DNA of 64,000 bases from Gemmataceae bacterium (lineage in GTDB: Bacteria; Planctomycetota; Planctomycetia; Gemmatales; Gemmataceae): contig SHZZ01000005.1 of the NCBI GenBank assembly GCA_009692005.1, positions 62,001-126,000 of the forward strand. Direction: 5' to 3'. This document shows positions 1 through 64,000 of this stretch, piece after piece. Each line of letters opens with the position of its first letter. Positions within the stretch are counted from its first letter, which is position 1. The notes under the pieces are model-generated. The model worked only from the letters and a program-made list of their open reading frames with translations, was not told the origin of the DNA and ran no database searches. The position numbers and the translations under genes are program-made.

Positions 1-916
1 CGACATCGACGGTCAGATTGGGGTGGTCATTGACATACTCTGCAAGTTCTAGAGTCTTGGAGGAAAACAGATCCTGGCGATCGGGTTCGCCTCCATAGCT
101 GTGGAATTGCACATGGGTGAGATGAGCGCGGCGGCCTTCCAGCGCTTCCATGGTGGCCAGGGTGGTGCGCCAATTCCCGGGCAGGCCGAGGTTATTGCAA
201 TGGACATGGACCGGGTGTGGCAATTCCAGGTCCATGGCGGTCTGGGCGAGCCCCTGAATAATTTGTCTGGGAGTGCAGGAGAAATGTCCAACCTGTTCGT
301 CCAGTTCGTGGATATTCCCGCCTCCGCTCTTCCACACTTCCACCCCGCCGGGGTTCACCAGCTTGATGGCGTATCCCTTGGATGCCTGCAGCAGCCAGGC
401 GGTAAAGTCGCGAAGCCGACCCGGCTCATTCGCCGCAATTTGCTTCAAGGCGTAGTGATTATTTCCCATCAGAACATAAAAGCCCTTGTCCAACAGGGGG
501 GTGTCTTGCAGTTCTTCGTGGGCATGACGCGCACCCAGAGGAGGGACGGCAGCATCAAAGGCGGTGGTGTAGCCAAGCCCGGCGTAAAGGTAGCCGGTTG
601 CGAAAGTGCTGGGCACGCTACCGCCGGTGCCGGAACGGGTGAGAAGAGTCCGTTGCACGGGGCGGGCATTGCGCTTGTCCTCGGGGCGCATTTTTCGCGC
701 CAGGTTCACCTTGGGCCCGGCGATGTGGCAATGCATATCCACACCCCCGGCCATGATGAGCCTGCCTGAAGCGTCGATTACTTTGTCCGGGGTTTCCTCG
801 GGGTTGGCGGGCTTCGCGATGATTACCCCATCGCGGATCCATAGGTCAAGGACTTCGCCCTTTATCCCGTGCACCGGATCAACTACTTTTCCGCCGCTGA
901 TTTTCAGCAGTGTCAT
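1..916 (-). CDS. fhcA: Formylmethanofuran dehydrogenase/hydrolase subunit A (partial, 3' end cut)
   Basis: Amidohydrolase-fold subunit that handles the formyl group on methanofuran (or methylofuran) in the tetrahydromethanopterin-linked C1 pathway; cytoplasmic. I read it as the reverse complement beginning with ATG at 916 (MTLLKISGGKVVDPVHG). The metal-binding HxH of the family is seen at residues 62-64 in GGVDMHCHIAGPK, followed by the conserved TGYLYAGLGYTTAFDAAVPP region and a later VHVHCNNLGLPGNW segment. About 305 codons are present; the family is usually about 540 residues, so the rest lies beyond base 1. It starts 18 bases after the fhcB stop and is probably translated from the same transcript. 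The family assignment is firm. Whether the enzyme works as hydrolase or dehydrogenase depends on the partner subunits. Confidence 0.9.
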   Translation of the reverse strand, partial: MTLLKISGGKVVDPVHGIKGEVLDLWIRDGVIIAKPANPEETPDKVIDASGRLIMAGGVDMHCHIAGPKVNLARKMRPEDKRNARPVQRTLLTRSGTGGSVPSTFATGYLYAGLGYTTAFDAAVPPLGARHAHEELQDTPLLDKGFYVLMGNNHYALKQIAANEPGRLRDFTAWLLQASKGYAIKLVNPGGVEVWKSGGGNIHELDEQVGHFSCTPRQIIQGLAQTAMDLELPHPVHVHCNNLGLPGNWRTTLATMEALEGRRAHLTHVQFHSYGGEPDRQDLFSSKTLELAEYVNDHPNLTVDV

Positions 917-934
917 ACTTGCATCCCAATTGGC

Positions 935-2248
935 TTAGCGGGCCGCCGCGCTGGCCCGTTGCAGAGCGCGCACGCGCTTTTCAATCCCGCGAAGAACCAA
1001 TTCGTCGCTGGGGTGAGGAGAATCAAAGGCAGCCCGAAGGGGAATGGGAACATCATCCATGCGGTAAACGGTCCCCGGCACATTGATGCCATAGGTGGCT
1101 GTGGTAAAGGCAACTGTGGCGGCAGCAGTAGTGGCGGTTTCCTTGGGGTCGAGGGCAATATAAGGAATGGTGCCAAGGTGATCCCGCGCCGCTTGCGAAA
1201 AATTACCCATAGGGTCAGAAGCGATAATCATGGCGGCATCGGCTTCCTTTCGAGCCAGGGTGTCCGTGGTGGTGAACTCGCCCGGATTAAAGCGGGGAAA
1301 GCCCTTTCCAAGGTGAACGCCAAACGGGTAGCCAGTCTGCCAGCTCACGACATTGTCGGCGCCGGTGACATTCCCATGCCCGCGCATGGGCGCGGCGTAA
1401 AAGCGCGTGAAATCGTTGAGATCCCGGGTCAGCGCCAGCGCCGCTTCCACATTCAGATGTTTTCCCCTTGTCATGGAAAGGCCCATGCCGAAAAACAGCA
1501 CGCCGAACTTGCAGGACTTCATTTTCCCGGCCAGATCTTCGAGCTGTTGCAATGACACGCCGGTATCGGCCAAATCGGCCGGGTCGAGTTTCAAACCTTT
1601 GACCAGGGCGCGAAGGACCCACAAGACCTCGAAATCCATGCGCGGTCGGATTTGCAGAAAGATGTCCGCAGCGGGAGCGCTCTTGGTTTTTCTCACATCC
1701 ACCAACACCACGGTGCGGTCTTTCCGGCCTCTGGGAACGAACAACCCCTTGGGCATGGTGGAATACCGGGTCCAGTGGCGCGGATGCGATTCCGCCGGGT
1801 TGCAACCCCAAAAGATTACCAGGTCGGCGCGGTTTTTCACCTCGCCCAAAGAGCAGGTGACCTCCCCCACACCTTGAAAGGCCATCCCGGACGGACCATG
1901 GCAAACGGAGGTGGTGGTGTCGATGCAGGCGCCAACCCAGTCGGCAATGGCAACTGCAACTCGCTGGGCCTCGCAGGTGGTGTCGGAAAGGCCGTAAACA
2001 ATGGGAAATTTCGCATCGGTGAGTATTCGCGCCGCTTCGTCCATCGCTTCTTCCAGCGAAACTTCCTTGCCCCGGATACGCGCTGACGGCCCCGGCTCGA
2101 CATGGTGATTCAAAAACCACGCCTTGCCCAGCACGCAGGCATTCTTCGCCTTGGTAATGTGGTCCCCTTCCACTGTCAGTTCAATGTCATCGCAGACGCA
2201 ACCGCAAAAGGTGCAAGTGGCGTTGGCAACAACTTTCAACTCGGTCAT
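935..2248 (-). CDS. fhcB: Formylmethanofuran dehydrogenase subunit B (molybdopterin oxidoreductase fold)
   Basis: Subunit B of the Fhc/Fwd complex, 437 residues, about the family's usual length. In methanogens this subunit binds one 4Fe-4S cluster and the W/Mo-pterin. Here the N-terminus reads CTFCGCVCDD with a fourth cysteine in NACVLG, giving Cys12-x2-Cys15-x3-Cys19-x18-Cys38, the FwdB cluster pattern. The later motif TSVCHGPSG places Cys115 where FwdB has the metal-ligating Cys/Sec. As I recall, the methylotroph FhcB has lost these redox centres, so their presence here is notable. The gene lies between an FwdD-like gene (33 bases upstream) and fhcA (18 bases downstream) in one operon. The start is ATG, followed by MTELKVVANATC. 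The family call is firm; redox activity is inference. Confidence 0.92.
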   Translation of the reverse strand: MTELKVVANATCTFCGCVCDDIELTVEGDHITKAKNACVLGKAWFLNHHVEPGPSARIRGKEVSLEEAMDEAARILTDAKFPIVYGLSDTTCEAQRVAVAIADWVGACIDTTTSVCHGPSGMAFQGVGEVTCSLGEVKNRADLVIFWGCNPAESHPRHWTRYSTMPKGLFVPRGRKDRTVVLVDVRKTKSAPAADIFLQIRPRMDFEVLWVLRALVKGLKLDPADLADTGVSLQQLEDLAGKMKSCKFGVLFFGMGLSMTRGKHLNVEAALALTRDLNDFTRFYAAPMRGHGNVTGADNVVSWQTGYPFGVHLGKGFPRFNPGEFTTTDTLARKEADAAMIIASDPMGNFSQAARDHLGTIPYIALDPKETATTAAATVAFTTATYGINVPGTVYRMDDVPIPLRAAFDSPHPSDELVLRGIEKRVRALQRASAAAR

Positions 2249-2281
2249 CAGGGGAAACTCCGCGGGCCAGGTGGGCTAGCT

Positions 2282-2653
2282 TTACGCGCTCACGGGCGGA
2301 CCAATTCGGGAAAAATAAACATCCAGGCCTTTGCTACTGGGCATGCCGGTACCATGCGTATCCGACCCCATTAACTGGCTGGAATAATGGCCATAGGCCA
2401 TGAACAGCATCCCCGGGGGAAGTTCCCCATCCCGGGCGGCGACGCAAGGTATCTCAATCGCACCCTGGCCGGTTCTCAAGCGAACCAGGTCACCTGGGGA
2501 AATGGCCAGCCGATTCATGTCCTCGGGGCAAACCTGCACTGTGCCTATCTCTTCCGTGTAGTCTTTACCAAACTTGCTTTCGTTCATGGAAGTCCCCTGC
2601 CGGGTGCTGCGCCCGGCAATGAGGATGAACAATTCTTCCGCCTTCTTTTCCAT
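2282..2653 (-). CDS. FwdD-like molybdopterin-dinucleotide-binding small subunit
   Basis: Small protein (123 residues from ATG 2653) with the fold signature of the C-terminal molybdopterin-dinucleotide-binding domain, as in formylmethanofuran dehydrogenase subunit D. Visible features are an N-terminal ILIAGRSTRQG strand-loop, the central VCPEDMNRLAISPGDLVRLRT typical of Mo-pterin-binding beta-barrels, and ELPPGMLFMAYGHYSSQLMG. It would cap the pterin pocket of FhcB, encoded directly downstream. An alternative GTG start at 2686 has an AGGG-type ribosome-binding sequence just upstream and adds 11 residues; a further ATG at 2671 is also in frame. I prefer 2653 because the conserved fold begins right there. 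The function is inferred from fold signature and operon position. Confidence 0.75.
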   Translation of the reverse strand: MEKKAEELFILIAGRSTRQGTSMNESKFGKDYTEEIGTVQVCPEDMNRLAISPGDLVRLRTGQGAIEIPCVAARDGELPPGMLFMAYGHYSSQLMGSDTHGTGMPSSKGLDVYFSRIGPPVSA

Positions 2654-2744
2654 ACAGGCATTATATGGCATTAGTGAGAAAGGCACTCACCCTTCTGCCA
2701 CAGCCGGCAAACGCCTCGCACAGCGGCGGCTCACCTTAAACCCA

Positions 2745-3680
2745 TTATTCCCGGACCAGGTTCTCCAGGTGTTTTTGCATTCCCTCGGCCAGGGCGTCAA
2801 GGTGGTAACCGCCTTCCAGGCAAGTGATGATTTTTCCCTGGCATTGATCCTTGGCCAAAGCGATGGCGGTCTTGGAGAAGTGAAAAAAGTCCTCCGGCCC
2901 CAGCCCCAAGTCGCCAATGGGGTCCCTGCGGTCGGCATCGAAACCGGCGCTGATCAGAAGCAATTCCGGGCGAAATTGCCGGACCATGTCGAGGCCTTTC
3001 TCCCATTGAGACCGGATATCTTTCGGGGCGGTGCCGTAACGGATTGGCAAATTCAAAGTCGCACCCAGCCCCTTGCCCTGGCCAGTTTCCGAAGCAGCGC
3101 CTGTGCCAGGGTAAAACCCGTCCCCGAACCGGTGAAGGCTGAGAAAGAAAACCGCAGGGTCGGAGTAAAAAATATCCTGCGTGCCATTCCCATGGTGGAC
3201 ATCCCAATCGAGGATGGCCACGCGGTTCAGCCGGTGCTGCTTGATAGCCCTGCGCGCCGCCAGGGCAACATTGTTAAACAGGCAAAAGCCCATGCTAACG
3301 CCGGCGGTGGCATGGTGCCCAGGCGGGCGGACCAGGCAAAGGGCATTGGCGTGCTTCCCCTGCAAGACCAGGTCAACCGCGGCAATGCAGGCGCCGGCGG
3401 CAATTTTAGCAACGACATAGGAATCGGGACAAACGACGGTGTCGGGGTCAGCCCGACCGCCGCCGTGCGCTGACAGTTGCTTGATCTGTTCCACTTGCTT
3501 CGGGGAATGAAGTTCGGCAAGATCTTTCTCAGGGATTTCAAGCCACTCGGCAGTCTGGCATTTTTTACCCAGATCTGTTTTTCCCAGCATGGCATCCAGC
3601 GCCAAAAGACGGTCCGGCCGCTCGGGGTGTTTGCCCGTCTGGTGCTTGAGGAATTCCTTGGAACGCAAGAGCAAGGTCAT
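2745..3680 (-). CDS. Histone deacetylase family protein (class II / AcuC-like)
   Basis: Zinc-dependent deacylase of the arginase/deacetylase fold, 311 residues, cytoplasmic. The catalytic parts are all visible: RPPGHHA with the His122-His123 pair, LDWDVHHGNGT with zinc ligands Asp160 and His162, ISAGFDA with the second Asp, and EGGY near the C-terminus for the transition-state residue. Bacterial members deacetylate small molecules such as acetylpolyamines, or protein lysines; the substrate cannot be told from sequence. It lies 6 bases downstream of the large HEAT-repeat gene and 91 bases upstream of the FwdD-like gene, so it is probably co-transcribed with them. The family call is firm and the substrate is unknown. 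Confidence 0.9.
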   Translation of the reverse strand: MTLLLRSKEFLKHQTGKHPERPDRLLALDAMLGKTDLGKKCQTAEWLEIPEKDLAELHSPKQVEQIKQLSAHGGGRADPDTVVCPDSYVVAKIAAGACIAAVDLVLQGKHANALCLVRPPGHHATAGVSMGFCLFNNVALAARRAIKQHRLNRVAILDWDVHHGNGTQDIFYSDPAVFFLSLHRFGDGFYPGTGAASETGQGKGLGATLNLPIRYGTAPKDIRSQWEKGLDMVRQFRPELLLISAGFDADRRDPIGDLGLGPEDFFHFSKTAIALAKDQCQGKIITCLEGGYHLDALAEGMQKHLENLVRE

Positions 3681-3686
3681 GGGGTG

Positions 3687-6419
3687 TCACTTGGCATCGT
3701 CTTTTTTCTTTTCCTTCTTTTCTTCCGGCTTGGGTGGAGCCTTTGGCGCCGGGGGGAAGCCTGGGACAGGTCCGGGGAACTCCAGCAACCTTTTGGTGGA
3801 AGCGCCGCTGCTCGGCTTGAGCGCCCCGACCAGAGAAGAAAATTCCAGTACCAGGCCTGGTTCGCCCTGAGGTTTCAAGCAGTACTTTTCCAACACCTCC
3901 ACCTCGTCCTTCACCATGAGAATGCCATAACGCTGCACATGGGTGGTAAGGGCCCTTACGGCAGCGACACGCACCTGCGGGGCGCGCTTGGCATCCATGA
4001 CAATCGCCCCCAGTTCCGGCTGCACTCGCCCCAGGGCCAGGTTCGACAGGGCATCAATCAAGGGGAACATACCCTGGTCGGAAAGCCTACCCGGAGTGAG
4101 CGCGGACAGCAGCGCCTGGGTGGCCGGGCGGGCATCGTAACCGGGAAGTTCCCCCCGGGCAATTCTCGCCAGAGCTTCTACCGCCATGTGAGCAAAGACT
4201 GCCCGTTCCTCCTCGGATAGTGGGGGAGCGCCAATCTCCGCCATGACCAGGTGGATGTCCGCCCTCAGAGCATTGACATTGGTGAAATGGCGCGGATGCA
4301 CCACTTGAATCTGCTCCTGCTTTTCAAAGTGTTTGCGGAGATCCTCCACCCGACGGGTTTCATAAAGGTCGAATTGATCGGCCAGGTAGCCCATTTGTTT
4401 GGTCAGTAAATCGCGCTCGGCAAGGGTTTTAAAAACCCCGGAATGGCGAAAGGTGATTTTCTTAATGCCCTGGTCCAACTGTTCCCGGGCGCTTACCAAG
4501 CCTAACTCATAATCCTTTTCGATTTGAAAGAGCTGGCTTTCGGGTTGCGGCCCGGCTTTAGCCAACTTGGTTTCCTTTTTCTTTCGATCCTCCACTTTTT
4601 CCAAGTCGCGTTGGTATTCCAGGTCCACCCCTTCTTTTTCCCTGAGATAGGGGGCCAACATAGGTTTCATGAGTTCAACCCTGCGGCTGGCGTTGCCGTA
4701 CTTTTCCACCGCGTCGCGAGGGCGGTTCCCCTCGGGAATTGCCGCCAGGAAAACGGGCAACTTAGCCGCGTAAGATTCCCCTCGAATGCTTGCTAACAGG
4801 TGATGCAGCCCCGGGTCGGGGAGTGTGGATTCAAGGAACACCGCATCGATATCGGCGGCTTTTTCCAGCCTGCGGAGAATCTGGCGGCCCGTGGACACAA
4901 CAATGGGATCCATCCCGGCTGAACGCATGGCCGTGGCCACCCGTTGGCCCCACACTTGGTCGACAATTCCCAATAGCACCCGAACGCGATCTTTCTCCAT
5001 CGGCTCGGATCGTAGGGCGCGGGAAAGGACTTCAACCACCTCGGCGCTGGCATTGGCGGTGCGCGAGTTGGGAATTTGAACCAAGGCATAGGCGGCGGCA
5101 AACTCCACACGGCGATCCCCGTAATTCAACGCTTCCACCAGCGCCGGGACCTTTTTCAATCGCGGACGGGCAGCCCGTGTCTCTTTGGTCTCGCCCAAGG
5201 TCCGGGTCAAGGCCAGCACCACCGCGGTTTTTTTCTCCTGCAGCGCCCGGTCCATTACCGCCAGCAGAAGGTCCGGCTGCACTGTGGTTAGAAGCAGGTA
5301 CAGTGCCGGGTTAGTCATGCGGATGGGCAGGCGGATGTCGGTTTTCGCCAGGTGGCCCTGAATGGAGTTGATGAGTTGCAGAACCTGCGCGCCCTGGTCC
5401 AAGGGGTCCAGCAGGATGGCCAGCGAGGCGTAGCGGGAGCAAAAGTAGGCGGCGGCGCTTTTCGCGTCCACCGTCGGAACTCCTGGCCAGCCGATCACCA
5501 CAGCTTTCCCATCCCAGCGCCAGATCTTCACCATGGCCGGGTTGAGGAAATTCCCCCTGCCCTGGTAATACTTTTCCGCCAGGGCCAGCAGTTCCACCTT
5601 GGGGTCGCCCAAGGCATCGGCTTCGCGGTTGGTCAGAAGGGCAATCGCCATCCGGGCTTTCCTTCGGACTTCCGGCAAGCGGGAAGGATCGCCGGCGAGG
5701 AACCACATTTCGGGAACTGCCTCGGCTGCATTTCTTCGGATCAACACATCCATCAGATCGACTTGTAAATCAGGGGTAACGCCTTCGAGGGCGGCGGCAA
5801 TGGGCTGGTTCACCTCTTTTCCCAGGCGGAGCAAGGCGCCCAGGATAAAAGTTTTTTCCGCCGTGCCCACATGGGACAAGGCATCGATAAGCAGGGGAAC
5901 GGCAAACTCACCGCTGCGGTAAATCTGATTTAAGGCAAATTTCCGCTCTTCCGGGTCGCCTTGGAGGAGCTTGATCCATTGCTTAACCAGTTCCGGGTCG
6001 CGCAAGCTTTTGTAATGAGCATCGGTCGCCTTGCCTACAAAGGCCTCCACCTCAGCCCTGGCTTTGGTATTCTCGGCAGGCTCCTCCACCCAGACCTTGA
6101 CCAGGCGCAAATTCATCACAGCGCTGAGTGAAACCTTGTTCACCAGGGCGACCAAATCCGCATCGGGAAATTGCTTGGCGCTCATCTCCTTGATGTAGCG
6201 GTAGGCAAAATCGTACTTGCCCACATCCATTTCGAAAGCGATGGCTTCCCAGAAGTCCATCAGGGTCTCTGGTTTTTTAAAGAAGCTGCGGAAGCCATCT
6301 TTACGCGGGTCGCGTTCCTTGGCCGCGCCGTCGGGGGGTTCCTGGCTTTGGGCCAGGGGCCACTCCAGCAGCAAATTTCCCACGAGGAAACCGCTGATCA
6401 ACAAGGCAAGTAAACGCAT
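3687..6419 (-). CDS. Large secreted HEAT-repeat protein of unknown function
   Basis: A 910-residue protein beginning with an apparent signal peptide (MRLLALLISGFLVGNLLLEW, cleavage probably near residue 25). Most of it is made of HEAT-like helical hairpins, e.g. PLLIDALSHVGTAEK, VPALVEALNYGDRRVEFAAAYALVQIP and PLIDALSNLALGRVQPELGAIVMDAKRAPQVRVAAVRAL in successive stretches. Around residues 580-700 sits a charged, likely coiled-coil segment rich in Lys/Glu. The C-terminus is a Pro/Lys/Glu tail (PKAPPKPEEKKEKKKDD). No catalytic motif is recognised, which suggests a periplasmic scaffold or binding protein. It lies between lysA (29 bases upstream) and the deacetylase gene (6 bases downstream). 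HEAT assignment is from pattern reading only. Confidence 0.7.
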   Translation of the reverse strand: MRLLALLISGFLVGNLLLEWPLAQSQEPPDGAAKERDPRKDGFRSFFKKPETLMDFWEAIAFEMDVGKYDFAYRYIKEMSAKQFPDADLVALVNKVSLSAVMNLRLVKVWVEEPAENTKARAEVEAFVGKATDAHYKSLRDPELVKQWIKLLQGDPEERKFALNQIYRSGEFAVPLLIDALSHVGTAEKTFILGALLRLGKEVNQPIAAALEGVTPDLQVDLMDVLIRRNAAEAVPEMWFLAGDPSRLPEVRRKARMAIALLTNREADALGDPKVELLALAEKYYQGRGNFLNPAMVKIWRWDGKAVVIGWPGVPTVDAKSAAAYFCSRYASLAILLDPLDQGAQVLQLINSIQGHLAKTDIRLPIRMTNPALYLLLTTVQPDLLLAVMDRALQEKKTAVVLALTRTLGETKETRAARPRLKKVPALVEALNYGDRRVEFAAAYALVQIPNSRTANASAEVVEVLSRALRSEPMEKDRVRVLLGIVDQVWGQRVATAMRSAGMDPIVVSTGRQILRRLEKAADIDAVFLESTLPDPGLHHLLASIRGESYAAKLPVFLAAIPEGNRPRDAVEKYGNASRRVELMKPMLAPYLREKEGVDLEYQRDLEKVEDRKKKETKLAKAGPQPESQLFQIEKDYELGLVSAREQLDQGIKKITFRHSGVFKTLAERDLLTKQMGYLADQFDLYETRRVEDLRKHFEKQEQIQVVHPRHFTNVNALRADIHLVMAEIGAPPLSEEERAVFAHMAVEALARIARGELPGYDARPATQALLSALTPGRLSDQGMFPLIDALSNLALGRVQPELGAIVMDAKRAPQVRVAAVRALTTHVQRYGILMVKDEVEVLEKYCLKPQGEPGLVLEFSSLVGALKPSSGASTKRLLEFPGPVPGFPPAPKAPPKPEEKKEKKKDDAK

Positions 6420-6448
6420 GGTTCAATCTCCAATCCGGCCAGGGAAAA

Positions 6449-7747
6449 TTACTTTTCCCCCGCCAAGACATCCAATTCGGCCTGGACCAAGTCCTGGTAA
6501 GTCTCCCGACGACGAATCAAGTAATGCTTGTCACCGTCAACTAAAACCTCGGCGGCCCGGACCCGGCTGTTGTAATTAGAACTCATGGACATGCCATAGG
6601 CCCCAGCGCTGAAGGTGGCGAGCAAGTCGCCGCGATTCATGGGGGGAAGCCGCCTGCCCTTGGCGAGGAAATCACCGGACTCGCAAACCGGTCCGACGAC
6701 ATCCACGACCTTTGTGCCGGGTATTTCCGCTTCATAATCCTCGGGCGGAGCGGGAAAGGACTCCGCCGGATGCACCGGCCAAATGCGGTGAAAAGAATCG
6801 TACAGGGTCGGGCGAATGAGATCGTTCATGGCCGCGTCCTGAATCAGGAAATTCTTCCCTCCCGATTCCTTGTTGTAAATCACCCGACTGAGGAGAATGC
6901 CGGCGTTGCCAACGATAAACCGCCCGGGCTCCAGCACCAGTCTGCAACCGGCTTGTTTCACGGCGGGAACAATGACCTGGGCAAATGCCTTCGCTGGTTG
7001 CGCTTCTTCTTTCCGGTAATGAATGCCAAAGCCACCTCCCATGTTCATAACCGTTATCGGGTGGCCCATCTCCCTTAACTGCGCGATCAAGATCAGCCCC
7101 TTGGCCACTCCCAGGCGGTAAGGCTCCACCGAAAGAATGGGAGAACCGAGGTGCATATGCAATCCGGCGATTTTGAGATGCTTGTGGCTCAAGACTCCGC
7201 GCGCCACATCCATCACCGTCTCAAGGTCGAGCCCGAACTTCACCCCCTTGACGCTGGTATCGGTTTTGTGGTGAGTTTTGGGAGGCAGGTCGGGGTTAAC
7301 GCGCAAAGCCACGGTCGCCGTTTTCCCCATTTCCCTGGCCACCTCGCCCAGGGCGTAAAGTTCCGCCTCGCTTTCCACATTAAAAAGCGAAACCCCTGCA
7401 TCCAGTGCTGCTCGGAACTCGGGATCCGTCTTACCCACGCCAGCGAAAACGATCTTGGCCCCGGTTCCTCCCGCGAGCAAAGCCCGGTGCAGTTCTCCCC
7501 CGCTGGTGACATCGAAACCGGAACCTTTGCCGGCCATCAACTTGCAAAGGGACAAGTTGCCATTCGTTTTGACGCTGTAGCAAATGAGGGGATCGACCTC
7601 GGCAAAGGCTTCTTGAATCTGCCGGAGGTGATGAAGGAGGGTTGCCTTGCTGTAGACATAAAGAGGCGTGCCATACTGGATAGCCAGATCCTGGCAGGGG
7701 ACCTCCTCGCAATGGAGGGCGCGGTTCTTGAAGGAGAAATAATCCAT
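6449..7747 (-). CDS. lysA: Diaminopimelate decarboxylase
   Basis: PLP enzyme that decarboxylates meso-diaminopimelate to L-lysine, the last step of lysine synthesis; cytoplasmic, 432 residues. Seen in the sequence: ICYSVKTNGN with the PLP-binding Lys60, the glycine-rich phosphate-binding GGGFGIHY, EPGRFIVGNAG with the substrate-binding Arg, and CESGDFLAKGR with the catalytic Cys from the partner subunit. I start it at ATG 7747 (MDYFSFKNRAL), preceded by AGAAGG six bases upstream; a longer frame extends to 7804 but its extra residues look non-coding. It follows argH by 76 bases on the same strand and is probably part of a biosynthetic run aspS-argH-lysA. Confidence 0.95.
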   Translation of the reverse strand: MDYFSFKNRALHCEEVPCQDLAIQYGTPLYVYSKATLLHHLRQIQEAFAEVDPLICYSVKTNGNLSLCKLMAGKGSGFDVTSGGELHRALLAGGTGAKIVFAGVGKTDPEFRAALDAGVSLFNVESEAELYALGEVAREMGKTATVALRVNPDLPPKTHHKTDTSVKGVKFGLDLETVMDVARGVLSHKHLKIAGLHMHLGSPILSVEPYRLGVAKGLILIAQLREMGHPITVMNMGGGFGIHYRKEEAQPAKAFAQVIVPAVKQAGCRLVLEPGRFIVGNAGILLSRVIYNKESGGKNFLIQDAAMNDLIRPTLYDSFHRIWPVHPAESFPAPPEDYEAEIPGTKVVDVVGPVCESGDFLAKGRRLPPMNRGDLLATFSAGAYGMSMSSNYNSRVRAAEVLVDGDKHYLIRRRETYQDLVQAELDVLAGEK

Positions 7748-7823
7748 GAAGCCCTTCTCTTTAGGAGGAAACCCAGGAGTCCCGGCGGAAGGGAAGCCGG
7801 ACAATCGTCAGAATCCGAAAAGG

Positions 7824-9200
7824 CTAGCCACCCAGCCGGTTTTGCCAGCGGGCTAGTTGCTGAGCCACTTGTTCCGGCGCCGTGGATCCAAACGACCGGA
7901 ACGCTTCCATTGCACGGGAGACTCCTAAAACCTTGTATACCCCGCGGGATAGCCCCGCGACGATTTCTTCATACACTTCCGGCGGCAATTCTCCAAGCCG
8001 GCACCGTTTCTCTTCACACAGCCGGACTAATTTACCAACTGCCTCGTGTGCCTGGCGCATCGGCACACCCTGCTGTATCAAATATTCCATCAAGGTGGTG
8101 GCGTCGAGAAAGCCGTCTTCCAACCGTAAAGCGATGGCCTCGGAGCGGAACCGGGTGCCCTCCACCAGGGGCGCGGCCAGTTCTAACGACGCCGACACCG
8201 TGTCAAAGGCGTCAAAAAGCGCCAACTTGTCTTCCTGCAAGTCGCGGTTGTAAGCCATGGGCAACCCCTTCACCAGCACCATTAAATGCGTCAGGCTGCC
8301 GATCACTCGCGCGGTTTTCCCCCGCATCAGTTCCAGCACATCGGGGTTTTTCTTGTGGGGCATGATGCTCGAGCCGGTGCAAAAGGAGTCCGGCAGTTCA
8401 ATCATGTTGAACTCGGTGGTAGCCCAAAGGACCCACTCCTCGGCCCAGCCGCCCAAATGCAAGGCAATCTGAACCAGGCAGGAAACAAATTCCACCAGGA
8501 AATCGCGGTCGGAGGAGACATCGAGGCTGTTGGCGGCCACGGCGGGAAAACCAAGCTGCCGGGCCACGCTCTCCCGGTCGATGGGAATGCTGGTGCCGGC
8601 CAGCGCCGCCGCCCCCAAGGGAAGCACATTCACCCGCTTGAGGCAATCGTTCAAGCGGTCGGCATCGCGCTGATATTTCTCCACATAGGCGAGAAAGTAG
8701 TGCGCGGCCAGCACCGGTTGGGCCCGCTGCAAATGCGTGTACCCGGGCAAGATCAGTCCTTTTTCTCTCTCGGCTGATTCCACCAAGGCTATTTGCAACT
8801 GCCGAATTTTCTCCAGAAGCAACCCGATGGCCTCGCGCACCCAAAGCTTGACATCAGTAACGATCTGGTCGTTTCGGCTGCGGCCAGTGTGAAGTTTCCT
8901 TCCCACATCTCCCAGCCTCTTGATCAACGCCGACTCCACATGCGTGTGAATGTCTTCCAAGCTTGTGGAGAAAGGAAAAGTTCCCGATTCAATTTCCCTG
9001 GCAATGGCATCGAGGGTTTCGCGGATGGCCTGAGCTTCCTTGGCAGTAAGCAACCCGATTTCCGCCAGCATGGTGGCGTGAGCTTTGCTGGAGAGGATGT
9101 CGTGGCGGTACAGCCGGCGATCGTAACTGATCGACTCGGTATAGGCCTCCACCCGTTTGTCGGTATCCGCGGTAAAGCGCCCACCCCAGGTCTTGCTCAT
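7824..9200 (-). CDS. argH: Argininosuccinate lyase
   Basis: Cleaves argininosuccinate to arginine and fumarate, the last step of arginine synthesis; 458 residues, the normal length of this fumarase/aspartase superfamily member. The family signature [12 protein letters not shown] with the mobile catalytic loop is present, as are TGRSRNDQ and [13 protein letters not shown] with the catalytic His. The start is ATG 9200 ([20 protein letters not shown]), which matches the family N-terminus and has GAGG about nine bases upstream; a frame opening at 9281 would overlap aspS and is not needed. It lies 49 bases after aspS and 76 before lysA, all on the same strand. Confidence 0.96.
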
Positions 9201-9249
9201 AAACAGTTCCCTCAGGAAAAAGGGACAAGGTATTTTAGCACGCCCGGGG

Positions 9250-11058
9250 TTACAGCCCCAGTTCCTTGAGCTGGCGGGCATCGACCGAAGCCGGGGCGCC
9301 CGTCATTAGATCTCGCGCTTTTTGGTTTTTCGGGAAAGCAATGACATCGCGAATATTGGCTGTTCCCGCCAGGATCATGGCCCAGCGGTCGAGACCGAGA
9401 GCTATGCCGCCGTGCGGGGGCGCGCCGTATTTCAAGGCATCGAGCAAAAAGCCAAAGCGATGCCTGGCCTGCTCGGGTGTCATTCCTAAAACGGAAAAGA
9501 GCCTGGCTTGCACTTCCGGGTCATGAATGCGGATGCTGCCGCCGCCGCACTCGTAACCATTAATCACCAGGTCGTAAGCCCGGGCCATGACTGAGCCGGG
9601 ATCAGACTCCAACTTGCCGAGATCTTCTTCCCTCGGCGAGGTGAAGGGGTGGTGGTTGGCCACCCATCTTTTTTCCTCGGCATCAAAGATGAAGGAAGGG
9701 AAATCAACCACCCAGCAAATCTGGTATTGCCCCGATAGGCCATCCAGAAGGCCCAACTGCCTGGCCAGGTGAATTCGCAACGAGCCAAGCGCCTGGGAAG
9801 CAATCTCCTCCTTGTCGGCTACTAGAAGGATCAGGTCGCCATCGACGGCGCCGAGGCGGGCGCGCATTTCTTCCTGCACTTCCTTGGGAATGAACTTTTC
9901 AATCGTGGAAGTGATTTTCCCATTCTCCACCTTCAGCCAGGCCAACCCCTTCCCCCCGCATTGGATCACGAAATCGGAGAGCTTTCCCCCCGGCTTCAGG
10001 TCGGTGTTGGAGAAACGGCCAGCGGCATTCTTGGCGCAGATCCCGCGCAACTTGCCACCGCCTTCCACCGCCTCCTTAAATACACGGAATTCCGTCTTCA
10101 ACCCCAGATCGGTTAAATCCACGATCTCCATGGCAAAGCGCAGGTCGGGCTTGTCGCTGCCAAAGCGCGCCATGGCCTCGGCACAGGTCAGCCGGGTAAA
10201 GGGCCTGGCAATTTTGGCACCAACGCACTTGGCAAAAACCTCCACCGTAAGGCGCTCAATCACTTCCAGGACATCGTCCTGTTTCACGAATGACATTTCC
10301 AAGTCGAGCTGAGTGAACTCCGGCTGGCGGTCGGCGCGCAAATCCTCGTCACGAAGGCAGTGGGCAATTTGATAATACTTGTCGTAGCCGCCAACCATGA
10401 GGAGTTGTTTGTAGATTTGCGGCGACTGCGGCAGGGCAAACCAGGCGCCTGGCCAAACCCGGCTGGGAACCAGGTAATCGCGGGCCCCTTCTGGCGTGCT
10501 GCGGCCCAGCAACGGCGTTTCCAACTCGAGAAACCCATCCCGATCGAGGTAATCCCGGATCACCTTGTTCATGCAATGGCGCATGGCCAAAATTTTCTGC
10601 AAACTTGGCCGCCGTAGATCCAAATATCGGTACTGCAGCCGAATATCCTCACCAGCAATTTCCTCGCCGGGGAACTCCGTCACTTCAAAAGGCGGAGTCG
10701 GGCATTGATTCAAAACGCGTATTTCGCTGGCCAGCACCTCCACCGAGCCGGTGGCGTGATCGAGGTTTTCCTTGCCGGGCAAGCGTGGGCGGACTTTTCC
10801 CAAAACGGCGATGACAAACTCACGGCCGAGTTTTTCCGCAATTTGGAACAAGTCCTTTTGTTGGGAAACCGTGTCCGATTCGAAAACCGCCTGGGTGATG
10901 CCATAGCGGTCGCGCATGTCGACAAAAACCTGCTGGTTGTAGCCGCGCAAGGAATTGACCCAGCCGTTCAAAACCACAGTCTTCCCCGTGTCGGAAACTC
11001 GCAACTCGCCACAATGATGGGTGCGCCGCCAATCACTTTGCAAACTAACCTCGATCAC
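9250..11058 (-). CDS. aspS: Aspartyl-tRNA synthetase
   Basis: Class II aminoacyl-tRNA synthetase charging tRNA-Asp; 602 residues, the bacterial type with an inserted GAD domain. An N-terminal OB-fold is recognised in [20 protein letters not shown]; motif 2 is [18 protein letters not shown]; motif 3 is [16 protein letters not shown]. The start is GTG at 11058 (residues [14 protein letters not shown]), supported by AAAGGA about eight bases upstream. Whether it is discriminating or also charges tRNA-Asn cannot be told safely. It heads the long minus-strand directon and faces the HAD gene across a 153-base divergent intergenic region, where its promoter should lie. Confidence 0.96.
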
Positions 11059-11211
11059 GAAACTATCCTTTCAAAAGAACTTGAGTCATAAAGGGAAATT
11101 GTAACGAAAACGGAGCTTGTGGGCTGTCGAAGGAGAAAGAGAGGGGAGAAATTTCTGCCAGGACAGCTTTCAACAAGTAAAAAACAAGGGTCACATTGGG
11201 AGAAGGCTGAA

Positions 11212-11886
11212 ATGAGTAAACAAGTGGCGATATTGTGGGACATGGATGGCACCCTGGTGGACACGGGGGAATTGCATTTTGAGGCCTGGGGGCGGGTCTG
11301 CCAGGAGGAGAACCGTCCCTTCACTCGCGAAGACTTTCGCGCCACCTTTGGCAAACGAAACCAGGAAATCATCGAGTATCTTTTCCATGGGAAGATGTCT
11401 GAGGAAGAGACCGAGCAATTCGGCAACCTCAAAGAGGAGTACTACCGCGCCGAGACAAGGAAGCAGGGAGTTACTTTGCTGCCCGGGGTTGGGAATTTAC
11501 TTTCCGGGTTGAAGGAACTCGGCGCCTTGCAAGGAATTGGATCCAGCGCTCCGAAGAAAAACCTTGAACTGATACTGGAACTAACAGGCATCCAGCCGTT
11601 TCTCTCCACCCTGGTGGCCATGGAGGACACGCAAAGAGGCAAGCCTGACCCGCAGGTTTTTCAATTGGGTGCGCAAAGACTTGGGGTTCAACCAGGCCAC
11701 TGCGTGGTCATGGAAGACGCCGTCGCTGGGGTGCAAGCCGCCCGGGCCGGGGGAATGAAGTGCGTGGCTGTTCGCTTTATCGGGCATCATGATGAAGAAA
11801 AACTCCTTCAAGCCGGGGCTAACCGGGTGGTTCACACTCTGGAAGAGGTGACTCCGATGGAGGTATTTCGACTGGCGCATTCCTAA
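11212..11886 (+). CDS. HAD superfamily hydrolase, phosphoglucomutase/phosphatase type
   Basis: Cytoplasmic haloacid dehalogenase-fold phosphatase or beta-phosphoglucomutase relative, 224 residues. Motif I is seen as LWDMDGTLVDTGELHFEAW with the two catalytic Asp; motif II is in GIGSSAPKKNLE (Ser/Thr); the motif III Lys is in RGKPDPQVF; motif IV is VMEDAVAGVQAARAGGM. The helical cap between motifs I and II is of the beta-PGM/phosphonatase class. The start ATG 11212 is chosen over the upstream frame start at 11119 because GGAGAAGG lies about seven bases before it and the family begins there. It is convergent with the metallophosphoesterase gene and overlaps its end by four bases. The substrate is unknown. 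Confidence 0.9.
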   Translation: MSKQVAILWDMDGTLVDTGELHFEAWGRVCQEENRPFTREDFRATFGKRNQEIIEYLFHGKMSEEETEQFGNLKEEYYRAETRKQGVTLLPGVGNLLSGLKELGALQGIGSSAPKKNLELILELTGIQPFLSTLVAMEDTQRGKPDPQVFQLGAQRLGVQPGHCVVMEDAVAGVQAARAGGMKCVAVRFIGHHDEEKLLQAGANRVVHTLEEVTPMEVFRLAHS

Positions 11887-12572
11887 AGGCTTTTTTCCAG
11901 CTTCCCCTGGCGGAATTCTCCCTGGGCATTGGCTTGCCAGAATTCCAGAGAATTCACATCACAACAAGTCAGCCAGCCGCCTTCGTATATGTTGGTGTCG
12001 AGGCAGAGGTGATGGCCCAGCCAGCGCGGCCAACCCGAAACCTGTCGGCTATGACCATAAACCACCATCTTCCCTGAAAAATGGGGGACCGGGTTAACCA
12101 GCTTTTCCCAAAAAAGTGTGTCGTCGGATTGCTGGTCAAGCGGCAGGTCAGGGTGAACTCCGGCGTGGACAAAAATATGGTCCTGACTTTCCCAATAACG
12201 GCAACACGATCCTTCATAAAAGGCTTGAACCCAGGGCTCGACACTTTGGAAATCCGGGGTTTCGAGAGAAATCCCAAACGATTCCAGCGTCGTTATCCCG
12301 CCAAACACCAGCCACCCAGGAGGGAACTGGCTCATTTTCAGAACATCAAGGAACATCAAATCGTGATTACCCAGAAGGGGAACCAGCTTGGTCTGGCGGG
12401 TGAGTTCCTTGAGACGCCAAAGGACGCCGCGGGAATCGGGCCCGCGGTCTACATAATCGCCCAAGGTCACCAAGGTGTCTTCCGGCCCGGGTTGCAAAAA
12501 CTTGAGCAGGGAATCCAACGGCTGTGAATAGCCGTGAATATCCCCCAGTGCCAACAACCTGCCTTTTCCCAT
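11883..12572 (-). CDS. Metallophosphoesterase (PPP-type phosphatase, ApaH/PrpE-like)
   Basis: Two-metal phosphoesterase of 229 residues, likely a Ser/Thr protein phosphatase or dinucleoside tetraphosphatase relative. The canonical metal-binding blocks are all visible: LGDIHGY, GDYVDRGPDSRG, PLLGNHDLMF, a later FVHAGVHPD, and VVYGHS. This is the full set for the PPP family. I start at ATG 12572 (MGKGRLLALGD); a TTG at 12590 would add six residues. It is convergent with the HAD gene (stop codons overlap by four bases) and lies downstream of the Clp-N gene on the same strand. The exact substrate cannot be decided from sequence. Confidence 0.88.
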   Translation of the reverse strand: MGKGRLLALGDIHGYSQPLDSLLKFLQPGPEDTLVTLGDYVDRGPDSRGVLWRLKELTRQTKLVPLLGNHDLMFLDVLKMSQFPPGWLVFGGITTLESFGISLETPDFQSVEPWVQAFYEGSCCRYWESQDHIFVHAGVHPDLPLDQQSDDTLFWEKLVNPVPHFSGKMVVYGHSRQVSGWPRWLGHHLCLDTNIYEGGWLTCCDVNSLEFWQANAQGEFRQGKLEKSL

Positions 12573-12662
12573 GGAACACGCATCCCCCAACCTGCGAATC
12601 CATGAGAATTGTATCCGGCTGCCTCAGGTTAAAAAGGCGAAGTGGTTAAAGGCCACCCTGGA

Positions 12663-13172
12663 TTAAATGGGAGAATCGCGGTCAATGCCGAGGCGTTGCT
12701 CGGCTAGGACGGCGAGTTCAGTAAGCTTCGCCGCGGTCAGGCCGATTCTTTCAAAACACTCCGCCACCACGCTGCCGCTGTCGGTTAAAAGAGAAACCAG
12801 CAGATCCATGGGTGAGACAACTTCCCTGCCGTGATCGCGAGAACGGCCAATGGCTTCGCGCAGGACGGAAATCATCTGGTCGGAAAGGAATTCCCGATGA
12901 AGCTTTGGCAGCGCATGGACACCCGCCTTCGGGGTGGTAAACAACTCCTGAAACTGGGCCAGCAAACGGGAAAGATCAGCATGCAGGCGATCTCCCCAGC
13001 GGACAAGAGAAGCGTCGGGGTTGGCAAGCAGGCCCATGAACAGGTGGGAGGTGCGGATCGATTCTGACCCATTGCGGGCGGCCTGCCTGGCGGCTTCCCC
13101 AAACACCACCTGGGAAATGGGAGTGAGGATTTCTAGCCGAATATTCCCACAGGGTAAAAAGACATCCTCCAT
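12663..13172 (-). CDS. Orphan Clp N-terminal (Clp_R) domain protein
   Basis: A 169-residue protein made of two Clp repeat motifs, as at the N-terminus of ClpA/ClpC/ClpB, with no AAA+ module. The first repeat runs ILTPISQVVFGEAARQAARN with SESIRTSHLFMGLL; the second runs SDQMISVLREAIGRSRDHG with VSPMDLLVSLLTD. Stand-alone Clp-N domains are thought to act as adaptors or decoys for Clp machines, but no such role is shown here. The start is ATG 13172 (MEDVFLPCGN) with GGAG five bases upstream; the frame extends further to 13223. It lies downstream of purK by about 100 bases on the same strand. Confidence 0.78.
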   Translation of the reverse strand: MEDVFLPCGNIRLEILTPISQVVFGEAARQAARNGSESIRTSHLFMGLLANPDASLVRWGDRLHADLSRLLAQFQELFTTPKAGVHALPKLHREFLSDQMISVLREAIGRSRDHGREVVSPMDLLVSLLTDSGSVVAECFERIGLTAAKLTELAVLAEQRLGIDRDSPI

Positions 13173-13274
13173 GACGACTCCGGATGAGAATTCGGGGCCG
13201 GGGCGCCTCCCCGGGTTGAGCAATTATTCCCCGGGTGAGTTTTTTTGGCAAGGCGAGTGCCTGGGGCCGGCCCT

Positions 13275-14396
13275 TCAGGCCAAAAAAGGCAATTGCCTCA
13301 CCCCCTCTGGCAGCAGGCCGTGGCATTGTTTCAAGGCCGCTTTCACCGCCCGCCAGTCTGGCCCCCTGAGAGTAACATGGCCAATTTTCCTGCCTGGCTT
13401 TCCTTCCTTGGAATAGTCATGAAAACTGGCGCCGGAGATTTCCAAAATCTTTGGAATGGCAGGCAAGCTGCCGATCAGGTTAACCATGGCGCATGGCCCC
13501 GCCATGCAAGTGGAACCCAAGGGGAGCCCGGTAATGGCCCGAATATGATTTTCAAACTGGCTAGTCTGCGCCCCTTCGATTGACCAATGGCCCGAGTTAT
13601 GAACCCGTGGCGCCATTTCGCTGGCGATGAGTTTGCCATCTTTTTCAAAAAACTCCACTGCCAGAACGCCGACATAATCCAAGTCGCGCATCAAAGCCTC
13701 AACCTGCTCCCGTGCAAGCAGGTCGAGCCGGGGGTCCAGGTTGGGCGCAGGCGCCAGGGTCAGGTGGAGAATTCCCTGGTTGTGGTGGTTTTCCACCAGG
13801 GGGTAGAACTCGCAATCCCCCTTTTGCCCGCGGACTGCCACCAGGGAAAGTTCCCTGTCGAAGGGCAAAAAGGCCTCGGCGATCAAGGGGGATGACGCAA
13901 GAGAAAGAAAGGCGGCCTTGGCTTCCTCCAGGGAATGGGCCCGCTTTTGCCCCTTGCCGTCGTATCCCAAGCGCCGGGTTTTCAGCACCAGAGGCAGCCC
14001 CAGTTCTTGTACGGCTTGCAAACACGATTCCATGGAATCCACCGCGCGAAAGGCCACAGTTTCCATTCCCAGCTTGCGGAAAAGCTGTTTTTCCAGAAGG
14101 CGGTCTTGGGAGGGAGAAAGCGCTTTGGGCGGGGGATAGACGGGGATTTTCCCCACCAGCGGTTCCACCATCGACACCGGGACATTCTCGAATTCAAAAG
14201 TCAGAACATCGGAGCGTGAAACCAATTCGTCAAGGCCCGGGCCCGGTTCAAAAGGCGCGACGATTTGTGGGGCAAACTCGCTGGCCGGGGAATTGGCCGT
14301 CGGGTCGAGAAAACAAAAGCGGAAGCCGAGAGGAAACCCGGCCAGCGCCAGCATTCGCCCAAGCTGCCCGGCGCCGAGTACACCAACATTTTTCAT
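13275..14396 (-). CDS. purK: N5-carboxyaminoimidazole ribonucleotide synthase
   Basis: ATP-grasp enzyme converting AIR, bicarbonate and ATP to N5-CAIR in purine synthesis; 373 residues, the usual length. The N-terminal [16 protein letters not shown] nucleotide-binding loop, the ATP-grasp segment [16 protein letters not shown] and the catalytic [25 protein letters not shown] block are all present. The start codon overlaps the purE stop by four bases (ATGA type), so the two genes are translationally coupled and their products work in sequence: PurK makes N5-CAIR and PurE converts it to CAIR. Confidence 0.96.
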
Positions 14397-14887
14397 TTAG
14401 GAAGCCTTGGATCGGGGTGTTGGAGAACTTCCTGGGTTTGCTTGGCCCGCCATTCGCGCAAGGACTCTCGGATCTGTGGATGAGTCAGGCCGAGAATAGC
14501 CGCGGCGAGCAGGGCAGCGTTGATGGCGCCGGGCTTTCCAACCGCCAAGGTTCCCACTGGCACCCCACCAGGCATTTGCACAATGGAAAGGAGTGAATCC
14601 AAACCCTTCAGCGCCTGCGATTCCATGGGCACGCCCAAAACCGGCAGAATGGTCCAGGCGGAAACCATGCCTGGCAAGTGGGCGGCTCCGCCGGCCCCGG
14701 CAATAATGACTTGCAAACCCCGGCTTTCCGCCGTGACCGCGTACTCTTTGAGCAAGTCTGGCGTGCGGTGCGCAGACACCACCTGCACCTCATGCGCGGC
14801 TGTTAACGCTGTCAGAGTCTCCGCCGAATGTTGCATGACTTCCCAATCGGAACGGGAACCCATGATTATTCCAACTAACGGAGCCAT
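14393..14887 (-). CDS. purE: N5-carboxyaminoimidazole ribonucleotide mutase
   Basis: Class I PurE, 164 residues, which rearranges N5-CAIR to CAIR. The signature [13 protein letters not shown] at the N-terminus, VVSAHRTPD with the substrate-binding His, and [15 protein letters not shown] are all seen, followed by [20 protein letters not shown]. The start is ATG 14887 with AAGGTG about six bases upstream. The stop overlaps the purK start. The upstream neighbour on the same strand is a glycosyltransferase gene, unrelated in function; the order purE-purK is common in bacteria. Confidence 0.96.
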
Positions 14888-14947
14888 GTGGCACCTTCTT
14901 GCTAAAGGTTGGGATAGTAATGATTTAGTCCTAGCGGGAGGAAGAGG

Positions 14948-15979
14948 CTAGCGAGCGAGTAAAATATTTCTTTTCGACCCGGGGGGAAAAACAATCCCAA
15001 AGCGGCCGAAGGCACCCTTGGGGGCCAGGGTGGCTTCCATTTTCTCCACTGCCGACTCGCTTTTCCCCAGATTCTTCACCAGCCATTTCCGGTGCGAGAC
15101 AATTTCCCCCGCCTCAAATAGCACACCCAATTTTCCCAAGAGATAGGGCAAAAGATTCCCTTCCGATCCCCTTTTCCAGGCCTTGCCCAGAAGGGAAAGA
15201 AAATGGGGGACAAGGCAAGAGGCCAGCTTGGGCCCTGGCATATTCCGCCAAAAGACCCGCTCTTCATTGCGCGCCTGCTGCTCCACCAGTTTCCTGTTGG
15301 TTGCCGAGGAACCATAAGTGGCGGAGACATGATGGAGGATGCGCGAGGCTGGCTGGTAGCGGATTTGAAAACCGGCCTGGCGAATGCGGAAACTTAAATC
15401 CACATCCTCGAAATACCCGCCGAAATGGGCTGGGAATCCCCCGACCCGCAGGAACAACTCCCGGCGAAAAAAAACGCTGCTGCCGCTCGCACCGAACACC
15501 TCCCCCGCTTCTTCCCAGGCCCCGCTGAACGGCTGGCCATTTCCCCGTTTGGCCGCGATTCCCGACCGGTAATAGGCATCCCCGGCGCTGTCGATTATCT
15601 CCGGGCCATTGACCCAGCCCGGCCAGCGAAGAACCAGGGGGGCCACGGCCCCCACCTGGGGTTGGTTAAACTCCTCCAGTGCCGCCTCGGCAAAACCGGG
15701 GCAGACCTCGGTATCGTCGTTCAGCAATTGCACAATTTCCCCGACTGCCGCGGACACCCCGGCATTGGCCGCCTGGCAAAATCCCTGGTTCTTTTCCAGC
15801 CTCAGAACCCGCACCCCGGGGAATTTCCCTGCAGCCTGGCTGATGATTCCTTCCCGGGAGCCATCATCCACGACGATAATCTCGGTGGCCAGCGGGGCCC
15901 GCCGCCTCACCGTCTCCAGGCAACGCTTTAAAAGCGCAACCCGTTCCCGGCTGGGAATCACAATGGAAAAGGAAACCAA
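14948..15979 (-). CDS. Family 2 glycosyltransferase
   Basis: GT-A fold inverting glycosyltransferase, 343 residues, using a nucleotide sugar. Seen: SFSIVIPSRERVALLKRCLE, EIIVVDDGS, the nucleotide-binding LEKNQGFCQAANAGV and the DXD-like LNDDTEV, then the acceptor-region GYFEDVDLSFRIRQAGF with the catalytic Asp. The only sensible start is TTG at 15979, with GGAG at 15987-15990 seven bases upstream. It follows another GT2 gene by 18 bases, so the two probably form an operon for cell-surface or exopolysaccharide glycans. Acceptor and sugar are unknown. Confidence 0.88.
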   Translation of the reverse strand: MVSFSIVIPSRERVALLKRCLETVRRRAPLATEIIVVDDGSREGIISQAAGKFPGVRVLRLEKNQGFCQAANAGVSAAVGEIVQLLNDDTEVCPGFAEAALEEFNQPQVGAVAPLVLRWPGWVNGPEIIDSAGDAYYRSGIAAKRGNGQPFSGAWEEAGEVFGASGSSVFFRRELFLRVGGFPAHFGGYFEDVDLSFRIRQAGFQIRYQPASRILHHVSATYGSSATNRKLVEQQARNEERVFWRNMPGPKLASCLVPHFLSLLGKAWKRGSEGNLLPYLLGKLGVLFEAGEIVSHRKWLVKNLGKSESAVEKMEATLAPKGAFGRFGIVFPPGSKRNILLAR

Positions 15980-15986
15980 GCGCAGT

Positions 15987-15990
15987 CTCC
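15987..15990 (-). promoter_or_regulatory. Shine-Dalgarno GGAG deciding the TTG start at 15979
   Basis: GGAG on the minus strand, seven bases before TTG 15979. No in-frame ATG or GTG lies before the conserved first beta-strand of this glycosyltransferase, so this site supports a TTG start. Confidence 0.6.
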
Positions 15991-15997
15991 GGAATTT

Positions 15998-17092
15998 TCA
16001 GGTAATCGATTCGTCCAGCGCCGCCATGAACTCGCCCCGGGCCATGGTGTTGCTGCCAATGGACATAAGGCGGGCGTAGCGCGCCAGCCTGGCAAACCAC
16101 TTTTCTTCCCGGGCATCGCCGCGAAACCTCGCTAACAAGGCGCGGGCAACACCCTCCCAGCGGATGATCTTGCACATCCACCGGGCTTCTTTTTTTCCCC
16201 AGTGTTTCATGGCATAAGTCATCAAGGCCTGACGCGTGATTACCTTCAGCCGGGGAGGCACCCGGCGCATATGAATGGGCGAATGGTGAACCATTTCAAT
16301 CCCGGGAGCGTGCCAGACTTGCCAACCCGCATCCCAGGCCCTTTTGCATAAGTCCACATCCTCGTAATAAAGAAAGAAACTGGGGTCGAGGAAGCGCAGC
16401 TCCTCCAGACATTTTTTCCTGGCCAGCATACAGCAGCCAGTTACCCAATCGACAGGATGGGGTGTTTCCTTTTCCATTAGCGTGTATTTGCGAAAAGCCC
16501 TGGGGAGAAACCTGCGGGCCAAGGTGCCGAGAAAAGTCGGAAATGGGCCCGCCGACCCTTGCCTCGTGCCGTCTTCATTTCTCAGGCCGAAGCCCACCAG
16601 GCCAACCCGTGAATCCGCATTAGACCACTCCTCAATCGCCTTTTCGATTTGATCGAGAAAATTCCCCAATGGCGTCGTATCGGGATTTAATACCAGGATC
16701 CACTCCCCGCGAGCCAAGCGGCTGCCTTCGTTCACCGCCTTGGCAAAGCCCCGGTTACGGCTCCAACGCAACAGCGAAACATGTGGCTTGGAGCGAAGCT
16801 TTCTGATGGCCGGGTGGCGCGGCGAATTGTTGTCGATGATCAGGATCTCGCCGCGGCCGGTTTGAAACAAGCGGTGCTGACCGAGCTTTCGCACCAGGTG
16901 TTCCGTCCACTTCCACTGACGATAATTCACAATGAGAATTGAAAGGGCCAGGGTGGCAGGTTTACTCGCCCGGGTTCGCCCCATGGGAGTGGAGGGCTTA
17001 TTTTTGTCGAGCGGAAAGACCGGCGCCCTGTCAACCATCGGCGCGGAGCGGCCGGATTGACCAAGAACGAAATTGCCAATGCTTTGGGGCAT
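15998..17092 (-). CDS. Family 2 glycosyltransferase, rhamnosyltransferase-like
   Basis: GT2 family enzyme of 364 residues with about 45 extra residues before the catalytic domain. The domain starts at LALSILIVNYRQWKW; then ILIIDNNSPRH, the nucleotide-binding WSRNRGFAKAVNEG, LVLNPDTTPLG in place of a strict DXD, and FFLYYEDVDLCKRAWDAGW with the catalytic acid. The C-terminal part (about 270-364) is helical and basic. The start is ATG 17092 with GGAGG about seven bases upstream, and a plausible promoter lies at 17133-17162. The gene runs into the next GT2 gene after 18 bases. The role is likely surface polysaccharide or lipopolysaccharide glycosylation. Confidence 0.88.
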   Translation of the reverse strand: MPQSIGNFVLGQSGRSAPMVDRAPVFPLDKNKPSTPMGRTRASKPATLALSILIVNYRQWKWTEHLVRKLGQHRLFQTGRGEILIIDNNSPRHPAIRKLRSKPHVSLLRWSRNRGFAKAVNEGSRLARGEWILVLNPDTTPLGNFLDQIEKAIEEWSNADSRVGLVGFGLRNEDGTRQGSAGPFPTFLGTLARRFLPRAFRKYTLMEKETPHPVDWVTGCCMLARKKCLEELRFLDPSFFLYYEDVDLCKRAWDAGWQVWHAPGIEMVHHSPIHMRRVPPRLKVITRQALMTYAMKHWGKKEARWMCKIIRWEGVARALLARFRGDAREEKWFARLARYARLMSIGSNTMARGEFMAALDESIT

Positions 17093-17132
17093 CCTGCCTC
17101 CCTGCGGCCGTCCTTGGCCTTGGAAAAGGAAT

Positions 17133-17162
17133 ACTATAATTCAAGCTGCAATTAGGAGGCAA
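17133..17162 (-). promoter_or_regulatory. Possible sigma70-type promoter of the glycosyltransferase pair
   Basis: On the minus strand TTGCCT (17162-17157) and TATAGT (17138-17133) are separated by 18 bases. The -10 ends 40 bases before ATG 17092. Seen by eye only. Confidence 0.35.
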
Positions 17163-17246
17163 TGCCAGCCAGGAAAACCCAGTGGCAGGTTATTTATCGT
17201 CTATTAAATCGCCGTAATCCTTTTCCCCAACTACACTTGCAGCATC

Positions 17247-18071
17247 CTAACCCCTGGGGAGGAAGGGGAACAGCCGGGCCTTTTTTTCCTCATTCAAGCT
17301 GGCGCCATACTCCGAAATCTCAAAGGCCTCGATAAGTTGAACCCCCTGACCCAACTTGCTGCCATAGGTTTCCATCACTTTACTCCGGAAGCGGTCGGCC
17401 AAAGGGCTCAACCATTTCCTCATTATTCCTTCCAACCAACCCTTCCTGTCCGGGCATTCCTTGGGCATCAGTTCCATGAACACTTGGTTGTAGGGCAGCC
17501 ATTCATAAAACTGGGACTCGTGGCAATGGAGCATGGACATGACGGTTGAGAACACCGAGCCAATATCGACGACCACATCGGCTTGAAAAGGAATCGGTTT
17601 TTGGAAGTCATCAGCGAAGTAGCCAAACACCGGGTTGTATCTGAGATGGGGTGTTTCCGGACAAATAGCCGGCACGGTCACCATGTAAGCGGAATCTTGA
17701 ACCAATTGCGAGGTGTAGCGGTGGTCGGGATGATAGTCATTGGGCCGGTGAGTCAGAACGAGTTCGGGCTTGAAGTTGCGAATGAGGCGGATAATTTCCA
17801 GGCGGTTTTCCAAATTGGGTACGAGCCCGCCATCGGGGAATTGCAACACGCGGTACTCGCAACCGGCCACTTTTCCCGCCGCCGCCGCCTCTGCTTTCCT
17901 GCGCTTGGCCAGTTCCATCCCTTTCTGCTCATGGTGCCCGCCCGAACCATCCGTGGCGCTGATCAGAAGGACTTCGCATCCCGCCTGCTTCCACAGCGCG
18001 GTGGTTCCGCCCACTTTGATGTCCACATCGTCGGGGTGCGCCCCAATCGCAAGAATTCGCGCCTGACTCAT
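17247..18071 (-). CDS. PIG-L family N-deacetylase
   Basis: Zinc-dependent LmbE/PIG-L deacetylase, 274 residues, of the type that removes acetyl from GlcNAc-linked small molecules (the bacillithiol and mycothiol enzymes are the best known). The zinc motif AHPDD is at residues 11-15 in ILAIGAHPDDVDIKVGG; the second half of the site is RPNDYHPDHRYTS. It begins with ATG 18071 and is the last gene on this strand before the divergent region facing the carboxyltransferase gene. Two glycosyltransferases lie downstream, so a role in glycan or glycoside processing is possible, but the substrate is not determined. Confidence 0.88.
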   Translation of the reverse strand: MSQARILAIGAHPDDVDIKVGGTTALWKQAGCEVLLISATDGSGGHHEQKGMELAKRRKAEAAAAGKVAGCEYRVLQFPDGGLVPNLENRLEIIRLIRNFKPELVLTHRPNDYHPDHRYTSQLVQDSAYMVTVPAICPETPHLRYNPVFGYFADDFQKPIPFQADVVVDIGSVFSTVMSMLHCHESQFYEWLPYNQVFMELMPKECPDRKGWLEGIMRKWLSPLADRFRSKVMETYGSKLGQGVQLIEAFEISEYGASLNEEKKARLFPFLPRG

Positions 18072-18328
18072 GAGAGTGGTTTCCTTGAATCGTCACAATG
18101 GCTCCAGGAGAAAATATACTTGGGTAACGGAGTTCAGAAAATGGCCTGGTGCCATTTTCCTGACAAACCGCACAGGTCCAAACATCGGGAGAATGCCGGT
18201 GGAATGGTCGGAGGCGGAAAGTGACGCAGAGAATCCCCGGCTCGTCGAATTTGAAATAATGATTGTCGAGAGGGGGCGGAGGAAACCATAGAATAGACTC
18301 AAGGAAGATCAACAAAATCAGGTCAACC

Positions 18329-19927
18329 ATGACGGCAACATTGGCGGCATTAATCCTGGAGATGGGGGAAACCGAGAAGGAGATTCGCCTTGGGGGCGGA
18401 GAAAAAGCGGCGCAAAGGCAGCACGAAAAAGGCAGGCTGACCGCGCGGGAAAGAATTCAAGCGCTCATCGACCCGGGCGCTGATTTTAATGAACTTGGCC
18501 TATGGGCCGGCTGGGGGATGTATCAGGAATGGGGCGGCGCGCCTTCCGGCGGAGTAGTCACGGGAATTGGAACTATCTCCGAAAAGAAAATCATGGTCAT
18601 CGCCAACGATGCCACGGTAAAGGCCGGCGCCTTCTTCCCCATCACCGCCAAGAAAGTGCTGCGCGCGCAACGGATCGCCTGGGACAACCGCCTTCCATTA
18701 ATTTATCTGGTCGATAGCGCCGGGGTTTTTCTTCCGTTGCAGGACGAGGTCTTTCCTGACGAGGACGATTTCGGGCGCATCTTTCGCAACAACGCGGTGA
18801 TTTCCGCCGATGGCATTCCACAGTTGGCCGCCATCCTGGGAAATTGCGTGGCCGGAGGAGGCTACCTGCCTGTCTTGTGCGACAAGTTGTTAATGACGGA
18901 GGGAAGCGGCTTGTATTTAGCCGGGCCCGCCCTGGTGAAAGCGGCCATAGGCCAAACTGTCAGCCATGAAGAACTCGGCGGGGCATTGATGCACAGTGCG
19001 ATTTCTGGCACCATTGATTTCAGGGAAAAGGATGATCCTTCCTGCCTGGAACGGCTGCGGCGGCTGACGGAACACTTTCCCAAAGATGAAATTTCTCTCA
19101 ACCGGCAGACAAGCCCTGGCAAAGACCCCGCCACTTTCACCGACATCGCGCAAAAGGTTTTCTCGGGAAAAGAATTCGACATTAGGGAACTGATCCTGGC
19201 GGCGCTGGATAATTCCCCTTTCGATGAATACAAGGCGGAGTATGGGAAAACGCTGGTATGCGGCTATGGCAAGCTGGGCGGGCAATCGATTGGCGTGGTG
19301 GCGAATCAGAAGTCGCGGCAAAAAAACGCCCAGGGGGGGCTGCAATATGGCGGGGTCATTTACACCGATTGCGCCGAGAAAGCCGCCCGCTTCGTCCTCG
19401 ATTGCAACCAGACCCGCATTCCAATTCTCTTCCTTCAAGATGTGAACGGCTTCATGGTGGGAAAGGAATCGGAACAAGCGGGGATCATCAAGGAAGGGGC
19501 CAAGCTGGTTAATGCCGTCGCCAATTCCGTGGTTCCCAAGATCACCCTGTTCCTGGGAGGATCCTATGGCGCGGGAAACTACGCGCTTTGCGGCAAAGCC
19601 TTTGACCCGAGGCTCCTTCTGGCCTGGCCCACCGCGCGCAATGCCGTCATGGGCGCTGAACAGGCGGCTTCCACCTTGCTCGATATTCACCAATCGGGCC
19701 TTAAGCGCAGCGGAGCGGCGCCCAAGGAAAATGAGCTCGAAGCACTCAGGGAAAAAATCCTGGAGGGATACCGCAGGCAGGCCGATATCCGTTACGCGGC
19801 AGCACGCCTGTGGATCGACCGCATCATTTCCCCCGAACGCACCCGTGAGGAGTTGCTTTCTGCGCTGGAAATTGCCTTAAGGAAGAAGGAAAACCGCCGC
19901 TTTGTCACAGGGGTATTGCAAACCTGA
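18329..19927 (+). CDS. Acyl-CoA carboxylase carboxyltransferase subunit (methylcrotonoyl-CoA carboxylase beta-like)
   Basis: Biotin-dependent carboxyltransferase moving CO2 from carboxybiotin to an acyl-CoA; 532 residues from ATG 18329 (MTATLAALILEM). Both crotonase-like halves are visible: N-half AFFPITAKKVLRAQ, IYLVDSAG, VFPDEDDFGRIFRN and GNCVAGGGYLP; C-half LGGQSIGVVANQ, GVIYTDCAEKAARF, FLQDVNGFMVG and GGSYGAGNYALCGKAFDPR. These blocks resemble MCC/geranyl-CoA carboxylase beta more than propionyl-CoA carboxylase. No biotin carboxylase/biotin carrier gene is adjacent, so the partner must be encoded elsewhere. A frame extends upstream to 18263, but those residues look non-coding. The substrate assignment is tentative. 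Confidence 0.88.
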   Translation: MTATLAALILEMGETEKEIRLGGGEKAAQRQHEKGRLTARERIQALIDPGADFNELGLWAGWGMYQEWGGAPSGGVVTGIGTISEKKIMVIANDATVKAGAFFPITAKKVLRAQRIAWDNRLPLIYLVDSAGVFLPLQDEVFPDEDDFGRIFRNNAVISADGIPQLAAILGNCVAGGGYLPVLCDKLLMTEGSGLYLAGPALVKAAIGQTVSHEELGGALMHSAISGTIDFREKDDPSCLERLRRLTEHFPKDEISLNRQTSPGKDPATFTDIAQKVFSGKEFDIRELILAALDNSPFDEYKAEYGKTLVCGYGKLGGQSIGVVANQKSRQKNAQGGLQYGGVIYTDCAEKAARFVLDCNQTRIPILFLQDVNGFMVGKESEQAGIIKEGAKLVNAVANSVVPKITLFLGGSYGAGNYALCGKAFDPRLLLAWPTARNAVMGAEQAASTLLDIHQSGLKRSGAAPKENELEALREKILEGYRRQADIRYAAARLWIDRIISPERTREELLSALEIALRKKENRRFVTGVLQT

Positions 19928-20016
19928 TACGATAGGAAAACTGGTTGGTCAGGGTGGTTTCACTCGTCATCTAGTTTCAGCCTATGGGCAGTTAAACGAG
20001 GCAGGACTCAACAATA

Positions 20017-21036
20017 ATGCGATCCCGCGGGAAGGCTTTTACCTTGATTGAATTGCTGGTGGTCATCGCCATCATCGCGGTGCTGGTTGGGCTGCTGCTG
20101 CCCGCGGTGCAAAAGGTGCGGGAGTCTGCGGCCCGGGCCAAGTGCCAAAACAATCTCAAGCAACTTGGGCTGGCACTGTTTCAATACGAATCGGCGCATG
20201 GCTTTTTCCCCCCTTCCATGACCCATGCCCCTGGCACGGTTTTTAACACCAACAACCAATCATGGAGCGTGCACGCCAGGATCATGCCTTTTTTGGAACA
20301 AGCCAATTCCTACGCTCAAATCAATTTGGAGGCTTCCTGGGATTCGCAACAGAACACCGGCGTGCCCCTGCAGAGAATTCCCGTGTTCCATTGCCCGAGT
20401 GAGGCCAATGATTTCATGCGGGTGACCGCCACGGGAGCGCCGTATGTTTATGGCTTGAATTACGGCTTCAACCTGGGAACATACTTTGTCTACGATCCTG
20501 AGAACGGCCAAGGCGGAGACGGGGTCTTTTTCCCCAACAGTAAAATCAAACCCGGCGCCATCCTGGATGGCGCCAGCAATACCCTGGGGATTTCTGAAGT
20601 AAAAATGTTCACTTCTTACATTCGCAACACTCCCGACCCTGGGCCTGCGACACCCTCCCTGCCTATGCAATTCGCGGCGCTGGCAGCTTCTGGTTCCATG
20701 AAACTCGGCGCCAATATTAATGACAACACCGGCCATTCCGAATGGCCCGATGGCAGAGTTCATCACAGCGGGTTCACCACGGCTTTCCCACCCAACACCG
20801 TTGTGCCTTTCACCCTTGTCGGCAAGAATTACGACATTGACTTTAGTTCCTGCCAGGAAGGGTCAAGCGCCACGCAAAAGACCTACGCCATAGTCACCAG
20901 CCGAAGTTACCACGCCAACCTGGTTAATACCCTGCTGATGGATGGTTCGATTCGGAGTTTCAGTTCCAGCACTGGGCAAGTGATTTGGCGAGCTTTGGGG
21001 ACCCGGAATGGCTCGGAGACTGGGCCCTTGGAATAA
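20017..21036 (+). CDS. DUF1559 prepilin-like protein
   Basis: Planctomycete DUF1559 family protein, 339 residues. It opens with a type IV prepilin/pseudopilin signal ([20 protein letters not shown]) with cleavage expected between the first residues and Phe8, then [26 protein letters not shown], the standard linker. The C-terminus carries the family ending SYHANLVNTLLMDGSIRSF. These proteins are present in very many copies in planctomycetes and are thought to be pilin-like surface or secretion-associated proteins; their role is not established. It lies between the carboxyltransferase gene and the tandem spermidine-synthase-like genes and has no clear operon partner. Confidence 0.92.
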   Translation: MRSRGKAFTLIELLVVIAIIAVLVGLLLPAVQKVRESAARAKCQNNLKQLGLALFQYESAHGFFPPSMTHAPGTVFNTNNQSWSVHARIMPFLEQANSYAQINLEASWDSQQNTGVPLQRIPVFHCPSEANDFMRVTATGAPYVYGLNYGFNLGTYFVYDPENGQGGDGVFFPNSKIKPGAILDGASNTLGISEVKMFTSYIRNTPDPGPATPSLPMQFAALAASGSMKLGANINDNTGHSEWPDGRVHHSGFTTAFPPNTVVPFTLVGKNYDIDFSSCQEGSSATQKTYAIVTSRSYHANLVNTLLMDGSIRSFSSSTGQVIWRALGTRNGSETGPLE

Positions 21037-21174
21037 CTGGGTTAAGAAGTTTTCCAGCCCCAGTTTTTAATCTTTTGTGCCGTTTTTGCTTCTATTATTT
21101 GATAAATTCACCTGTTATGATCGACACTTCCACTGCTGGGTTATTTAATTACCTTGGGGGAAAACTTGGCGTCA

Positions 21175-23670
21175 ATGGTTGATGCCAATGTCAGGCCTTT
21201 TCCGGAGAGTTTTGTTTTGTCCGTCCAAATGACCTTACTGTTTTCCATCACTTTATTTTCCAGCGCCACCTTGCTGTTCTTGGTTCAGCCCATGGTGGGA
21301 AAAATCCTCCTTCCTTACTTGGGGGGATCCCCCTCCGTATGGAACACTTGCATGGTTTTTTTTCAGGCCGCCTTGCTGGGGGGATATGGTTACGCGCATT
21401 GGTTGACCCGCGGGCGAACCGTGCAAAAGCAGATTCAAATCCATGGCATCGTTCTGGCAGTGGCTTTTCTCCCCCTTTTGCTCATGCGCTTTGACCCAGG
21501 CTTTCTGGCGCGAACCATCCTGCCCCCGCCTGCTTCGTTCAACCCGGCGCTGTGGCTATTGGTAGTTTTAACTTTGGTGGCAGGGTTGCCTTTTTTCGCC
21601 GTCTCCACCAGCGCGCCGCTTTTACAAAAATGGTTTTCAACGACTAATCACCCCGACGCCAAGGATCCTTATTTTCTTTACGGCGCCAGCAACCTGGGAA
21701 GCATGCTGGCTCTGTTGGCTTATCCATTCCTGTTTGAACCCAGGATTGGGGTAAACACGCAAACCTGGTTGTGGGTGGGAGGCTTCTTGGGGTTGATGGG
21801 ATTGACCTGGCTTTGCGGCATTGTCGCCTCTTCCCAAGCGGCCCCCGATGTGGCTGGCGCCGAAGATTCCGTGGCGGCCGAAACACCTCTTTCCAACTGG
21901 ACTAGGTTCCGCTGGGTGGCCCTGGCCATTATTCCCTCGAGCATGATGTTGGGAACCACCACCTATTTAACCACCGACATTGCCGCCATTCCTCTTTTGT
22001 GGATTCTTCCGTTAAGCCTGTACATTCTCAGCTTTATTCTCGTGTTTTCGGAAATTCCAGGAATTGTCTACACCCTGTTCGCCTTGGGGTCGATTGGCTG
22101 GATTCTCCTTAAATCCGCAGGCCTGCCTCAACTTGAAAGCTATTCCGTGGACGACCTGACGCAATGGCTGACCGGCGCAGGCCAGGCCATGGGAAAAGAC
22201 ATGAGCCTGACCTACTTTCAACTCGGTTACATTTTGGCAGGGGCTAGCCTGTTTATTCTCTTTTTCCGCTCCCACAACACGATTCGCCTCGGCATGTTTC
22301 TATGCACGGCAGTTCTCCTCGTCATGGTGATTTTCCAGCACGATGTAAAAACCAAACTAGCCATGCGAGAGTTCGAGGTGATCGGCATGCACCTGGCGTT
22401 GCTGTTTTGCACCGCCATGCTCTGCCATGGTGAAATGGCGCGAACTCGCCCGGTGGCGGTACACCTGACGGAATTCTTCTTGTGGATGTCCCTGGGAGGA
22501 GTGCTGGGGGGCATATTCAACGCCTTGATCGCCCCGTTGGTCTTTCACCGCATTTTGGAATATCCCCTTGTTGCCGCTTTTGCCTTTGTTTTGCTTCCCA
22601 GTTTCGAGTTCCCTTCTTGCTTAAAATACGGGGCCCTTGCCCTTCGTTGTTCTGGCCTGCTTCTGGGAATCTTGGCTGGATTGACCTCGCTAGTACACAA
22701 TTGCCTCGACAAGAACTACGCCCTGGAAACCGCTGACAAGTTCCCGGAATCATTCCGAGGTTTGGCCCGGATGGTTGCCAGGGGGTGCAATGACCGCTCC
22801 GCAATATTAATGGAAGAGCGCAATTTCTTCGGCTGTTTCACCGTGAACAGGTGGGAAAGCGCAACCACCGGCGAAATCTATCACACCATGTATCACGGCA
22901 CGACTAACCATGGCATGCAATGCGTTTCCCCCGAAGCGCGCAGGCGGGATACGCTGACCTACTTCCACAAGCGGGGCGCCATAGGCCAATTGTTTGAGGC
23001 GGTTGAGAAGAAAAAGGCCGGCCAGCCGGTGCGCATGGCTGTGCTGGGGGTTGGCACCGGCACCTTGGCGGCTTATGCCCAGCCGGGCTGGGCCTTGACC
23101 ATGTATGAAATCGACCCGGCGGTGGTGCGCACATCCATCGACCGAAAGGATTATTTCTCGTTCATCCACGATGCCAAGGAAAGGAATGTGAAATTCGAGG
23201 TGATCCTGGGGGACGGACGGCAGCAATTCCAAAAAGCTGCCGATGCCTCCTATGACCTGATTTTTATGGATGCCTTTACTTCCGACGCGGTGCCGGTTCA
23301 CCTTCTCACCCGCGAGGCCTTCGATATATATTTGAAAAAACTGGCGCCGGGGGGGATCGTGGTGATTAACATCGCCAACCGCTACCTGAACTTTGAGCAG
23401 GTGTTGGGAAATATGGTGCAGGATCGGGGCATCAAGGGTTTAATCCAGGGGGGGTTTGAAATCCGCGAAATCGATAAGTACGGGACAAATTGGGTGGTCA
23501 TGGCCCGGACCCTGGAAGATTTCGGGGAACTGCCGAAAATGAACTCTGTGTTGAAAACCGATGCCGAGGAATGGACTGAAAGCTGGCGGGCCATGGAAAC
23601 TAACCCCGCCTTGGGAGTTTGGACCGATGATTATTCCAATCTTCCCAGTATTTTTAAATGGGGGCGGTAA
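21175..23670 (+). CDS. Fused membrane domain / spermidine-synthase-like protein, copy 1
   Basis: An 831-residue protein with two parts. Residues ~20-520 are membrane segments, starting with FSSATLLFLVQPMVGKILLP and followed by repeated hydrophobic stretches, as in the fused MFS/spermidine synthase family. The last ~300 residues form a SAM-type Rossmann domain: MAVLGVGTGTLAAYAQPG, MYEIDPAVV, ILGDGRQQF, and IFMDAFTSDAVPVHLLT in the catalytic region. The last motif differs from classical spermidine synthases, so polyamine production is not assured. I chose ATG 21175; TTG 21154 and ATG 21229 are alternatives. A close paralogue follows after 34 bases, probably in one transcript. Confidence 0.85.
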   Translation: MVDANVRPFPESFVLSVQMTLLFSITLFSSATLLFLVQPMVGKILLPYLGGSPSVWNTCMVFFQAALLGGYGYAHWLTRGRTVQKQIQIHGIVLAVAFLPLLLMRFDPGFLARTILPPPASFNPALWLLVVLTLVAGLPFFAVSTSAPLLQKWFSTTNHPDAKDPYFLYGASNLGSMLALLAYPFLFEPRIGVNTQTWLWVGGFLGLMGLTWLCGIVASSQAAPDVAGAEDSVAAETPLSNWTRFRWVALAIIPSSMMLGTTTYLTTDIAAIPLLWILPLSLYILSFILVFSEIPGIVYTLFALGSIGWILLKSAGLPQLESYSVDDLTQWLTGAGQAMGKDMSLTYFQLGYILAGASLFILFFRSHNTIRLGMFLCTAVLLVMVIFQHDVKTKLAMREFEVIGMHLALLFCTAMLCHGEMARTRPVAVHLTEFFLWMSLGGVLGGIFNALIAPLVFHRILEYPLVAAFAFVLLPSFEFPSCLKYGALALRCSGLLLGILAGLTSLVHNCLDKNYALETADKFPESFRGLARMVARGCNDRSAILMEERNFFGCFTVNRWESATTGEIYHTMYHGTTNHGMQCVSPEARRRDTLTYFHKRGAIGQLFEAVEKKKAGQPVRMAVLGVGTGTLAAYAQPGWALTMYEIDPAVVRTSIDRKDYFSFIHDAKERNVKFEVILGDGRQQFQKAADASYDLIFMDAFTSDAVPVHLLTREAFDIYLKKLAPGGIVVINIANRYLNFEQVLGNMVQDRGIKGLIQGGFEIREIDKYGTNWVVMARTLEDFGELPKMNSVLKTDAEEWTESWRAMETNPALGVWTDDYSNLPSIFKWGR

Positions 23671-23691
23671 CCCCAGGGCTTGTAGCTAAAC

Positions 23692-23697
23692 AAGGAG
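23692..23697 (+). promoter_or_regulatory. Strong Shine-Dalgarno AAGGAG deciding the TTG start at 23705
   Basis: AAGGAG ends seven bases before TTG 23705. The next in-frame ATG (23726) has no comparable site and would cut into the first membrane segment, so the TTG is the likely start. Confidence 0.7.
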
Positions 23698-23704
23698 CGC
23701 GCAC

Positions 23705-26368
23705 TTGTCTCGTTTTCATTTAGCCATGTTGTTAACCTTCGCGACCACCCTATTCACCAGCGCCACCTTGCTGTTTCTTGTTCAACCCATGATCGGGAAA
23801 CTGATTCTTCCCTTGCTGGGGGGCACGCCAGCGGTTTGGAACACCTGCATGGTTTTCTTCCAGGCTCTGCTCCTGGCCGGCTATGCCTACGCCCACGCCA
23901 CCACCACTTACCTGGGGCCGAGGAAGCAGGCCCTTCTTCATATGGGGGTCATGCTACTGCCCTTTGTGTTCCTCCCCATAACCATCAACCGCACCTTTAT
24001 TGAAGTCGGCAGCACCAACCCCATTCCCGGTCTGCTGGCATTGCTCTTTGCTTCCGTGGGGGTGCCGTTTTTCGTGGTCTCCAGCAGCGCACCGCTTTTA
24101 CAGAAATGGTTTTCCAGCACCGACCACCCTTCGGCTCAAGATCCTTATTTTCTTTACGGCGCCAGCAACCTGGGCAGCATGCTGGCCCTGATCGGCTACC
24201 CGGCTTTCGTCGAACCCAATTTAATGCTGGCCACACAGCGCACCTGGTGGACCGTTGGCTACGCTCTTTTGCTTTTACTTTGCGGCAGTTGCGCCTGGCT
24301 CATGTACAAGGCGGGCACGGCGGAAGAATCCGCGGCACTGGCAAAAGAAGCAGAAGCGGACATGGGAAAAAAGCTGCGCCACAAGAACCGTGGCGAAGCC
24401 GTGCAGGATCTTCCCTTGGAAAGCGAAGTCGCGCCAGTCACTTGGACCCGGCGCGGCTGGTGGATTCTCCTGGGCGCCATCCCTTCCAGCTTGATGCTTG
24501 GCGCCACCACCTACATGACCACTGATATCGCAGCCATTCCCCTTTTGTGGGTGCTGCCCCTGGGGGTTTACCTTCTCAGTTTCATCATCGTTTTTTCCCG
24601 CGTGCCAAAACTGGTTCACACCGTCATGGTCATGGCGCTGCCCATGCTGATCCTATTGCTGGTGTTCATGATGATGTCGGAAATTCGGCCGCCAAAAATC
24701 ACCTGGACTGTGGCCATCCACCTGGTCTGCCTATTCGTCGTTGCCATGGTTTGCCATGGCGAGTTGGCCAGCGACCGACCGGCAACCAAGTATCTCACCG
24801 AGTTCTTTCTTTACATGTCGGTGGGTGGAGTGGTGGGCGGGCTTTTCAACGGTTTGATCTCGCCAATTATTTTTTACGGAATTGTGGAATATTCCCTGGT
24901 TATGATGTTTGCCTGCTTGATCCTGCCCCCATTGTTCAAGGCGCAACCCAACAAGTGGAACAACTGGGCCGATCTGAGCCTGGCGCTTTTGTTCCTTATT
25001 GGCGGGACCGTCCTCATCTTCCTCCGCACCAAGGATGGCGACCTGCAATTTTCCCTATTGAAAGAAACGAAAAACTGGGTCTGGCATGCCAGCATCCTTT
25101 TCGCCTTCCTCGGGTTTGGTTTCTGGTACATCGTCAAAGAAAAGGAACAGATGCTGGAACGGGCCCTGGATATCGTCCTGCCTTTGACCCTTTCCTACCT
25201 GACTCTGGCGCTGGTTTGGGGTTTGTTTAGTGACACACTCTGGGCCAGGGTCAAAGGCCTTTCCAATTTTGTCGGAATGCGACCTCACCAGGTTTTGGCC
25301 ATCCTTACTTACGGCGTTCCCACCGTGCTTTGCTATACCTTCGTCGAGCGATCGCTGCGCTTTGGTCTGAGTGTGGGCGCGCTCCTCTTGGCCACGGGGT
25401 TCACCACCCTGTTCGACGGAGGCACCAAGTTCCAAGAACGCAGCTTCTTTGGGGTTTTGAAGGTGGAACAGGATCGCTTCTTCCAACGGCTAGTCCACGG
25501 CACCACCCTGCATGGGAAACAGTTCCTCGACAAGGACAATCACGGCGAGCCTTTAACCTACTACCACCGCACCGGGCCAATCGGGCAAGTCATGGCCAGT
25601 TACAACACGCCGGACAAGGACGGCAAATACCCTAACTGCGCCTTTATCGGCCTCGGCACTGGCACCATGGCCTGCTATGCGCAAAAAGGCCAGCATGTCA
25701 CCTTTTATGACATCGACCCGGTGGTCAAGGCGATCGCTTTTGATACCGATCGCTATTTCACTTTCATAAAAGATGCCAAAGACCGTGGCGCCAAAGTCGA
25801 CCTGATTCTTGGCGACGCCCGTTTGACCATGGAAGCCAAACAGCTTAAACCCGAAGAGCTTTACAAAATCGTCGTCGTCGATGCTTTCAGTTCCGATGCC
25901 ATCCCGATTCACTTGATCACGCGCAATGCATTGCAGATGTACTTGACGAAAATCACCGAGGACGGATTGATCTGCTTCCATGTTTCCAACCGATATTTAA
26001 CTCTGGAACCGGTCTTGGCAAACTTGGCCAAAGCGGAAAATTTGGAATGCCTCTACTTCAGCGACAATGACGAAACCGACCCGGGCAAAGCTCGTTCCAC
26101 CTGGGTGGTGCTGGCAAAAAGTAAGAAAGCCTTATCCGGCCTGCTTACCCAAGAAAAACTCAATCCCTTGCAAAAAGAATGGGAAGTCCCCCTCAGACAA
26201 ATGTCGGTCCTTTCCCTGGGCAAGCCCGGGGGGCCGGGAGATATCGCGCTCATATTAAGCGGCGCGTTAAAGGGACTTGAAGCTCCTTGGGAACCCGTAA
26301 AGACCGACCCCAAGGTTGGCATTTGGACCGATGACTATTCCAACTTGTGGAGCGTTTTTAACAAGTAG
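23705..26368 (+). CDS. Fused membrane domain / spermidine-synthase-like protein, copy 2
   Basis: An 887-residue paralogue of the preceding gene, starting at TTG 23705. The N-terminal block FTSATLLFLVQPMIGKLILPLLGGTPAVWNTCMVFFQ matches copy 1 almost residue for residue across its first segments, and DPYFLYGASNLGSMLAL is shared as well. After many membrane segments it has a charged loop near residues 205-240, then a C-terminal SAM-fold domain with FIGLGTGTMACYAQKGQ, FYDIDPVV, LILGDARLTM and VVDAFSSDAIPIHLIT. The end (WTDDYSNLWSVF) is also shared with copy 1. The membrane half may import a substrate or act as a sensor; the reaction is unknown. A likely terminator follows the stop. Confidence 0.85.
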   Translation: MSRFHLAMLLTFATTLFTSATLLFLVQPMIGKLILPLLGGTPAVWNTCMVFFQALLLAGYAYAHATTTYLGPRKQALLHMGVMLLPFVFLPITINRTFIEVGSTNPIPGLLALLFASVGVPFFVVSSSAPLLQKWFSSTDHPSAQDPYFLYGASNLGSMLALIGYPAFVEPNLMLATQRTWWTVGYALLLLLCGSCAWLMYKAGTAEESAALAKEAEADMGKKLRHKNRGEAVQDLPLESEVAPVTWTRRGWWILLGAIPSSLMLGATTYMTTDIAAIPLLWVLPLGVYLLSFIIVFSRVPKLVHTVMVMALPMLILLLVFMMMSEIRPPKITWTVAIHLVCLFVVAMVCHGELASDRPATKYLTEFFLYMSVGGVVGGLFNGLISPIIFYGIVEYSLVMMFACLILPPLFKAQPNKWNNWADLSLALLFLIGGTVLIFLRTKDGDLQFSLLKETKNWVWHASILFAFLGFGFWYIVKEKEQMLERALDIVLPLTLSYLTLALVWGLFSDTLWARVKGLSNFVGMRPHQVLAILTYGVPTVLCYTFVERSLRFGLSVGALLLATGFTTLFDGGTKFQERSFFGVLKVEQDRFFQRLVHGTTLHGKQFLDKDNHGEPLTYYHRTGPIGQVMASYNTPDKDGKYPNCAFIGLGTGTMACYAQKGQHVTFYDIDPVVKAIAFDTDRYFTFIKDAKDRGAKVDLILGDARLTMEAKQLKPEELYKIVVVDAFSSDAIPIHLITRNALQMYLTKITEDGLICFHVSNRYLTLEPVLANLAKAENLECLYFSDNDETDPGKARSTWVVLAKSKKALSGLLTQEKLNPLQKEWEVPLRQMSVLSLGKPGGPGDIALILSGALKGLEAPWEPVKTDPKVGIWTDDYSNLWSVFNK

Positions 26369-26394
26369 GGTGTCCGCAATAGCGGCGCCCTTTT
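26368..26394 (+). terminator. Rho-independent terminator after the spermidine-synthase-like pair
   Basis: GGGTG(T)CCGC, a four-base AATA loop and GCGGCGCCC form nine pairs (one G-T) with one bulged T, followed directly by TTTT. It begins in the stop codon of copy 2. Confidence 0.5.
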
Positions 26395-26496
26395 GGTCTC
26401 ACACGCTATCCTTTCGCGGTGGGAGGGGAAAACCCCCGTATCAAATTTTACTATGGCTGATTGTTGACGGGTTCCAGCTAATCAGGAAAGAGGATC

Positions 26497-27456
26497 CTAC
26501 CAATCAATCATTTGGCCCAGGCCGTCGGCCAGGGCTTTCTGGTATACCTTCATCCCCACAGCCAGGTCTTGAATGGCCAGGCCAACGGATTTAAACAGGG
26601 TAATTCCAGTCTCGGCTTCGCGAACCTGGTAACGCCCACCGACTACCGCGCTTAGATCCCAGACCGCCGACCATTTCAGCGAGCCATCTTCCAACCCGAC
26701 TTGAAAATCCCCTGCCTCCAACCGAGCCTGATCCTTGCTATCGACCACGATTGTGTCGAAACGGCGGATGGCCTCGGGGAACAACTCGGCCTTGCCCATG
26801 TAATTGGCGCCGACCGCGTTCACATGCATGCCAAATTCCAGCCATTCCGGAATGAAAAACGGATCTCGCGCCTTGGTGGCGGTGCAAACAATGTCTTTTC
26901 CCTTGGCAGCCTCTGCCGGCGTATCTACCGGGACCACTTCCACTCCGCAGGTTGCGGACACCTCTTTGGCAAACTGCTCGCGGTGCCCCTGGTTGGGGCT
27001 GAAGACCTCGACGCGTTTGATGTTGCGCACTTTACAGATGGCCTCGACCTGGGTTTTGGCCTGTTTCCCCGATCCAAAAATCCCCAGTTTGGAAGCATCT
27101 GGCCGAGAAATAATGCGTGTAGCCAATCCACTGGCGGCGCCTGTGCGCATCTGTCCGAGATAATCGGCCTGCATCAAGCAAATCAGATCGCCCGTTTTCC
27201 CATCAAAAAGTGTAACCAGGAAAACGGCGTTTCCTTTGCGACTGGTGGAATACACCTTGGTGCCCATGCCGCCCAGAGTTTTTGCCGCCGCACCCATCGT
27301 ATGCAACACCGCATGATCGGTGACCACGCGCTGGCGGTTGATGTTCATGGCCTCATCGAGTCCCAGTTTCTTGAATCCCATTTCCACAGCTTCGAGAGCC
27401 ATGTCCATGGTGAGAACTTGTTGGACATCCGCTTCTTTCAAAAACAAAACAGGCAT
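26497..27456 (-). CDS. Ornithine cyclodeaminase / mu-crystallin family protein
   Basis: NAD(P)-dependent enzyme of the OCD/mu-crystallin family, 319 residues. An N-terminal half with LFLKEADVQQVLTMDMALEAVE and the conserved YSTSRKGNAVFLVTLFDGKTG is followed by the GQMRTGAASGLATRIIS motif, then a Rossmann segment KLGIFGSGKQAKTQVEAI. Members include ornithine cyclodeaminase, alanine dehydrogenase and ketimine reductase, and sequence alone does not separate them. I start at ATG 27456, with GGAG six bases upstream; the frame stays open to 27702 but the extra part looks non-coding and overlaps the aminotransferase gene. It lies 31 bases downstream of that gene on the same strand, so the two are probably one amino-acid-metabolism operon. 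Confidence 0.88.
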   Translation of the reverse strand: MPVLFLKEADVQQVLTMDMALEAVEMGFKKLGLDEAMNINRQRVVTDHAVLHTMGAAAKTLGGMGTKVYSTSRKGNAVFLVTLFDGKTGDLICLMQADYLGQMRTGAASGLATRIISRPDASKLGIFGSGKQAKTQVEAICKVRNIKRVEVFSPNQGHREQFAKEVSATCGVEVVPVDTPAEAAKGKDIVCTATKARDPFFIPEWLEFGMHVNAVGANYMGKAELFPEAIRRFDTIVVDSKDQARLEAGDFQVGLEDGSLKWSAVWDLSAVVGGRYQVREAETGITLFKSVGLAIQDLAVGMKVYQKALADGLGQMIDW

Positions 27457-27487
27457 GGTTAACTCCGGGCTGGGAATGGAAGCGCCA

Positions 27488-28684
27488 TCATACCGCAGAC
27501 TGCAGCCATTTTTCAAACTGAACCATTCCCGACTGAAGAATTTCCCTGCTGGTGGCATAGGAAAGGCGGGCGAAGCCCTCGGCTCCAAACGCCGACCCTT
27601 GCACCAAGTTGACATGCGCCTGCTCGAGGCAAGCCAGGCAAAAAGAAGCAGAGTCGGTGACTTTTTTCCCTTGAAAAGATTTGCCAAAGTAACTGGACAC
27701 ATCGAAGAACGCGTAAAAAGCCCCGTCAGGCAGCGGGCACTGGATTCCCTTCATGCTTTTTAATCGCGTGCAAACCAAATCACGGCGAGCCTGAAACTCC
27801 AGGCGCATGCTTCCCACGCATTCTTGCTCCCCTTCAAGCGCGGCAATGGCTGCCGCCTGGCTTATGCTGCAGGGATTGCTGGTTTCCTGACTTTGAATGT
27901 TGCCCATGGCCTTGGCAACGGCCTCGGGAGAAATCGTCCAGCCGATGCGCCAGCCGGTCATGGCGTAGGTCTTGCTAACCCCGCTAATGGTCACGGTTTG
28001 GTCCATTAATCCAGGGCGCAAAGTGGCAAAACAGGCCGGAGGTGTGCCGTTATAAATCAGCCGCTCATAAATCTCATCACTAAGAACTGCGATCTTTGCT
28101 TCCAGAACGAGGTCGGCAAAAGCCAGAAGTTCATCACGGGAATAAACCGCCCCGGTGGGGTTGCTGGGGGAATTGAGCAGCAGCAGCCGAGTCCGCGGCG
28201 TGATGGCTTTTTTGATTTGATCTGGGGTGACCCGGAACCCGTTGGCCATGCTGCCGGGAACCAGAACCGGCTTGGCGCCCGTCATCGACACCAGGTCGCT
28301 ATAGCTAACCCAGTAGGGCGTTGGAATGATCACTTCGTCACCCGGTCCAACCAGGGCAACTAGGGCATTGTGAATGGAATGCTTGGCGCCATTGGAAACC
28401 ACGATTTGCTCGGCGTTGCAATCGAGGTTGTAGAATTTTTTGTACCAGCGGGCGATGGCGCCGCGCAGTTCGGCCGTTCCCTGCGCCGGAGTGTAGCGGG
28501 TCTGGCCCGATTTCATCGCTGTGATGGCAGCCTGGCAAATGTGTTCCGGAGTGGGGAAATCGGGCTCGCCCAGGCTGAAATCAAAGACCTTGACCCCTTG
28601 CGAACGCAACTGCCTGGCCTTGGCGCCAGCAGCCAAAGTCGCGGAAGGTAGCACCGACGAAGCCAGCTTGGAAATCCCCAGCAT
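27488..28684 (-). CDS. Aspartate/aromatic aminotransferase, class I fold type I
   Basis: PLP aminotransferase of 398 residues, subgroup I-gamma-like (thermophile-type aspartate aminotransferase). Seen: FDFSLGEPDFPTP, the RYTPAQGTAELRGAIA block, NSPSNPTGAVYS with the PLP-hydroxyl Asn, AVLSDEIYE with Asp203, and SGVSKTYAMTGWRIGW with the Schiff-base Lys238; RLSYA near the end holds the carboxylate-binding Arg. The start is ATG 28684, with AAGGAG upstream. It faces the glycosyltransferase gene across a 108-base divergent region. It is probably a general aspartate or prephenate-type aminotransferase. Confidence 0.92.
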   Translation of the reverse strand: MLGISKLASSVLPSATLAAGAKARQLRSQGVKVFDFSLGEPDFPTPEHICQAAITAMKSGQTRYTPAQGTAELRGAIARWYKKFYNLDCNAEQIVVSNGAKHSIHNALVALVGPGDEVIIPTPYWVSYSDLVSMTGAKPVLVPGSMANGFRVTPDQIKKAITPRTRLLLLNSPSNPTGAVYSRDELLAFADLVLEAKIAVLSDEIYERLIYNGTPPACFATLRPGLMDQTVTISGVSKTYAMTGWRIGWTISPEAVAKAMGNIQSQETSNPCSISQAAAIAALEGEQECVGSMRLEFQARRDLVCTRLKSMKGIQCPLPDGAFYAFFDVSSYFGKSFQGKKVTDSASFCLACLEQAHVNLVQGSAFGAEGFARLSYATSREILQSGMVQFEKWLQSAV

Positions 28685-28792
28685 TTTTCCCCTCTCCTTT
28701 TTCTTGGCGGGAAGGTATGTTCCCCTGACGGGCAATGATTGGCATTGTATCGTACCCTTCCCGCAAGTGGAGATCCAAGACGGAAAGCAATC

Positions 28793-30052
28793 GTGGGTAA
28801 ACGAATCCTTCAGATCATACAACGCTACCCTCCCGCGCTGGGCGGGTCGGAAGCTTACTTTCAACGGTTAAGCAAATATCTGTCAGCGCAAGGCCATCAA
28901 GTGACCGTGTGGACCACCAACGGGCTCGACCTCGAATCCTTCTGGTCGAGAAAAGGTCAGGTTTTGCCCGCTGGTCAGGAAATTGACCAAGGTGTGGAAG
29001 TGCGCAGGTTCCCCCTTTGCAGGTTCCCCTGGCAGCGGTGGATCCTGCGTGTGCTATCGCGGATTCCATTACGCCCATGGCAATGTAAAACTTTCGGGCA
29101 CAATCCGATCTCCCGTGAATTGTGGAACCATGCCAACCAGGCAGGAGGTTTCGATCTGGTTCACGCCGGCTGCTTCCCCTACGCCTTCCCCATCCTCGCC
29201 GGACAAAACCTGGCCCGGCGGTTAGCAATTCCCTTTCTCCTGACGCCCTTTCTCCACCTGGGGAATTTGGCTGACCCCGGGAACCAAGTGCGCCGGGGTT
29301 ACACGCACCCCGCACTGGCCTGGCTGGCCCGGCGGGCCGATGCCGTATTTTCACAAACAGCGATGGAGTCAAGGGCCCTGGTGGAAATGGGACTGTCCGA
29401 GGAAAAAGTTTTCCAGCAGGGAATGGGAGTGCAGGTTCAGGAATGCACTGGAGGCGACCGGCTTGCCTACAGAAAACATTGGGGAATTGGCAAGGAAGAG
29501 GTTGTTGTTGGGCACTTGGCCAACTTGAGTTGGGACAAAGGGTCGACTGATTTGCTTCAGGCCGCCGAGTTGCTTTGGAAAAAAGGTTCAGCCTTCCGGC
29601 TGATTTTGGCCGGCCCGCGAATGCCTTCTTTTTCCCGAGAATTAGAGAAATCTTTATTTAAAAACCAGGTGATTCTCCCCGGTGTGCTTACCGAGAAAGA
29701 GAAACGGGATTTCTTTGCCTCGCTCGACCTTTTCGCCCTGCCAAGCCGGTCGGATTCCTTTGGCATCGTACTTCTTGAAGCTTGGGCCAACGGCATTCCC
29801 TGTGTCGTTTACAACGCCGGCGGCCCCGGTAGCCTAGTGCAACATCAATCGGATGGCTTGGTGGCGCCCTGCGACCGGGTGGAAGAACTGGGGCAAGCCA
29901 TTCAATGCCTGGTCCAAGATAGCCATCAACGAAAGCAAATGGGGGAAGCGGGAAAAGCGCGAGCCCTGACGGATTTTTCCTGGGGAAACAAACTGCAATT
30001 AGTTGAACAAGTGATGGAAGACCTCCTTCGGCAAAAGCGGAATAACCGCTAA
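28793..30052 (+). CDS. Family 4 glycosyltransferase
   Basis: GT-B fold retaining glycosyltransferase, 419 residues from GTG 28793 (VGKRILQIIQRYPPALGG). The N-terminal GGSEAYFQRLSKYLSAQGHQVTVWT is the usual GT4 acceptor-side Rossmann start; the C-terminal half has VVVGHLANLSWDKGSTDLLQA, the donor-binding LFALPSRSDSFGIVLLEAWANG and GGPGSLVQ. The sugar and acceptor are unknown. An earlier TTG at 28739 is possible but lies in what should be the promoter of the divergent aminotransferase gene. There is no co-directional partner close downstream except the TolC-like gene after 87 bases. Confidence 0.88.
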   Translation: MGKRILQIIQRYPPALGGSEAYFQRLSKYLSAQGHQVTVWTTNGLDLESFWSRKGQVLPAGQEIDQGVEVRRFPLCRFPWQRWILRVLSRIPLRPWQCKTFGHNPISRELWNHANQAGGFDLVHAGCFPYAFPILAGQNLARRLAIPFLLTPFLHLGNLADPGNQVRRGYTHPALAWLARRADAVFSQTAMESRALVEMGLSEEKVFQQGMGVQVQECTGGDRLAYRKHWGIGKEEVVVGHLANLSWDKGSTDLLQAAELLWKKGSAFRLILAGPRMPSFSRELEKSLFKNQVILPGVLTEKEKRDFFASLDLFALPSRSDSFGIVLLEAWANGIPCVVYNAGGPGSLVQHQSDGLVAPCDRVEELGQAIQCLVQDSHQRKQMGEAGKARALTDFSWGNKLQLVEQVMEDLLRQKRNNR

Positions 30053-30139
30053 ATAAAGACTTCCTTCTCAAGTTTACCCAGTCTTCCAGCCGATCTAATA
30101 AACGATGAAAGTGGAAACCCTGCAACTCGGCCATTTGGA

Positions 30140-31564
30140 ATGAACATGCATTTTGCGACGCGCAACATTCTTTTCGCCTGGTTAGTTTTTTCCTTAAGCA
30201 ACAGCGGGTGCGTGTTGCTGCCAGAAAGTCCAAGGAATGATTTGCCTCCCGCCCTTCTCGTGGAAAAATCTACTGCTCCTACAGCGCAATCCTCCCCATT
30301 GGCTGGTCAACCCTCAATCAATGCCGCCTCTCCGGAAGAAACTGGCGCACCGGGTAAAACCCCCGCTTTCCTCAATTTGAAACAACTCACTCCTGAGGAA
30401 CTGGTCCGCGAAGTTTTGAATCGAAACCCAACCCTGGCAGCCATGACCGCGGCCACTGAAGCTGCCAAGGCGCGTTTTCCCCAGGTTATTTCCCTCGATG
30501 ACCCCAATCTGGCAGCCTGGATGGCGCCTGGCTCTTTCGGATCCAACCAGGTCAACCCGGCACTGCGCTTCGAATTTAGCCAAAAGATTCCTGCCCGAGG
30601 TAAGCGACAGCTTCGCGGTGAAATGGCACAAGCCGAGGCCGGGATCGCTGAACAAGAATTGGAATCCGCCAAGCTGGAACTCATTGAGGAATCCCGCTAC
30701 GCGTTTCTCGACCTTTACCTGGTGGAGCGGAACATCGAAGTTAATGACGAAACTTTGAAACTGTTGAACGATTTCCGGCAAAACGCGGAAACCCGTTACC
30801 GCAACGGTCAGGCGCCTCAGCAGGATGTCTTGCAAGCCGAGGTGGAAATTGGCTTGCTAAAAGAAAAGGCCATTATCAATTACCGAGTGCGCAAGGTAGC
30901 CCGGGCGCGAATTAACACCTTGCTGCATTTGGAACCCGATCTACCCTTGCCTGCCCCGCTCAAGGAATTGGAATTTTCAAAAGAGTCGCGTTCCAGCGGC
31001 AGCTTGCGGCAAGAAGCGGGAAACCAGAGGCCGGACTTGAAAGGGCTGAAGGAAAAAATCCGCCTGGATGAAGCTGCGCTGCAACTTGCCCGCAGGGAGT
31101 TTTCGCCTGATTACGAAACCATGGCCGCCTATGACAGCTTTTGGCAAGGGATGGACAAGCAATTGCAGTTTCAATTAGGGGTTAAGTTGAATTTGCCGGC
31201 CAGGAGAGACCGGCGGTTTGCCGCCGTTTCTGAAGCCCAATACCGCCTGGCCCAGAAAAAAGCGGAATTCAATCTGTTGGAAGACAAAATAAATTTTCAG
31301 GTTCAGGAAGCCTACGAGCAGATTATGGAAAGTGAACAAATCCTCAATTTGTTTAAAACAGTAACCCTTCCCGCAGCCAGCGCCAATGTCCGCGAGGCGC
31401 AGGCGACATACATCAATGGCAAAATTCCCTTTTTGACACTCATTGCCGCGCAAAAGGAACAGACCATGGCCCGCGAGCGCTACTTTCTCTCTCAAGCCGA
31501 GGCTCTTCGCAGAAAAGCCGCCCTTTCACGGGTCATCGCCGCCAGTGCAGCCCAACTTCCTTGA
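30140..31564 (+). CDS. TolC/CusC-like outer membrane efflux lipoprotein
   Basis: Outer-membrane channel of a tripartite efflux pump, 474 residues. The signal peptide ends in a lipobox-like LSNSGC with Cys24 as the likely lipidation site. Long helices typical of the TolC tunnel follow: QKIPARGKRQLRGEMAQAEAG, then FRQNAETRYRNGQAPQQDVLQAEVEIG and a second repeat with FQVQEAYEQIMESEQIL and YINGKIPFLTLIAAQKE. It lies tail-to-tail with the CusA-like permease, 52 bases apart, so it is on the same locus but a separate transcript, unlike classic cusCFBA operons. It probably forms the exit duct for that pump. Confidence 0.88.
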   Translation: MNMHFATRNILFAWLVFSLSNSGCVLLPESPRNDLPPALLVEKSTAPTAQSSPLAGQPSINAASPEETGAPGKTPAFLNLKQLTPEELVREVLNRNPTLAAMTAATEAAKARFPQVISLDDPNLAAWMAPGSFGSNQVNPALRFEFSQKIPARGKRQLRGEMAQAEAGIAEQELESAKLELIEESRYAFLDLYLVERNIEVNDETLKLLNDFRQNAETRYRNGQAPQQDVLQAEVEIGLLKEKAIINYRVRKVARARINTLLHLEPDLPLPAPLKELEFSKESRSSGSLRQEAGNQRPDLKGLKEKIRLDEAALQLARREFSPDYETMAAYDSFWQGMDKQLQFQLGVKLNLPARRDRRFAAVSEAQYRLAQKKAEFNLLEDKINFQVQEAYEQIMESEQILNLFKTVTLPAASANVREAQATYINGKIPFLTLIAAQKEQTMARERYFLSQAEALRRKAALSRVIAASAAQLP

Positions 31565-31616
31565 TTGAATTTTACCTGAAAAATTGTTTTACCAAGCCGC
31601 CTATGTCTTTAAGACC

Positions 31617-34600
31617 TCAACCCTCCTTCACCCCGTGAATTTTCAACCACCTGGCCCGCCGGACCCAGAAAAAGCGGACCGGCAAAAACAAATCCACCAC
31701 TTCATCCGAGATCAGCAACCCGCCCAGCACGGGCAAGGCCATCGGCGCCAAGATTTCCGCCCCCACTCCCTGGGCAAAGACCATGGGGAAAATCGCCAGG
31801 ATAGCAACCCCTTCTGTCAATAATTTGGGCCGCAAGCGGTGGACCGCTCCTTCCAGGACCGCCGTCCGTAATTCCTCCAGTGATGCAATATTTTCCAGTC
31901 CGCCCCGCCGTTCAATCGCTTCGCGAAGATAAACCATCATAATGATCCCCGTCTCAGCAGCCATGCCAAAGCAAGCAATGAATCCCACCCACACAGCCAC
32001 GCTGAAATCGTAAGGAGGGGTGTCCCATCCAAATTGAATCTTGGGGAAGAAAAAGAGAAAGAAGGCGCCGCCCGCCAAAGCCTCGGGCAGGGCCATCAGG
32101 ATGAGAATAGCATCCATCCAATCCCGGTAGGTCAGGTAAAGGATGATCAGGATTACGAGCACCACGGCGGGGAAAGCCAGAAGCAGAGTTCGCGATGCCC
32201 GCAATTGGTGCTCGAATTCCCCGCTCCATTCTAAATGGTAACCCTCCGGCATGGACACCTTTTGCTCCACCACCCGCCTGGCCTCCTCAATGAAGCCCAC
32301 CATGTCGCGACCGCGGACATTTAAGGTAACCGCGTTCATGAGCTGGCCATTTTCGCTTTTGATCATCGCCGGCCCCTCGGTCGTGCGAATATCTGCAAAG
32401 GCCTCCAGGGGGATGAAGCGTTTGTTCCCGGGCATATGTCCGGGGCCAACCTTGTGAATATTTCCTGGCGGCATGGCCCGGCTCAAGGGTTCGATCTCCA
32501 CCCCGGAGTTGCTGGAGCGGGCTCCCGCCACCAGCAGCCTGCGCACCGTGTTTTCATCCTCCCTTTCCACGCGGGAATAGCGGATGCGCACGGGGAAGCG
32601 CTCTCTTTTTTCCACAGTTTGCGTGACCACGCGTCCGCCAATGGCAGTTTCAATTTCCACCTGGGCATCTTCCACGCTGACGCCAAACTGCGCCGCCTTC
32701 TCCCGGTGGATCTCGATCTCCAGGTAACCCTTTCCCATAATGGGGGCAGCCACGACATCGCGGGCCCCGCGCACTCCCTTGACCGCGCTTTCCACTTCCT
32801 TGCACAGCCGGTCAATCTTTTCCAGATCGGGGCCAAACACCTTGATCCCCACATCGGTGCGCACCCCGGAAGAAAGCATTTCAATCCGGTTGATGATGGG
32901 CTGGGTAAAGATGTTGCTCCAGCCGGGGACTTGCAGCACCCTGCCCATCTCATCATCCACGAGATCGCCTTTGGGCCCGCCCTGCCTTTTCCACAACAGG
33001 ACCCAGGTTTGAAATTCCTTCTCCATTTTTTCTCTGGCCTGGGCAAATTCCGGCGCCATCTTCCTGTCGGCTTGCCTTTCTAATCGCTCAAGCAAATCTG
33101 CTTCCAGCAAGTCGTTAATCTGCTGGCTTTTATCCCCGGCCGGCATAGCGCCCAGGTTTCGCGCACCAGACAGAATTTCCACCATGGCCAGCCAGGTAAA
33201 AGCGCCCGTGCCCTGGAAAAACAGTTCCCGATCGAGTTGGGCAACGCCAAGGGTGAAGAATTGATCGCGCACGGATTCAACCCGCAAGGCAATTCGGCCG
33301 GCCAGACTTTTGGCCCGACCTGAACTTATTTCTTGCAGGAATTCCCAAGGGCCCGGCTTGATTTTTAACGCGGCGGCCGGGTCGACAAGCCATTTCCGGT
33401 TGGCCATTTCCTCGGCCAGCCCGCGCAACTGCTTTTCCAATTCCCCCAAGGAAACCTCTTGCGTCAGCGCCTTGCCGAACCCCGGCGCCAACGATTTTTC
33501 CAGTTCTTTCTCCATTTCAGAATCCAGGTTGCCTTTTGGCCCCTGCCAAAGCGGCGCTTTCTGAAATTGCTGCCAGGCCTGCTCGAGGAACGACCGGCTC
33601 AACACCGATGCCAGGTCCTGTTCCATTTCCAAAAAGCGGGTGGATGCCAGTTCCCGCTGGCCTTCATCAAACCGTTCCAGCGCCTTTTGCGCCGCTTCCA
33701 CCAGAAGGTTGGATCGGGAATCGGCGTCAGGAAATCGCGAAAGCATTCCAAGCCGTTCCATTTCATGGAGGATGGCGGTGGCTTGCTTGAGGGCATCGGG
33801 GTACTTCATCACCCGCTTGGGCCAAAACTCCTTGGGGCGGAAATTGACAAAGGTCTCCACCATGTCCAATGGCGCCGGGTCGGTTGGCGTGTCGGCACGG
33901 CCAGCCTTGCCCACCACGCTTTCCACTTCGGGAAAGCCGCGCAACAAAGCATTGCGGGCTTTCAAATCATCGCTGGCCTGGGTGACGCTGGCACGGGGAA
34001 CTGTGATGGGCATATCCAGGGTCGTGCCCTCATCCAGGGCCGGCATGAAGGCCACGCCAATTTTCGGAAAATCACTGGCGTGCAAGGCCAGGGCAATCAA
34101 GGTGACCAGTGCCAACACTTGCTGAATGAAACCCCGCGTCGCCAAGGTGGTAATGGTAATCACCAGCGCCACGACGCCGAGGAACATGCCCTTCCAGGCA
34201 GTTTCCGAAGCGCCCAATCCGACCAGGGCCTGCAAGGGAAAGATTCCCGCCGCCAGAATTAGCAGGACGGAAAAAAGCCACATGACCAGGTTTCTGCGCG
34301 GAAGGAACCAAGAGAGAAACGGCCGGTAGATATTGATGAAGCTTCTTACAATCCAGTTCTCTTCCTCGGAATAGAGCCGACCCTTGATGAAATAAGGAAT
34401 GAGAGCGGGCACCAGAGTCACGGAAATCAGGGCGGTTCCAATCAGAGCGAAACTTTTCGTAAAGGCCAGCGGATGAAACAGCTTTCCTTCCCTTCCCGTC
34501 AAAAGAAAAACCGGGATGAAAGAAAGGAGCATGATCAGCACGGAGAAAAAGATCGGTCGACCGACCATGAGACAGGCCGGCAGAACCAGCTCCCGAATGT

Positions 34601-35903
34601 CCCCCGTCACTGGCTGATCGCCAAACTTTTTCTTCAATTGATGCGTGGCATTTTCCACCATGACGATGGCCTGGTCCACCAGCACGCCGATGGAAATTGT
34701 GATTCCCGCCAGGGACATGATGTTGGCTTGAATATCCAGGATTCCCAAGACTCGCAGAGCCCACATCAGGCCAAAGGAAAACAAGACCGACAGGGGAAGG
34801 GTAACGCAAATGACAAAGACGCTGCGGATGTGACCGAGGATGAGCAGGATGGCCACGCCAGCGATGACCATTTCATGCCACATGACATTGGTCAGGGTGC
34901 GGATGGCGCCTTCGATTAAGCGGGTGCGGTCATAAGCGGGAACAATGCGCACACCTGGAGGAAGGCTGGGGGTGATTTCGCGGATTTTCTCTTTCACCCG
35001 CGAGGTAATGGCCATGGGGTTTTCCCCATGGCGCATGAGGACCACCCCGCCGACCACTTCCGAGCCATTTTTTTCAAACACTCCCCTGCGGAAACGCGTT
35101 CCCAACTGCACCGTGGCCACCGTGCGGACATAGATCGGCACTCCGTCGATTGCCTTGATGACAATGTTTTCGATGTCTTCCTTGCCGCGAATCCAGCCAA
35201 TGCCGCGAACAATGAACTCGGCTTGGTTTTTCTGAATAACTCCGCCCCCTGCCGGCTGATTCCCCCGCGACACCGCTTCGAACAATTCGCCCAGGGTGAT
35301 GCCATAAGCCCGCAAGCTCTCCGGCTGCACATCAACCTGATACTCCAACGGCATGCCACCGACGCTGGCAACTTCGGCCACGCCCCCCGTGGCGTTGATC
35401 TGCGGCGCCACGAAAAACTTGTTCAACGCCCACAAGCGCGAGGGGTCGACCGGCGCCCCAGGTGAGGGTTCAATCGTGTACCAGAAGATCTGGCCCAGGG
35501 CGGTGGCGTCTGGCGCCAGGTAGGGGATTACTCCAACCGGAAAACTTCCAGGCGATTCCACCAGCTTTTCCAGCACCCGTTGTCGGGCAAAGTAAAATGG
35601 CGTCTTGTCCTCAAAGATCACCGTGATCATGCAGAAATTGAATTCCGACGAAGATCGGATAGTGCGCACGCCGGCCAATCCTTGCAACTTTCGCGACAGC
35701 GGATAGGTCACCTGGTCTTCGATTTCTCTCGGGCTTCTGCCCGGCCAGTCGGCGAAGACGATCACCTGGTTCTCGCTCAGGTCAGGAATGGCGTCCACAG
35801 GCGTTTGAAAAGCCGACCACGCCCCCCACAGGGACACCGCCACCGCCAGCAGGATCACCAGAAAAGGATTACGAATGGAGAATTCAATCCATTTTGAAAT
35901 CAT
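31617..35903 (-). CDS. CusA/CzcA-type heavy-metal RND permease with a large insert
   Basis: Inner-membrane proton-driven exporter of the HME-RND family, 1428 residues against about 1040-1070 usually. The N-terminal NPFLVILLAVAVSLWGAWSAF, DAIPDLSENQVIVFADWPG, and the proton-relay helix VDQAIVMVENATHQL (Asp410, Glu417) are of Cu/Ag-pump type. The extra length comes from two places: residues ~537-610 hold three hydrophobic segments where about one is expected, and residues ~715-985 are a charged helical insert before the conserved PGWSNIFTQPIINRIEMLSSG. After that the porter and membrane parts resume normally. Its start overlaps the adaptor stop by four bases. Metal specificity is not proven. 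Confidence 0.9.
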   Translation of the reverse strand: MISKWIEFSIRNPFLVILLAVAVSLWGAWSAFQTPVDAIPDLSENQVIVFADWPGRSPREIEDQVTYPLSRKLQGLAGVRTIRSSSEFNFCMITVIFEDKTPFYFARQRVLEKLVESPGSFPVGVIPYLAPDATALGQIFWYTIEPSPGAPVDPSRLWALNKFFVAPQINATGGVAEVASVGGMPLEYQVDVQPESLRAYGITLGELFEAVSRGNQPAGGGVIQKNQAEFIVRGIGWIRGKEDIENIVIKAIDGVPIYVRTVATVQLGTRFRRGVFEKNGSEVVGGVVLMRHGENPMAITSRVKEKIREITPSLPPGVRIVPAYDRTRLIEGAIRTLTNVMWHEMVIAGVAILLILGHIRSVFVICVTLPLSVLFSFGLMWALRVLGILDIQANIMSLAGITISIGVLVDQAIVMVENATHQLKKKFGDQPVTGDIRELVLPACLMVGRPIFFSVLIMLLSFIPVFLLTGREGKLFHPLAFTKSFALIGTALISVTLVPALIPYFIKGRLYSEEENWIVRSFINIYRPFLSWFLPRRNLVMWLFSVLLILAAGIFPLQALVGLGASETAWKGMFLGVVALVITITTLATRGFIQQVLALVTLIALALHASDFPKIGVAFMPALDEGTTLDMPITVPRASVTQASDDLKARNALLRGFPEVESVVGKAGRADTPTDPAPLDMVETFVNFRPKEFWPKRVMKYPDALKQATAILHEMERLGMLSRFPDADSRSNLLVEAAQKALERFDEGQRELASTRFLEMEQDLASVLSRSFLEQAWQQFQKAPLWQGPKGNLDSEMEKELEKSLAPGFGKALTQEVSLGELEKQLRGLAEEMANRKWLVDPAAALKIKPGPWEFLQEISSGRAKSLAGRIALRVESVRDQFFTLGVAQLDRELFFQGTGAFTWLAMVEILSGARNLGAMPAGDKSQQINDLLEADLLERLERQADRKMAPEFAQAREKMEKEFQTWVLLWKRQGGPKGDLVDDEMGRVLQVPGWSNIFTQPIINRIEMLSSGVRTDVGIKVFGPDLEKIDRLCKEVESAVKGVRGARDVVAAPIMGKGYLEIEIHREKAAQFGVSVEDAQVEIETAIGGRVVTQTVEKRERFPVRIRYSRVEREDENTVRRLLVAGARSSNSGVEIEPLSRAMPPGNIHKVGPGHMPGNKRFIPLEAFADIRTTEGPAMIKSENGQLMNAVTLNVRGRDMVGFIEEARRVVEQKVSMPEGYHLEWSGEFEHQLRASRTLLLAFPAVVLVILIILYLTYRDWMDAILILMALPEALAGGAFFLFFFPKIQFGWDTPPYDFSVAVWVGFIACFGMAAETGIIMMVYLREAIERRGGLENIASLEELRTAVLEGAVHRLRPKLLTEGVAILAIFPMVFAQGVGAEILAPMALPVLGGLLISDEVVDLFLPVRFFWVRRARWLKIHGVKEG

Positions 35904-37642
35904 GGCTGGCTTCCCCCCTTGGGTTTTTCCTTGCTCTTGGCCTTCAGTTCCTTCACCCGTTGCAGGGATTTCGCTTGGTTGGCTTTGGCATCATCCTGGC
36001 AGCCATCGCAGCAAACAAAAACCGGCTGACTTTCCAGCATTAACTTGATGGGCACGCCCATGGAACCCAGGCGAGATTTTTCCTGAATGACGCACAAACC
36101 CTGCTCCTTGGCCAGGGCGCGATCGGCAGGGGAAAGTTTGGCCAGGTTGGCAGCAATGGTTGCTTCTTCGTCGCTTGGCGTTGTGGGCCGAACATTGGCC
36201 GCGGGCTTGCCCCCGCTGCCCCCAAAGTAAATGGAACCCAAGGCCGGGTTCAACCGAGTTTCCGCATCGACCAGGAACGCCCCCTGCGTCACCAATTCCT
36301 CCCCTTCCTTCAACCCGGAATAAACGGGAAAGGCGAATTGGCCGTCGGGGAGTTTCATGCGCGGGCCGAGTTCCACCGCCACCCCCAGGAATACCCCGGG
36401 CGATTCCTGTTTGTAGACGACTTTTCGCGAGCCAGTGTCGATGACGCAGTCTTCGGGTATGGCCAGAAATTTTTCCCCGCGCGATTGCAAGGGAAAGAGC
36501 GGCTTGGCATCGGGCTTTTTCAGCCCGGCCAGATCCTTGGCGTCCATTTCCAATTGCACCTGCATGGTCATGCCCGGGCGCAACTGGTTGCCTGGGTTGT
36601 CCATTTCAAAGCGAACCGAGAGAGTCCGGCTTTCCTGATCGACATGAGGATAGATAAAGGAAAGAACGCCCTGGAATTTTTCCCCCGGCCAGGCGCGAGT
36701 GGTGGCCGTCACTTTCCATCGCCCGGAGTTCCCCAGGCTCATGCTTTCTTTGCCGTTCTTGTGGCCAGCGGGCGTGAAAAAACCGAGCTCATCCTCGTAA
36801 AGTTGGGCCAGAATCCACACTTTTTCCAGGTTGGCCACATCATATAGGGGCGCGCCTTCCTCCAAGTATTGCCCCTCTTTGGCAAACTTGCGGATCACAT
36901 GCCCGGTGATCGGGGAGCGAATGGCAATACGATGAGTGGGCATGCCGCCACGCAGGATTTTTTCGATTTCCTCCGGGGCGATGCCCCAAAGCTCCAGCCT
37001 TTCCCTGGCGTTCTTTTCCAAGAAAGGATTGCCATTCTTTTTCGCGTCCAAGAGATTCTGGGCGGTCACGGCCATGTCGGGGCTGTAAAGCACTGCCAGC
37101 TCATCTCCCTGATGAACCATTTGCCCGGTTTGATTGACCAGCAGTTTTTCAATCCGGCCTTTTACCCGAGCGGCCACTTGCTTCAACTCTCGTTCATCGA
37201 ACTCCACGGTACCCACGGTTTGGATGGACTTAACCAAGGGGACATAAGACACCGCGCGGGTGCGCACCCCCGCCAGCACCATGCGGTAAGGGGTCAGTTG
37301 CACGCGGCTAACCGCACCCGGGGGCAGGGCCTCCCCCTTGCCAGCCCCTTGCTTCCTTTTGCTCAGCCCCATGAAGCAAATCGGGCACTTGTCGGTTTTT
37401 TTCGATGACACCACGGTCGGGTGCATGGGGCAGAAGTATTCAAAGCCATCGCCCGCGGTTTCCCCGGCTTGGCTTTTCCATCCCCATTTTTCCTTCAACG
37501 ACAGGAGCGTTTCCCACTTGGCCAAGGCCAGGCCAATAATGCCCAGCAGGAAGACAAATCTTAAGCGGGCCAACGGCGTCAGCACCAGCAAACGGAACAA
37601 GCCAATCCGAGCAGAAGGTATTTCCCCTTTAGAATTACTCAT
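35900..37642 (-). CDS. CusB-like RND periplasmic adaptor with terminal metal-binding domains
   Basis: Membrane-fusion protein of 580 residues linking the permease to the outer-membrane channel. A membrane anchor lies near residues 15-45. Residues ~67-95 form a heavy-metal-binding domain: EYFCPMHPTVVSSKK with KCPICFMGL. The lipoyl/barrel adaptor core follows (ELKQVAARVKGRIEKLLVNQ, VPLVKSIQTVGTVEFDE, GHVIRKFAKEGQYLEEG). The last ~70 residues add another cysteine-bearing segment, VFVCCDGCQDDAKANQ, resembling a YHS-type metal domain. Start is ATG 37642; a TTG at 37654 adds four residues. Its stop overlaps the permease start (ATGA type), so the two are coupled. Confidence 0.88.
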   Translation of the reverse strand: MSNSKGEIPSARIGLFRLLVLTPLARLRFVFLLGIIGLALAKWETLLSLKEKWGWKSQAGETAGDGFEYFCPMHPTVVSSKKTDKCPICFMGLSKRKQGAGKGEALPPGAVSRVQLTPYRMVLAGVRTRAVSYVPLVKSIQTVGTVEFDERELKQVAARVKGRIEKLLVNQTGQMVHQGDELAVLYSPDMAVTAQNLLDAKKNGNPFLEKNARERLELWGIAPEEIEKILRGGMPTHRIAIRSPITGHVIRKFAKEGQYLEEGAPLYDVANLEKVWILAQLYEDELGFFTPAGHKNGKESMSLGNSGRWKVTATTRAWPGEKFQGVLSFIYPHVDQESRTLSVRFEMDNPGNQLRPGMTMQVQLEMDAKDLAGLKKPDAKPLFPLQSRGEKFLAIPEDCVIDTGSRKVVYKQESPGVFLGVAVELGPRMKLPDGQFAFPVYSGLKEGEELVTQGAFLVDAETRLNPALGSIYFGGSGGKPAANVRPTTPSDEEATIAANLAKLSPADRALAKEQGLCVIQEKSRLGSMGVPIKLMLESQPVFVCCDGCQDDAKANQAKSLQRVKELKAKSKEKPKGGSQP

Positions 37643-37729
37643 GGCATCCCCCAAAATATTGGAAAACAGTTGCAGAAATAATTAACAGAGCTTTAAAGAA
37701 AGCGTCAGGCGAGGTTTTTAAAGGAGGGA

Positions 37730-38194
37730 TTAAATGGTGAAACGACAAAGAAGGACTGGCAAATCAACTTTGGCTCCGAGGTCAGGAGCAAAAGCAAACG
37801 GCCTTGAATGGCCGGATACTTTTTCTTCCAGGGAAGCGAAACTATACGGGGCGGAAGATGCCTGGACCCCCTTGGAAGCCTTGGTTCCCGGTTCAATCGG
37901 CAGGGGGCAATTACCGGGGGCAGGCCCGGGCTGGTACCAGCATTGGCAACTTAGTCCGCGAAGCTGATCTTCTGGCGAGGAATTGCGGATTTCATCCTCA
38001 ACGGCGCAAGCGCAACCGTCCACAGTTTCGCAAGATCCGCAACAACCTGAGGCGCCGGAAACTTGAACGCTATTCGAGGTGCATGGGCATGGGCATGGGC
38101 AGGCAAAAACCGGGATGGCCAGGTTTCCAAGCATGCTGAGGCAGGCCAGTAATACCACGATCCACTTGGACCGTTTGCGAGAAAATAACTTCAT
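37730..38194 (-). CDS. Small Cys-rich secreted protein at the head of the metal-export operon
   Basis: A 154-residue protein I do not recognise. A basic start (MKLFSRKRSK), a hydrophobic segment and AIPVFACPCPCPC suggest a signal peptide with cleavage near residue 30. The mature part has 13 cysteines: the alternating CPCPCPC (32, 34, 36, 38), CCGSC (51, 52, 55), CAC (61, 63), CQC (83, 85), 96 and 150. This resembles soft-metal-binding sequences rather than an enzyme. It ends 87 bases before the CusB-like gene on the same strand, which suggests a periplasmic metal sponge or chaperone. The start is ATG 38194; an in-frame TTG at 38230 lies in the likely promoter. Function is inference from composition and context. 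Confidence 0.6.
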   Translation of the reverse strand: MKLFSRKRSKWIVVLLACLSMLGNLAIPVFACPCPCPCTSNSVQVSGASGCCGSCETVDGCACAVEDEIRNSSPEDQLRGLSCQCWYQPGPAPGNCPLPIEPGTKASKGVQASSAPYSFASLEEKVSGHSRPFAFAPDLGAKVDLPVLLCRFTI

Positions 38195-38200
38195 AATCAA

Positions 38201-38230
38201 ATGGTAGGTGTTAAACCCTCCCCTGGTCAA
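38201..38230 (-). promoter_or_regulatory. Possible promoter of the metal-export operon
   Basis: TTGACC (38230-38225) and TACCAT (38206-38201) on the minus strand, 18 bases apart. The -10 is only six bases before ATG 38194, which would make the transcript nearly leaderless. Visual match only. Confidence 0.25.
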
Positions 38231-39002
38231 GCCAGAAAGGGAAAGGATTTCAAGAAAGCCCTGGAAAAAACCTCAAAACCGTCGCAATTAGAACATTGCA
38301 AATCAGCTTCTGGCGCCATTTTAAGCGGGCGGCTTGGGGGCAGGCGTTAGCTGACTATATTTTTACCTGTTTGGGAATCTTAATAATCCCTATAAACGCA
38401 TGCCAACCACAACGGGTCAATCCCCTTGCCCGCTGGCCATCAATCCATCCATTCCAGGTTTTCGTATAATCCCCTCGGCGAATGGATGGGAAAAAGTGAG
38501 GAGGCTGGGTTTGATTTTTTCGGCAATTTTTGTTTTTCCAACACATTGGAACCAAGTCTGCTCAGCTTGGGTAATTATTGGATGCTTTGCCATTGTCTTG
38601 TCGCCCATTATTCCCGCGGATAATTTTTTCGTCCTGGCCGAAATCGAGGGATTCCCGTCCTCCCCAATTTCGGAACCGGATGGAGAATCTTGCGAAATGC
38701 CCTTGTCCAGGGCAAACCATGGCACATTCAAAAGCAGTTCCCATCGAATTCAGTTAAAGCTTTCGGGGTTTATTTTTACTCAAGCGAAATCCTCACCCAA
38801 AGGTTCACCCCTCTCTTCTCAAGCTGCAAGCATTTTCACTTTCCCAATGCGCTGTTAATAACACTTTGAAGCGTAAAGGTTTTCAATCCAGGCCTGGGAA
38901 AAGGGTTCCAATGGCGTGGATTAAATGCGCCAAGCCAAACATTTTTCTTAAAGATTCACTTTGAAATATCCCTGGGGCAGAGCATTGGAAGGCAGCCAAT
39001 CC
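38231..39002 (+). other. Long intergenic region without a convincing gene
   Basis: About 770 bases, with the divergent Cys-rich gene to the left and the SulP fusion to the right, so both promoters should lie here. Two overlapping frames on opposite strands (38400-38858 plus, 38417-38731 minus) were considered. Neither shows a known motif or good ribosome-binding site; the plus one has a hydrophobic stretch around its residues 35-75 and could be a small membrane or secreted protein. I see no RNA gene or tandem repeat. Confidence 0.4.
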
Positions 39003-41321
39003 ATGAATGGAAATCCGAGAAAACTTGCCGCGATCGCCAAGGACCTAAGCGCTGGCACGGCGGTTTTTCTGGTGGCATTGCCACTTTGCCTTGGGATTGC
39101 CCTGGCTTCGGATGCCCCGCCCATTGCAGGGATTTTTACCGGAATTGTGGGGGGAATCCTGGTCGGCCTGTTCAGCGGATCCCATACCAGTGTCAGCGGC
39201 CCCACCGCAGGCCTTACCGCCGTTGTTGCTTTACAGATTAAGGAACTCGGAAGTTTCGAAGGGTTTTTACTGGCCTTGGCGTTTGCTGGAATACTTCAGA
39301 TCGTCCTTGGGCTTTTGCGCTCTGGAATCCTGGGCTACTTCTTCCCCTCAACCGTAATCAAAGGCTTGCTGGCAGCCATTGGCATAATTCTGATCCTCAA
39401 GCAACTTCCCCATGTACTCGGGCACGATTTCGACCCAGAAGGTGAGATGTCGTTTTTTCAACCGGACAAAGAAAACACCTTTTCGGAAATTGTTGCCATG
39501 GTATTCCACCATCATTCCGGGGCGGCAATGATAGGCTTGGCCTCGGTTTTCCTGCTGATTGTTTGGGACAAATGGAGCCTGCTCAAGAATTCAGCAATTC
39601 CAGTGCCACTGGTTGTCGTGGTATTAGGAATTGCAGCCAAGGTTATCATGGATTGGTTCGGAGGCTCCCTGGCGGTAAGCGGCAGCCACCTTGTGAAGGT
39701 GCCCGTGGTGGAAGGCCCAGGGGAATTTACCAAGCTTTTTATGCTTCCTGATTTTTCTCTGTGGAAAAACCCAGCGATTTACTCTGCCGGTTTAATTCTG
39801 GCCTTGGTGGCTTCACTTGAGACTTTGTTGAATTTGAAGGCTGTGGACAAGTTGGATTCCCAGCAACGCACTTCCCCGCCGGACCGCGAACTCTTGGTCC
39901 AAGGCGCGGGGAACTTTCTTCTGGGGTTAATCGGAGGAATTCCCATGACCTCCGTCATTGTACGCAGTTCGGTCAATATCAACGCCGGGGCACAAACCAG
40001 GATTTCGACAATTTTCCACGGCGCTCTTCTGCTGGTATCCGTGGTTTTCTTTTCCGGTTTTCTCAACCAAATTCCACTTTCCTGCCTGGCAGCGATTCTC
40101 CTGGTCACGGGTATCAAGCTGGCCAGTCCCAGCTTGGTCAAGCAAATGTGGAACGAGGGGCGATACCAGTTCATTCCCTTTTCCATAACCGTTGGCGCCA
40201 TCATTTTCACCGATCTCTTGACTGGAATCCTGATTGGGTTGGTAGCCAGCACCACCTTTATTCTGAGCAGCAATCTACGGTGGCCGCTAAATCGAGTGAT
40301 GGAAAAACACCTGGGTGGAGAGGTCTTGCATATTCAATTGGCCACCCAGGTCAGCTTTTTCAACAGGCCGGCATTGGACCGAACCTTGCGCGAGGTTCCC
40401 CGCGACGGGCATGTTCTTATCGACGCAAGCAACACCGACTACATCGATCCAGACATTCTCGACCTGATCCGGGAATTCAAGGAAGTGATCGCGCCAGCGC
40501 ATGGGGCGCAAGTCAGCCTGCGCGGTTTCCGCGAGAAATACCAATTGCAAGACGAGATTCAATTTGTCGATTATTCAACACGGGAATTGCAAGAAAAACT
40601 CACAGCGGCCCAGGTTTTACAAATCCTGCAAGAAGGCAATGCGCGTTTCCGCGCTGGAAAGAAGCTCACCCGGGACTTCGGCAGGCAACTCGATGCGGGA
40701 ACCCGCGGGCAGCACCCCCTGGCTGTCATTCTGAGTTGCATCGATTCACGATCACCTGCGGAATTGATTTTTGATCTCGGACTGGGTGACATCTTCAGCG
40801 TCCGCATCGCCGGAAATGTGGTTAGCAATAATATTCTTGCCAGCATGGAGTATAGCTGCGCAGTGGCGGGCGCCAAGCTAATCCTGGTGGTAGGGCATTC
40901 GAAATGCGGGGCAGTCACCGCGGCGGCCGACCTGGCATGCTCCGGCCTCAATCCGGAAATTGCAACCGGCTGCCAACACATGGGCCATATTGTCACCCAG
41001 ATTCAGACAGTAATCGATGAGCCAACCCGGGAACAGCTCGCCTCCTCCCTTGGGGATGACAAGTCAGCCCTTGTGGACGAAATTGCCCGGAGGAATGTCT
41101 TACGCATTGGCATGCAAATTGTCATCCAGAGTAAAACAATTCAGCGGCTGATTCGCGAAGGCCAGATTTCCCTGGCCACCGCCTTTTACAATATCACCAC
41201 AGGGGAAATGGAAATTTTGTCCGGGCCAATGGAACTGGCCGACCTGGAACCCCTGTTGGAGTCACAAACACATTCACTTGAAAAACCCATGGCTGACGCG
41301 GGGGATTCAATGCACCTGTGA
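39003..41321 (+). CDS. SulP-family anion transporter fused to beta-carbonic anhydrase
   Basis: A 772-residue inner-membrane protein. Residues ~15-425 are the SulP transporter: ALPLCLGIALASDAPPIAGIFTG, the SGSHTSVSGPTAGLTA motif, and NFLLGLIGGIPMTSVIVRSS. A short STAS-like part follows (~430-525). Residues ~535-740 are a beta-class carbonic anhydrase with AVILSCIDSRSPAELIF (Cys579, Asp581, Arg583) and VVGHSKCGAV (His632, Cys635), the complete zinc set. It likely takes up bicarbonate (BicA-like) and equilibrates it with CO2 at the membrane. ATG 39003 is preferred to TTG 38961. It stands alone; its neighbour downstream is convergent. Confidence 0.93.
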   Translation: MNGNPRKLAAIAKDLSAGTAVFLVALPLCLGIALASDAPPIAGIFTGIVGGILVGLFSGSHTSVSGPTAGLTAVVALQIKELGSFEGFLLALAFAGILQIVLGLLRSGILGYFFPSTVIKGLLAAIGIILILKQLPHVLGHDFDPEGEMSFFQPDKENTFSEIVAMVFHHHSGAAMIGLASVFLLIVWDKWSLLKNSAIPVPLVVVVLGIAAKVIMDWFGGSLAVSGSHLVKVPVVEGPGEFTKLFMLPDFSLWKNPAIYSAGLILALVASLETLLNLKAVDKLDSQQRTSPPDRELLVQGAGNFLLGLIGGIPMTSVIVRSSVNINAGAQTRISTIFHGALLLVSVVFFSGFLNQIPLSCLAAILLVTGIKLASPSLVKQMWNEGRYQFIPFSITVGAIIFTDLLTGILIGLVASTTFILSSNLRWPLNRVMEKHLGGEVLHIQLATQVSFFNRPALDRTLREVPRDGHVLIDASNTDYIDPDILDLIREFKEVIAPAHGAQVSLRGFREKYQLQDEIQFVDYSTRELQEKLTAAQVLQILQEGNARFRAGKKLTRDFGRQLDAGTRGQHPLAVILSCIDSRSPAELIFDLGLGDIFSVRIAGNVVSNNILASMEYSCAVAGAKLILVVGHSKCGAVTAAADLACSGLNPEIATGCQHMGHIVTQIQTVIDEPTREQLASSLGDDKSALVDEIARRNVLRIGMQIVIQSKTIQRLIREGQISLATAFYNITTGEMEILSGPMELADLEPLLESQTHSLEKPMADAGDSMHL

Positions 41322-41334
41322 ACGATTTGAACAA

Positions 41335-42165
41335 TCAGTTGGGGAAGGACTTGGGATCGATTTTCTTGATGGCCTCGAAGGCGGCATCGACCACGACGGG
41401 AGCATTGTCTTGCAAAAGTTCCTGCAGTCTTTTCAGCGCCGGTTTGGCCAGCGGGCCCAGCCGACCCAGATACCGCGCCGCCAGGGCCCGGATTTCCTGG
41501 TCGCTATCCCGCGATGCCTCGATCAATGGCGCCACGCCATCTTTACCCTGCTTAAACAGAAATTCCAAAGCCGCGTCAAAGAGAGATTTATTAAGCGGAT
41601 TCTTGTCCCAAGCGCAAATTGACGCCAGCGCCTGAAAAGCAGCCGGAAAAACCTTTTTATCCATCGACCGATAGAGCAGGATCAATTGCGGAATGGCCGG
41701 GTAGCCCTTGGGGCCAGTCTCGCCGAGGGCAATAACCGCTAGCAACACGGCTTCCTGATCGATATGGCTTGTGAAAAAAATCAGGGTGGGCAGGGCCGGC
41801 AAAGCATCTGTGCCCATCCGGGAAAATGCTCTAAGGGCCAGATGGCGGGAAGCGCGCGGGCCATCGCGAGCAATTTTTTCCAACGAGGCGGCCCCCTCTT
41901 TCCCTTTCCCTGAAAGTATTTTGACAGCCTCCTGGCGAAGTTCCGCTTCGGGGCCCAGAGCAGCTTTTTCCACCAGGGCTCTCCCCTGGGGCCAGAGCTT
42001 ACCCAAGGCAAACAGGGCTTCCAGGCGGCGGTCCATCTCCTTGGCCAAATTCAATTCTGCCGTCCAATATTCAATCGGCTTGCCTTGAAAAAGTGGGGGA
42101 CCAGCCCCGGACGCATCCTGGCCGGTCATCTGGCAGGCAAACAAGACCAAGATTGTGCAATTCAT
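41335..42165 (-). CDS. HEAT-repeat protein in the cytochrome-DUF1501 operon
   Basis: A 276-residue protein of helical repeats, probably exported: the short N-terminus MNCTILVLFACQMTGQ looks like a signal, possibly lipoprotein-type around Cys11. HEAT hairpins are read in LEALFALGKLWPQGRALVEKA, RQEAVKILSGKGKEGAASLEKIA, RHLALRAFSRMGTDALPALP, and EIRALAARYLGRLGPLAKPALKRLQELL. No active site is seen. It follows the DUF1501 gene by 13 bases and is the last gene of that operon; the same trio occurs widely in planctomycetes. It is convergent with the SulP fusion gene, with 13 bases between stops. Confidence 0.75.
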   Translation of the reverse strand: MNCTILVLFACQMTGQDASGAGPPLFQGKPIEYWTAELNLAKEMDRRLEALFALGKLWPQGRALVEKAALGPEAELRQEAVKILSGKGKEGAASLEKIARDGPRASRHLALRAFSRMGTDALPALPTLIFFTSHIDQEAVLLAVIALGETGPKGYPAIPQLILLYRSMDKKVFPAAFQALASICAWDKNPLNKSLFDAALEFLFKQGKDGVAPLIEASRDSDQEIRALAARYLGRLGPLAKPALKRLQELLQDNAPVVVDAAFEAIKKIDPKSFPN

Positions 42166-42178
42166 CCTTGGCCCACGG

Positions 42179-43630
42179 TTAAACGGATTTCTCGAACAGT
42201 TTTTTCACTGCCTGGCCCTTGCCATCCTCGGTGGCGTAGAACGGCCTCTTCTCCACTTCGACAGCGGTTTTTGGCGAAATCCCCATGGCCGTGAAGATGG
42301 TCGCGTGCAGGTCGGGAATAGACACCGGATCCTTGGTTACCAATAAAGGCCTTTCCTCGGCAGTGGCGCCCAGGACAAAGCCCTTGCGAATTCCCCCGCC
42401 AAACATCAAGGCGGAGCAACCGCCGGTAAAATGCCGATGCAGCCCGTACTGTTTCAATTCCCCCATGACATCGGCCTTGGCCCGCGATTGATCCTTGGCC
42501 GCGCTGCCCGGCACGCCCTCGATCATCATGTCACGGCTAAACTCGGTAGCCACCACCACCAGGGTCCGTTCGAGCAGGCCGCGTTTTTCCAAATCGAGGA
42601 TCAATTGCGCGATTGGCCGGTCGATTTGCTGTTTCATCTGTGCCAGGGTGGTGTGGCCGTTTTCATGCGTGTCCCAATGGAGAAAGGGAACATACTCGGT
42701 GGTGACTTCGACGAAGCGTGCGCCGGCCTCCACCAATTTTCGCGATAGCAAGCACCCCTGGCCAAAGCGCCCAGTGTCGTAGATTTTGCGGAGGCTCTCC
42801 GGTTCGTTGCTCAAATCAAAGGCGGCTTTTTCCTTGGAGTGTAGCAGGCGATGGGCGTTTTCCAGCGAACGAATGATGGAATCACGGTGAAAATCGCTGG
42901 TCTTCTCCCCCACGGGAGAGCGTTGCACAAGTTCGCGCCAATGTTTCATGCGGGATTCAAAGCGCTGAGGGGTCATGCCCTTTGGCGGCTGCAAAGATTG
43001 GGCGGCATCGGCGGGAAAAGGAATGTTGAAGGGGCCGAATTCTCCGCCGAAAAACCCGGCAGTCGTGAAAGCCTTGAGTTCCTCCGATTCGCCATGCCCT
43101 TCCAGCCTTTGGCCAATGTTAATAAAGGGAGGAATGGCCGGGTTGCCCGGACCAAGAATTCGGGACATCCAAGATCCAATGTGTGGGGCGGCGACCGTCT
43201 GCGGCGGGACATACCCGGTGTGCCAGTGATATTGATGCCTGGAGTGCAGAATGTTTCCCAGGTCGGGCATGAAGTGCGAGCGAATCAAAGAACCCCGGTC
43301 GAGCACTTTGGCAACATTTTCCAAACCCGAGGAAACCCTGACCCCATCCAGCGCCGTGGGGATGGAAGGGAAGGTGCAAAGGATCTTTCCGGCGGGAACG
43401 CCAATCTCAAAGGGGGTATAGCGCTTGGGGTCGAAGGTGTCGGGTGCGGCCATGCCCCCGGCCATCCACAGGAGGATGCATGCGTCAGCGGTGGCCTTGG
43501 GCTGGATCAGTTTTTCGGCGGCCCTGAGACGCGGTTCCGCCATGCCCAACGCCGCCACGCCCAGGCCTGCCATGGCGCCTAGAAACTCTCTTCGTTCCTG
43601 GTTTTCATTCTGCTTCATTTGTTTGTTCAT
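42179..43630 (-). CDS. DUF1501 exported protein (sulfatase-fold-related), copy 1
   Basis: DUF1501 family protein, 483 residues, related to the alkaline phosphatase/sulfatase fold. The N-terminus has a twin-arginine export signal (NQERREFLGAMAGLGVAALGMA), so it is probably folded before export. Conserved parts seen: ILLWMAGGMAAPDTFDPK, the GCLLSRKLVEAGARFVEV block and HWDTHENGHTTL, then LVVVATEFSRD and the late GGIRKGFVLGAT. Function is not established for the family. It starts two bases after the stop of the cytochrome-DUF1549/1553 gene, the usual pair in planctomycetes, and precedes a HEAT protein gene. Alternative ATG at 43618. Confidence 0.93.
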   Translation of the reverse strand: MNKQMKQNENQERREFLGAMAGLGVAALGMAEPRLRAAEKLIQPKATADACILLWMAGGMAAPDTFDPKRYTPFEIGVPAGKILCTFPSIPTALDGVRVSSGLENVAKVLDRGSLIRSHFMPDLGNILHSRHQYHWHTGYVPPQTVAAPHIGSWMSRILGPGNPAIPPFINIGQRLEGHGESEELKAFTTAGFFGGEFGPFNIPFPADAAQSLQPPKGMTPQRFESRMKHWRELVQRSPVGEKTSDFHRDSIIRSLENAHRLLHSKEKAAFDLSNEPESLRKIYDTGRFGQGCLLSRKLVEAGARFVEVTTEYVPFLHWDTHENGHTTLAQMKQQIDRPIAQLILDLEKRGLLERTLVVVATEFSRDMMIEGVPGSAAKDQSRAKADVMGELKQYGLHRHFTGGCSALMFGGGIRKGFVLGATAEERPLLVTKDPVSIPDLHATIFTAMGISPKTAVEVEKRPFYATEDGKGQAVKKLFEKSV

Positions 43631-43632
43631 GT

Positions 43633-45522
43633 TCAGCCCACCAGTTGAAATTCAGGAAGAAGGAAAATCACCCAGATAAAATCGGCCAGAGTCTCGGGCG
43701 ATGGGTTGTCACCCAGAATGGCAACGGCCGACTGAACTTCCGATTCCACAGGAAGCCTGCTCAAAGCAGCCAGAAAGATCTGCTCAACAATCTTGCGCGG
43801 ATTGGAACTCCCCTGGGATTTGTGGAGGCGATTTCCACCTTGCAAGACCAGGTCGTGAAAGATCGGCCCCGAGGCCAGGTCGAGCGCTTCTAAAGTAGTG
43901 AGAGTCTCGGCACGAGTGGTCACCACTTGCTCACGGTTGGGCCGGCCCAAAGTTCGCATGAGCAGATTGGAATGAACCATCGTGGCGCGGACCATTTGCC
44001 TTTCAATTAGCCCGGCTGCCGGGGGAGGCTCCTTGCCCAGAGGGGCGTCGATTTTCTTGGGCGCAGCGCCGGTGATCAACCAAACCGCGTCAATAAACTG
44101 CTCCGCGGTCAGGCGTTTTAGCAATGGCCCATGGAAAACCACATCCGCGGTCCCGGGATCCTCCGCCAGCATCACCGCCCTGGACTGGTAAGCCTGTGAA
44201 GAGGCAATATGCTCAAGCAACTTCTTGCTATCGTAACCCGACTTTTTGAAATACTCGGCGAGGTAATCGAGCAGATCTTCATTCCAGGGTTGATTGGCCA
44301 TGACATCCACGGGGTGGACAATGCCTCGGCCCATGAGCCGGTGCCAATAGCGGTTGGCCATGGTGCGGGCAAAACGGCCATTTTCCGGGTGGGTGACGAG
44401 CGCGGCCAACTGCTCCAGCCTTTGTTGCCTGGGCGCCTTGGGATCAATCTTGCCCAGCTCTGGCCAAAGGAAGGAAGCCTCGGCAAACTTGCCCGTCTCT
44501 TTGTCACAGCGATAAATTTCCAGCGGCTTGTCCGCCACGATCGCGGCCAGGGAATAGGCATCCTGCAGCTTCCAGGTATCGATGAAACTATCATGGCAGG
44601 AGGCGCATTTCATGTTGATGCCGAAAAACACCTGCGAGACATTCTGCGAAAACTGAATCTCTGGCACCTGGCTGGCATTTACCCGCCCGCGCCATTTGAT
44701 CCCCTTGATGAAGCCTTCGGAATCCGCCCCAGGCAGGAGCAACTCGCGAACAAACTGGTCGTAAGGCTTATTGGACAAGAGGGAAGAATAAAGCCAGGCG
44801 GTGATCTGCTTCCTGCCGCCATCGATGAAACCCGTGCCCTTGAATTCATTTCTTAACAAGTCATTCCAGAAGGCTAGCCAGTGATCGGAATAAGCGCGCT
44901 TGTCTTCAAGAAGTTGCAGAATCAGCCGTCCGCGCTTGTTTGAATAGGCATTTGAGGAAAAGGCCTGCAGCTCCGCGGGCAGAGGCAGCAGGCCAACCAG
45001 ATCGAGGGAAACTCTGCGGTAAAAGGCGGCGTCGGAAATCCCCGCGGGAGGCGCCAGTTGGTTTGTGCCATAGTGCTTTAAAAGAATCCAGTCGATCGGG
45101 TGGCCCGCGCCACCGGGGATGGCCACCTGGCGAAATCGCAAAGGAGGAACATAGGCCGTGGCCTTGAAGGAAAATCCCGGTTCCCAGGGAAACTTCTGAT
45201 CGATCCAGCGAGCCAGCAGGGCGATTTCCTTTTCTTTCAGCCGGTCCCCCTTGGGCGGCATGCGTTCCTCAGGATTGGAGGAATGCACACGGCGGATCAA
45301 ATCGCTTCCCTTGGAATTCCCCTCCCGCGCCACTTTGCTTTTGACAATCCCTTCGCGGGTGTCGAGCGAAAGGGACCCTTTGTAGGTGCCGTTCGTGTGG
45401 CAGGAGGCGCAATGCTTTCTCAAAATCGGGGCGATTTCGTGGATGAAATCGACCGGTTTCTCCTGCGCCATGAGGGCCGTGGGGAGGAAAAAGAAAGGCA
45501 ACAAGGGGAACAAGTATTTCAT
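43633..45522 (-). CDS. Planctomycete cytochrome c + DUF1549 + DUF1553 protein
   Basis: A 629-residue exported protein. After a signal peptide (KYLFPLLPFFFLPTALMAQ) comes a cytochrome-like domain with HCASCH (Cys38, Cys41, His42), the single c-type haem motif of the planctomycete cytochrome family, and NPEERMPPKG with the probable Met ligand. DUF1549 follows (PIDWILLKHYGTNQLAPPAG, FYRRVSLDLVGLLP, WLAFWNDLLRNEF) and then DUF1553 (ENGRFARTMANRYWHRLMGRGIVHPVD, FKKSGYDSKKLLEHIASSQAYQ). The role is unknown; such proteins are candidates for periplasmic polysaccharide or electron-transfer systems. It is encoded directly upstream of DUF1501. Start ATG 45522. Confidence 0.93.
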   Translation of the reverse strand: MKYLFPLLPFFFLPTALMAQEKPVDFIHEIAPILRKHCASCHTNGTYKGSLSLDTREGIVKSKVAREGNSKGSDLIRRVHSSNPEERMPPKGDRLKEKEIALLARWIDQKFPWEPGFSFKATAYVPPLRFRQVAIPGGAGHPIDWILLKHYGTNQLAPPAGISDAAFYRRVSLDLVGLLPLPAELQAFSSNAYSNKRGRLILQLLEDKRAYSDHWLAFWNDLLRNEFKGTGFIDGGRKQITAWLYSSLLSNKPYDQFVRELLLPGADSEGFIKGIKWRGRVNASQVPEIQFSQNVSQVFFGINMKCASCHDSFIDTWKLQDAYSLAAIVADKPLEIYRCDKETGKFAEASFLWPELGKIDPKAPRQQRLEQLAALVTHPENGRFARTMANRYWHRLMGRGIVHPVDVMANQPWNEDLLDYLAEYFKKSGYDSKKLLEHIASSQAYQSRAVMLAEDPGTADVVFHGPLLKRLTAEQFIDAVWLITGAAPKKIDAPLGKEPPPAAGLIERQMVRATMVHSNLLMRTLGRPNREQVVTTRAETLTTLEALDLASGPIFHDLVLQGGNRLHKSQGSSNPRKIVEQIFLAALSRLPVESEVQSAVAILGDNPSPETLADFIWVIFLLPEFQLVG

Positions 45523-45562
45523 GCGGGATTCCAAAAACCACCCTGCGGGAAAACGCGGACTC

Positions 45563-45577
45563 TTGACATTATGTCAA
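45563..45577. promoter_or_regulatory. Perfect palindrome upstream of the cytochrome-DUF1501 operon
   Basis: TTGACAT-T-ATGTCAA, seven-base arms around one base, 41 bases before ATG 45522. The size and symmetry fit a dimeric repressor site; each half also contains TTGACA. No regulator gene is nearby. Confidence 0.35.
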
Positions 45578-45590
45578 CAGGTTGGGGAAG

Positions 45591-45614
45591 TTTCCAGCGA
45601 GAGTTTGCTGGAAA
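45591..45614. other. Inverted repeat (TTTCCAGC / GCTGGAAA)
   Basis: Perfect eight-base arms with an eight-base loop, about 80 bases past the end of the beta-propeller gene. No T-run follows on the minus strand, so it is not a standard terminator. It could protect or end the mRNA. Confidence 0.4.
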
Positions 45615-45694
45615 GCTTGGCCCTGGATGCCATGGCAAGATTTGGCGCAGGCCGATTTTTTTTAGGAAGCCTTTAGCAAGCCTGCACCCGGCCG

Positions 45695-46585
45695 CTATTC
45701 TTGCAGCCGCAGGGTGTAAATATCAAAGCCGCCATCGCGGTTGGAGATGAAAGCCAGGCGTTTGCCATCCGGTGAGAAAGAGGCAAAGTTGTCTTGCCCC
45801 GGATGACTGGTCAAGTTTCTGGGGTTTTCGCCGTTCTCTTGCATGAGGAAGATATCGTAGTTTCCCGTGCGGTTGGAGGTGAAAGCAATGGATTTGCCAT
45901 CGGGGGAGAAAACAGGCCAGCAATCTAGCGCGGGGTGATTAGTCAGGCGTAGAACCTGATCACCATTCTGGTTCATGGAACAGATCTCGAAATTACCGGA
46001 GCGGGAACTGGCAAAGGCGATCTTTTTTCCATCCCCTTTCCAGGAGCAGTTGTTATCGAAGGCGGGGTTTTGCGTCAGGCGGTTGATTTTGCCGCTGGCC
46101 ATTTCCAGCGAATAAATTTCCTGATTGCCATCCCGGGTGCTGACCCAGGCAATCGACTTTCCGTCTGGTGAAAAGCGCGGGGATTCATCAAAGGCCTTGT
46201 GAGGAACCAGAGTTTTCACGCCGACGCCATCCGCCTGCACGGTATTGATCTGCAATTTGCCATCCGTTCCTTGCAGGGTGTCGTGGACATAAACAACCAA
46301 AGCGCTATCGGGGGACCAATGCCCGTCGAAATGCGGAGTGTTGGGCGAAGGCACGATCAACGGGATAGCCTTGGCCCCGGGCAGGGCCTCCATGGCGGAC
46401 AGTTCCATCCTGCCCTGATGAATGCGTGTGAACAAAAGTTTTTTCCCATCGGCCGACCATTGCAGATGGGATTTGAAAGCCCCATCGGTCGTGAGCCGGG
46501 TTACCGCCAACGGTGGATTCCCTGGCTGGGCCAGGGAAAGGAACGGAAGAAAGGGCAGGAAGAAAGAAGCGAGAAGAGTTTTCAT
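45695..46585 (-). CDS. TolB-like PD40 beta-propeller protein
   Basis: Exported protein of 296 residues built of WD40-like PD40 repeats. A signal peptide (MKTLLASFFLPFLPFLSLAQ) is followed by at least five repeats of the type PRFSPDGKSIAWVSTRDGNQEIYSLE, PVFSPDGKSIAFTSNRTGNYDIFLMQ and ASFSPDGKRLAFISNRDGGFDIYTL. It probably forms a small beta-propeller for protein or glycan binding in the periplasm. The start is ATG 46585, which shares its A with the TGA of the upstream DUF1501 gene (TGATG), a clear sign of translational coupling. A frame extends to 46801, inside the DUF1501 gene, and is rejected as coding. Confidence 0.88.
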   Translation of the reverse strand: MKTLLASFFLPFLPFLSLAQPGNPPLAVTRLTTDGAFKSHLQWSADGKKLLFTRIHQGRMELSAMEALPGAKAIPLIVPSPNTPHFDGHWSPDSALVVYVHDTLQGTDGKLQINTVQADGVGVKTLVPHKAFDESPRFSPDGKSIAWVSTRDGNQEIYSLEMASGKINRLTQNPAFDNNCSWKGDGKKIAFASSRSGNFEICSMNQNGDQVLRLTNHPALDCWPVFSPDGKSIAFTSNRTGNYDIFLMQENGENPRNLTSHPGQDNFASFSPDGKRLAFISNRDGGFDIYTLRLQE

Positions 46586-47940
46586 CAAAACAGCTCGTGG
46601 ACGACTTCGCCATCGACCGCAAGGCCCATGGATTGCGATTGTTCGCTGGTGATCCCCATGGCGTTGTGAATCGTGGCAGCAAGATCGGCGGGAGTAACCG
46701 GACGCGTCAGGGGTCTTTCCGCGCGGGCATCGCTTGAGCCGATAACCCGCCCGGGTTGTATCCCTCCGCCAGCCAACAATGCGCTGTAACAATGTTCCCA
46801 ATGGTCGCGCCCGGCTTTGTCGTTAATCTTGGGGCTGCGGCCAAACTCGCCCACCGCCACCACGAGGGTAGAATCGAGCAAGCCGCGGGATTTCAAATCG
46901 TCCAAAAGCGTGGAGACGGCGCGGTCGAGCCAGGGCCCATGGCGATCGGCCATGATCTGAAAGTTGCGGTAATGATGATCCCAGCCGCCATCGCCAGCGT
47001 CCTCTTCCGCCTCGACATGGTCGGACCAGTTCACTTGCACAAAAGGGATGCCTTTTTCCACCAGGCGGCGCGCCAGCAGGCAGGATTGGCCAAAGCGGGT
47101 GCGGCCGTACTGGTCGCGCAGGCGCGGCATTTCCAGGTTTAGGTCAAACAGGTTGCGGGCCTCCGGGCGCAACAGGAGGGCAAAGGCCTGCTCCACATGG
47201 CCGGACCATGCCGAGGCCAGGAAATTTTTTTCCGCTTGCGAAAAAAGAGCGGCAAAGGCATCGCCTAGTTTGCGCCTATCATCCAGGCGTTCCGGCGTCA
47301 GCCCTTGGCCAAGTTCCAACCCGGGGATTCTGGTCTTGGCTTCACTCGCGTCGTATTCCAGGCGAAACGGTTCGCACGCCGACCCAAGGAAACCGCCGGT
47401 TTCCCCCACGATGGCCTTTTTCCCCTGGTGAAGTTTTCCCCCCACCACCATGAAGGAAGGCAAGCCGGAATTGAGCCTGCGCACCTTGGCGATAATGCTT
47501 CCGGTGGTGGGCCTGGCCTGGCCCGAGCGGGGTTTCCCGTCGAGCCCCACTGCCCCGGCGATGCTTCCAGTCAGGCCAATAGTCCCGGCAACGCCATGGT
47601 CGTTCGACCCGGTGTGCATGCCGCGGAGGAGTGAAAATTGATTGGCGCGCTGTGCAAGCTGGGGAAACAGTTCGCCAAACCGCACGCCGGAAATGGTCGT
47701 GGGAATGGAGGCGAATGGCCCGCGGAATTCCACCGGGGCATCGGGCTTGGGGTCAAAGGTGTCGAGCTGGGCCGGACCGCCCCAAAGCCAAAGCAGGATC
47801 ACCGACTTGGCCTTCGGTTTTTCCAAAGCGCCTGCCTGCAAGAGCGCCGGCCATGACAAACCCAAAACGGAAGAGGCCCCCGCCTGGAGAACCCCCCGCC
47901 GCGTGAAACTTCGCCCAGGTGTATCACCAAGTATCAGCAA
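46585..47940 (-). CDS. DUF1501 exported protein, copy 2
   Basis: DUF1501 family protein, 451 residues, with a Tat-type signal (SFTRRGVLQAGASSVLGL). Seen: SVILLWLWGGPAQLDTFDPK, the GCLLARRL-equivalent RFGQSCLLARRLVEKGIPFVQV, GGWDHHYRNF and LVVAVGEFGRSPKIND, then HWEHCYSALLAGGGIQPG. It differs clearly from copy 1 and is a distinct subfamily. TTG 47940 is chosen as start because GAGGTG lies eight bases upstream and overlaps the stop of the metallohydrolase gene. The product is probably co-made with the upstream hydrolase and the downstream beta-propeller. Function unknown. Confidence 0.9.
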   Translation of the reverse strand: MLILGDTPGRSFTRRGVLQAGASSVLGLSWPALLQAGALEKPKAKSVILLWLWGGPAQLDTFDPKPDAPVEFRGPFASIPTTISGVRFGELFPQLAQRANQFSLLRGMHTGSNDHGVAGTIGLTGSIAGAVGLDGKPRSGQARPTTGSIIAKVRRLNSGLPSFMVVGGKLHQGKKAIVGETGGFLGSACEPFRLEYDASEAKTRIPGLELGQGLTPERLDDRRKLGDAFAALFSQAEKNFLASAWSGHVEQAFALLLRPEARNLFDLNLEMPRLRDQYGRTRFGQSCLLARRLVEKGIPFVQVNWSDHVEAEEDAGDGGWDHHYRNFQIMADRHGPWLDRAVSTLLDDLKSRGLLDSTLVVAVGEFGRSPKINDKAGRDHWEHCYSALLAGGGIQPGRVIGSSDARAERPLTRPVTPADLAATIHNAMGITSEQSQSMGLAVDGEVVHELF

Positions 47941-47948
47941 GTCTACTT

Positions 47949-47954
47949 CACCTC
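47949..47954 (-). promoter_or_regulatory. Shine-Dalgarno GAGGTG deciding the TTG start at 47940
   Basis: GAGGTG overlaps the TGA stop of the metallohydrolase gene and ends eight bases before TTG 47940, which would couple the two genes. Confidence 0.6.
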
Positions 47955-50331
47955 AGGAATCTGGAGCGCTCTCCTTGGCAATCCGCCGATAGGCCGCGAT
48001 CGCCTCTTGGAAGGTCTTTTCCGCTTCGGCTCGTTCCGGCTCGGCGATGGCCTTGGCCCGCACCCGCCACAACTGCTCAATCACGCCCACGCACCAGTTG
48101 GCGCTCTCTCTGGAAGCCCTTATCGGCTTTCCACCAATCAAAATATTAACAGGATTGGTGTGAAGCTGGGGAGTCGACCTGAGGGCAATCCAGGAACTTT
48201 TCTTGACGGGAACTTTAAAGTCCAGTTCATGGATTTTGCCGTCCGCGGGAATTTCCTTGGCGGCCGCCACCTGGCCGTTAACGATCAACTCCACAGTGCG
48301 CATGCCGTCTTGGGGAAGCGAACCTCCCACGGCGGTGCCCAGGGGAGTATCCTTCGCAAAGGCCACCGCCGCCTTGACCCCAACTTCACCAGGTGATTTC
48401 AATTCCACTGGGCTGGTTCCAGGTAAAACGCCATTGACCTCGAATTTCAAAGCGTGGGCGTAGCCATCGGACACATACGACCGGCCTTTGCGGATCCCTT
48501 CGCACCAGTCGGAAAAATCCACCCGATCGACTTTGCCCAACTGCACATAGACCCGCCCCTGCCCCACCCGGCTGCCACTAATGCAGGGGAAATCGGTCTC
48601 GCCGCTCGCCTTCAACGGCAGGCCGCAGTTCATGATGTGGTACCAGCAATTCCATTCGCGAACCCGGTGGGTATCCATGGCGCTGATAAAATCGCAAAGG
48701 CCAAGCATGCTGGTGACGCAAATTTCCTGAGCGCCAATCCCATCCATCTCGGGTATCAACAAGTTGGGCAGCTTATCGAATCGCCGGATGTGCGCTTGCA
48801 GGATTTCATTTCTCGTAAGCGTGCCATCGCGGTCGGTGTCGGCAAGACGGAAGGATTCAGGCAAGGGCAACTCGGCAGCCTGGGCTTCCTCACTGGAAAG
48901 TTTGCCATCCTTGTCGGTATCCGCGCCAACCAGGTAGCGTTGCGCGGCCAGTTCGGAAATGGCGCCCAATCCACTGGCGGAATGCGCGTAGCCCGTCACC
49001 GCCCCCTGAGCCTTGGCCCAGCGCATCAAGGGCGTGGTCCAGGTGGGCCAGCCCTTGGTCTTCGTTCCCTCTGATCCCGGATAGGTCTGATCCTTCAAAT
49101 TCAATAAGCAGACATGACCCAAAAGCTGCGAGCCGAACCCGCTGACTTCGATGTCGTATTTCAACACCGTGAACGGTTCACTCTTCTTGTTCACTCCGGG
49201 TTCAAAAAACTGGCGTTGAAAATCGTAGCAGGGCCCCCAGGTCAGGTTGCAACCCACATTTAACCCCTCGCCCTTCACATGAAGAAACATGTCGTCGGCA
49301 AAAACGCCCTCAGTGGGGCTAGTGTAATGGGCGCATCCGGCGGCGTGAATGTGGTGATCACCGCTGTAGAACCCATACGCCGCCGTATCGAGCCAGCGGT
49401 CCAATTTCACCTCCAGGGTATGCGGCCCTTTTTCCGGAACCATCACCTTCTTGGTTTTCTGAAAATACTCGGGCCCCCTGCAATAAGTCATGGTCAGCTC
49501 ACCCGGAGGCAGCAAGACCACGCCGCCATCGGCGCGGTACACCTGTTTCTGAAAAAAGAAGTCGGGCGCCAGCCGTTTGGCCTGTGCTGGAAAAACATGG
49601 CCAAGGCGGTCCTGGAAGGTGAAGCGGCCCACGGTCGGCTGACCATTTTCATCCAGGACTTTCATTTTCACTGCCACCGCCGGTCGGATCTGGAAGAGAA
49701 CTGGCGCCTGGGCGCGGAACCCAAGGTCCTGGGTCCCCTGGCCGACATCGAACTCGAGGGTGACCTCCCTGGCGCCGGCTTCGCTGCTGTAAGCCAAGAG
49801 CACGCCGTAATCGACTTTCAATCCAGTCAGCCTGCCGGTCAGGGGCGGTGAAGAAAAGATTTCTCCATGAAAGAACTTCCCCTTGTCCCCCGGATTTCTG
49901 CCGGCGCCGCCGCCAGAATAGACCGGCCCCATCTGCGGGGAACTGATCCGCAGGGGATGGGCTACGCCGGCCTCATTGACAACCTTGTAAAGGAAAGGAG
50001 TGTAGCCATGCTGTTGCAACCTCGGGTTCGCTTTTCCCCGTGCCACCTTGACCCGGGATTCCGGATTGATGTGAATGTTGACCAGTGTCAGTTCATCGAG
50101 GGTTTTTTGGATCTCGGCAGCGTCGCGGTCCTTCAAGGCTTTTTCCAGCTTCTGGTTCACAGCCGCAGGCAAAGGCGCGCCAATGAATTCCAGCGCCTCC
50201 TGTACGCGCTTGATTTGCGCCGCCAATGGCTGGCCTTCCACTTCGATTATGTCCGCTCCCCGTGATGCTCCCAAGGGGAGGAACCCGATTGCCAGGGCGG
50301 CCAAACACCAACTGTCGATCTGCTTCCACAT
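47953..50331 (-). CDS. CehA/McbA-type PHP metallohydrolase with EF-hand insert
   Basis: Exported protein of 792 residues. A signal peptide precedes an N-terminal region (~30-310) with beta-rich parts. The CehA/McbA-type PHP domain begins at FYSGDHHIHAAGC (residues ~322-333), with a metal-binding HHIH. Inside the hydrolase, residues ~470-482 (DTDKDGKLSSEEA) and ~498-510 (DTDRDGTLTRNEI) are two EF-hand-type calcium loops, then PEMDGIGAQEICVTSML resumes the hydrolase. It could cleave a phosphate or glycoside ester; the substrate is unknown. GGAG lies eight bases before ATG 50331. It is followed by DUF1501 and a beta-propeller gene in one operon. Confidence 0.82.
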   Translation of the reverse strand: MWKQIDSWCLAALAIGFLPLGASRGADIIEVEGQPLAAQIKRVQEALEFIGAPLPAAVNQKLEKALKDRDAAEIQKTLDELTLVNIHINPESRVKVARGKANPRLQQHGYTPFLYKVVNEAGVAHPLRISSPQMGPVYSGGGAGRNPGDKGKFFHGEIFSSPPLTGRLTGLKVDYGVLLAYSSEAGAREVTLEFDVGQGTQDLGFRAQAPVLFQIRPAVAVKMKVLDENGQPTVGRFTFQDRLGHVFPAQAKRLAPDFFFQKQVYRADGGVVLLPPGELTMTYCRGPEYFQKTKKVMVPEKGPHTLEVKLDRWLDTAAYGFYSGDHHIHAAGCAHYTSPTEGVFADDMFLHVKGEGLNVGCNLTWGPCYDFQRQFFEPGVNKKSEPFTVLKYDIEVSGFGSQLLGHVCLLNLKDQTYPGSEGTKTKGWPTWTTPLMRWAKAQGAVTGYAHSASGLGAISELAAQRYLVGADTDKDGKLSSEEAQAAELPLPESFRLADTDRDGTLTRNEILQAHIRRFDKLPNLLIPEMDGIGAQEICVTSMLGLCDFISAMDTHRVREWNCWYHIMNCGLPLKASGETDFPCISGSRVGQGRVYVQLGKVDRVDFSDWCEGIRKGRSYVSDGYAHALKFEVNGVLPGTSPVELKSPGEVGVKAAVAFAKDTPLGTAVGGSLPQDGMRTVELIVNGQVAAAKEIPADGKIHELDFKVPVKKSSWIALRSTPQLHTNPVNILIGGKPIRASRESANWCVGVIEQLWRVRAKAIAEPERAEAEKTFQEAIAAYRRIAKESAPDS

Positions 50332-50471
50332 GGTGATTTCTCCAACTAAATGGCAGGCTGGATGCAATCATCCCCGATTCTCCGGAGAACGCAAGGGGGT
50401 AGTTGAGGATTTCGCTTCGTAGGGGAATTGGCGAGATCGGGACCGCGGCGCATTTCGCCAGGGCTTGCCTT

Positions 50472-52301
50472 TCATTTCACGGGGACCAGGCGGACCTGCC
50501 TGACATCCATGACCGCGCTTTTCGCCTTCTTCTTCACCCGGATTTCCAGCACCTGTCGGCCAGGGGTGGCAATCTCCAACTCGCCCACTATGCGGGGCTT
50601 GAACTGCTGAAACCCACCGGTGTCTTCCACCACAAAGGGCAATACTTTATCGCCCGCCTTGAAAATGACTTCGCTTCCTCCCTGCCCCGTGCCACACCCT
50701 TGCAGCACTTCAACCTGGAATTTCCCAGGCCGGTTAATTTCGAATTCCCACTTGGCCCAATCGTTTTCATTGATCCAATAACCGAGCGTGGTTTTGTGGG
50801 GCAACGGCTCATAACGCAATTGCGAACCAAAAACCTCCGCGTACTTGGAATGCAGTAGCACCACGCCATCTTTTCCCTGGGGATTGGGATGGTAATTGGG
50901 GTTGAGTTGCATTTCACGGGCGCCAACCGACTGGCGCCACTCTTTCAGGCGGGCGCGAAGCTGCTGCACCAGTTCGGGTTTCTCATTGGCCACATTGCGC
51001 GATTCACCCAGGTCTTTTCCCAGGTCAAACAGTTCCCCCCGAGAGTTCTCCACGAACTCGATCAGTTTCCAATTCCCCAGACGGATCGCCGACCCCGGCT
51101 TCCCCCCTTGATTGCTGTAATGGGGATAGTGCCAGAACAAAGGCCGTTGGTCTGCGGCTTCACCCCCAGGTTTTTGCTGAAAACTTTTTGCGAAGCTGAC
51201 ACCATCGACGGTATGCGTGAACTTTAAACCGCATATTTCAGCCAGAGTGGGAAAGAAATCGATGCTGGAACAAGTCGTGGATGTCACCGTCCCGGGCGCC
51301 ACCACCCCGGGCCAGCGGACCAGCAATGGCACGCGGATGCCTCCTTCATAAAGGTAGCCTTTGCCCTCGCGAAGCGGGGCGTTGATCGTGGCCGGGGTGT
51401 TGTTCCCCTCCAGGACGCTGAGTCCGCCATTATCCGAGGTGAAAATCACCACAGTATTTTCCGCCAGCTTGAGATCCTCCAGTTTCTTGAGAACCGCCCC
51501 GACCGCCAAGTCCATGCTTTCCACCATGGCGGCGTATACCGGGTTGTTTTGGGTTCCCGGCCTGCCATCGGCCGGATAGGGTGCAACCCGCTCGGCCGGG
51601 GCGCGAATGGGCGTGTGGACGGAATAATGTGGCAGGTAAAGGAAAAAAGGTTTGTCCCGGTTTTGCTCGAGAAATTGGCCAGCTTCAAGCGCCAGGCGGT
51701 CGGGCAGGTATTGATTTTCCGGGGCCTTCTCCAAACCAGGCATGAACCTCCCCTGGTTATTTTTGAAAGGAGAAAAGTAACTCAGAGGAGTTCCCGTGTG
51801 ATCGCCCGCAATATTGAATTGAAACCCCTGCTTCGCTGGTGAAAAGCCCTCGCCCCCCAGATGCCACTTGCCAATGATCCCGGTTACATATCCCGATTGA
51901 GAAAACAATTCCGCCAGAGTGATTTCTTCCAAGGGGAGTTGCTGAACGATCGGGGGGCGAAGAAATTTCTGGTCGGGGCGGTCGGGGCGGCCGGGAAGCC
52001 AGTCGGTCAGGTTTAATCGGGCTGGGTACTTGCCGGTCATAATGCTGGCGCGGGTAGGGGAGCAAACCGGGCAGGCGGCATAGAAATCGCTGAAACGGGC
52101 GCCGCTTTTCGCCAGGGAGTCTATTGCTTTAGTCCGGAAATATTTGCTGCCATAGCACCCAAGGTCGTTTCTCCCCAAATCATCGATCAGGAAGAAGACG
52201 ACATTCAGGTGCGGCTTCTTGGCAGAAAGAGATTGGGTCAACCCCAGGGGGGCCATGGTCCCAAGAAAAATCAAGGCAAGTGAAAAGTGGGTGTGCATCA
52301 T
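50472..52301 (-). CDS. Exported sulfatase with C-terminal carbohydrate-binding-like domain
   Basis: Type I sulfatase, 609 residues, likely in the periplasm. After a signal peptide, the metal site appears in NVVFFLIDDLGRNDLGCYG and the formylglycine motif as CSPTRAS (Cys80 in C-x-P-x-R), so it needs a formylglycine-generating enzyme encoded elsewhere. VIFTSDNGG holds the further metal ligands and GKWHLGG the catalytic Lys/His. The last ~110 residues form a beta-rich domain (WEFEINRPGKFQVEVLQGCGTGQGGSEVIFKAG) like a sugar-binding or DUF5077-type module. A double ATG starts at 52301. It probably desulfates algal polysaccharides or glycosaminoglycans. A 140-base gap separates it from the metallohydrolase gene. 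Confidence 0.93.
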   Translation of the reverse strand: MMHTHFSLALIFLGTMAPLGLTQSLSAKKPHLNVVFFLIDDLGRNDLGCYGSKYFRTKAIDSLAKSGARFSDFYAACPVCSPTRASIMTGKYPARLNLTDWLPGRPDRPDQKFLRPPIVQQLPLEEITLAELFSQSGYVTGIIGKWHLGGEGFSPAKQGFQFNIAGDHTGTPLSYFSPFKNNQGRFMPGLEKAPENQYLPDRLALEAGQFLEQNRDKPFFLYLPHYSVHTPIRAPAERVAPYPADGRPGTQNNPVYAAMVESMDLAVGAVLKKLEDLKLAENTVVIFTSDNGGLSVLEGNNTPATINAPLREGKGYLYEGGIRVPLLVRWPGVVAPGTVTSTTCSSIDFFPTLAEICGLKFTHTVDGVSFAKSFQQKPGGEAADQRPLFWHYPHYSNQGGKPGSAIRLGNWKLIEFVENSRGELFDLGKDLGESRNVANEKPELVQQLRARLKEWRQSVGAREMQLNPNYHPNPQGKDGVVLLHSKYAEVFGSQLRYEPLPHKTTLGYWINENDWAKWEFEINRPGKFQVEVLQGCGTGQGGSEVIFKAGDKVLPFVVEDTGGFQQFKPRIVGELEIATPGRQVLEIRVKKKAKSAVMDVRQVRLVPVK

Positions 52302-52533
52302 GGGAAGGTTCGTCCAGGGGAGATAAATGCCTAACCAGGATTAAGGATTCGAGAGGAGCATGCAAGGAAAAAGGCCATTAGATTGCGCAAGACCCCCAAC
52401 CTCACAGGGAAAGCTGGGTTTAACGGTTTTTCCTTTTGCACCTATTATTTGCATTGAAGTGATCCTGACCATGATGCCGATTTTTACTGAAGTGACCCCC
52501 CGTTTTCTTCCCGGCTTGGAAGGGTGATTCTCC

Positions 52534-53559
52534 ATGGTTTCCAACGACATACCCTGCATCATTTCCGTTTGTCTGGTGGGATTATTAATGTCCCAGGCCC
52601 AGGGTCAAGAGGGGGTAATAAAAACCGCGGAAACGGATTCGCCCATTCAAAACCCCATTTATTTGGAGCAGGGGGACAGCAAGGGCGGAATTACCACGGT
52701 AAATTTCTTTCCGCCGCAGCGCAGCATGTTTCCGGACCACTCCCCCGGAAGAGTCAACCCGTTGCCAAAATCCAAACCCACCTGGCCAAAATCTTCCCTG
52801 GAGGAAACTCCAGTGGAAGCAGACCCTTTTGAGCCAGTAGAACCGCCGTTGCCCTGGGTTTGGGGCGGCATCGGTTTCCGCGCCATTCCCACCGGCCAGA
52901 AAATGGCGCCCAATGGCGTTTTCTATAAACCCGTTTTCTCAATCGACCTGGAACTCAACATAGCCCTATGCGATCTGCGAACTGTCTACCTCTTCAGCGC
53001 CACCCGCTTCTGGGGCCAAAAAGCAGGGGAAAATATCACGAACTCCTCGCAAGGTGATTTCGATTTCAGCAAAAGGCAATTCGACCTCAGTGGCGGCCTA
53101 GCCTGGAATTACTGGCACAATTGGGAAGCACGCGCTTTTGTCTACAGTTATAACAATTTGAACCGCGGCACTTCGCTGGCTTTCCCTGATGGCTACAACG
53201 ATGGCGTCGGCATCAGCAACCGTTGGTATTATTTCGATGACAACTTCTTTGGCGTTGGCTATCTCCCCACCAAGGAATTGATAGGCAATGATGGCAGCGA
53301 TTTCAAACCAAGCTGGTTCATGGAATCCAATATCTGGGTTCCGATCGTCGGGCAGAAATGCCAGGGATACTGGGCCTCGTCACTCATAGCTCAACGGCCA
53401 GGTGAAGCCAGGCTTTTCTATAACGATGTCGGCGTTGCCACCCGAGTATGCAAGAAATGCCCGCAGTTGGAATTCCGCACGGGCAGTGAGATCACAACAG
53501 ATTTAGTGATTGGAAAAACCTATGCCCTTTATTACCTCGGCGTGTTTGTGCCGTTTTAA
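52534..53559 (+). CDS. Exported outer-membrane-type protein of unknown function
   Basis: A 341-residue protein with an N-terminal signal (IISVCLVGLLMSQAQGQ). Residues ~50-110 are Pro-rich and low in predicted structure; from ~120 on there are alternating aromatic/polar stretches (VFSIDLELNIALCDLRTVYLF, FDLSGGLAWNYWHNWEARAFVYSYNNLNRG) ending in Phe (YLGVFVPF), like a small outer-membrane beta-barrel. I do not recognise a named family. An ATG at 52534 is the plausible start. It lies alone, plus strand, between divergent or convergent minus-strand genes. Function unknown. Confidence 0.6.
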   Translation: MVSNDIPCIISVCLVGLLMSQAQGQEGVIKTAETDSPIQNPIYLEQGDSKGGITTVNFFPPQRSMFPDHSPGRVNPLPKSKPTWPKSSLEETPVEADPFEPVEPPLPWVWGGIGFRAIPTGQKMAPNGVFYKPVFSIDLELNIALCDLRTVYLFSATRFWGQKAGENITNSSQGDFDFSKRQFDLSGGLAWNYWHNWEARAFVYSYNNLNRGTSLAFPDGYNDGVGISNRWYYFDDNFFGVGYLPTKELIGNDGSDFKPSWFMESNIWVPIVGQKCQGYWASSLIAQRPGEARLFYNDVGVATRVCKKCPQLEFRTGSEITTDLVIGKTYALYYLGVFVPF

Positions 53560-53662
53560 CGGCGCGGTTTGAAGCCCCATGCCTTTGCCAACAGCAATTA
53601 AAAAGCCCTTCACTCACACCCGGGTTGAAGTGCAGTAACGGGTTTGGAAAGAAGCTAAAGAA

Positions 53663-54058
53663 TTAATCCACTTTGATGTCTTGCTTGTTTTCCCCAGGGT
53701 TAACGGTAATCGACAGGGTTGTTTTCTCGCGAGAAAACTTGCCCTTGAAGCGGTCGGCAGAAGGAGCCTTGGGATTGGGCGGGCCTGAAGACTGGCTGAG
53801 AATAATCACCTTGTATTTGCCCGGGGGAATAGTTCCCCCTGCAGTCACAACGCTGAAGGTGCCATCCATGGCGACATCGGCCATGTGGCTGCCATCCTTT
53901 CCCCCTTCCGGAACGAATTGGACCTGAACCAATTCGCCTTCCACTTTTTGAATGGCAACGCCATTCACCAGCAACTTGCCGGTCAGGGTGGTCTTGGTCC
54001 CGCCGCCACACCCCGCCAGGAACAAACACACCGCACCAATGGCCAAACAATACTTCAT
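53663..54058 (-). CDS. Small lipoprotein paired with DUF1559
   Basis: A 131-residue lipoprotein: signal MKYCLAIGAVCLFLAGCGGG with lipobox LAGC, lipidation at Cys17. The mature part reads TTLTGKLLVNGVAIQKVEGELVQVQFVPEGGK, then VAMDGTFSVVTAGGTIPPGKYKVIIL, a carboxypeptidase-regulatory-like (beta-sandwich) fold of about 100 residues. Such lipoproteins commonly follow DUF1559 genes in planctomycetes; here the gap is 10 bases. Probable role: a partner for the surface or pilin-like protein. The function is not established. Confidence 0.82.
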   Translation of the reverse strand: MKYCLAIGAVCLFLAGCGGGTKTTLTGKLLVNGVAIQKVEGELVQVQFVPEGGKDGSHMADVAMDGTFSVVTAGGTIPPGKYKVIILSQSSGPPNPKAPSADRFKGKFSREKTTLSITVNPGENKQDIKVD

Positions 54059-54068
54059 AAAGGCTCCT

Positions 54069-55097
54069 TTACTCGGTGTAGTTAATTACCTGACCATCGA
54101 TGCGGCTGAATATCAAGAAATAATTCAACTGGCTGATGGAATTCCTAATAAAGCGGATGCTGCCATCGCAAAACGCCAGTTGCACGCCGCCCGTGTGTCG
54201 ACTTTTGGCGGTGACCTGCCAGCTTCCACACCCGGAACAGCAGCCCATCCCTTGCTCGACATCATCAATACCGCCTTCAATATCATCGTAGCCGGAAAGG
54301 CTGATATTGGGGCCGGGTGAATCGCCCCGCCCGCTGGCGGAAATAATGCTGGCGCCGACTTGGCCCATGGCCCAGGTGCCGCGAATATCAACCGCCCCAG
54401 TCCCCACCCGCAATTCGGAAATCATGACCGTTTGCGAGGTGCCATCGTATATTTTCTGCAAGCCAATACCTTTGTTGGCAGACATCACTCCCGCCCCGGG
54501 GGAATTAGTTGGATAGCCATAACCAGCAATGCTGGCGGTTCGTTCGGTCCAGTTGTTGTTGGTCCTTTCCAAGGCGCCTTCACCACCGCCATTCCACCAC
54601 ATGCCGCAGCCGCCATTGGCGCCATAGTTACCCCTGGCCCAGTTCCCACCTGCGCGGCTACATGGCGTATCGGAAACATCGGTCGGACAGAGAAAGACTT
54701 TGAGTTTATTGCCGCGAACACTCCTCCAGGTGGCATCGCCATTTGCCATATAATTGGTAACGCTGGAGGCCACTTGGGTGTACATGGCGCTTTGTTCTAT
54801 GTAGGGAAGGATCAAAATAGCCCAATTGGGACCAAAGTTTTCACCAAAACGGGAGGAATCTCCAACGGTGGAGCGGAGCATGACCGCTGGGGGAAGGCTA
54901 TGATTCGAGTCGTGGTAATTAACACAGGCAAGGCTCAATTGCTTGAGATTATTGGCGCATTGAGATTTGGCGGCAGCTTCCCGAACTTTTTGCACGGCAG
55001 GAAGTAGCAAGCCAATAAGAATGGCAATGATGGCAATGACTACAAGAAGTTCGATGAGGGTAAACCCCCAGCGCTTAGAGTGGAGTGAGGCAACCAT
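54069..55097 (-). CDS. DUF1559 prepilin-like protein, intact tandem copy
   Basis: DUF1559 protein of 342 residues. Prepilin signal [20 protein letters not shown], then [36 protein letters not shown]. The C-terminus has the family signature SRHTGGVQLAFCDGSIRFI. The middle carries MGCCSGCGSWQ, also found in the neighbouring broken copy. ATG 55097 is the start, with GGAG seven bases upstream. A lipoprotein gene follows after 10 bases. At 55248-56294 lies a close paralogue in the same orientation, so these are tandem duplicates; in this copy the codon matching the other copy's TAG is CAA (Gln). Confidence 0.92.
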   Translation of the reverse strand: MVASLHSKRWGFTLIELLVVIAIIAILIGLLLPAVQKVREAAAKSQCANNLKQLSLACVNYHDSNHSLPPAVMLRSTVGDSSRFGENFGPNWAILILPYIEQSAMYTQVASSVTNYMANGDATWRSVRGNKLKVFLCPTDVSDTPCSRAGGNWARGNYGANGGCGMWWNGGGEGALERTNNNWTERTASIAGYGYPTNSPGAGVMSANKGIGLQKIYDGTSQTVMISELRVGTGAVDIRGTWAMGQVGASIISASGRGDSPGPNISLSGYDDIEGGIDDVEQGMGCCSGCGSWQVTAKSRHTGGVQLAFCDGSIRFIRNSISQLNYFLIFSRIDGQVINYTE

Positions 55098-55247
55098 GGA
55101 AATCTCCAAGGAAAAGGATAAGAAAATACCCAACTTTATTATAATTTCGACCTGGTACAAATCTCAATCTAATTTTTTACAAAACAAAAGAAAATCCAGC
55201 CGCCACGGCCCTTTCCACCACCCGCATCGAATTTAAAAGCCCGGCCA

Positions 55248-56294
55248 TTAATTCATGTTGATCGGCTGAATGTCGTTCCGGCTGAATATCAGGAAATAAT
55301 TCAATTGACTGATGGAATTGGTGATGAAACGGATGCTGCCGCCGGCAAAACACATTTGCACCCCGCCAGAATGCCTGCTCTTTGATGTCACTTGCAAGCT
55401 GCCCCCGCAGGTACCGCAGCAGCCCATCTGGTCCTTGGGCAAGTCAGTTCCCCCCTCAATATCGTCGTAGCCAGACAGGCTGATGTTGGGTCCCGGTGAA
55501 TCGCCCCGGCCGCTGCCGGCAATAATGCTGGCGCCGACCTAGCCCAAGGCCCAGCAACCTCGTAAATCGGTGGAGACTGGTCCGATTCTCAACTCCGCCA
55601 GCAAAACCGTATTCGATGACCCATCGGGGATTTTATTAAGGGCAATTCCCTGGTTAATGCCCATGGTCCCCGCGCCGGGGGCCAAGACCGGGTAGCCATA
55701 ACCCGAAATGTTGCCAATGCGTTCGAGATACTCGCCGTTGCGCATTTCCATACAAGCCTCGCTAACACCAAACCCATAGTTCCACCACATGCCGCAGCCA
55801 GCGTTGGCGCCATAATTTCCCCTGGCCCACCCGAGCGTTTGGGCTACTCCCGCTTGAGAGTAAGGAGTGCCATCGGAGGAACCAGAGGGGCAGCGAAAAA
55901 CTTTCAGATTGGCTCCACGCACGCTTCGCCAGGTGGCATCGCCCGTGCTCATGTAACTGCCAACGCTGCTGGCGACCTGGGAACACAAGGCAGCCTGTTC
56001 AATAAAGGGGAGAATCATCACAGCCCAATTGGGGCCGAAATTTTGTGTGACCAGCATGGGGCTGGCCACCTGACGGCGCATCATGGCCGAAGCAGGGAGG
56101 TTGTTATTGGTGTCGTGATAATTCACACAAGCAATTCCAAGTTGCTTCAAATTGTTGCCACACTGCGCCCGGGCAGCGGCTTCCCGCACCTTTTGCACGG
56201 CGGGCAAAAGCAAACCGATTAAAATGGCAATGATGGCGATCAACACGAGAAGCTCAATCAGGGTAAAGCCGCGTTTGGGAACAATTTTCAGCAT
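55248..56294 (-). pseudogene. DUF1559 prepilin-like gene with an internal TAG
   Basis: A 349-codon frame interrupted by one stop. It begins at ATG 56294 (AGGAG about eight bases upstream) with [20 protein letters not shown], the prepilin signal, and stays intact through GCWALG. TAG at 55541-55539 then interrupts; translation in the same frame continues with VGASIIAGSGRGDSPGPNIS and ends at 55248. The neighbour 54069-55097 has WAMGQVGASII at the same place, so Gln (CAA/CAG) became TAG by one base change. No other defect is seen. It may be a recent pseudogene, a truncated product of about 251 residues, or a read-through gene. Sequencing error is the other option. Confidence 0.85.
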
Positions 56295-56377
56295 GGGGGT
56301 ACTCCTAAAAAGGATTACACCCCGATACAAAATTCACAATCCTCTCATCGCAACCATGGTGGTTGAAGATTTACCCT

Positions 56378-57685
56378 TTATTGACCTGCCCTGAGTGGCA
56401 AAATCGGTTGGGTCCAGGCCATCTCTTTATCCCCTTTTAGAAAAGGATTTTTGTGCAACTTGCTGGAAACTACCCTGGCCCGCAAATAGATTTCTTTCCC
56501 GGTAATTTTGTACTCCGGGTTTTCGCCCTCAATTTCAGCCAAAACCTGGCCAATGCCGCTGGAGTAGGTCCCTGTCGCTTGCACCGGTTTGCCGTCCTTG
56601 TCCTTGGCAGCCTGACCCTCCAGAGGAGTTCCCTTTAGAGTACCCAGAAATTGTGTCCGGTAGGCAACCCCTTCCTCTGGCTTTATCTTGAAGCGGTAAA
56701 CATCCCCGGCTTGGTGAATGTCCTCCAGGATCACCCCCGTGGAAGAATAAAAATCCCCCCTTTTCATTGCTTCCAAGAGGAGCGCTGGTTCCAATTTCTC
56801 GGAACGGACCATGACCCAACCCCTACCCGGGTTGGTTTTCCCCGCCCCGAAATCGTGGTACTCGTGCGAATCGTCGGTCGCCAACCCATAAAGAATGGGC
56901 AGGTTGAGTTTTCCCAGGCGAACGGAAAGGGCAATATCCCAAATCTGTTCACAAGAAGGGAAATCCTTGCCGCCATAGTTTCTCACCCCCGGATGGCCGT
57001 TGAAGACTTCAAAAAACTTCAAGTCCGTGGCGGTCAAAATTTCCTCGGCCGGGATCGATTCCCGGAAGTTGGGATGATTCAAAAACCCCAAAGTGGAAAC
57101 GGCGTGTTTCTTCCCCTGAGCCGACAGGTTGCGCAAATTGACCTGAATGGTTTCCCTGACGCTGGCGCCGTCCACCGGTTTCACCGTTTCCTTGATATTC
57201 AACCCGTTCATGTGAATGGGATACTTGGCAAATTTGTGTGTGATTTCCTCGGCGGGAATCATCAGGAATTTTCCCGGCTCCTCAAACATCGCCCGCACCT
57301 TGGAAAGCGGCTTCAAGCGGACCTGGAGTTTCCCTTTTTCCATTTTTTGCTCCACCTGCTCCGGACCAAACCGGGCCAGGTATTTCTCCAAGGCTTTGCC
57401 CTTGGCCCCCACGCCCTTTTCGACCGTGACCCACTTGTCTCCTTCCGCCAGGATGTTGTGCTCTGTCAGGGCGAGAAAATCGTAGCCATGCTTTTTGAAC
57501 CAATCGGTGATCATGTCAGGAAAATCATTGCCGTCGCTCCACAGGGAGTGGGTATGCAAGTTTCCTTTCCAATAGCGGAGTCCTTGCGGTTGGGCCAGGG
57601 TGGAATTATTAACCCCGGGTCCAGACAGCCAAAAGGCCGTGAAAAAAACCAAGGCAACCAGAACGGCTTGCAGCATTTTTCGCAT
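56378..57685 (-). CDS. Exported PHP-domain phosphoesterase-like protein
   Basis: A 435-residue exported protein: signal MRKMLQAVLVALVFFTAFWLS followed by a PHP domain. Metal-binding motifs visible: GNLHTHSLWSDGNDFPDM (the HTH), LALTEHN, the Glu in MIPAEEITHKF, TLGFLNHPNF (His) and LATDDSHEYHDFG (Asp/His). A beta-rich C-terminal part (~330-435) follows. PHP members here could be phosphoesterases or CehA-like hydrolases; the substrate is unknown. A weak AAAGGTG lies just before ATG 57685. It is divergent from the VOC gene across a 180-base region and lies downstream of nothing on its own strand. Confidence 0.83.
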   Translation of the reverse strand: MRKMLQAVLVALVFFTAFWLSGPGVNNSTLAQPQGLRYWKGNLHTHSLWSDGNDFPDMITDWFKKHGYDFLALTEHNILAEGDKWVTVEKGVGAKGKALEKYLARFGPEQVEQKMEKGKLQVRLKPLSKVRAMFEEPGKFLMIPAEEITHKFAKYPIHMNGLNIKETVKPVDGASVRETIQVNLRNLSAQGKKHAVSTLGFLNHPNFRESIPAEEILTATDLKFFEVFNGHPGVRNYGGKDFPSCEQIWDIALSVRLGKLNLPILYGLATDDSHEYHDFGAGKTNPGRGWVMVRSEKLEPALLLEAMKRGDFYSSTGVILEDIHQAGDVYRFKIKPEEGVAYRTQFLGTLKGTPLEGQAAKDKDGKPVQATGTYSSGIGQVLAEIEGENPEYKITGKEIYLRARVVSSKLHKNPFLKGDKEMAWTQPILPLRAGQ

Positions 57686-57853
57686 GGAACACCTTTCACT
57701 TCAGGTGAGAAGAATCGGGGAAAGTTATCATGGCATTCTCTTGGGGAAATGGCAAATCCTGATCCAGCATTTTTTCATTAATTTCCCTGGCGACAAGCCT
57801 TTTTCCCTGCCATCATGAATGCCGCTCAATGCTATTTCAGAGTTTTTTATTTC

Positions 57854-57859
57854 AAGGAG
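57854..57859 (+). promoter_or_regulatory. Shine-Dalgarno AAGGAG deciding the GTG start at 57866
   Basis: AAGGAG ends six bases before GTG 57866, the start of the VOC protein (V-G-Q-P-V-V-H-W). This fixes the start against the ATG at 57815. Confidence 0.65.
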
Positions 57860-57865
57860 ATAATC

Positions 57866-58236
57866 GTGGGGCAACCAGTGGTGCATTGGGAGTTCTGGTC
57901 GCAAGATACTGCCAAGCTGGGAGAGTTTTACCAAAAGGTGTTCGGTTGGGAAATCCAGGCCATTCCAGATATAGGTTACAACCTAGTCAACACAGGCGGG
58001 TCGGGGGGAATCAACGGCGGCATGATGACCCCGAAGGCAGGCCCTTGGCCTTTTACATTGATGTGCCGGAGATTGAATCTTTCTGCGAAAAGATCCGCCA
58101 GGCTGGCGGGGAAATGGTGGTGGAGAAAATGGAAGTTCCCGGAGTAGGCTGCTTTTCCCTGTTCAAAGACCCAGACGGCCGGGTCATCGGCATGTGGCAG
58201 CAGAACAAAACCTGCCCAGGCGACGCACCAAAATAA
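57866..58236 (+). pseudogene. Frameshifted VOC/glyoxalase family gene
   Basis: A vicinal-oxygen-chelate protein of about 123 residues split between two frames. From GTG 57866: GQPVVHWEFWSQDTAKLGEFYQKVFGWEIQ to GGMMTPKAGPWP (near 58051). After that the same protein continues in the frame one base earlier: LAFYIDVPEIESFCEKIRQAGGEM, VPGVGCFSLFKDPDGRVIGMW. The two halves together give a normal VOC domain (first betaalphabetabetabeta module and second with metal Glu in the typical places). One base has been lost (or two gained) near 58043-58051. It could be a pseudogene, programmed frameshift or sequencing error. The strong ribosome site suggests a gene that was active until recently. Confidence 0.8.
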
Positions 58237-58265
58237 TGCAAATAGTCTGGCTCGCAAGAGAACTT

Positions 58266-59207
58266 TTAGCCTTGGCCTAACCCCGCCAACGCGGCTTCAA
58301 GCAAGTCCATGCGGGCCAGGCCCGCGCGCAACGCCTGGGGAATCCCTTGCTCGCCCCAATAGGCCCCGGCCAACTGGCCGCAAACGGCGGCGGTGGTGTC
58401 GGCGTCGTCGCCGAGATTGACCGCCTTCAACACGGCCTCGTCAAAAGCTAACGAGTCATCGAAAGCCCACAGAGCAGCCTCCAGGCTTTTCACCACCCAT
58501 CCGGAACCCCGAATCGCGGGCGGCTGCCGCCGGCGAAAACTCCCCTGGGTCACTTCTTGTATTAACGGATGCAAGGGCTGGATGGCATTGAGTTCTTTCA
58601 AGGGTTGCCAATCGGGCGCCATGACGGCCTCGCGAGATTCACCTTGAATCAGGGCTGCCAGCACCAGGGCCAGGTACCTGCAAGCGGAAAGGCACTGGGG
58701 ACTGGCATGGGTAGGCAAACTAGACTCTTCGGCCAGGCGAGAAAGCTCCCTGAGGTTGGCGGGAAAATGAGCTGCGAAGTAAATTGGCACGGGCGCCAGG
58801 CGCATGATCGACCCGTTGCCGCTCGAATTTTCCGGGCGTACACCCGAGGTCAGGGCGTTCTTGTCCCGCAAGAAGTTCACCAAGGCTTCCCGGGTAGTGA
58901 GACCAATGTCAAAGCAGCGACCGTTCACGGAATATTTTCCCTCCATCCACCAGGAGGTATAACGGCTGGCCTGGTCTTGCAGATCCCAACCAGCAATGGC
59001 AATGCTGTCGGCCAGCGCCAGCGCCAGACTTGTGTCATCAGTCCATTCCCCAGGTTTCAACCCGTGGGTCCCGCAGGATCGATACCTGGTCACCACGGGA
59101 AATCTTCCGGGACTCATAAACTCCACTGGCGCGCCCAAGGCATCGCCAACGGCAAGGCCTATCAGCGCCCCCCGGCAGCGGTTTTTCTTTTCTTCCTTGC
59201 TCACCAT
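58266..59207 (-). CDS. ADP-ribosylglycohydrolase family protein
   Basis: DraG/ARH-type enzyme of 313 residues that removes ADP-ribose from proteins or small molecules. Two Asp-rich magnesium sites are visible: GEWTDDTSLALALADS (Thr-Asp-Asp) and NLGDDADTTAAVCGQLAGA near the end. The N-terminus RGALIGLAVGDALGAPVEF is characteristic. The start is ATG 59207; a TTG at 59219 adds four residues. Neighbours are the broken VOC gene (convergent) and a small secreted protein (37 bases upstream). Target unknown; it may act in stress or nitrogen-related ADP-ribosylation. Confidence 0.9.
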   Translation of the reverse strand: MVSKEEKKNRCRGALIGLAVGDALGAPVEFMSPGRFPVVTRYRSCGTHGLKPGEWTDDTSLALALADSIAIAGWDLQDQASRYTSWWMEGKYSVNGRCFDIGLTTREALVNFLRDKNALTSGVRPENSSGNGSIMRLAPVPIYFAAHFPANLRELSRLAEESSLPTHASPQCLSACRYLALVLAALIQGESREAVMAPDWQPLKELNAIQPLHPLIQEVTQGSFRRRQPPAIRGSGWVVKSLEAALWAFDDSLAFDEAVLKAVNLGDDADTTAAVCGQLAGAYWGEQGIPQALRAGLARMDLLEAALAGLGQG

Positions 59208-59244
59208 ATTCACCCTCAAAACCTGTTGCTTCAGTAAACCGGGT

Positions 59245-59544
59245 TCATGGCGCGCCTTTTATCCGAATGATGTTTTTTAGAGAGTAAATGGGAATTCTTG
59301 TTTCCCTGGCTCCAACCAGATCACCGATCACCACGAAATCCTGGCCCACCTCGATGACTTTCGATCCGCCTTCAATTAGCGTGATCTCGTATTGCCCGGC
59401 GGATTCTCGCAGCACAACTTTTTGCCCTTCCTTCAATACCGACAAAAAACCCTTCTTGCCCTTCTCCTGACCAATCCCCGGAAGTGAAAAACTGACCAGC
59501 CCCAAGAATGCGCCAAGGAAAAAGGTAAACAGCAGACGATTCAT
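59245..59544 (-). CDS. Small exported protein of unknown function
   Basis: A 99-residue protein with a signal peptide (MNRLLFTFFLGAFLGLVSFSL, cleaved near residue 25) and a mature part of about 75 residues that looks beta-rich, with FLSVLKEGQKVVLRESAGQ, YEITLIEGGSKVIEVGQDFVVIGDLV and TRIPIYSLKNIIRI. No family recognised. It precedes the ADP-ribosylglycohydrolase gene by 37 bases and may be co-transcribed. Confidence 0.65.
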   Translation of the reverse strand: MNRLLFTFFLGAFLGLVSFSLPGIGQEKGKKGFLSVLKEGQKVVLRESAGQYEITLIEGGSKVIEVGQDFVVIGDLVGARETRIPIYSLKNIIRIKGAP

Positions 59545-59649
59545 GGGTGGGTCCTTTCCAGGGTAAAAACAAAGTGAAAGCGAGGGTGTAGCATAACCGC
59601 GGGGACAGGGATTTCGGAGGTAATATCTCGAAATAAAGGCGGGAAAAAA

Positions 59650-59720
59650 CTGGGGAACTAGGATTCGAACCTAGACTAACTGGTTCAGAGCCAGTCGTGC
59701 TACCGTTACACAATTCCCCA
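59650..59720 (-). tRNA. tRNA-Gln (anticodon CTG)
   Basis: Cloverleaf on the minus strand: acceptor TGGGGAA pairs with TTCCCCA; the D-arm is GTGTAACGGTAGCAC; the anticodon stem GACTGG / CCAGTT encloses CTCTGAA with anticodon CTG; the T-arm is CTAGG-TTCGAAT-CCTAG. The discriminator is G, usual for tRNA-Gln. The 3' CCA is not encoded. Confidence 0.95.
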
Positions 59721-59821
59721 ATAGACCTTGAAAGGCTAAATGTTCCCGGGCAGTTTTGTCAAGCAATACAGCCGGTCAGCCCATTTTATGTTCGCACTGT
59801 TTTTCTTCAATCGGCGAAGGC

Positions 59822-60919
59822 TCAGAGTTCCCTGGCGGCCGGGCCGCAATAGCGCGAACTGGGCCGGATCAGCCGATTGTTTTCCCTCTGCTCGATAAAA
59901 TGCGCCGACCAACCCGACAGCCGCGAAAGGACGAACATGGGAGTAAACCAGGGAACCGGCAATCCCAGCGCAAGGTACAGGCGGCCAGCCGGCCAGTCCA
60001 CATTAGGGAACAGGTTCTTTTTACTGGTTACAATCTCCTCAACCGTAGCGGCAATTTGATTGAAATGCGCCAGGCCGGCGCGTTCGCAGGCCTGGTTGGC
60101 GACCGGCGCCAAGATGCGCGCCCGCTCGTCCCCTTTCTTGTAAACCCGATGGCCAAACCCCATGATTTTCTCTTTCCGTTCTAATGCAGATAACACCCAA
60201 GCCTCCGCCTTGGCCGGATTACTTATGGTTTCCAGCACCTCAGCCACCCGTTCATTAGCGCCGCCATGCAATTTCCCCTTCAAGGCGCCGACCGCGGCCA
60301 CCAGGGCTGAATGCAAATCCGATTCGGTCGAGGCGACCACCCGCGCGGTAAAAGTCGAGGCGTTGAACTCATGCTCGGCATAAAGAATGAAGGAGGTTTC
60401 CAGGGCTGCAATATCTTCCTGGGCCGGTTCCTGGTCTCGCCACAATCGCAGGAAAAACTCGGCATGGGTTTTGCACGACTGAGGGGGCTTGGGGGTCAGA
60501 CCTAAATCCAGGCGCATGACGCCCGCCACCACCTGAACCGCTTGGCCCAGCAACCGCTCCGCCTTGGCCCGCGAGGCATTAGTTAAATCCTCCCCCGCTT
60601 GCGGATCGAATTGCCCCAAGGCGCTCAGGGCCGTTCGCAGCGCATCCATGGGATTGGCACGGCATGGCAAGTGGCCCACGATTGACCAGATCGGTGGCGG
60701 CACGACAGCAGTTTGAATACGGTTGCGAAATGCCTCCAGTTCCAGAGGGGTCGGCAGTTTTCCCCACAACAATAAGTAGGCGGTTTCCAGCCAGGAAGAT
60801 TTCTCCACCAGGTTGCCGACCGGATAGCCCCGGTAGGTCAAACCCTCGGCCACCGCGGAAATCGCCGTCTCCCCGGCAATAACCCCTTCCAACCCTGGGA
60901 AAAATAGTTCCCTGCCCAT
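59822..60919 (-). CDS. Citrate synthase / 2-methylcitrate synthase
   Basis: Short (type II-like) citrate synthase of 365 residues, condensing oxaloacetate with acetyl- or propionyl-CoA. Catalytic blocks are visible: EHEFNASTFTARVVASTES (the NAST motif), GALKGKLHGGANE with the first catalytic His, MGFGHRVYKKGDERA with the second His, and WSAHFIEQRENNRLIRP with the Arg set near the end. The next gene encodes a methylisocitrate-lyase-like enzyme 18 bases downstream in the directon order, so propionyl-CoA use (methylcitrate cycle, prpC) is plausible. The sequence alone does not separate the two. The start is ATG 60919. Confidence 0.9.
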   Translation of the reverse strand: MGRELFFPGLEGVIAGETAISAVAEGLTYRGYPVGNLVEKSSWLETAYLLLWGKLPTPLELEAFRNRIQTAVVPPPIWSIVGHLPCRANPMDALRTALSALGQFDPQAGEDLTNASRAKAERLLGQAVQVVAGVMRLDLGLTPKPPQSCKTHAEFFLRLWRDQEPAQEDIAALETSFILYAEHEFNASTFTARVVASTESDLHSALVAAVGALKGKLHGGANERVAEVLETISNPAKAEAWVLSALERKEKIMGFGHRVYKKGDERARILAPVANQACERAGLAHFNQIAATVEEIVTSKKNLFPNVDWPAGRLYLALGLPVPWFTPMFVLSRLSGWSAHFIEQRENNRLIRPSSRYCGPAAREL

Positions 60920-60937
60920 ATTCAGACCCTCAATTGA

Positions 60938-61825
60938 TCATTGGAAATAGGAACGGTCGCGTTCTTCAAATCCCTGGTATTCTAGAAGGCTGTACAATTC
61001 GGCGCGGGTGAGCATGGCGGCCAGGTTGTCCTCGATGCCGCCTGTTGTCCGGATTTCCTCGAAAACCTTCCGCGTGGCCAGCATGGCGGCGCGAAACCCG
61101 CTAACCGGGAAAAGGACCATGCGGTATCCCATCTGGGAAAGGTCGCTGACTTTCAACCGCGGGCTTTTTCCGAACTCCGTCATGTTGGCCAGCAAGGGCG
61201 CCTGCACCTGGCGGGCAAAAGTTTCAAACTCACCCGGGGTTTCCAGAGCTTCAGGAAAGATGGCATCAGCGCCAGCATCCAAATAGGTTTTGGCGCGGGC
61301 AATGGCATCGTCCAATCCACTAACTCCTCGGGCATCGGTGCGAGCCATGATGACAAACGACGGGTTTTCCCTGGCCCGGACCGCAGAGCGGATTTTCGCC
61401 GCCATGGCGCTCGCTTCAACCAATTCCTTTCCCGACAAATGGCCGCAGCGCTTGGGCAGCAACTGATCCTCAATGTGGATTCCCCCCGCGCCCGCTTGTT
61501 CAAACAGCCTTACGCAGCGCTCCACCTGGATGGGTTCCCCAAACCCGGTGTCGGCATCGCAGAGAAGTGGGATTTTCACCGCAGCGGTAATGCGGGCCGC
61601 TTCTTCGGTAAATTCTTTCACGGAAACCAGGCCAACATCGGGCAACCCAAGGGAAGCGGAAAGCTGGGCTCCGGAAAGATAGGCGGCCTGAAAGCCGAGG
61701 CGGCTGGCCAGTTTGGCTGCCAAGGGGCAAAACACCCCCGGCAGGGCAATCGTTTCTTTTTCCCAGGCCAGGCGCAGAGCCAAACCCGGATTCCAGTTTT
61801 CCCCCGAGGGGTTTTTCCTGGCCAT
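60938..61825 (-). CDS. prpB: Methylisocitrate lyase-like protein (ICL/PEP mutase family)
   Basis: A 295-residue (beta/alpha)8 enzyme that cleaves 2-methylisocitrate to pyruvate and succinate. The family markers are present: LSGAQLSASLGLPDVGL, LCDADTGFGEP (Asp90, Asp92, magnesium), IHIEDQLLPKRCGHL with the KRCGH catalytic loop (Cys127), and IMARTDARG. The order with the adjacent citrate synthase fits PrpB-PrpC. No prpD is visible, so the middle step would need a gene elsewhere. Related carboxyphosphonoenolpyruvate mutases are possible but the KRCGH signature favours PrpB. Start ATG 61825. Confidence 0.88.
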   Translation of the reverse strand: MARKNPSGENWNPGLALRLAWEKETIALPGVFCPLAAKLASRLGFQAAYLSGAQLSASLGLPDVGLVSVKEFTEEAARITAAVKIPLLCDADTGFGEPIQVERCVRLFEQAGAGGIHIEDQLLPKRCGHLSGKELVEASAMAAKIRSAVRARENPSFVIMARTDARGVSGLDDAIARAKTYLDAGADAIFPEALETPGEFETFARQVQAPLLANMTEFGKSPRLKVSDLSQMGYRMVLFPVSGFRAAMLATRKVFEEIRTTGGIEDNLAAMLTRAELYSLLEYQGFEERDRSYFQ

Positions 61826-61844
61826 GTCTCCTCCCAGGTTTAGA

Positions 61845-62126
61845 TCAAAACTCCAAATCGGCCCGCCTCTTCAATTTTTGGCTTGGCTTGCCAGGTTCCA
61901 TTTCGAAGATCCCAGGAACCTCCAGGATTTCCCCGGCCATGGTTTTACACCCTGGGTTTCTCTTTTTGCTTTCTTCGTAGGCCCAGGCAAGACAATCGGC
62001 GCATATCAGGGCGTAGGTCTTCAACTCTTCCACTATGCCATCGCTCCAACGCGAGGCGATTTTATATTTCGCCTCCTTGGCGCAACCAGGTCGCACGCAA
62101 CGAACCAGGTAAGGTTTCTTGTACAT
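61845..62126 (-). CDS. Small Cys-rich protein, possible zinc-binding
   Basis: A 93-residue protein (ATG 62126; GTG 62144 adds six residues) with two cysteine pairs: VRCVRPGCAKEAKYK (C-x4-C) and ALICADCLAWAY (C-x2-C), about 34 residues apart, the layout of a small treble-clef or zinc-ribbon domain. A single further Cys (NPGCKTM) follows. It is basic and probably binds nucleic acid or a protein partner. The family is not recognised. It lies between prpB (19 bases) and RNase III (65 bases) on the same strand. Confidence 0.6.
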   Translation of the reverse strand: MYKKPYLVRCVRPGCAKEAKYKIASRWSDGIVEELKTYALICADCLAWAYEESKKRNPGCKTMAGEILEVPGIFEMEPGKPSQKLKRRADLEF

Positions 62127-62191
62127 GACTTTTACAAAACTCACTTACCAGTATTTCATTAAAGGAAAGGGTTTGGTCCCGGGCAATTCGA

Positions 62192-62923
62192 TCAATCGTT
62201 CTGGAAAGGAACTTGTTCACCCTTCAACTCCGCCAAGGCGTTCATGGCGGCGCGCTGTTCGGCATCTTTCTTGTTTTTTCCCCAGGCGCCTGCAAAGGCC
62301 CGCCGGTGAACCACCGCCGCGATTTTAAAGCACTTGCTGTGGTCCGGGCCATTTTCATCCAGAAGAACATATTCCGGGGTGCTGCCATATTCCTTTTGGG
62401 CCAATTGCTGTAACAGCGACTTGGCATTGTTTTTCATATCGCTGGAGGCCACCTGGTCAATCAAGGAGGAAAGGTGGCGCATGGCAAATTCCCGCGCTGG
62501 ACCCAAACCCCCATCCAGGTAGATGGCGCCCAGCACCGATTCATAGACATCCGCCAGCAAATTGGCCGGGATATTCTGTATCGACCAGTTCACGCCGCGG
62601 CCAAGAAACAAATAACTTCCAAGGTTCATCTCGGCGCTGATGCTTGCGCAAGTCGGGCGGCTGACCACCACCGACTTAATCTTGGTCATTTCCCCTTCCT
62701 GTAAATCAGGGAAGCGGAGGTAGAGTTGCTCACAACAGATTAAGCCAAGGATGGAATCGCCGAGGAATTCCAGCCTTTCGTTGGAATCCTGCCGCGATTG
62801 CACCCCGGAGGCGTGAGTCAGCGCGGCGCGCAGCAACTCCACCTGGTTAAAACGGTAACCCAAAATTTCCTGGCACTCCTCCAGGATTTCAGCTTCGTTG
62901 GACAAAGGGGTTTTTAAACTCAT
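62192..62923 (-). CDS. rnc: Ribonuclease III
   Basis: Double-stranded-RNA endonuclease for rRNA and mRNA processing, 243 residues, the usual bacterial length. The catalytic signature NERLEFLGDSILG is at residues 48-60 with Glu52 and Asp56; the second metal part is DVYESVLGAIYLDGG. The C-terminal double-stranded RNA-binding domain begins near 165: NAKSLLQQLAQKEYGSTPEY, AFAGAWGKNKKDAEQRAAMNALAEL. The start is ATG 62923. It heads the minus-strand group rnc - small Cys protein - prpB - prpC, and faces the HtrA gene across 310 bases. Confidence 0.97.
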   Translation of the reverse strand: MSLKTPLSNEAEILEECQEILGYRFNQVELLRAALTHASGVQSRQDSNERLEFLGDSILGLICCEQLYLRFPDLQEGEMTKIKSVVVSRPTCASISAEMNLGSYLFLGRGVNWSIQNIPANLLADVYESVLGAIYLDGGLGPAREFAMRHLSSLIDQVASSDMKNNAKSLLQQLAQKEYGSTPEYVLLDENGPDHSKCFKIAAVVHRRAFAGAWGKNKKDAEQRAAMNALAELKGEQVPFQND

Positions 62924-63233
62924 CTATTGGGTTCAGGATGGTAAATTCGCACTGAAAATTAAGGCTACCAAGCCTCGATGGACATGTCAACCAATCAGCG
63001 GGGAAACAGCCAAAATAGGCGGTGTTTTCCCCGAGGAAAAAGAAACCTTGGGTTCAGGAGAGAGTGGTCCAGGGAAAAAATGGTGGTAAAATTTCCTGGG
63101 CAAAATTGTTATTAAGGATGAACCCTTGCATGGCGCCTTTCGTAATAAAAATGTCATACTACAGGCGCTGAGGAAATGAACCCTGGACAGTCTTACAGGG
63201 GGAATTGGGGGTATTTCCAACCGAGGAACAACC
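62924..63233 (+). other. Divergent intergenic region between rnc and the HtrA gene
   Basis: 310 bases without a gene. It must hold the promoters of both neighbours. GCGCCT (63134-63139) and AGGCGC (63163-63168) are six-base inverted arms 23 bases apart around an AT-rich loop. Nothing else was recognised. Confidence 0.4.
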
Positions 63234-64000
63234 ATGAAAAAATTGCTGGTCTTATGCGTGATGGCGGCGGGAACCGCCGGTCTAATCCAGATGAACCTGA
63301 GCCAGGGGCAATCCTCCGCGCCCAAGCGGGAGGCGATCCCTGAACCGGTTTCCTACCGTGAGGTAGTGAAAAAAGTTCTTCCGGCCGTCGTTAGCATTGA
63401 AGTGAAAGTGAAAAATACCCGCCTGGGAGATAGCCCCAAGAAGCGGCCCGCACTGCCCGACGACCCGCGCATTCCCGAAGAATTCCGCAGGTTTTATGAA
63501 GAGTTCAAGAACCGGGAAAAGGAAGAAGGTCCCAGCGAAGGCGTTGCCGGGTTTGGCTCCGGGTTTATTGTCGAAGCCAACGGCGTGATTTTGACCAACA
63601 ACCATGTGGTGGAAGGCGCCGACAAAGTCGATGTTTTCTTGCATGATGGGAGAAAATTCACCTCGACGGATATTCATGGGGACGCAAAAACCGACCTGGC
63701 CATTGTCAGGATTAAGGCCAAGGGTCTGCCGACTTTGCATCTGGGCGATTCCGACGCCATGGAAATCGGCGACCAGGTGCTGGCGTTCGGCGCGCCCTTC
63801 GGACTGACCGGCTCGGTCACCAGGGGAATTATCAGCGCCAAGGGGCGCAGCCTGCGCCTCAATTTTTACGAGGACTTTTTGCAAACCGATGCCGCCATCA
63901 ATCCAGGCAACAGCGGCGGGCCGCTTATCAACCTGGAAGGAAAAGTGATCGGGGTAAACTCCGCCATCAAGACACGCAATGGCGGGTTTCAGGGGGTCGG
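63234..64000 (+). CDS. HtrA/DegP-type periplasmic serine protease (partial)
   Basis: Trypsin-fold protease-chaperone exported by a signal peptide (MKKLLVLCVMAAGTAGLIQM). 255 residues are present; the PDZ part lies beyond base 64000. The catalytic triad is visible: TNNHVVEGA (His124), GDAKTDLAIVRI (Asp154) and INPGNSGGPLIN (Ser227). Residues ~62-100 form an acidic and basic linker rich in Glu, Lys and Pro, common in DegP-like proteins. The start is ATG 63234 with GAGGA upstream. It degrades misfolded periplasmic proteins; the exact subfamily cannot be judged from the fragment. Confidence 0.93.
   Translation, partial: MKKLLVLCVMAAGTAGLIQMNLSQGQSSAPKREAIPEPVSYREVVKKVLPAVVSIEVKVKNTRLGDSPKKRPALPDDPRIPEEFRRFYEEFKNREKEEGPSEGVAGFGSGFIVEANGVILTNNHVVEGADKVDVFLHDGRKFTSTDIHGDAKTDLAIVRIKAKGLPTLHLGDSDAMEIGDQVLAFGAPFGLTGSVTRGIISAKGRSLRLNFYEDFLQTDAAINPGNSGGPLINLEGKVIGVNSAIKTRNGGFQGV

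Follow-up and report, generated by a model that had tools for sequence, protein, structure and literature searches.

The pump gene and its surroundings

In the window (the whole stretch of 64,000 nucleotides that was analysed), a gene for a heavy-metal RND pump is found on the minus strand, a strand that the preliminary description had not given (Table 1). Assignment to the CusA/CzcA family is based on the TIGR00914 (HME-RND) model, which was matched with 905 bits at a cut-off of 701. The gene adjoins a tripartite RND gene set of adaptor and outer-membrane factor, and the same set occurs in many relatives. The adaptor belongs to HlyD_D23 and its stop codon overlaps the pump start. Small Cys-rich proteins are likewise encoded upstream of the adaptor in most of the inspected relatives. 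ORFs of 1761–2117 aa at L145 and L144 could suggest a gene fusion, which was discarded as their extra length is merely reading frame that happens to be open ahead of the pump start.

The methionine triad M631/M681/M1009 and E683 are kept in all insert-bearing pumps (55/55). The proton relay D405/E939/K984 of CusA corresponds to D410/E1317/K1360 in the window protein, with the equivalences of E1317 and K1360 placed by motif. D410 occurs in 54/54 and K1360 in 50/50 of the rows with a residue at that position, and E1317 in most (44). The intact state of metal site and proton relay is evident from the sequence, and we take the pump for an intact CusA-type exporter driven by protons, whose most likely substrate is Cu(I)/Ag(I). 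The transmembrane and upper Met relay of CusA (M391-M1009, M403-M486, M410-M501, M271-M755) is not kept. Among the positions compared, only the equivalents of M391 and M410 are Met, while M403, M486, M501, M271 and M755 are replaced by L, L, I, F and V, respectively.

Besides the insert described below, the pump contains two extra pieces that the preliminary description had overlooked. The predicted transmembrane pair after TM7 is absent from CusA and independent of the insert, and the loop further downstream is rich in Met, Ser, Gly and His in relatives.

Table 1. Positions in the window of the pump gene, its parts and the neighbouring genes.
Feature	Residues (aa)	Position	Strand	Basis
TolC-like outer-membrane factor (OEP family), convergent with pump gene		30140..31564	+	
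CusA/CzcA-family heavy-metal RND pump with insert	1428 aa	31617..35903	-	
Extra low-complexity loop	1126-1160	32424..32528	-	
M1009 (CusA M672), periplasmic metal site, 31 residues past insert	1009	32877..32879	-	
Insert between β3 and α2 of porter subdomain PC1, 282 aa	697-978	32970..33815	-	alignment gap and predicted structure
Conserved base, C-terminal half: proximal helix B, near-invariant E893, two helices back to PC1	888-967	33003..33242	-	
Variable distal arm and head	760-887	33243..33626	-	
Conserved base, N-terminal half: short helix and proximal helix A, invariant D746 and R750	701-759	33627..33803	-	
M681 (CusA M623), periplasmic metal site; E683 (CusA E625) follows	681	33861..33863	-	
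M631 (CusA M573), periplasmic metal site	631	34011..34013	-	
Extra predicted TM helix pair after TM7	555-610 (approx.)	34074..34241	-	
CusB-like adaptor, N-terminal HMBD and C-terminal CCxGC domain		35900..37654	-	
Small Cys-rich protein, hydrophobic N-terminal segment, upstream of adaptor		37730..38230	-	

Position and predicted structure of the insert

An extra insert of about 260 residues at approximately 715–985 had been proposed for this pump. Its existence is borne out by the alignment to CusA and by its recurrence in dozens of independent genomes, where it can be aligned over its full length; with this recurrence, chance can be excluded. Its limits had to be revised to a longer segment that begins further towards the N-terminus (Table 1). 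The end of the FVNFRPKEFWPKR block falls on aa 697 or shortly ahead of it, and the PGWSNIFTQPII... block begins at about aa 993. The alignment to solved CusA (4dnr/3t51) breaks at query residue 695 (chain 644) and resumes at 979 (chain 649). CusA has four residues at this site (native 638–641), and ordinary CusA relatives have 20–60. The insert comprises 40 K+R and 43 D+E, one His and no Cys, in accordance with the charged character described earlier. Internal duplication as its source was rejected, since the BLAST self-matches that link the insert to the following segment are weak (best E about 0.02) and find no support in the predicted structure, which is all-helical for the arm and α/β for the porter.

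For the insert, AlphaFold2 predicts two antiparallel helices that form an arm of about 80 Å length, topped by a small helical head (pLDDT 84, pTM 0.74). The long helices A and B comprise aa 727–781 (55 residues) and aa 867–916 (50 residues) in this model. In a larger model the same helices are obtained at pLDDT of about 90, with an overall pTM of 0.58 and modest confidence for PC1. Here the PC1 strands with helix α1 (17–78) are followed by the insert helices (91–357) and α2 (367–379), and the predicted splice site β3-X-α2 agrees with the place where the CusA alignment breaks. The almost wholly helical nature of the insert and its location in the periplasmic porter domain, both anticipated in the preliminary description, are thus supported by the model, and the location, in subdomain PC1, also by the CusA alignment. 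For the non-insert part of the model, CusA and ZneA were the best structure matches (nine top rows, Z 11.5–12.7). The hydropathy periodicity of both long helices is best at 3.9 residues, which points to amphipathic helices and is too imprecise for naming a coiled-coil type.

The insert is absent from classic RND pumps, in line with the preliminary description. Comparison with Pfam and NCBIfam gave scattered weak matches only, with no Pfam family common to the members. No relative was found in the PDB and no description in the literature searched. As to a known fold, the best Foldseek match had an E of 0.33, and VIA Z values of at most 5.6 are meaningless for long helices. No listed fold match is hence available for the arm, which is no proof of a new fold.

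The predicted shape recalls MmpL5, whose C-terminal porter domain carries an inserted antiparallel coiled coil of 196 aa that is essential and was modelled as a 13-nm tube (PMC12501195). The arm helices of the window pump are similar in type, so that the arms of three protomers might join as a periplasmic tube or collar, extending or replacing part of the adaptor conduit. We consider such an assembly quite improbable. The splice is β3-X-α2 of PC1 here, in contrast to β2-X-β3 in MmpL and HpnN (PMC8277102). By topology, the ferredoxin-like fold puts these two loops at opposite ends, the splice of the window pump being at the end where β1 leaves the membrane. Furthermore, genes for a CusB-like adaptor and a TolC-like factor are present, some members can dispense with the outer arm, and there is no Met enrichment of the kind that lines the MmpL5 lumen.

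Distribution and selection

In a tree computed without the insert residues, 49 insert-bearing planctomycete pumps form one clade (SH-aLRT 100), all members of which carry the insert (49/49). The preliminary description had named absence from close relatives, or a common neutral extension of planctomycete RND pumps, as findings that would speak against a special insert. As for the former, the insert is present in every pump found at about 57% core identity or above as well as throughout the clade. As for the latter, it is common in one lineage, yet has invariant residues and dN/dS values of 0.13–0.44, compared to 0.02–0.13 for the core, where dS was measurable; for the window gene against its nearest relative (L153), dN/dS is saturated. 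Judging from these ratios, the insert evolves fast, several-fold above the core, under purifying selection. Many planctomycete genomes and CusA pumps are without the arm, from which it follows that metal export in itself does not require it.

The insert site has been lengthened repeatedly, with 42–61 residues in many ordinary pumps and separate inserts of 134–180 residues in Poribacteria and L171. The inserts of L106 and L171 show no detectable relation to that of the window (E 0.09 and 0.18), while those of L125 and L078 are weakly related (E 9e-6 and 3e-5 in a ten-sequence search), the L078 alignment being out of register. Homology to the window insert is likely only for L125, and via L125 for L078. 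The inserts of Poribacteria at this site are shorter than that of the window, to which one pair of them is weakly related.

Repeated lengthening of the site, the rapid change and a head and outer arm that come and go among members would suit a tolerated, lineage-specific extension, grown at a loop that takes extra residues with little damage, with a weak, mostly structural role in stability, crowding or spacing. However, the clade retains the insert without exception, D746, R750 and E893 show no or almost no variation, and dN/dS is well below 1. This explanation therefore appears unlikely, with an appreciable chance left to it.

Conserved base and variable outer arm

D746 and R750 were found in 51/51 and E893 in 50/50 of the rows. 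The conserved positions of helix A (48–72) and helix B (192–217) come to lie at overlapping levels if the helices pair in an antiparallel manner. Outer arm and head are missing in L074, L168 and L055, and the base is kept in these headless members.

Two strongly hydrophobic stretches of 19 residues each (KD mean 2.2–3.1) are present in the heads of L148 and L150, and at least one in that of L149. Together with a splice site at the membrane-facing end of PC1, as deduced from topology, these stretches would fit an arm acting as a tether, with a head for anchoring to, or sensing, the inner membrane or one of its proteins. Such a role is improbable, as the window protein and most members lack any strongly hydrophobic, TM-like stretch.

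The preliminary description had also suggested metal binding by the insert. The short distance to the M672-equivalent ligand, 31 residues past the insert, and the Cys-rich proteins upstream of the adaptor in most inspected relatives could point to an insert that binds or relays Cu/Ag, or takes metal from the Cys-rich protein. The composition argues against this: inserts contain 0.11% Cys and 1.19% Met, whereas the pump core has 0.41% and 2.98%. None of the Cys, His or Met residues of the insert is invariant across the family members, so that conserved ligands like those of HMBD, YHS or other metal-binding domains are lacking. In the column of Q739, about half of the family has Met, and most other members have Gln. 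Metal binding is unlikely because the insert is poor in Cys and Met, and we regard the whole reading as very improbable.

Proposed role of the arm

We tentatively favour, at a chance just short of even, an accessory arm that braces the pump-adaptor contact and biases the PC1/PC2 cleft in a pump of the Cu(I)/Ag(I) type. PC1 of a CusA-type exporter would have gained an accessory domain, a rigid arm of two antiparallel helices that ends in a head and is rooted between β3 and α2. The base, whose conservation, like the clade-wide retention of the insert, is read from aligned sequences, would pack on PC1 and the neighbouring adaptor. It may bias the cleft via the directly following α2 and the helix of the Met672 equivalent. 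The variable outer arm and head could provide lineage-specific contacts with the adaptor, the membrane surface or another envelope protein. We infer bracing, cleft coupling and partner contact from this arrangement. PC1 is the docking subdomain of the adaptor's membrane-proximal domain, and the CusB termini touch the PC1/PC2 cleft (PMC6975555); M672 of CusA moves on metal binding (PMC8092243). The insert would lie beside the metal-entry cleft and the face on which the adaptor docks. Due to its position at the adaptor-docking PC1, contact of the insert with the adaptor is plausible. Extra adaptor domains were rejected as its partner, since such features do not follow the insert: adaptors of insert-less pumps, too, can have additional domains, either C-terminal or inserted.

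In a wider version, the arm at β3-X-α2, a splice site for which no description exists in other RND pumps, would represent an undescribed domain family, with a base that locks adaptor and cleft and a head that extends to the inner membrane or to a partner of its own, resulting in a regulated or tethered, planctomycete-specific tripartite pump. This is rather unlikely, although to be taken seriously.

Comparison with known pumps

CusA from E. coli (PDB 3k07, 3ne5, 4dnr) shares family, porter fold, metal triad with E625 and proton-relay equivalents with the window pump. The latter differs in the PC1 insert of 282 residues, the TM pair, the loop at aa 1126–1160 and L, L and I in place of M403, M486 and M501. 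ZneA and CzcA, HME-RND pumps for Zn and divalent cations, have the same fold, and ZneA is among the best structure matches. The window pump differs from them in having the methionine triad of CusA, to judge from the alignment with CusA, and in an insert with which the ZneA chain does not align.

In MmpL4 and MmpL5 the C-terminal porter domain likewise has an insert of long antiparallel helices (PMC12501195), but it is spliced between β2 and β3 (PMC8277102) instead of β3 and α2, and they have an MmpS partner and no CusB/TolC set. A search with the insert profile against PDB sequences matched no MmpL chain; coiled coils diverge fast. HpnN, a hopanoid RND transporter of the HAE-3 type, also has helical inserts (PD3/PD4) in its porter subdomains (PMC8277102), but differs in its β2-X-β3 splice, lipid substrate and dimeric state, and is not an HME pump.

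A review describes PC1 as an uninterrupted fold, with PN1 and PC1 of RND pumps continuous and inserts only after β2. With its confidently predicted arm between β3 and α2 of PC1, the planctomycete CusA-type lineage would break this fixed RND architecture. The arm would offer a testable natural variant for the coupling of adaptor docking to the PC1/PC2 metal cleft, and could serve as a marker domain by which to tell apart a pump subfamily now filed simply as CusA/CzcA.

Insert and Predicted Structure

The pump matches the heavy-metal RND family TIGR00914 (CusA/CzcA) with 905 bits (cut-off 701), and among solved structures it is most closely related to chains of E. coli CusA. Since the CusA alignment breaks off past query residue 695 (chain 644), to restart at residue 979 (chain 649), the insert could be delimited as listed in the Table. 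It contains 40 K+R, 43 D+E, one His and no Cys. The extra charged insert claimed in the preliminary description is thus real; its boundaries had been placed about 15 residues off, and its strand had gone unstated.

Table. Coordinates of the pump gene, its additions and its neighbours.
Feature	Nucleotides	Strand	Residues	Remark
Pump gene	31617-35903	minus	1428 aa	CusA/CzcA-family heavy-metal RND
Insert	32970-33815	minus	697-978	282 residues; site at CusA native residues 638-641
Insert helix			701-717	insert-alone model
Insert helix A			727-781	55 aa; insert-alone model
Insert head			795-861	several short helices; insert-alone model
Insert helix B			867-916	50 aa; insert-alone model
Insert helix			924-940	insert-alone model
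Insert helix			951-967	insert-alone model
Helix pair after TM7	34074-34241		~555-610	hydrophobic, predicted TM pair
Low-complexity loop	32424-32528		1126-1160	C-terminal porter/docking region
Outer-membrane factor gene	30140-31564			convergent with pump gene
Adaptor gene	35900-37654			overlaps pump start
Small Cys-rich ORF	37730-38230
Transporter-like ORF	38961-41321	plus	786 aa	translation, read by eye, resembles a SulP-type anion transporter/beta-carbonic anhydrase-like fusion

Prediction of the insert alone (13 sequences; protein number = model + 687) gave pLDDT 84 and pTM 0.74. The helices recur with pLDDT ~90 in a model of porter region plus insert (23 sequences), the porter part being weaker (pTM 0.58); its ~250-280 non-insert residues align best to CusA/ZneA (nine top rows, Z 11.5-12.7). 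The elements follow in the order beta1, alpha1, beta2, beta3, insert, alpha2, which would place the splice at beta3-X-alpha2 of the porter subdomain PC1. In a ferredoxin-like topology the beta3-alpha2 loop would sit at the end where beta1 exits the membrane.

Two further additions compared to CusA, unmentioned in the preliminary description, were observed. The TM pair after TM7 is lacking in CusA, and in L065, L066 and L071 (L-numbers denote loci of relative pumps in other genomes) four extra predicted TM helices appear instead of two; such helices would give 14- or 16-TM RND pumps. The pair is independent of the insert, since it occurs alone in the planctomycete pumps L174-L180 and the insert alone in L073, L089 and L144. 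The low-complexity loop spans ~15-75 residues rich in Met, Ser and Gly, with some His, in relatives (L070, L073, L124), and is possibly a flexible metal-binding loop.

Pump Type and Gene Neighbours

The periplasmic copper ligands of CusA, M573, M623, E625 and M672 (PMC8092243), correspond to M631, M681, E683 and M1009, kept in 55/55 insert-bearing pumps; D405, E939 and K984 correspond to D410, E1317 and K1360. In the CusA alignment the transmembrane Met relay is not conserved (L, L and I at M403, M486 and M501), and the M271 and M755 positions hold F and V. Judged from its sequence, the pump is, apart from the additions, a normal CusA-type exporter, whose substrate would most naturally be of the Cu(I)/Ag(I) type, taken from the periplasm.

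The adaptor ends in a CCxGC domain (VFVCCDGC), present in two or three copies in several relatives (L064, L065, L067, L070); L073, L075, L078, L089, L114 and L125 instead carry HMBD-like CPMHP...CGM repeats between the beta-barrel and membrane-proximal parts. Small Cys-rich ORFs stand upstream of the adaptor gene, no more than ~1.7 kb away, in about eight of ten relatives inspected (L064, L066, L067, L068, L070, L071, L148, L149). Several of these ORFs have hydrophobic N-termini; as a group they are too divergent for tblastn.

Distribution and Conservation

A search with the insert alone revealed relatives in 19/59 related genomes; a profile search was positive in 42/95 same-family genomes and in 23/392 spread across the phylum. 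Among the best 80 matches kept from a named-genome scan with pump-core patterns, which leaves room for rare cases in other phyla, the long insert on named contigs (L064-L073, L089) is planctomycete in every case. Close relatives do not lack it, a point the preliminary description had raised: in related genomes every pump at least ~57% identical to the window protein carries the insert, and those ~34-40% identical have ordinary slot lengths. The slot measures 20-61 residues in ordinary CusA relatives and mostly 199-379 in the clade, with L074 (146) and L075 (118) as short outliers.

A quick tree of the core without insert columns, with some long branches, united 49 insert-bearing planctomycete pumps in a single clade (SH-aLRT 100, insert in 49/49). 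The Poribacteria that bear an insert (L078, L125) are placed elsewhere, as is the pair L106/L171, so the insert label changes three times. These four loci, Poribacteria and one planctomycete, carry further inserts, 134-180 residues long and again at this site in PC1, mostly with no detectable similarity to the window insert; the site resembles a hot spot for insertions.

D746 and R750 (helix A) are identical in 51/51 sequences and E893 (helix B) in 50/50; R756 and E759 are kept in most, and the column of residue 896 holds Asp in 44, but Phe in the window protein. If A and B run antiparallel, their conserved stretches (model 48-72 and 192-217) would be level and R756 opposite E893, consistent with salt bridges between the helices in the lower arm half. 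L074, L168 and L055 retain the base of the arm and have no outer arm or head. In L071 (insert 8223-9356) the helix-A motif SLLNDxTQxxLxxFDExxRxLALRR stands in tandem copy, which suggests arm growth through duplication.

Close pairs with measurable dS gave dN/dS of 0.13-0.44 for the insert vs 0.02-0.13 for the core; by these sequence comparisons the insert is constrained, yet several-fold less tightly than the core. Taken with its retention in every clade member, this speaks against a free neutral extension, and we regard even a weakly functional one as unlikely. The pattern fits a scaffold and a partner-binding surface equally well. Strongly hydrophobic stretches occur in the head in three genera (two in L148 and L150, one in L149); an arm tethering the pump to the membrane or a partner seems quite improbable.

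Proposed Function and Comparison with Known Systems

Metal binding by the insert, considered in the preliminary description, is very unlikely because over the clade Cys (0.11% vs 0.41%) and Met (1.19% vs 2.98%) are depleted compared to the core and no Cys, Met or His is invariant in the insert alignment; His is equal in both. The reading we favour, tentatively and short of calling it probable, is that the contact between pump and adaptor is braced by the rigid base, which would also bias the PC1/PC2 cleft; outer arm and head would supply lineage-specific contacts. The membrane-proximal domain of the adaptor docks on PC1, and the termini of CusB extend to the PC1/PC2 cleft (PMC6975555); the insert would lie in that docking region, next to the cleft. 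On Cu(I) binding, PC2 swings away from PC1, and M672 changes position (PMC8092243). By sequence, the arm runs C-terminally into alpha2, with the M672 equivalent 31 residues on.

No family in Pfam or NCBIfam covers the insert, solved sequences and fold comparisons gave no convincing match covering it, and our literature search found no paper describing it. The kind of pump is known; the insert-bearing form is a new variant. The nearest analogue is the coiled-coil insert of MmpL5, which is essential for efflux (PMC12501195); splice position and partners differ, and an MmpL5-like tube formed by the arms has slim prospects. A review presents PN1 and PC1 as continuous folds, with MmpL, HpnN, SecDF and MacB following a general expansion pattern at beta2-X-beta3 (PMC8277102), whereas the window pump would be expanded, according to the model, at beta3-X-alpha2 of PC1.
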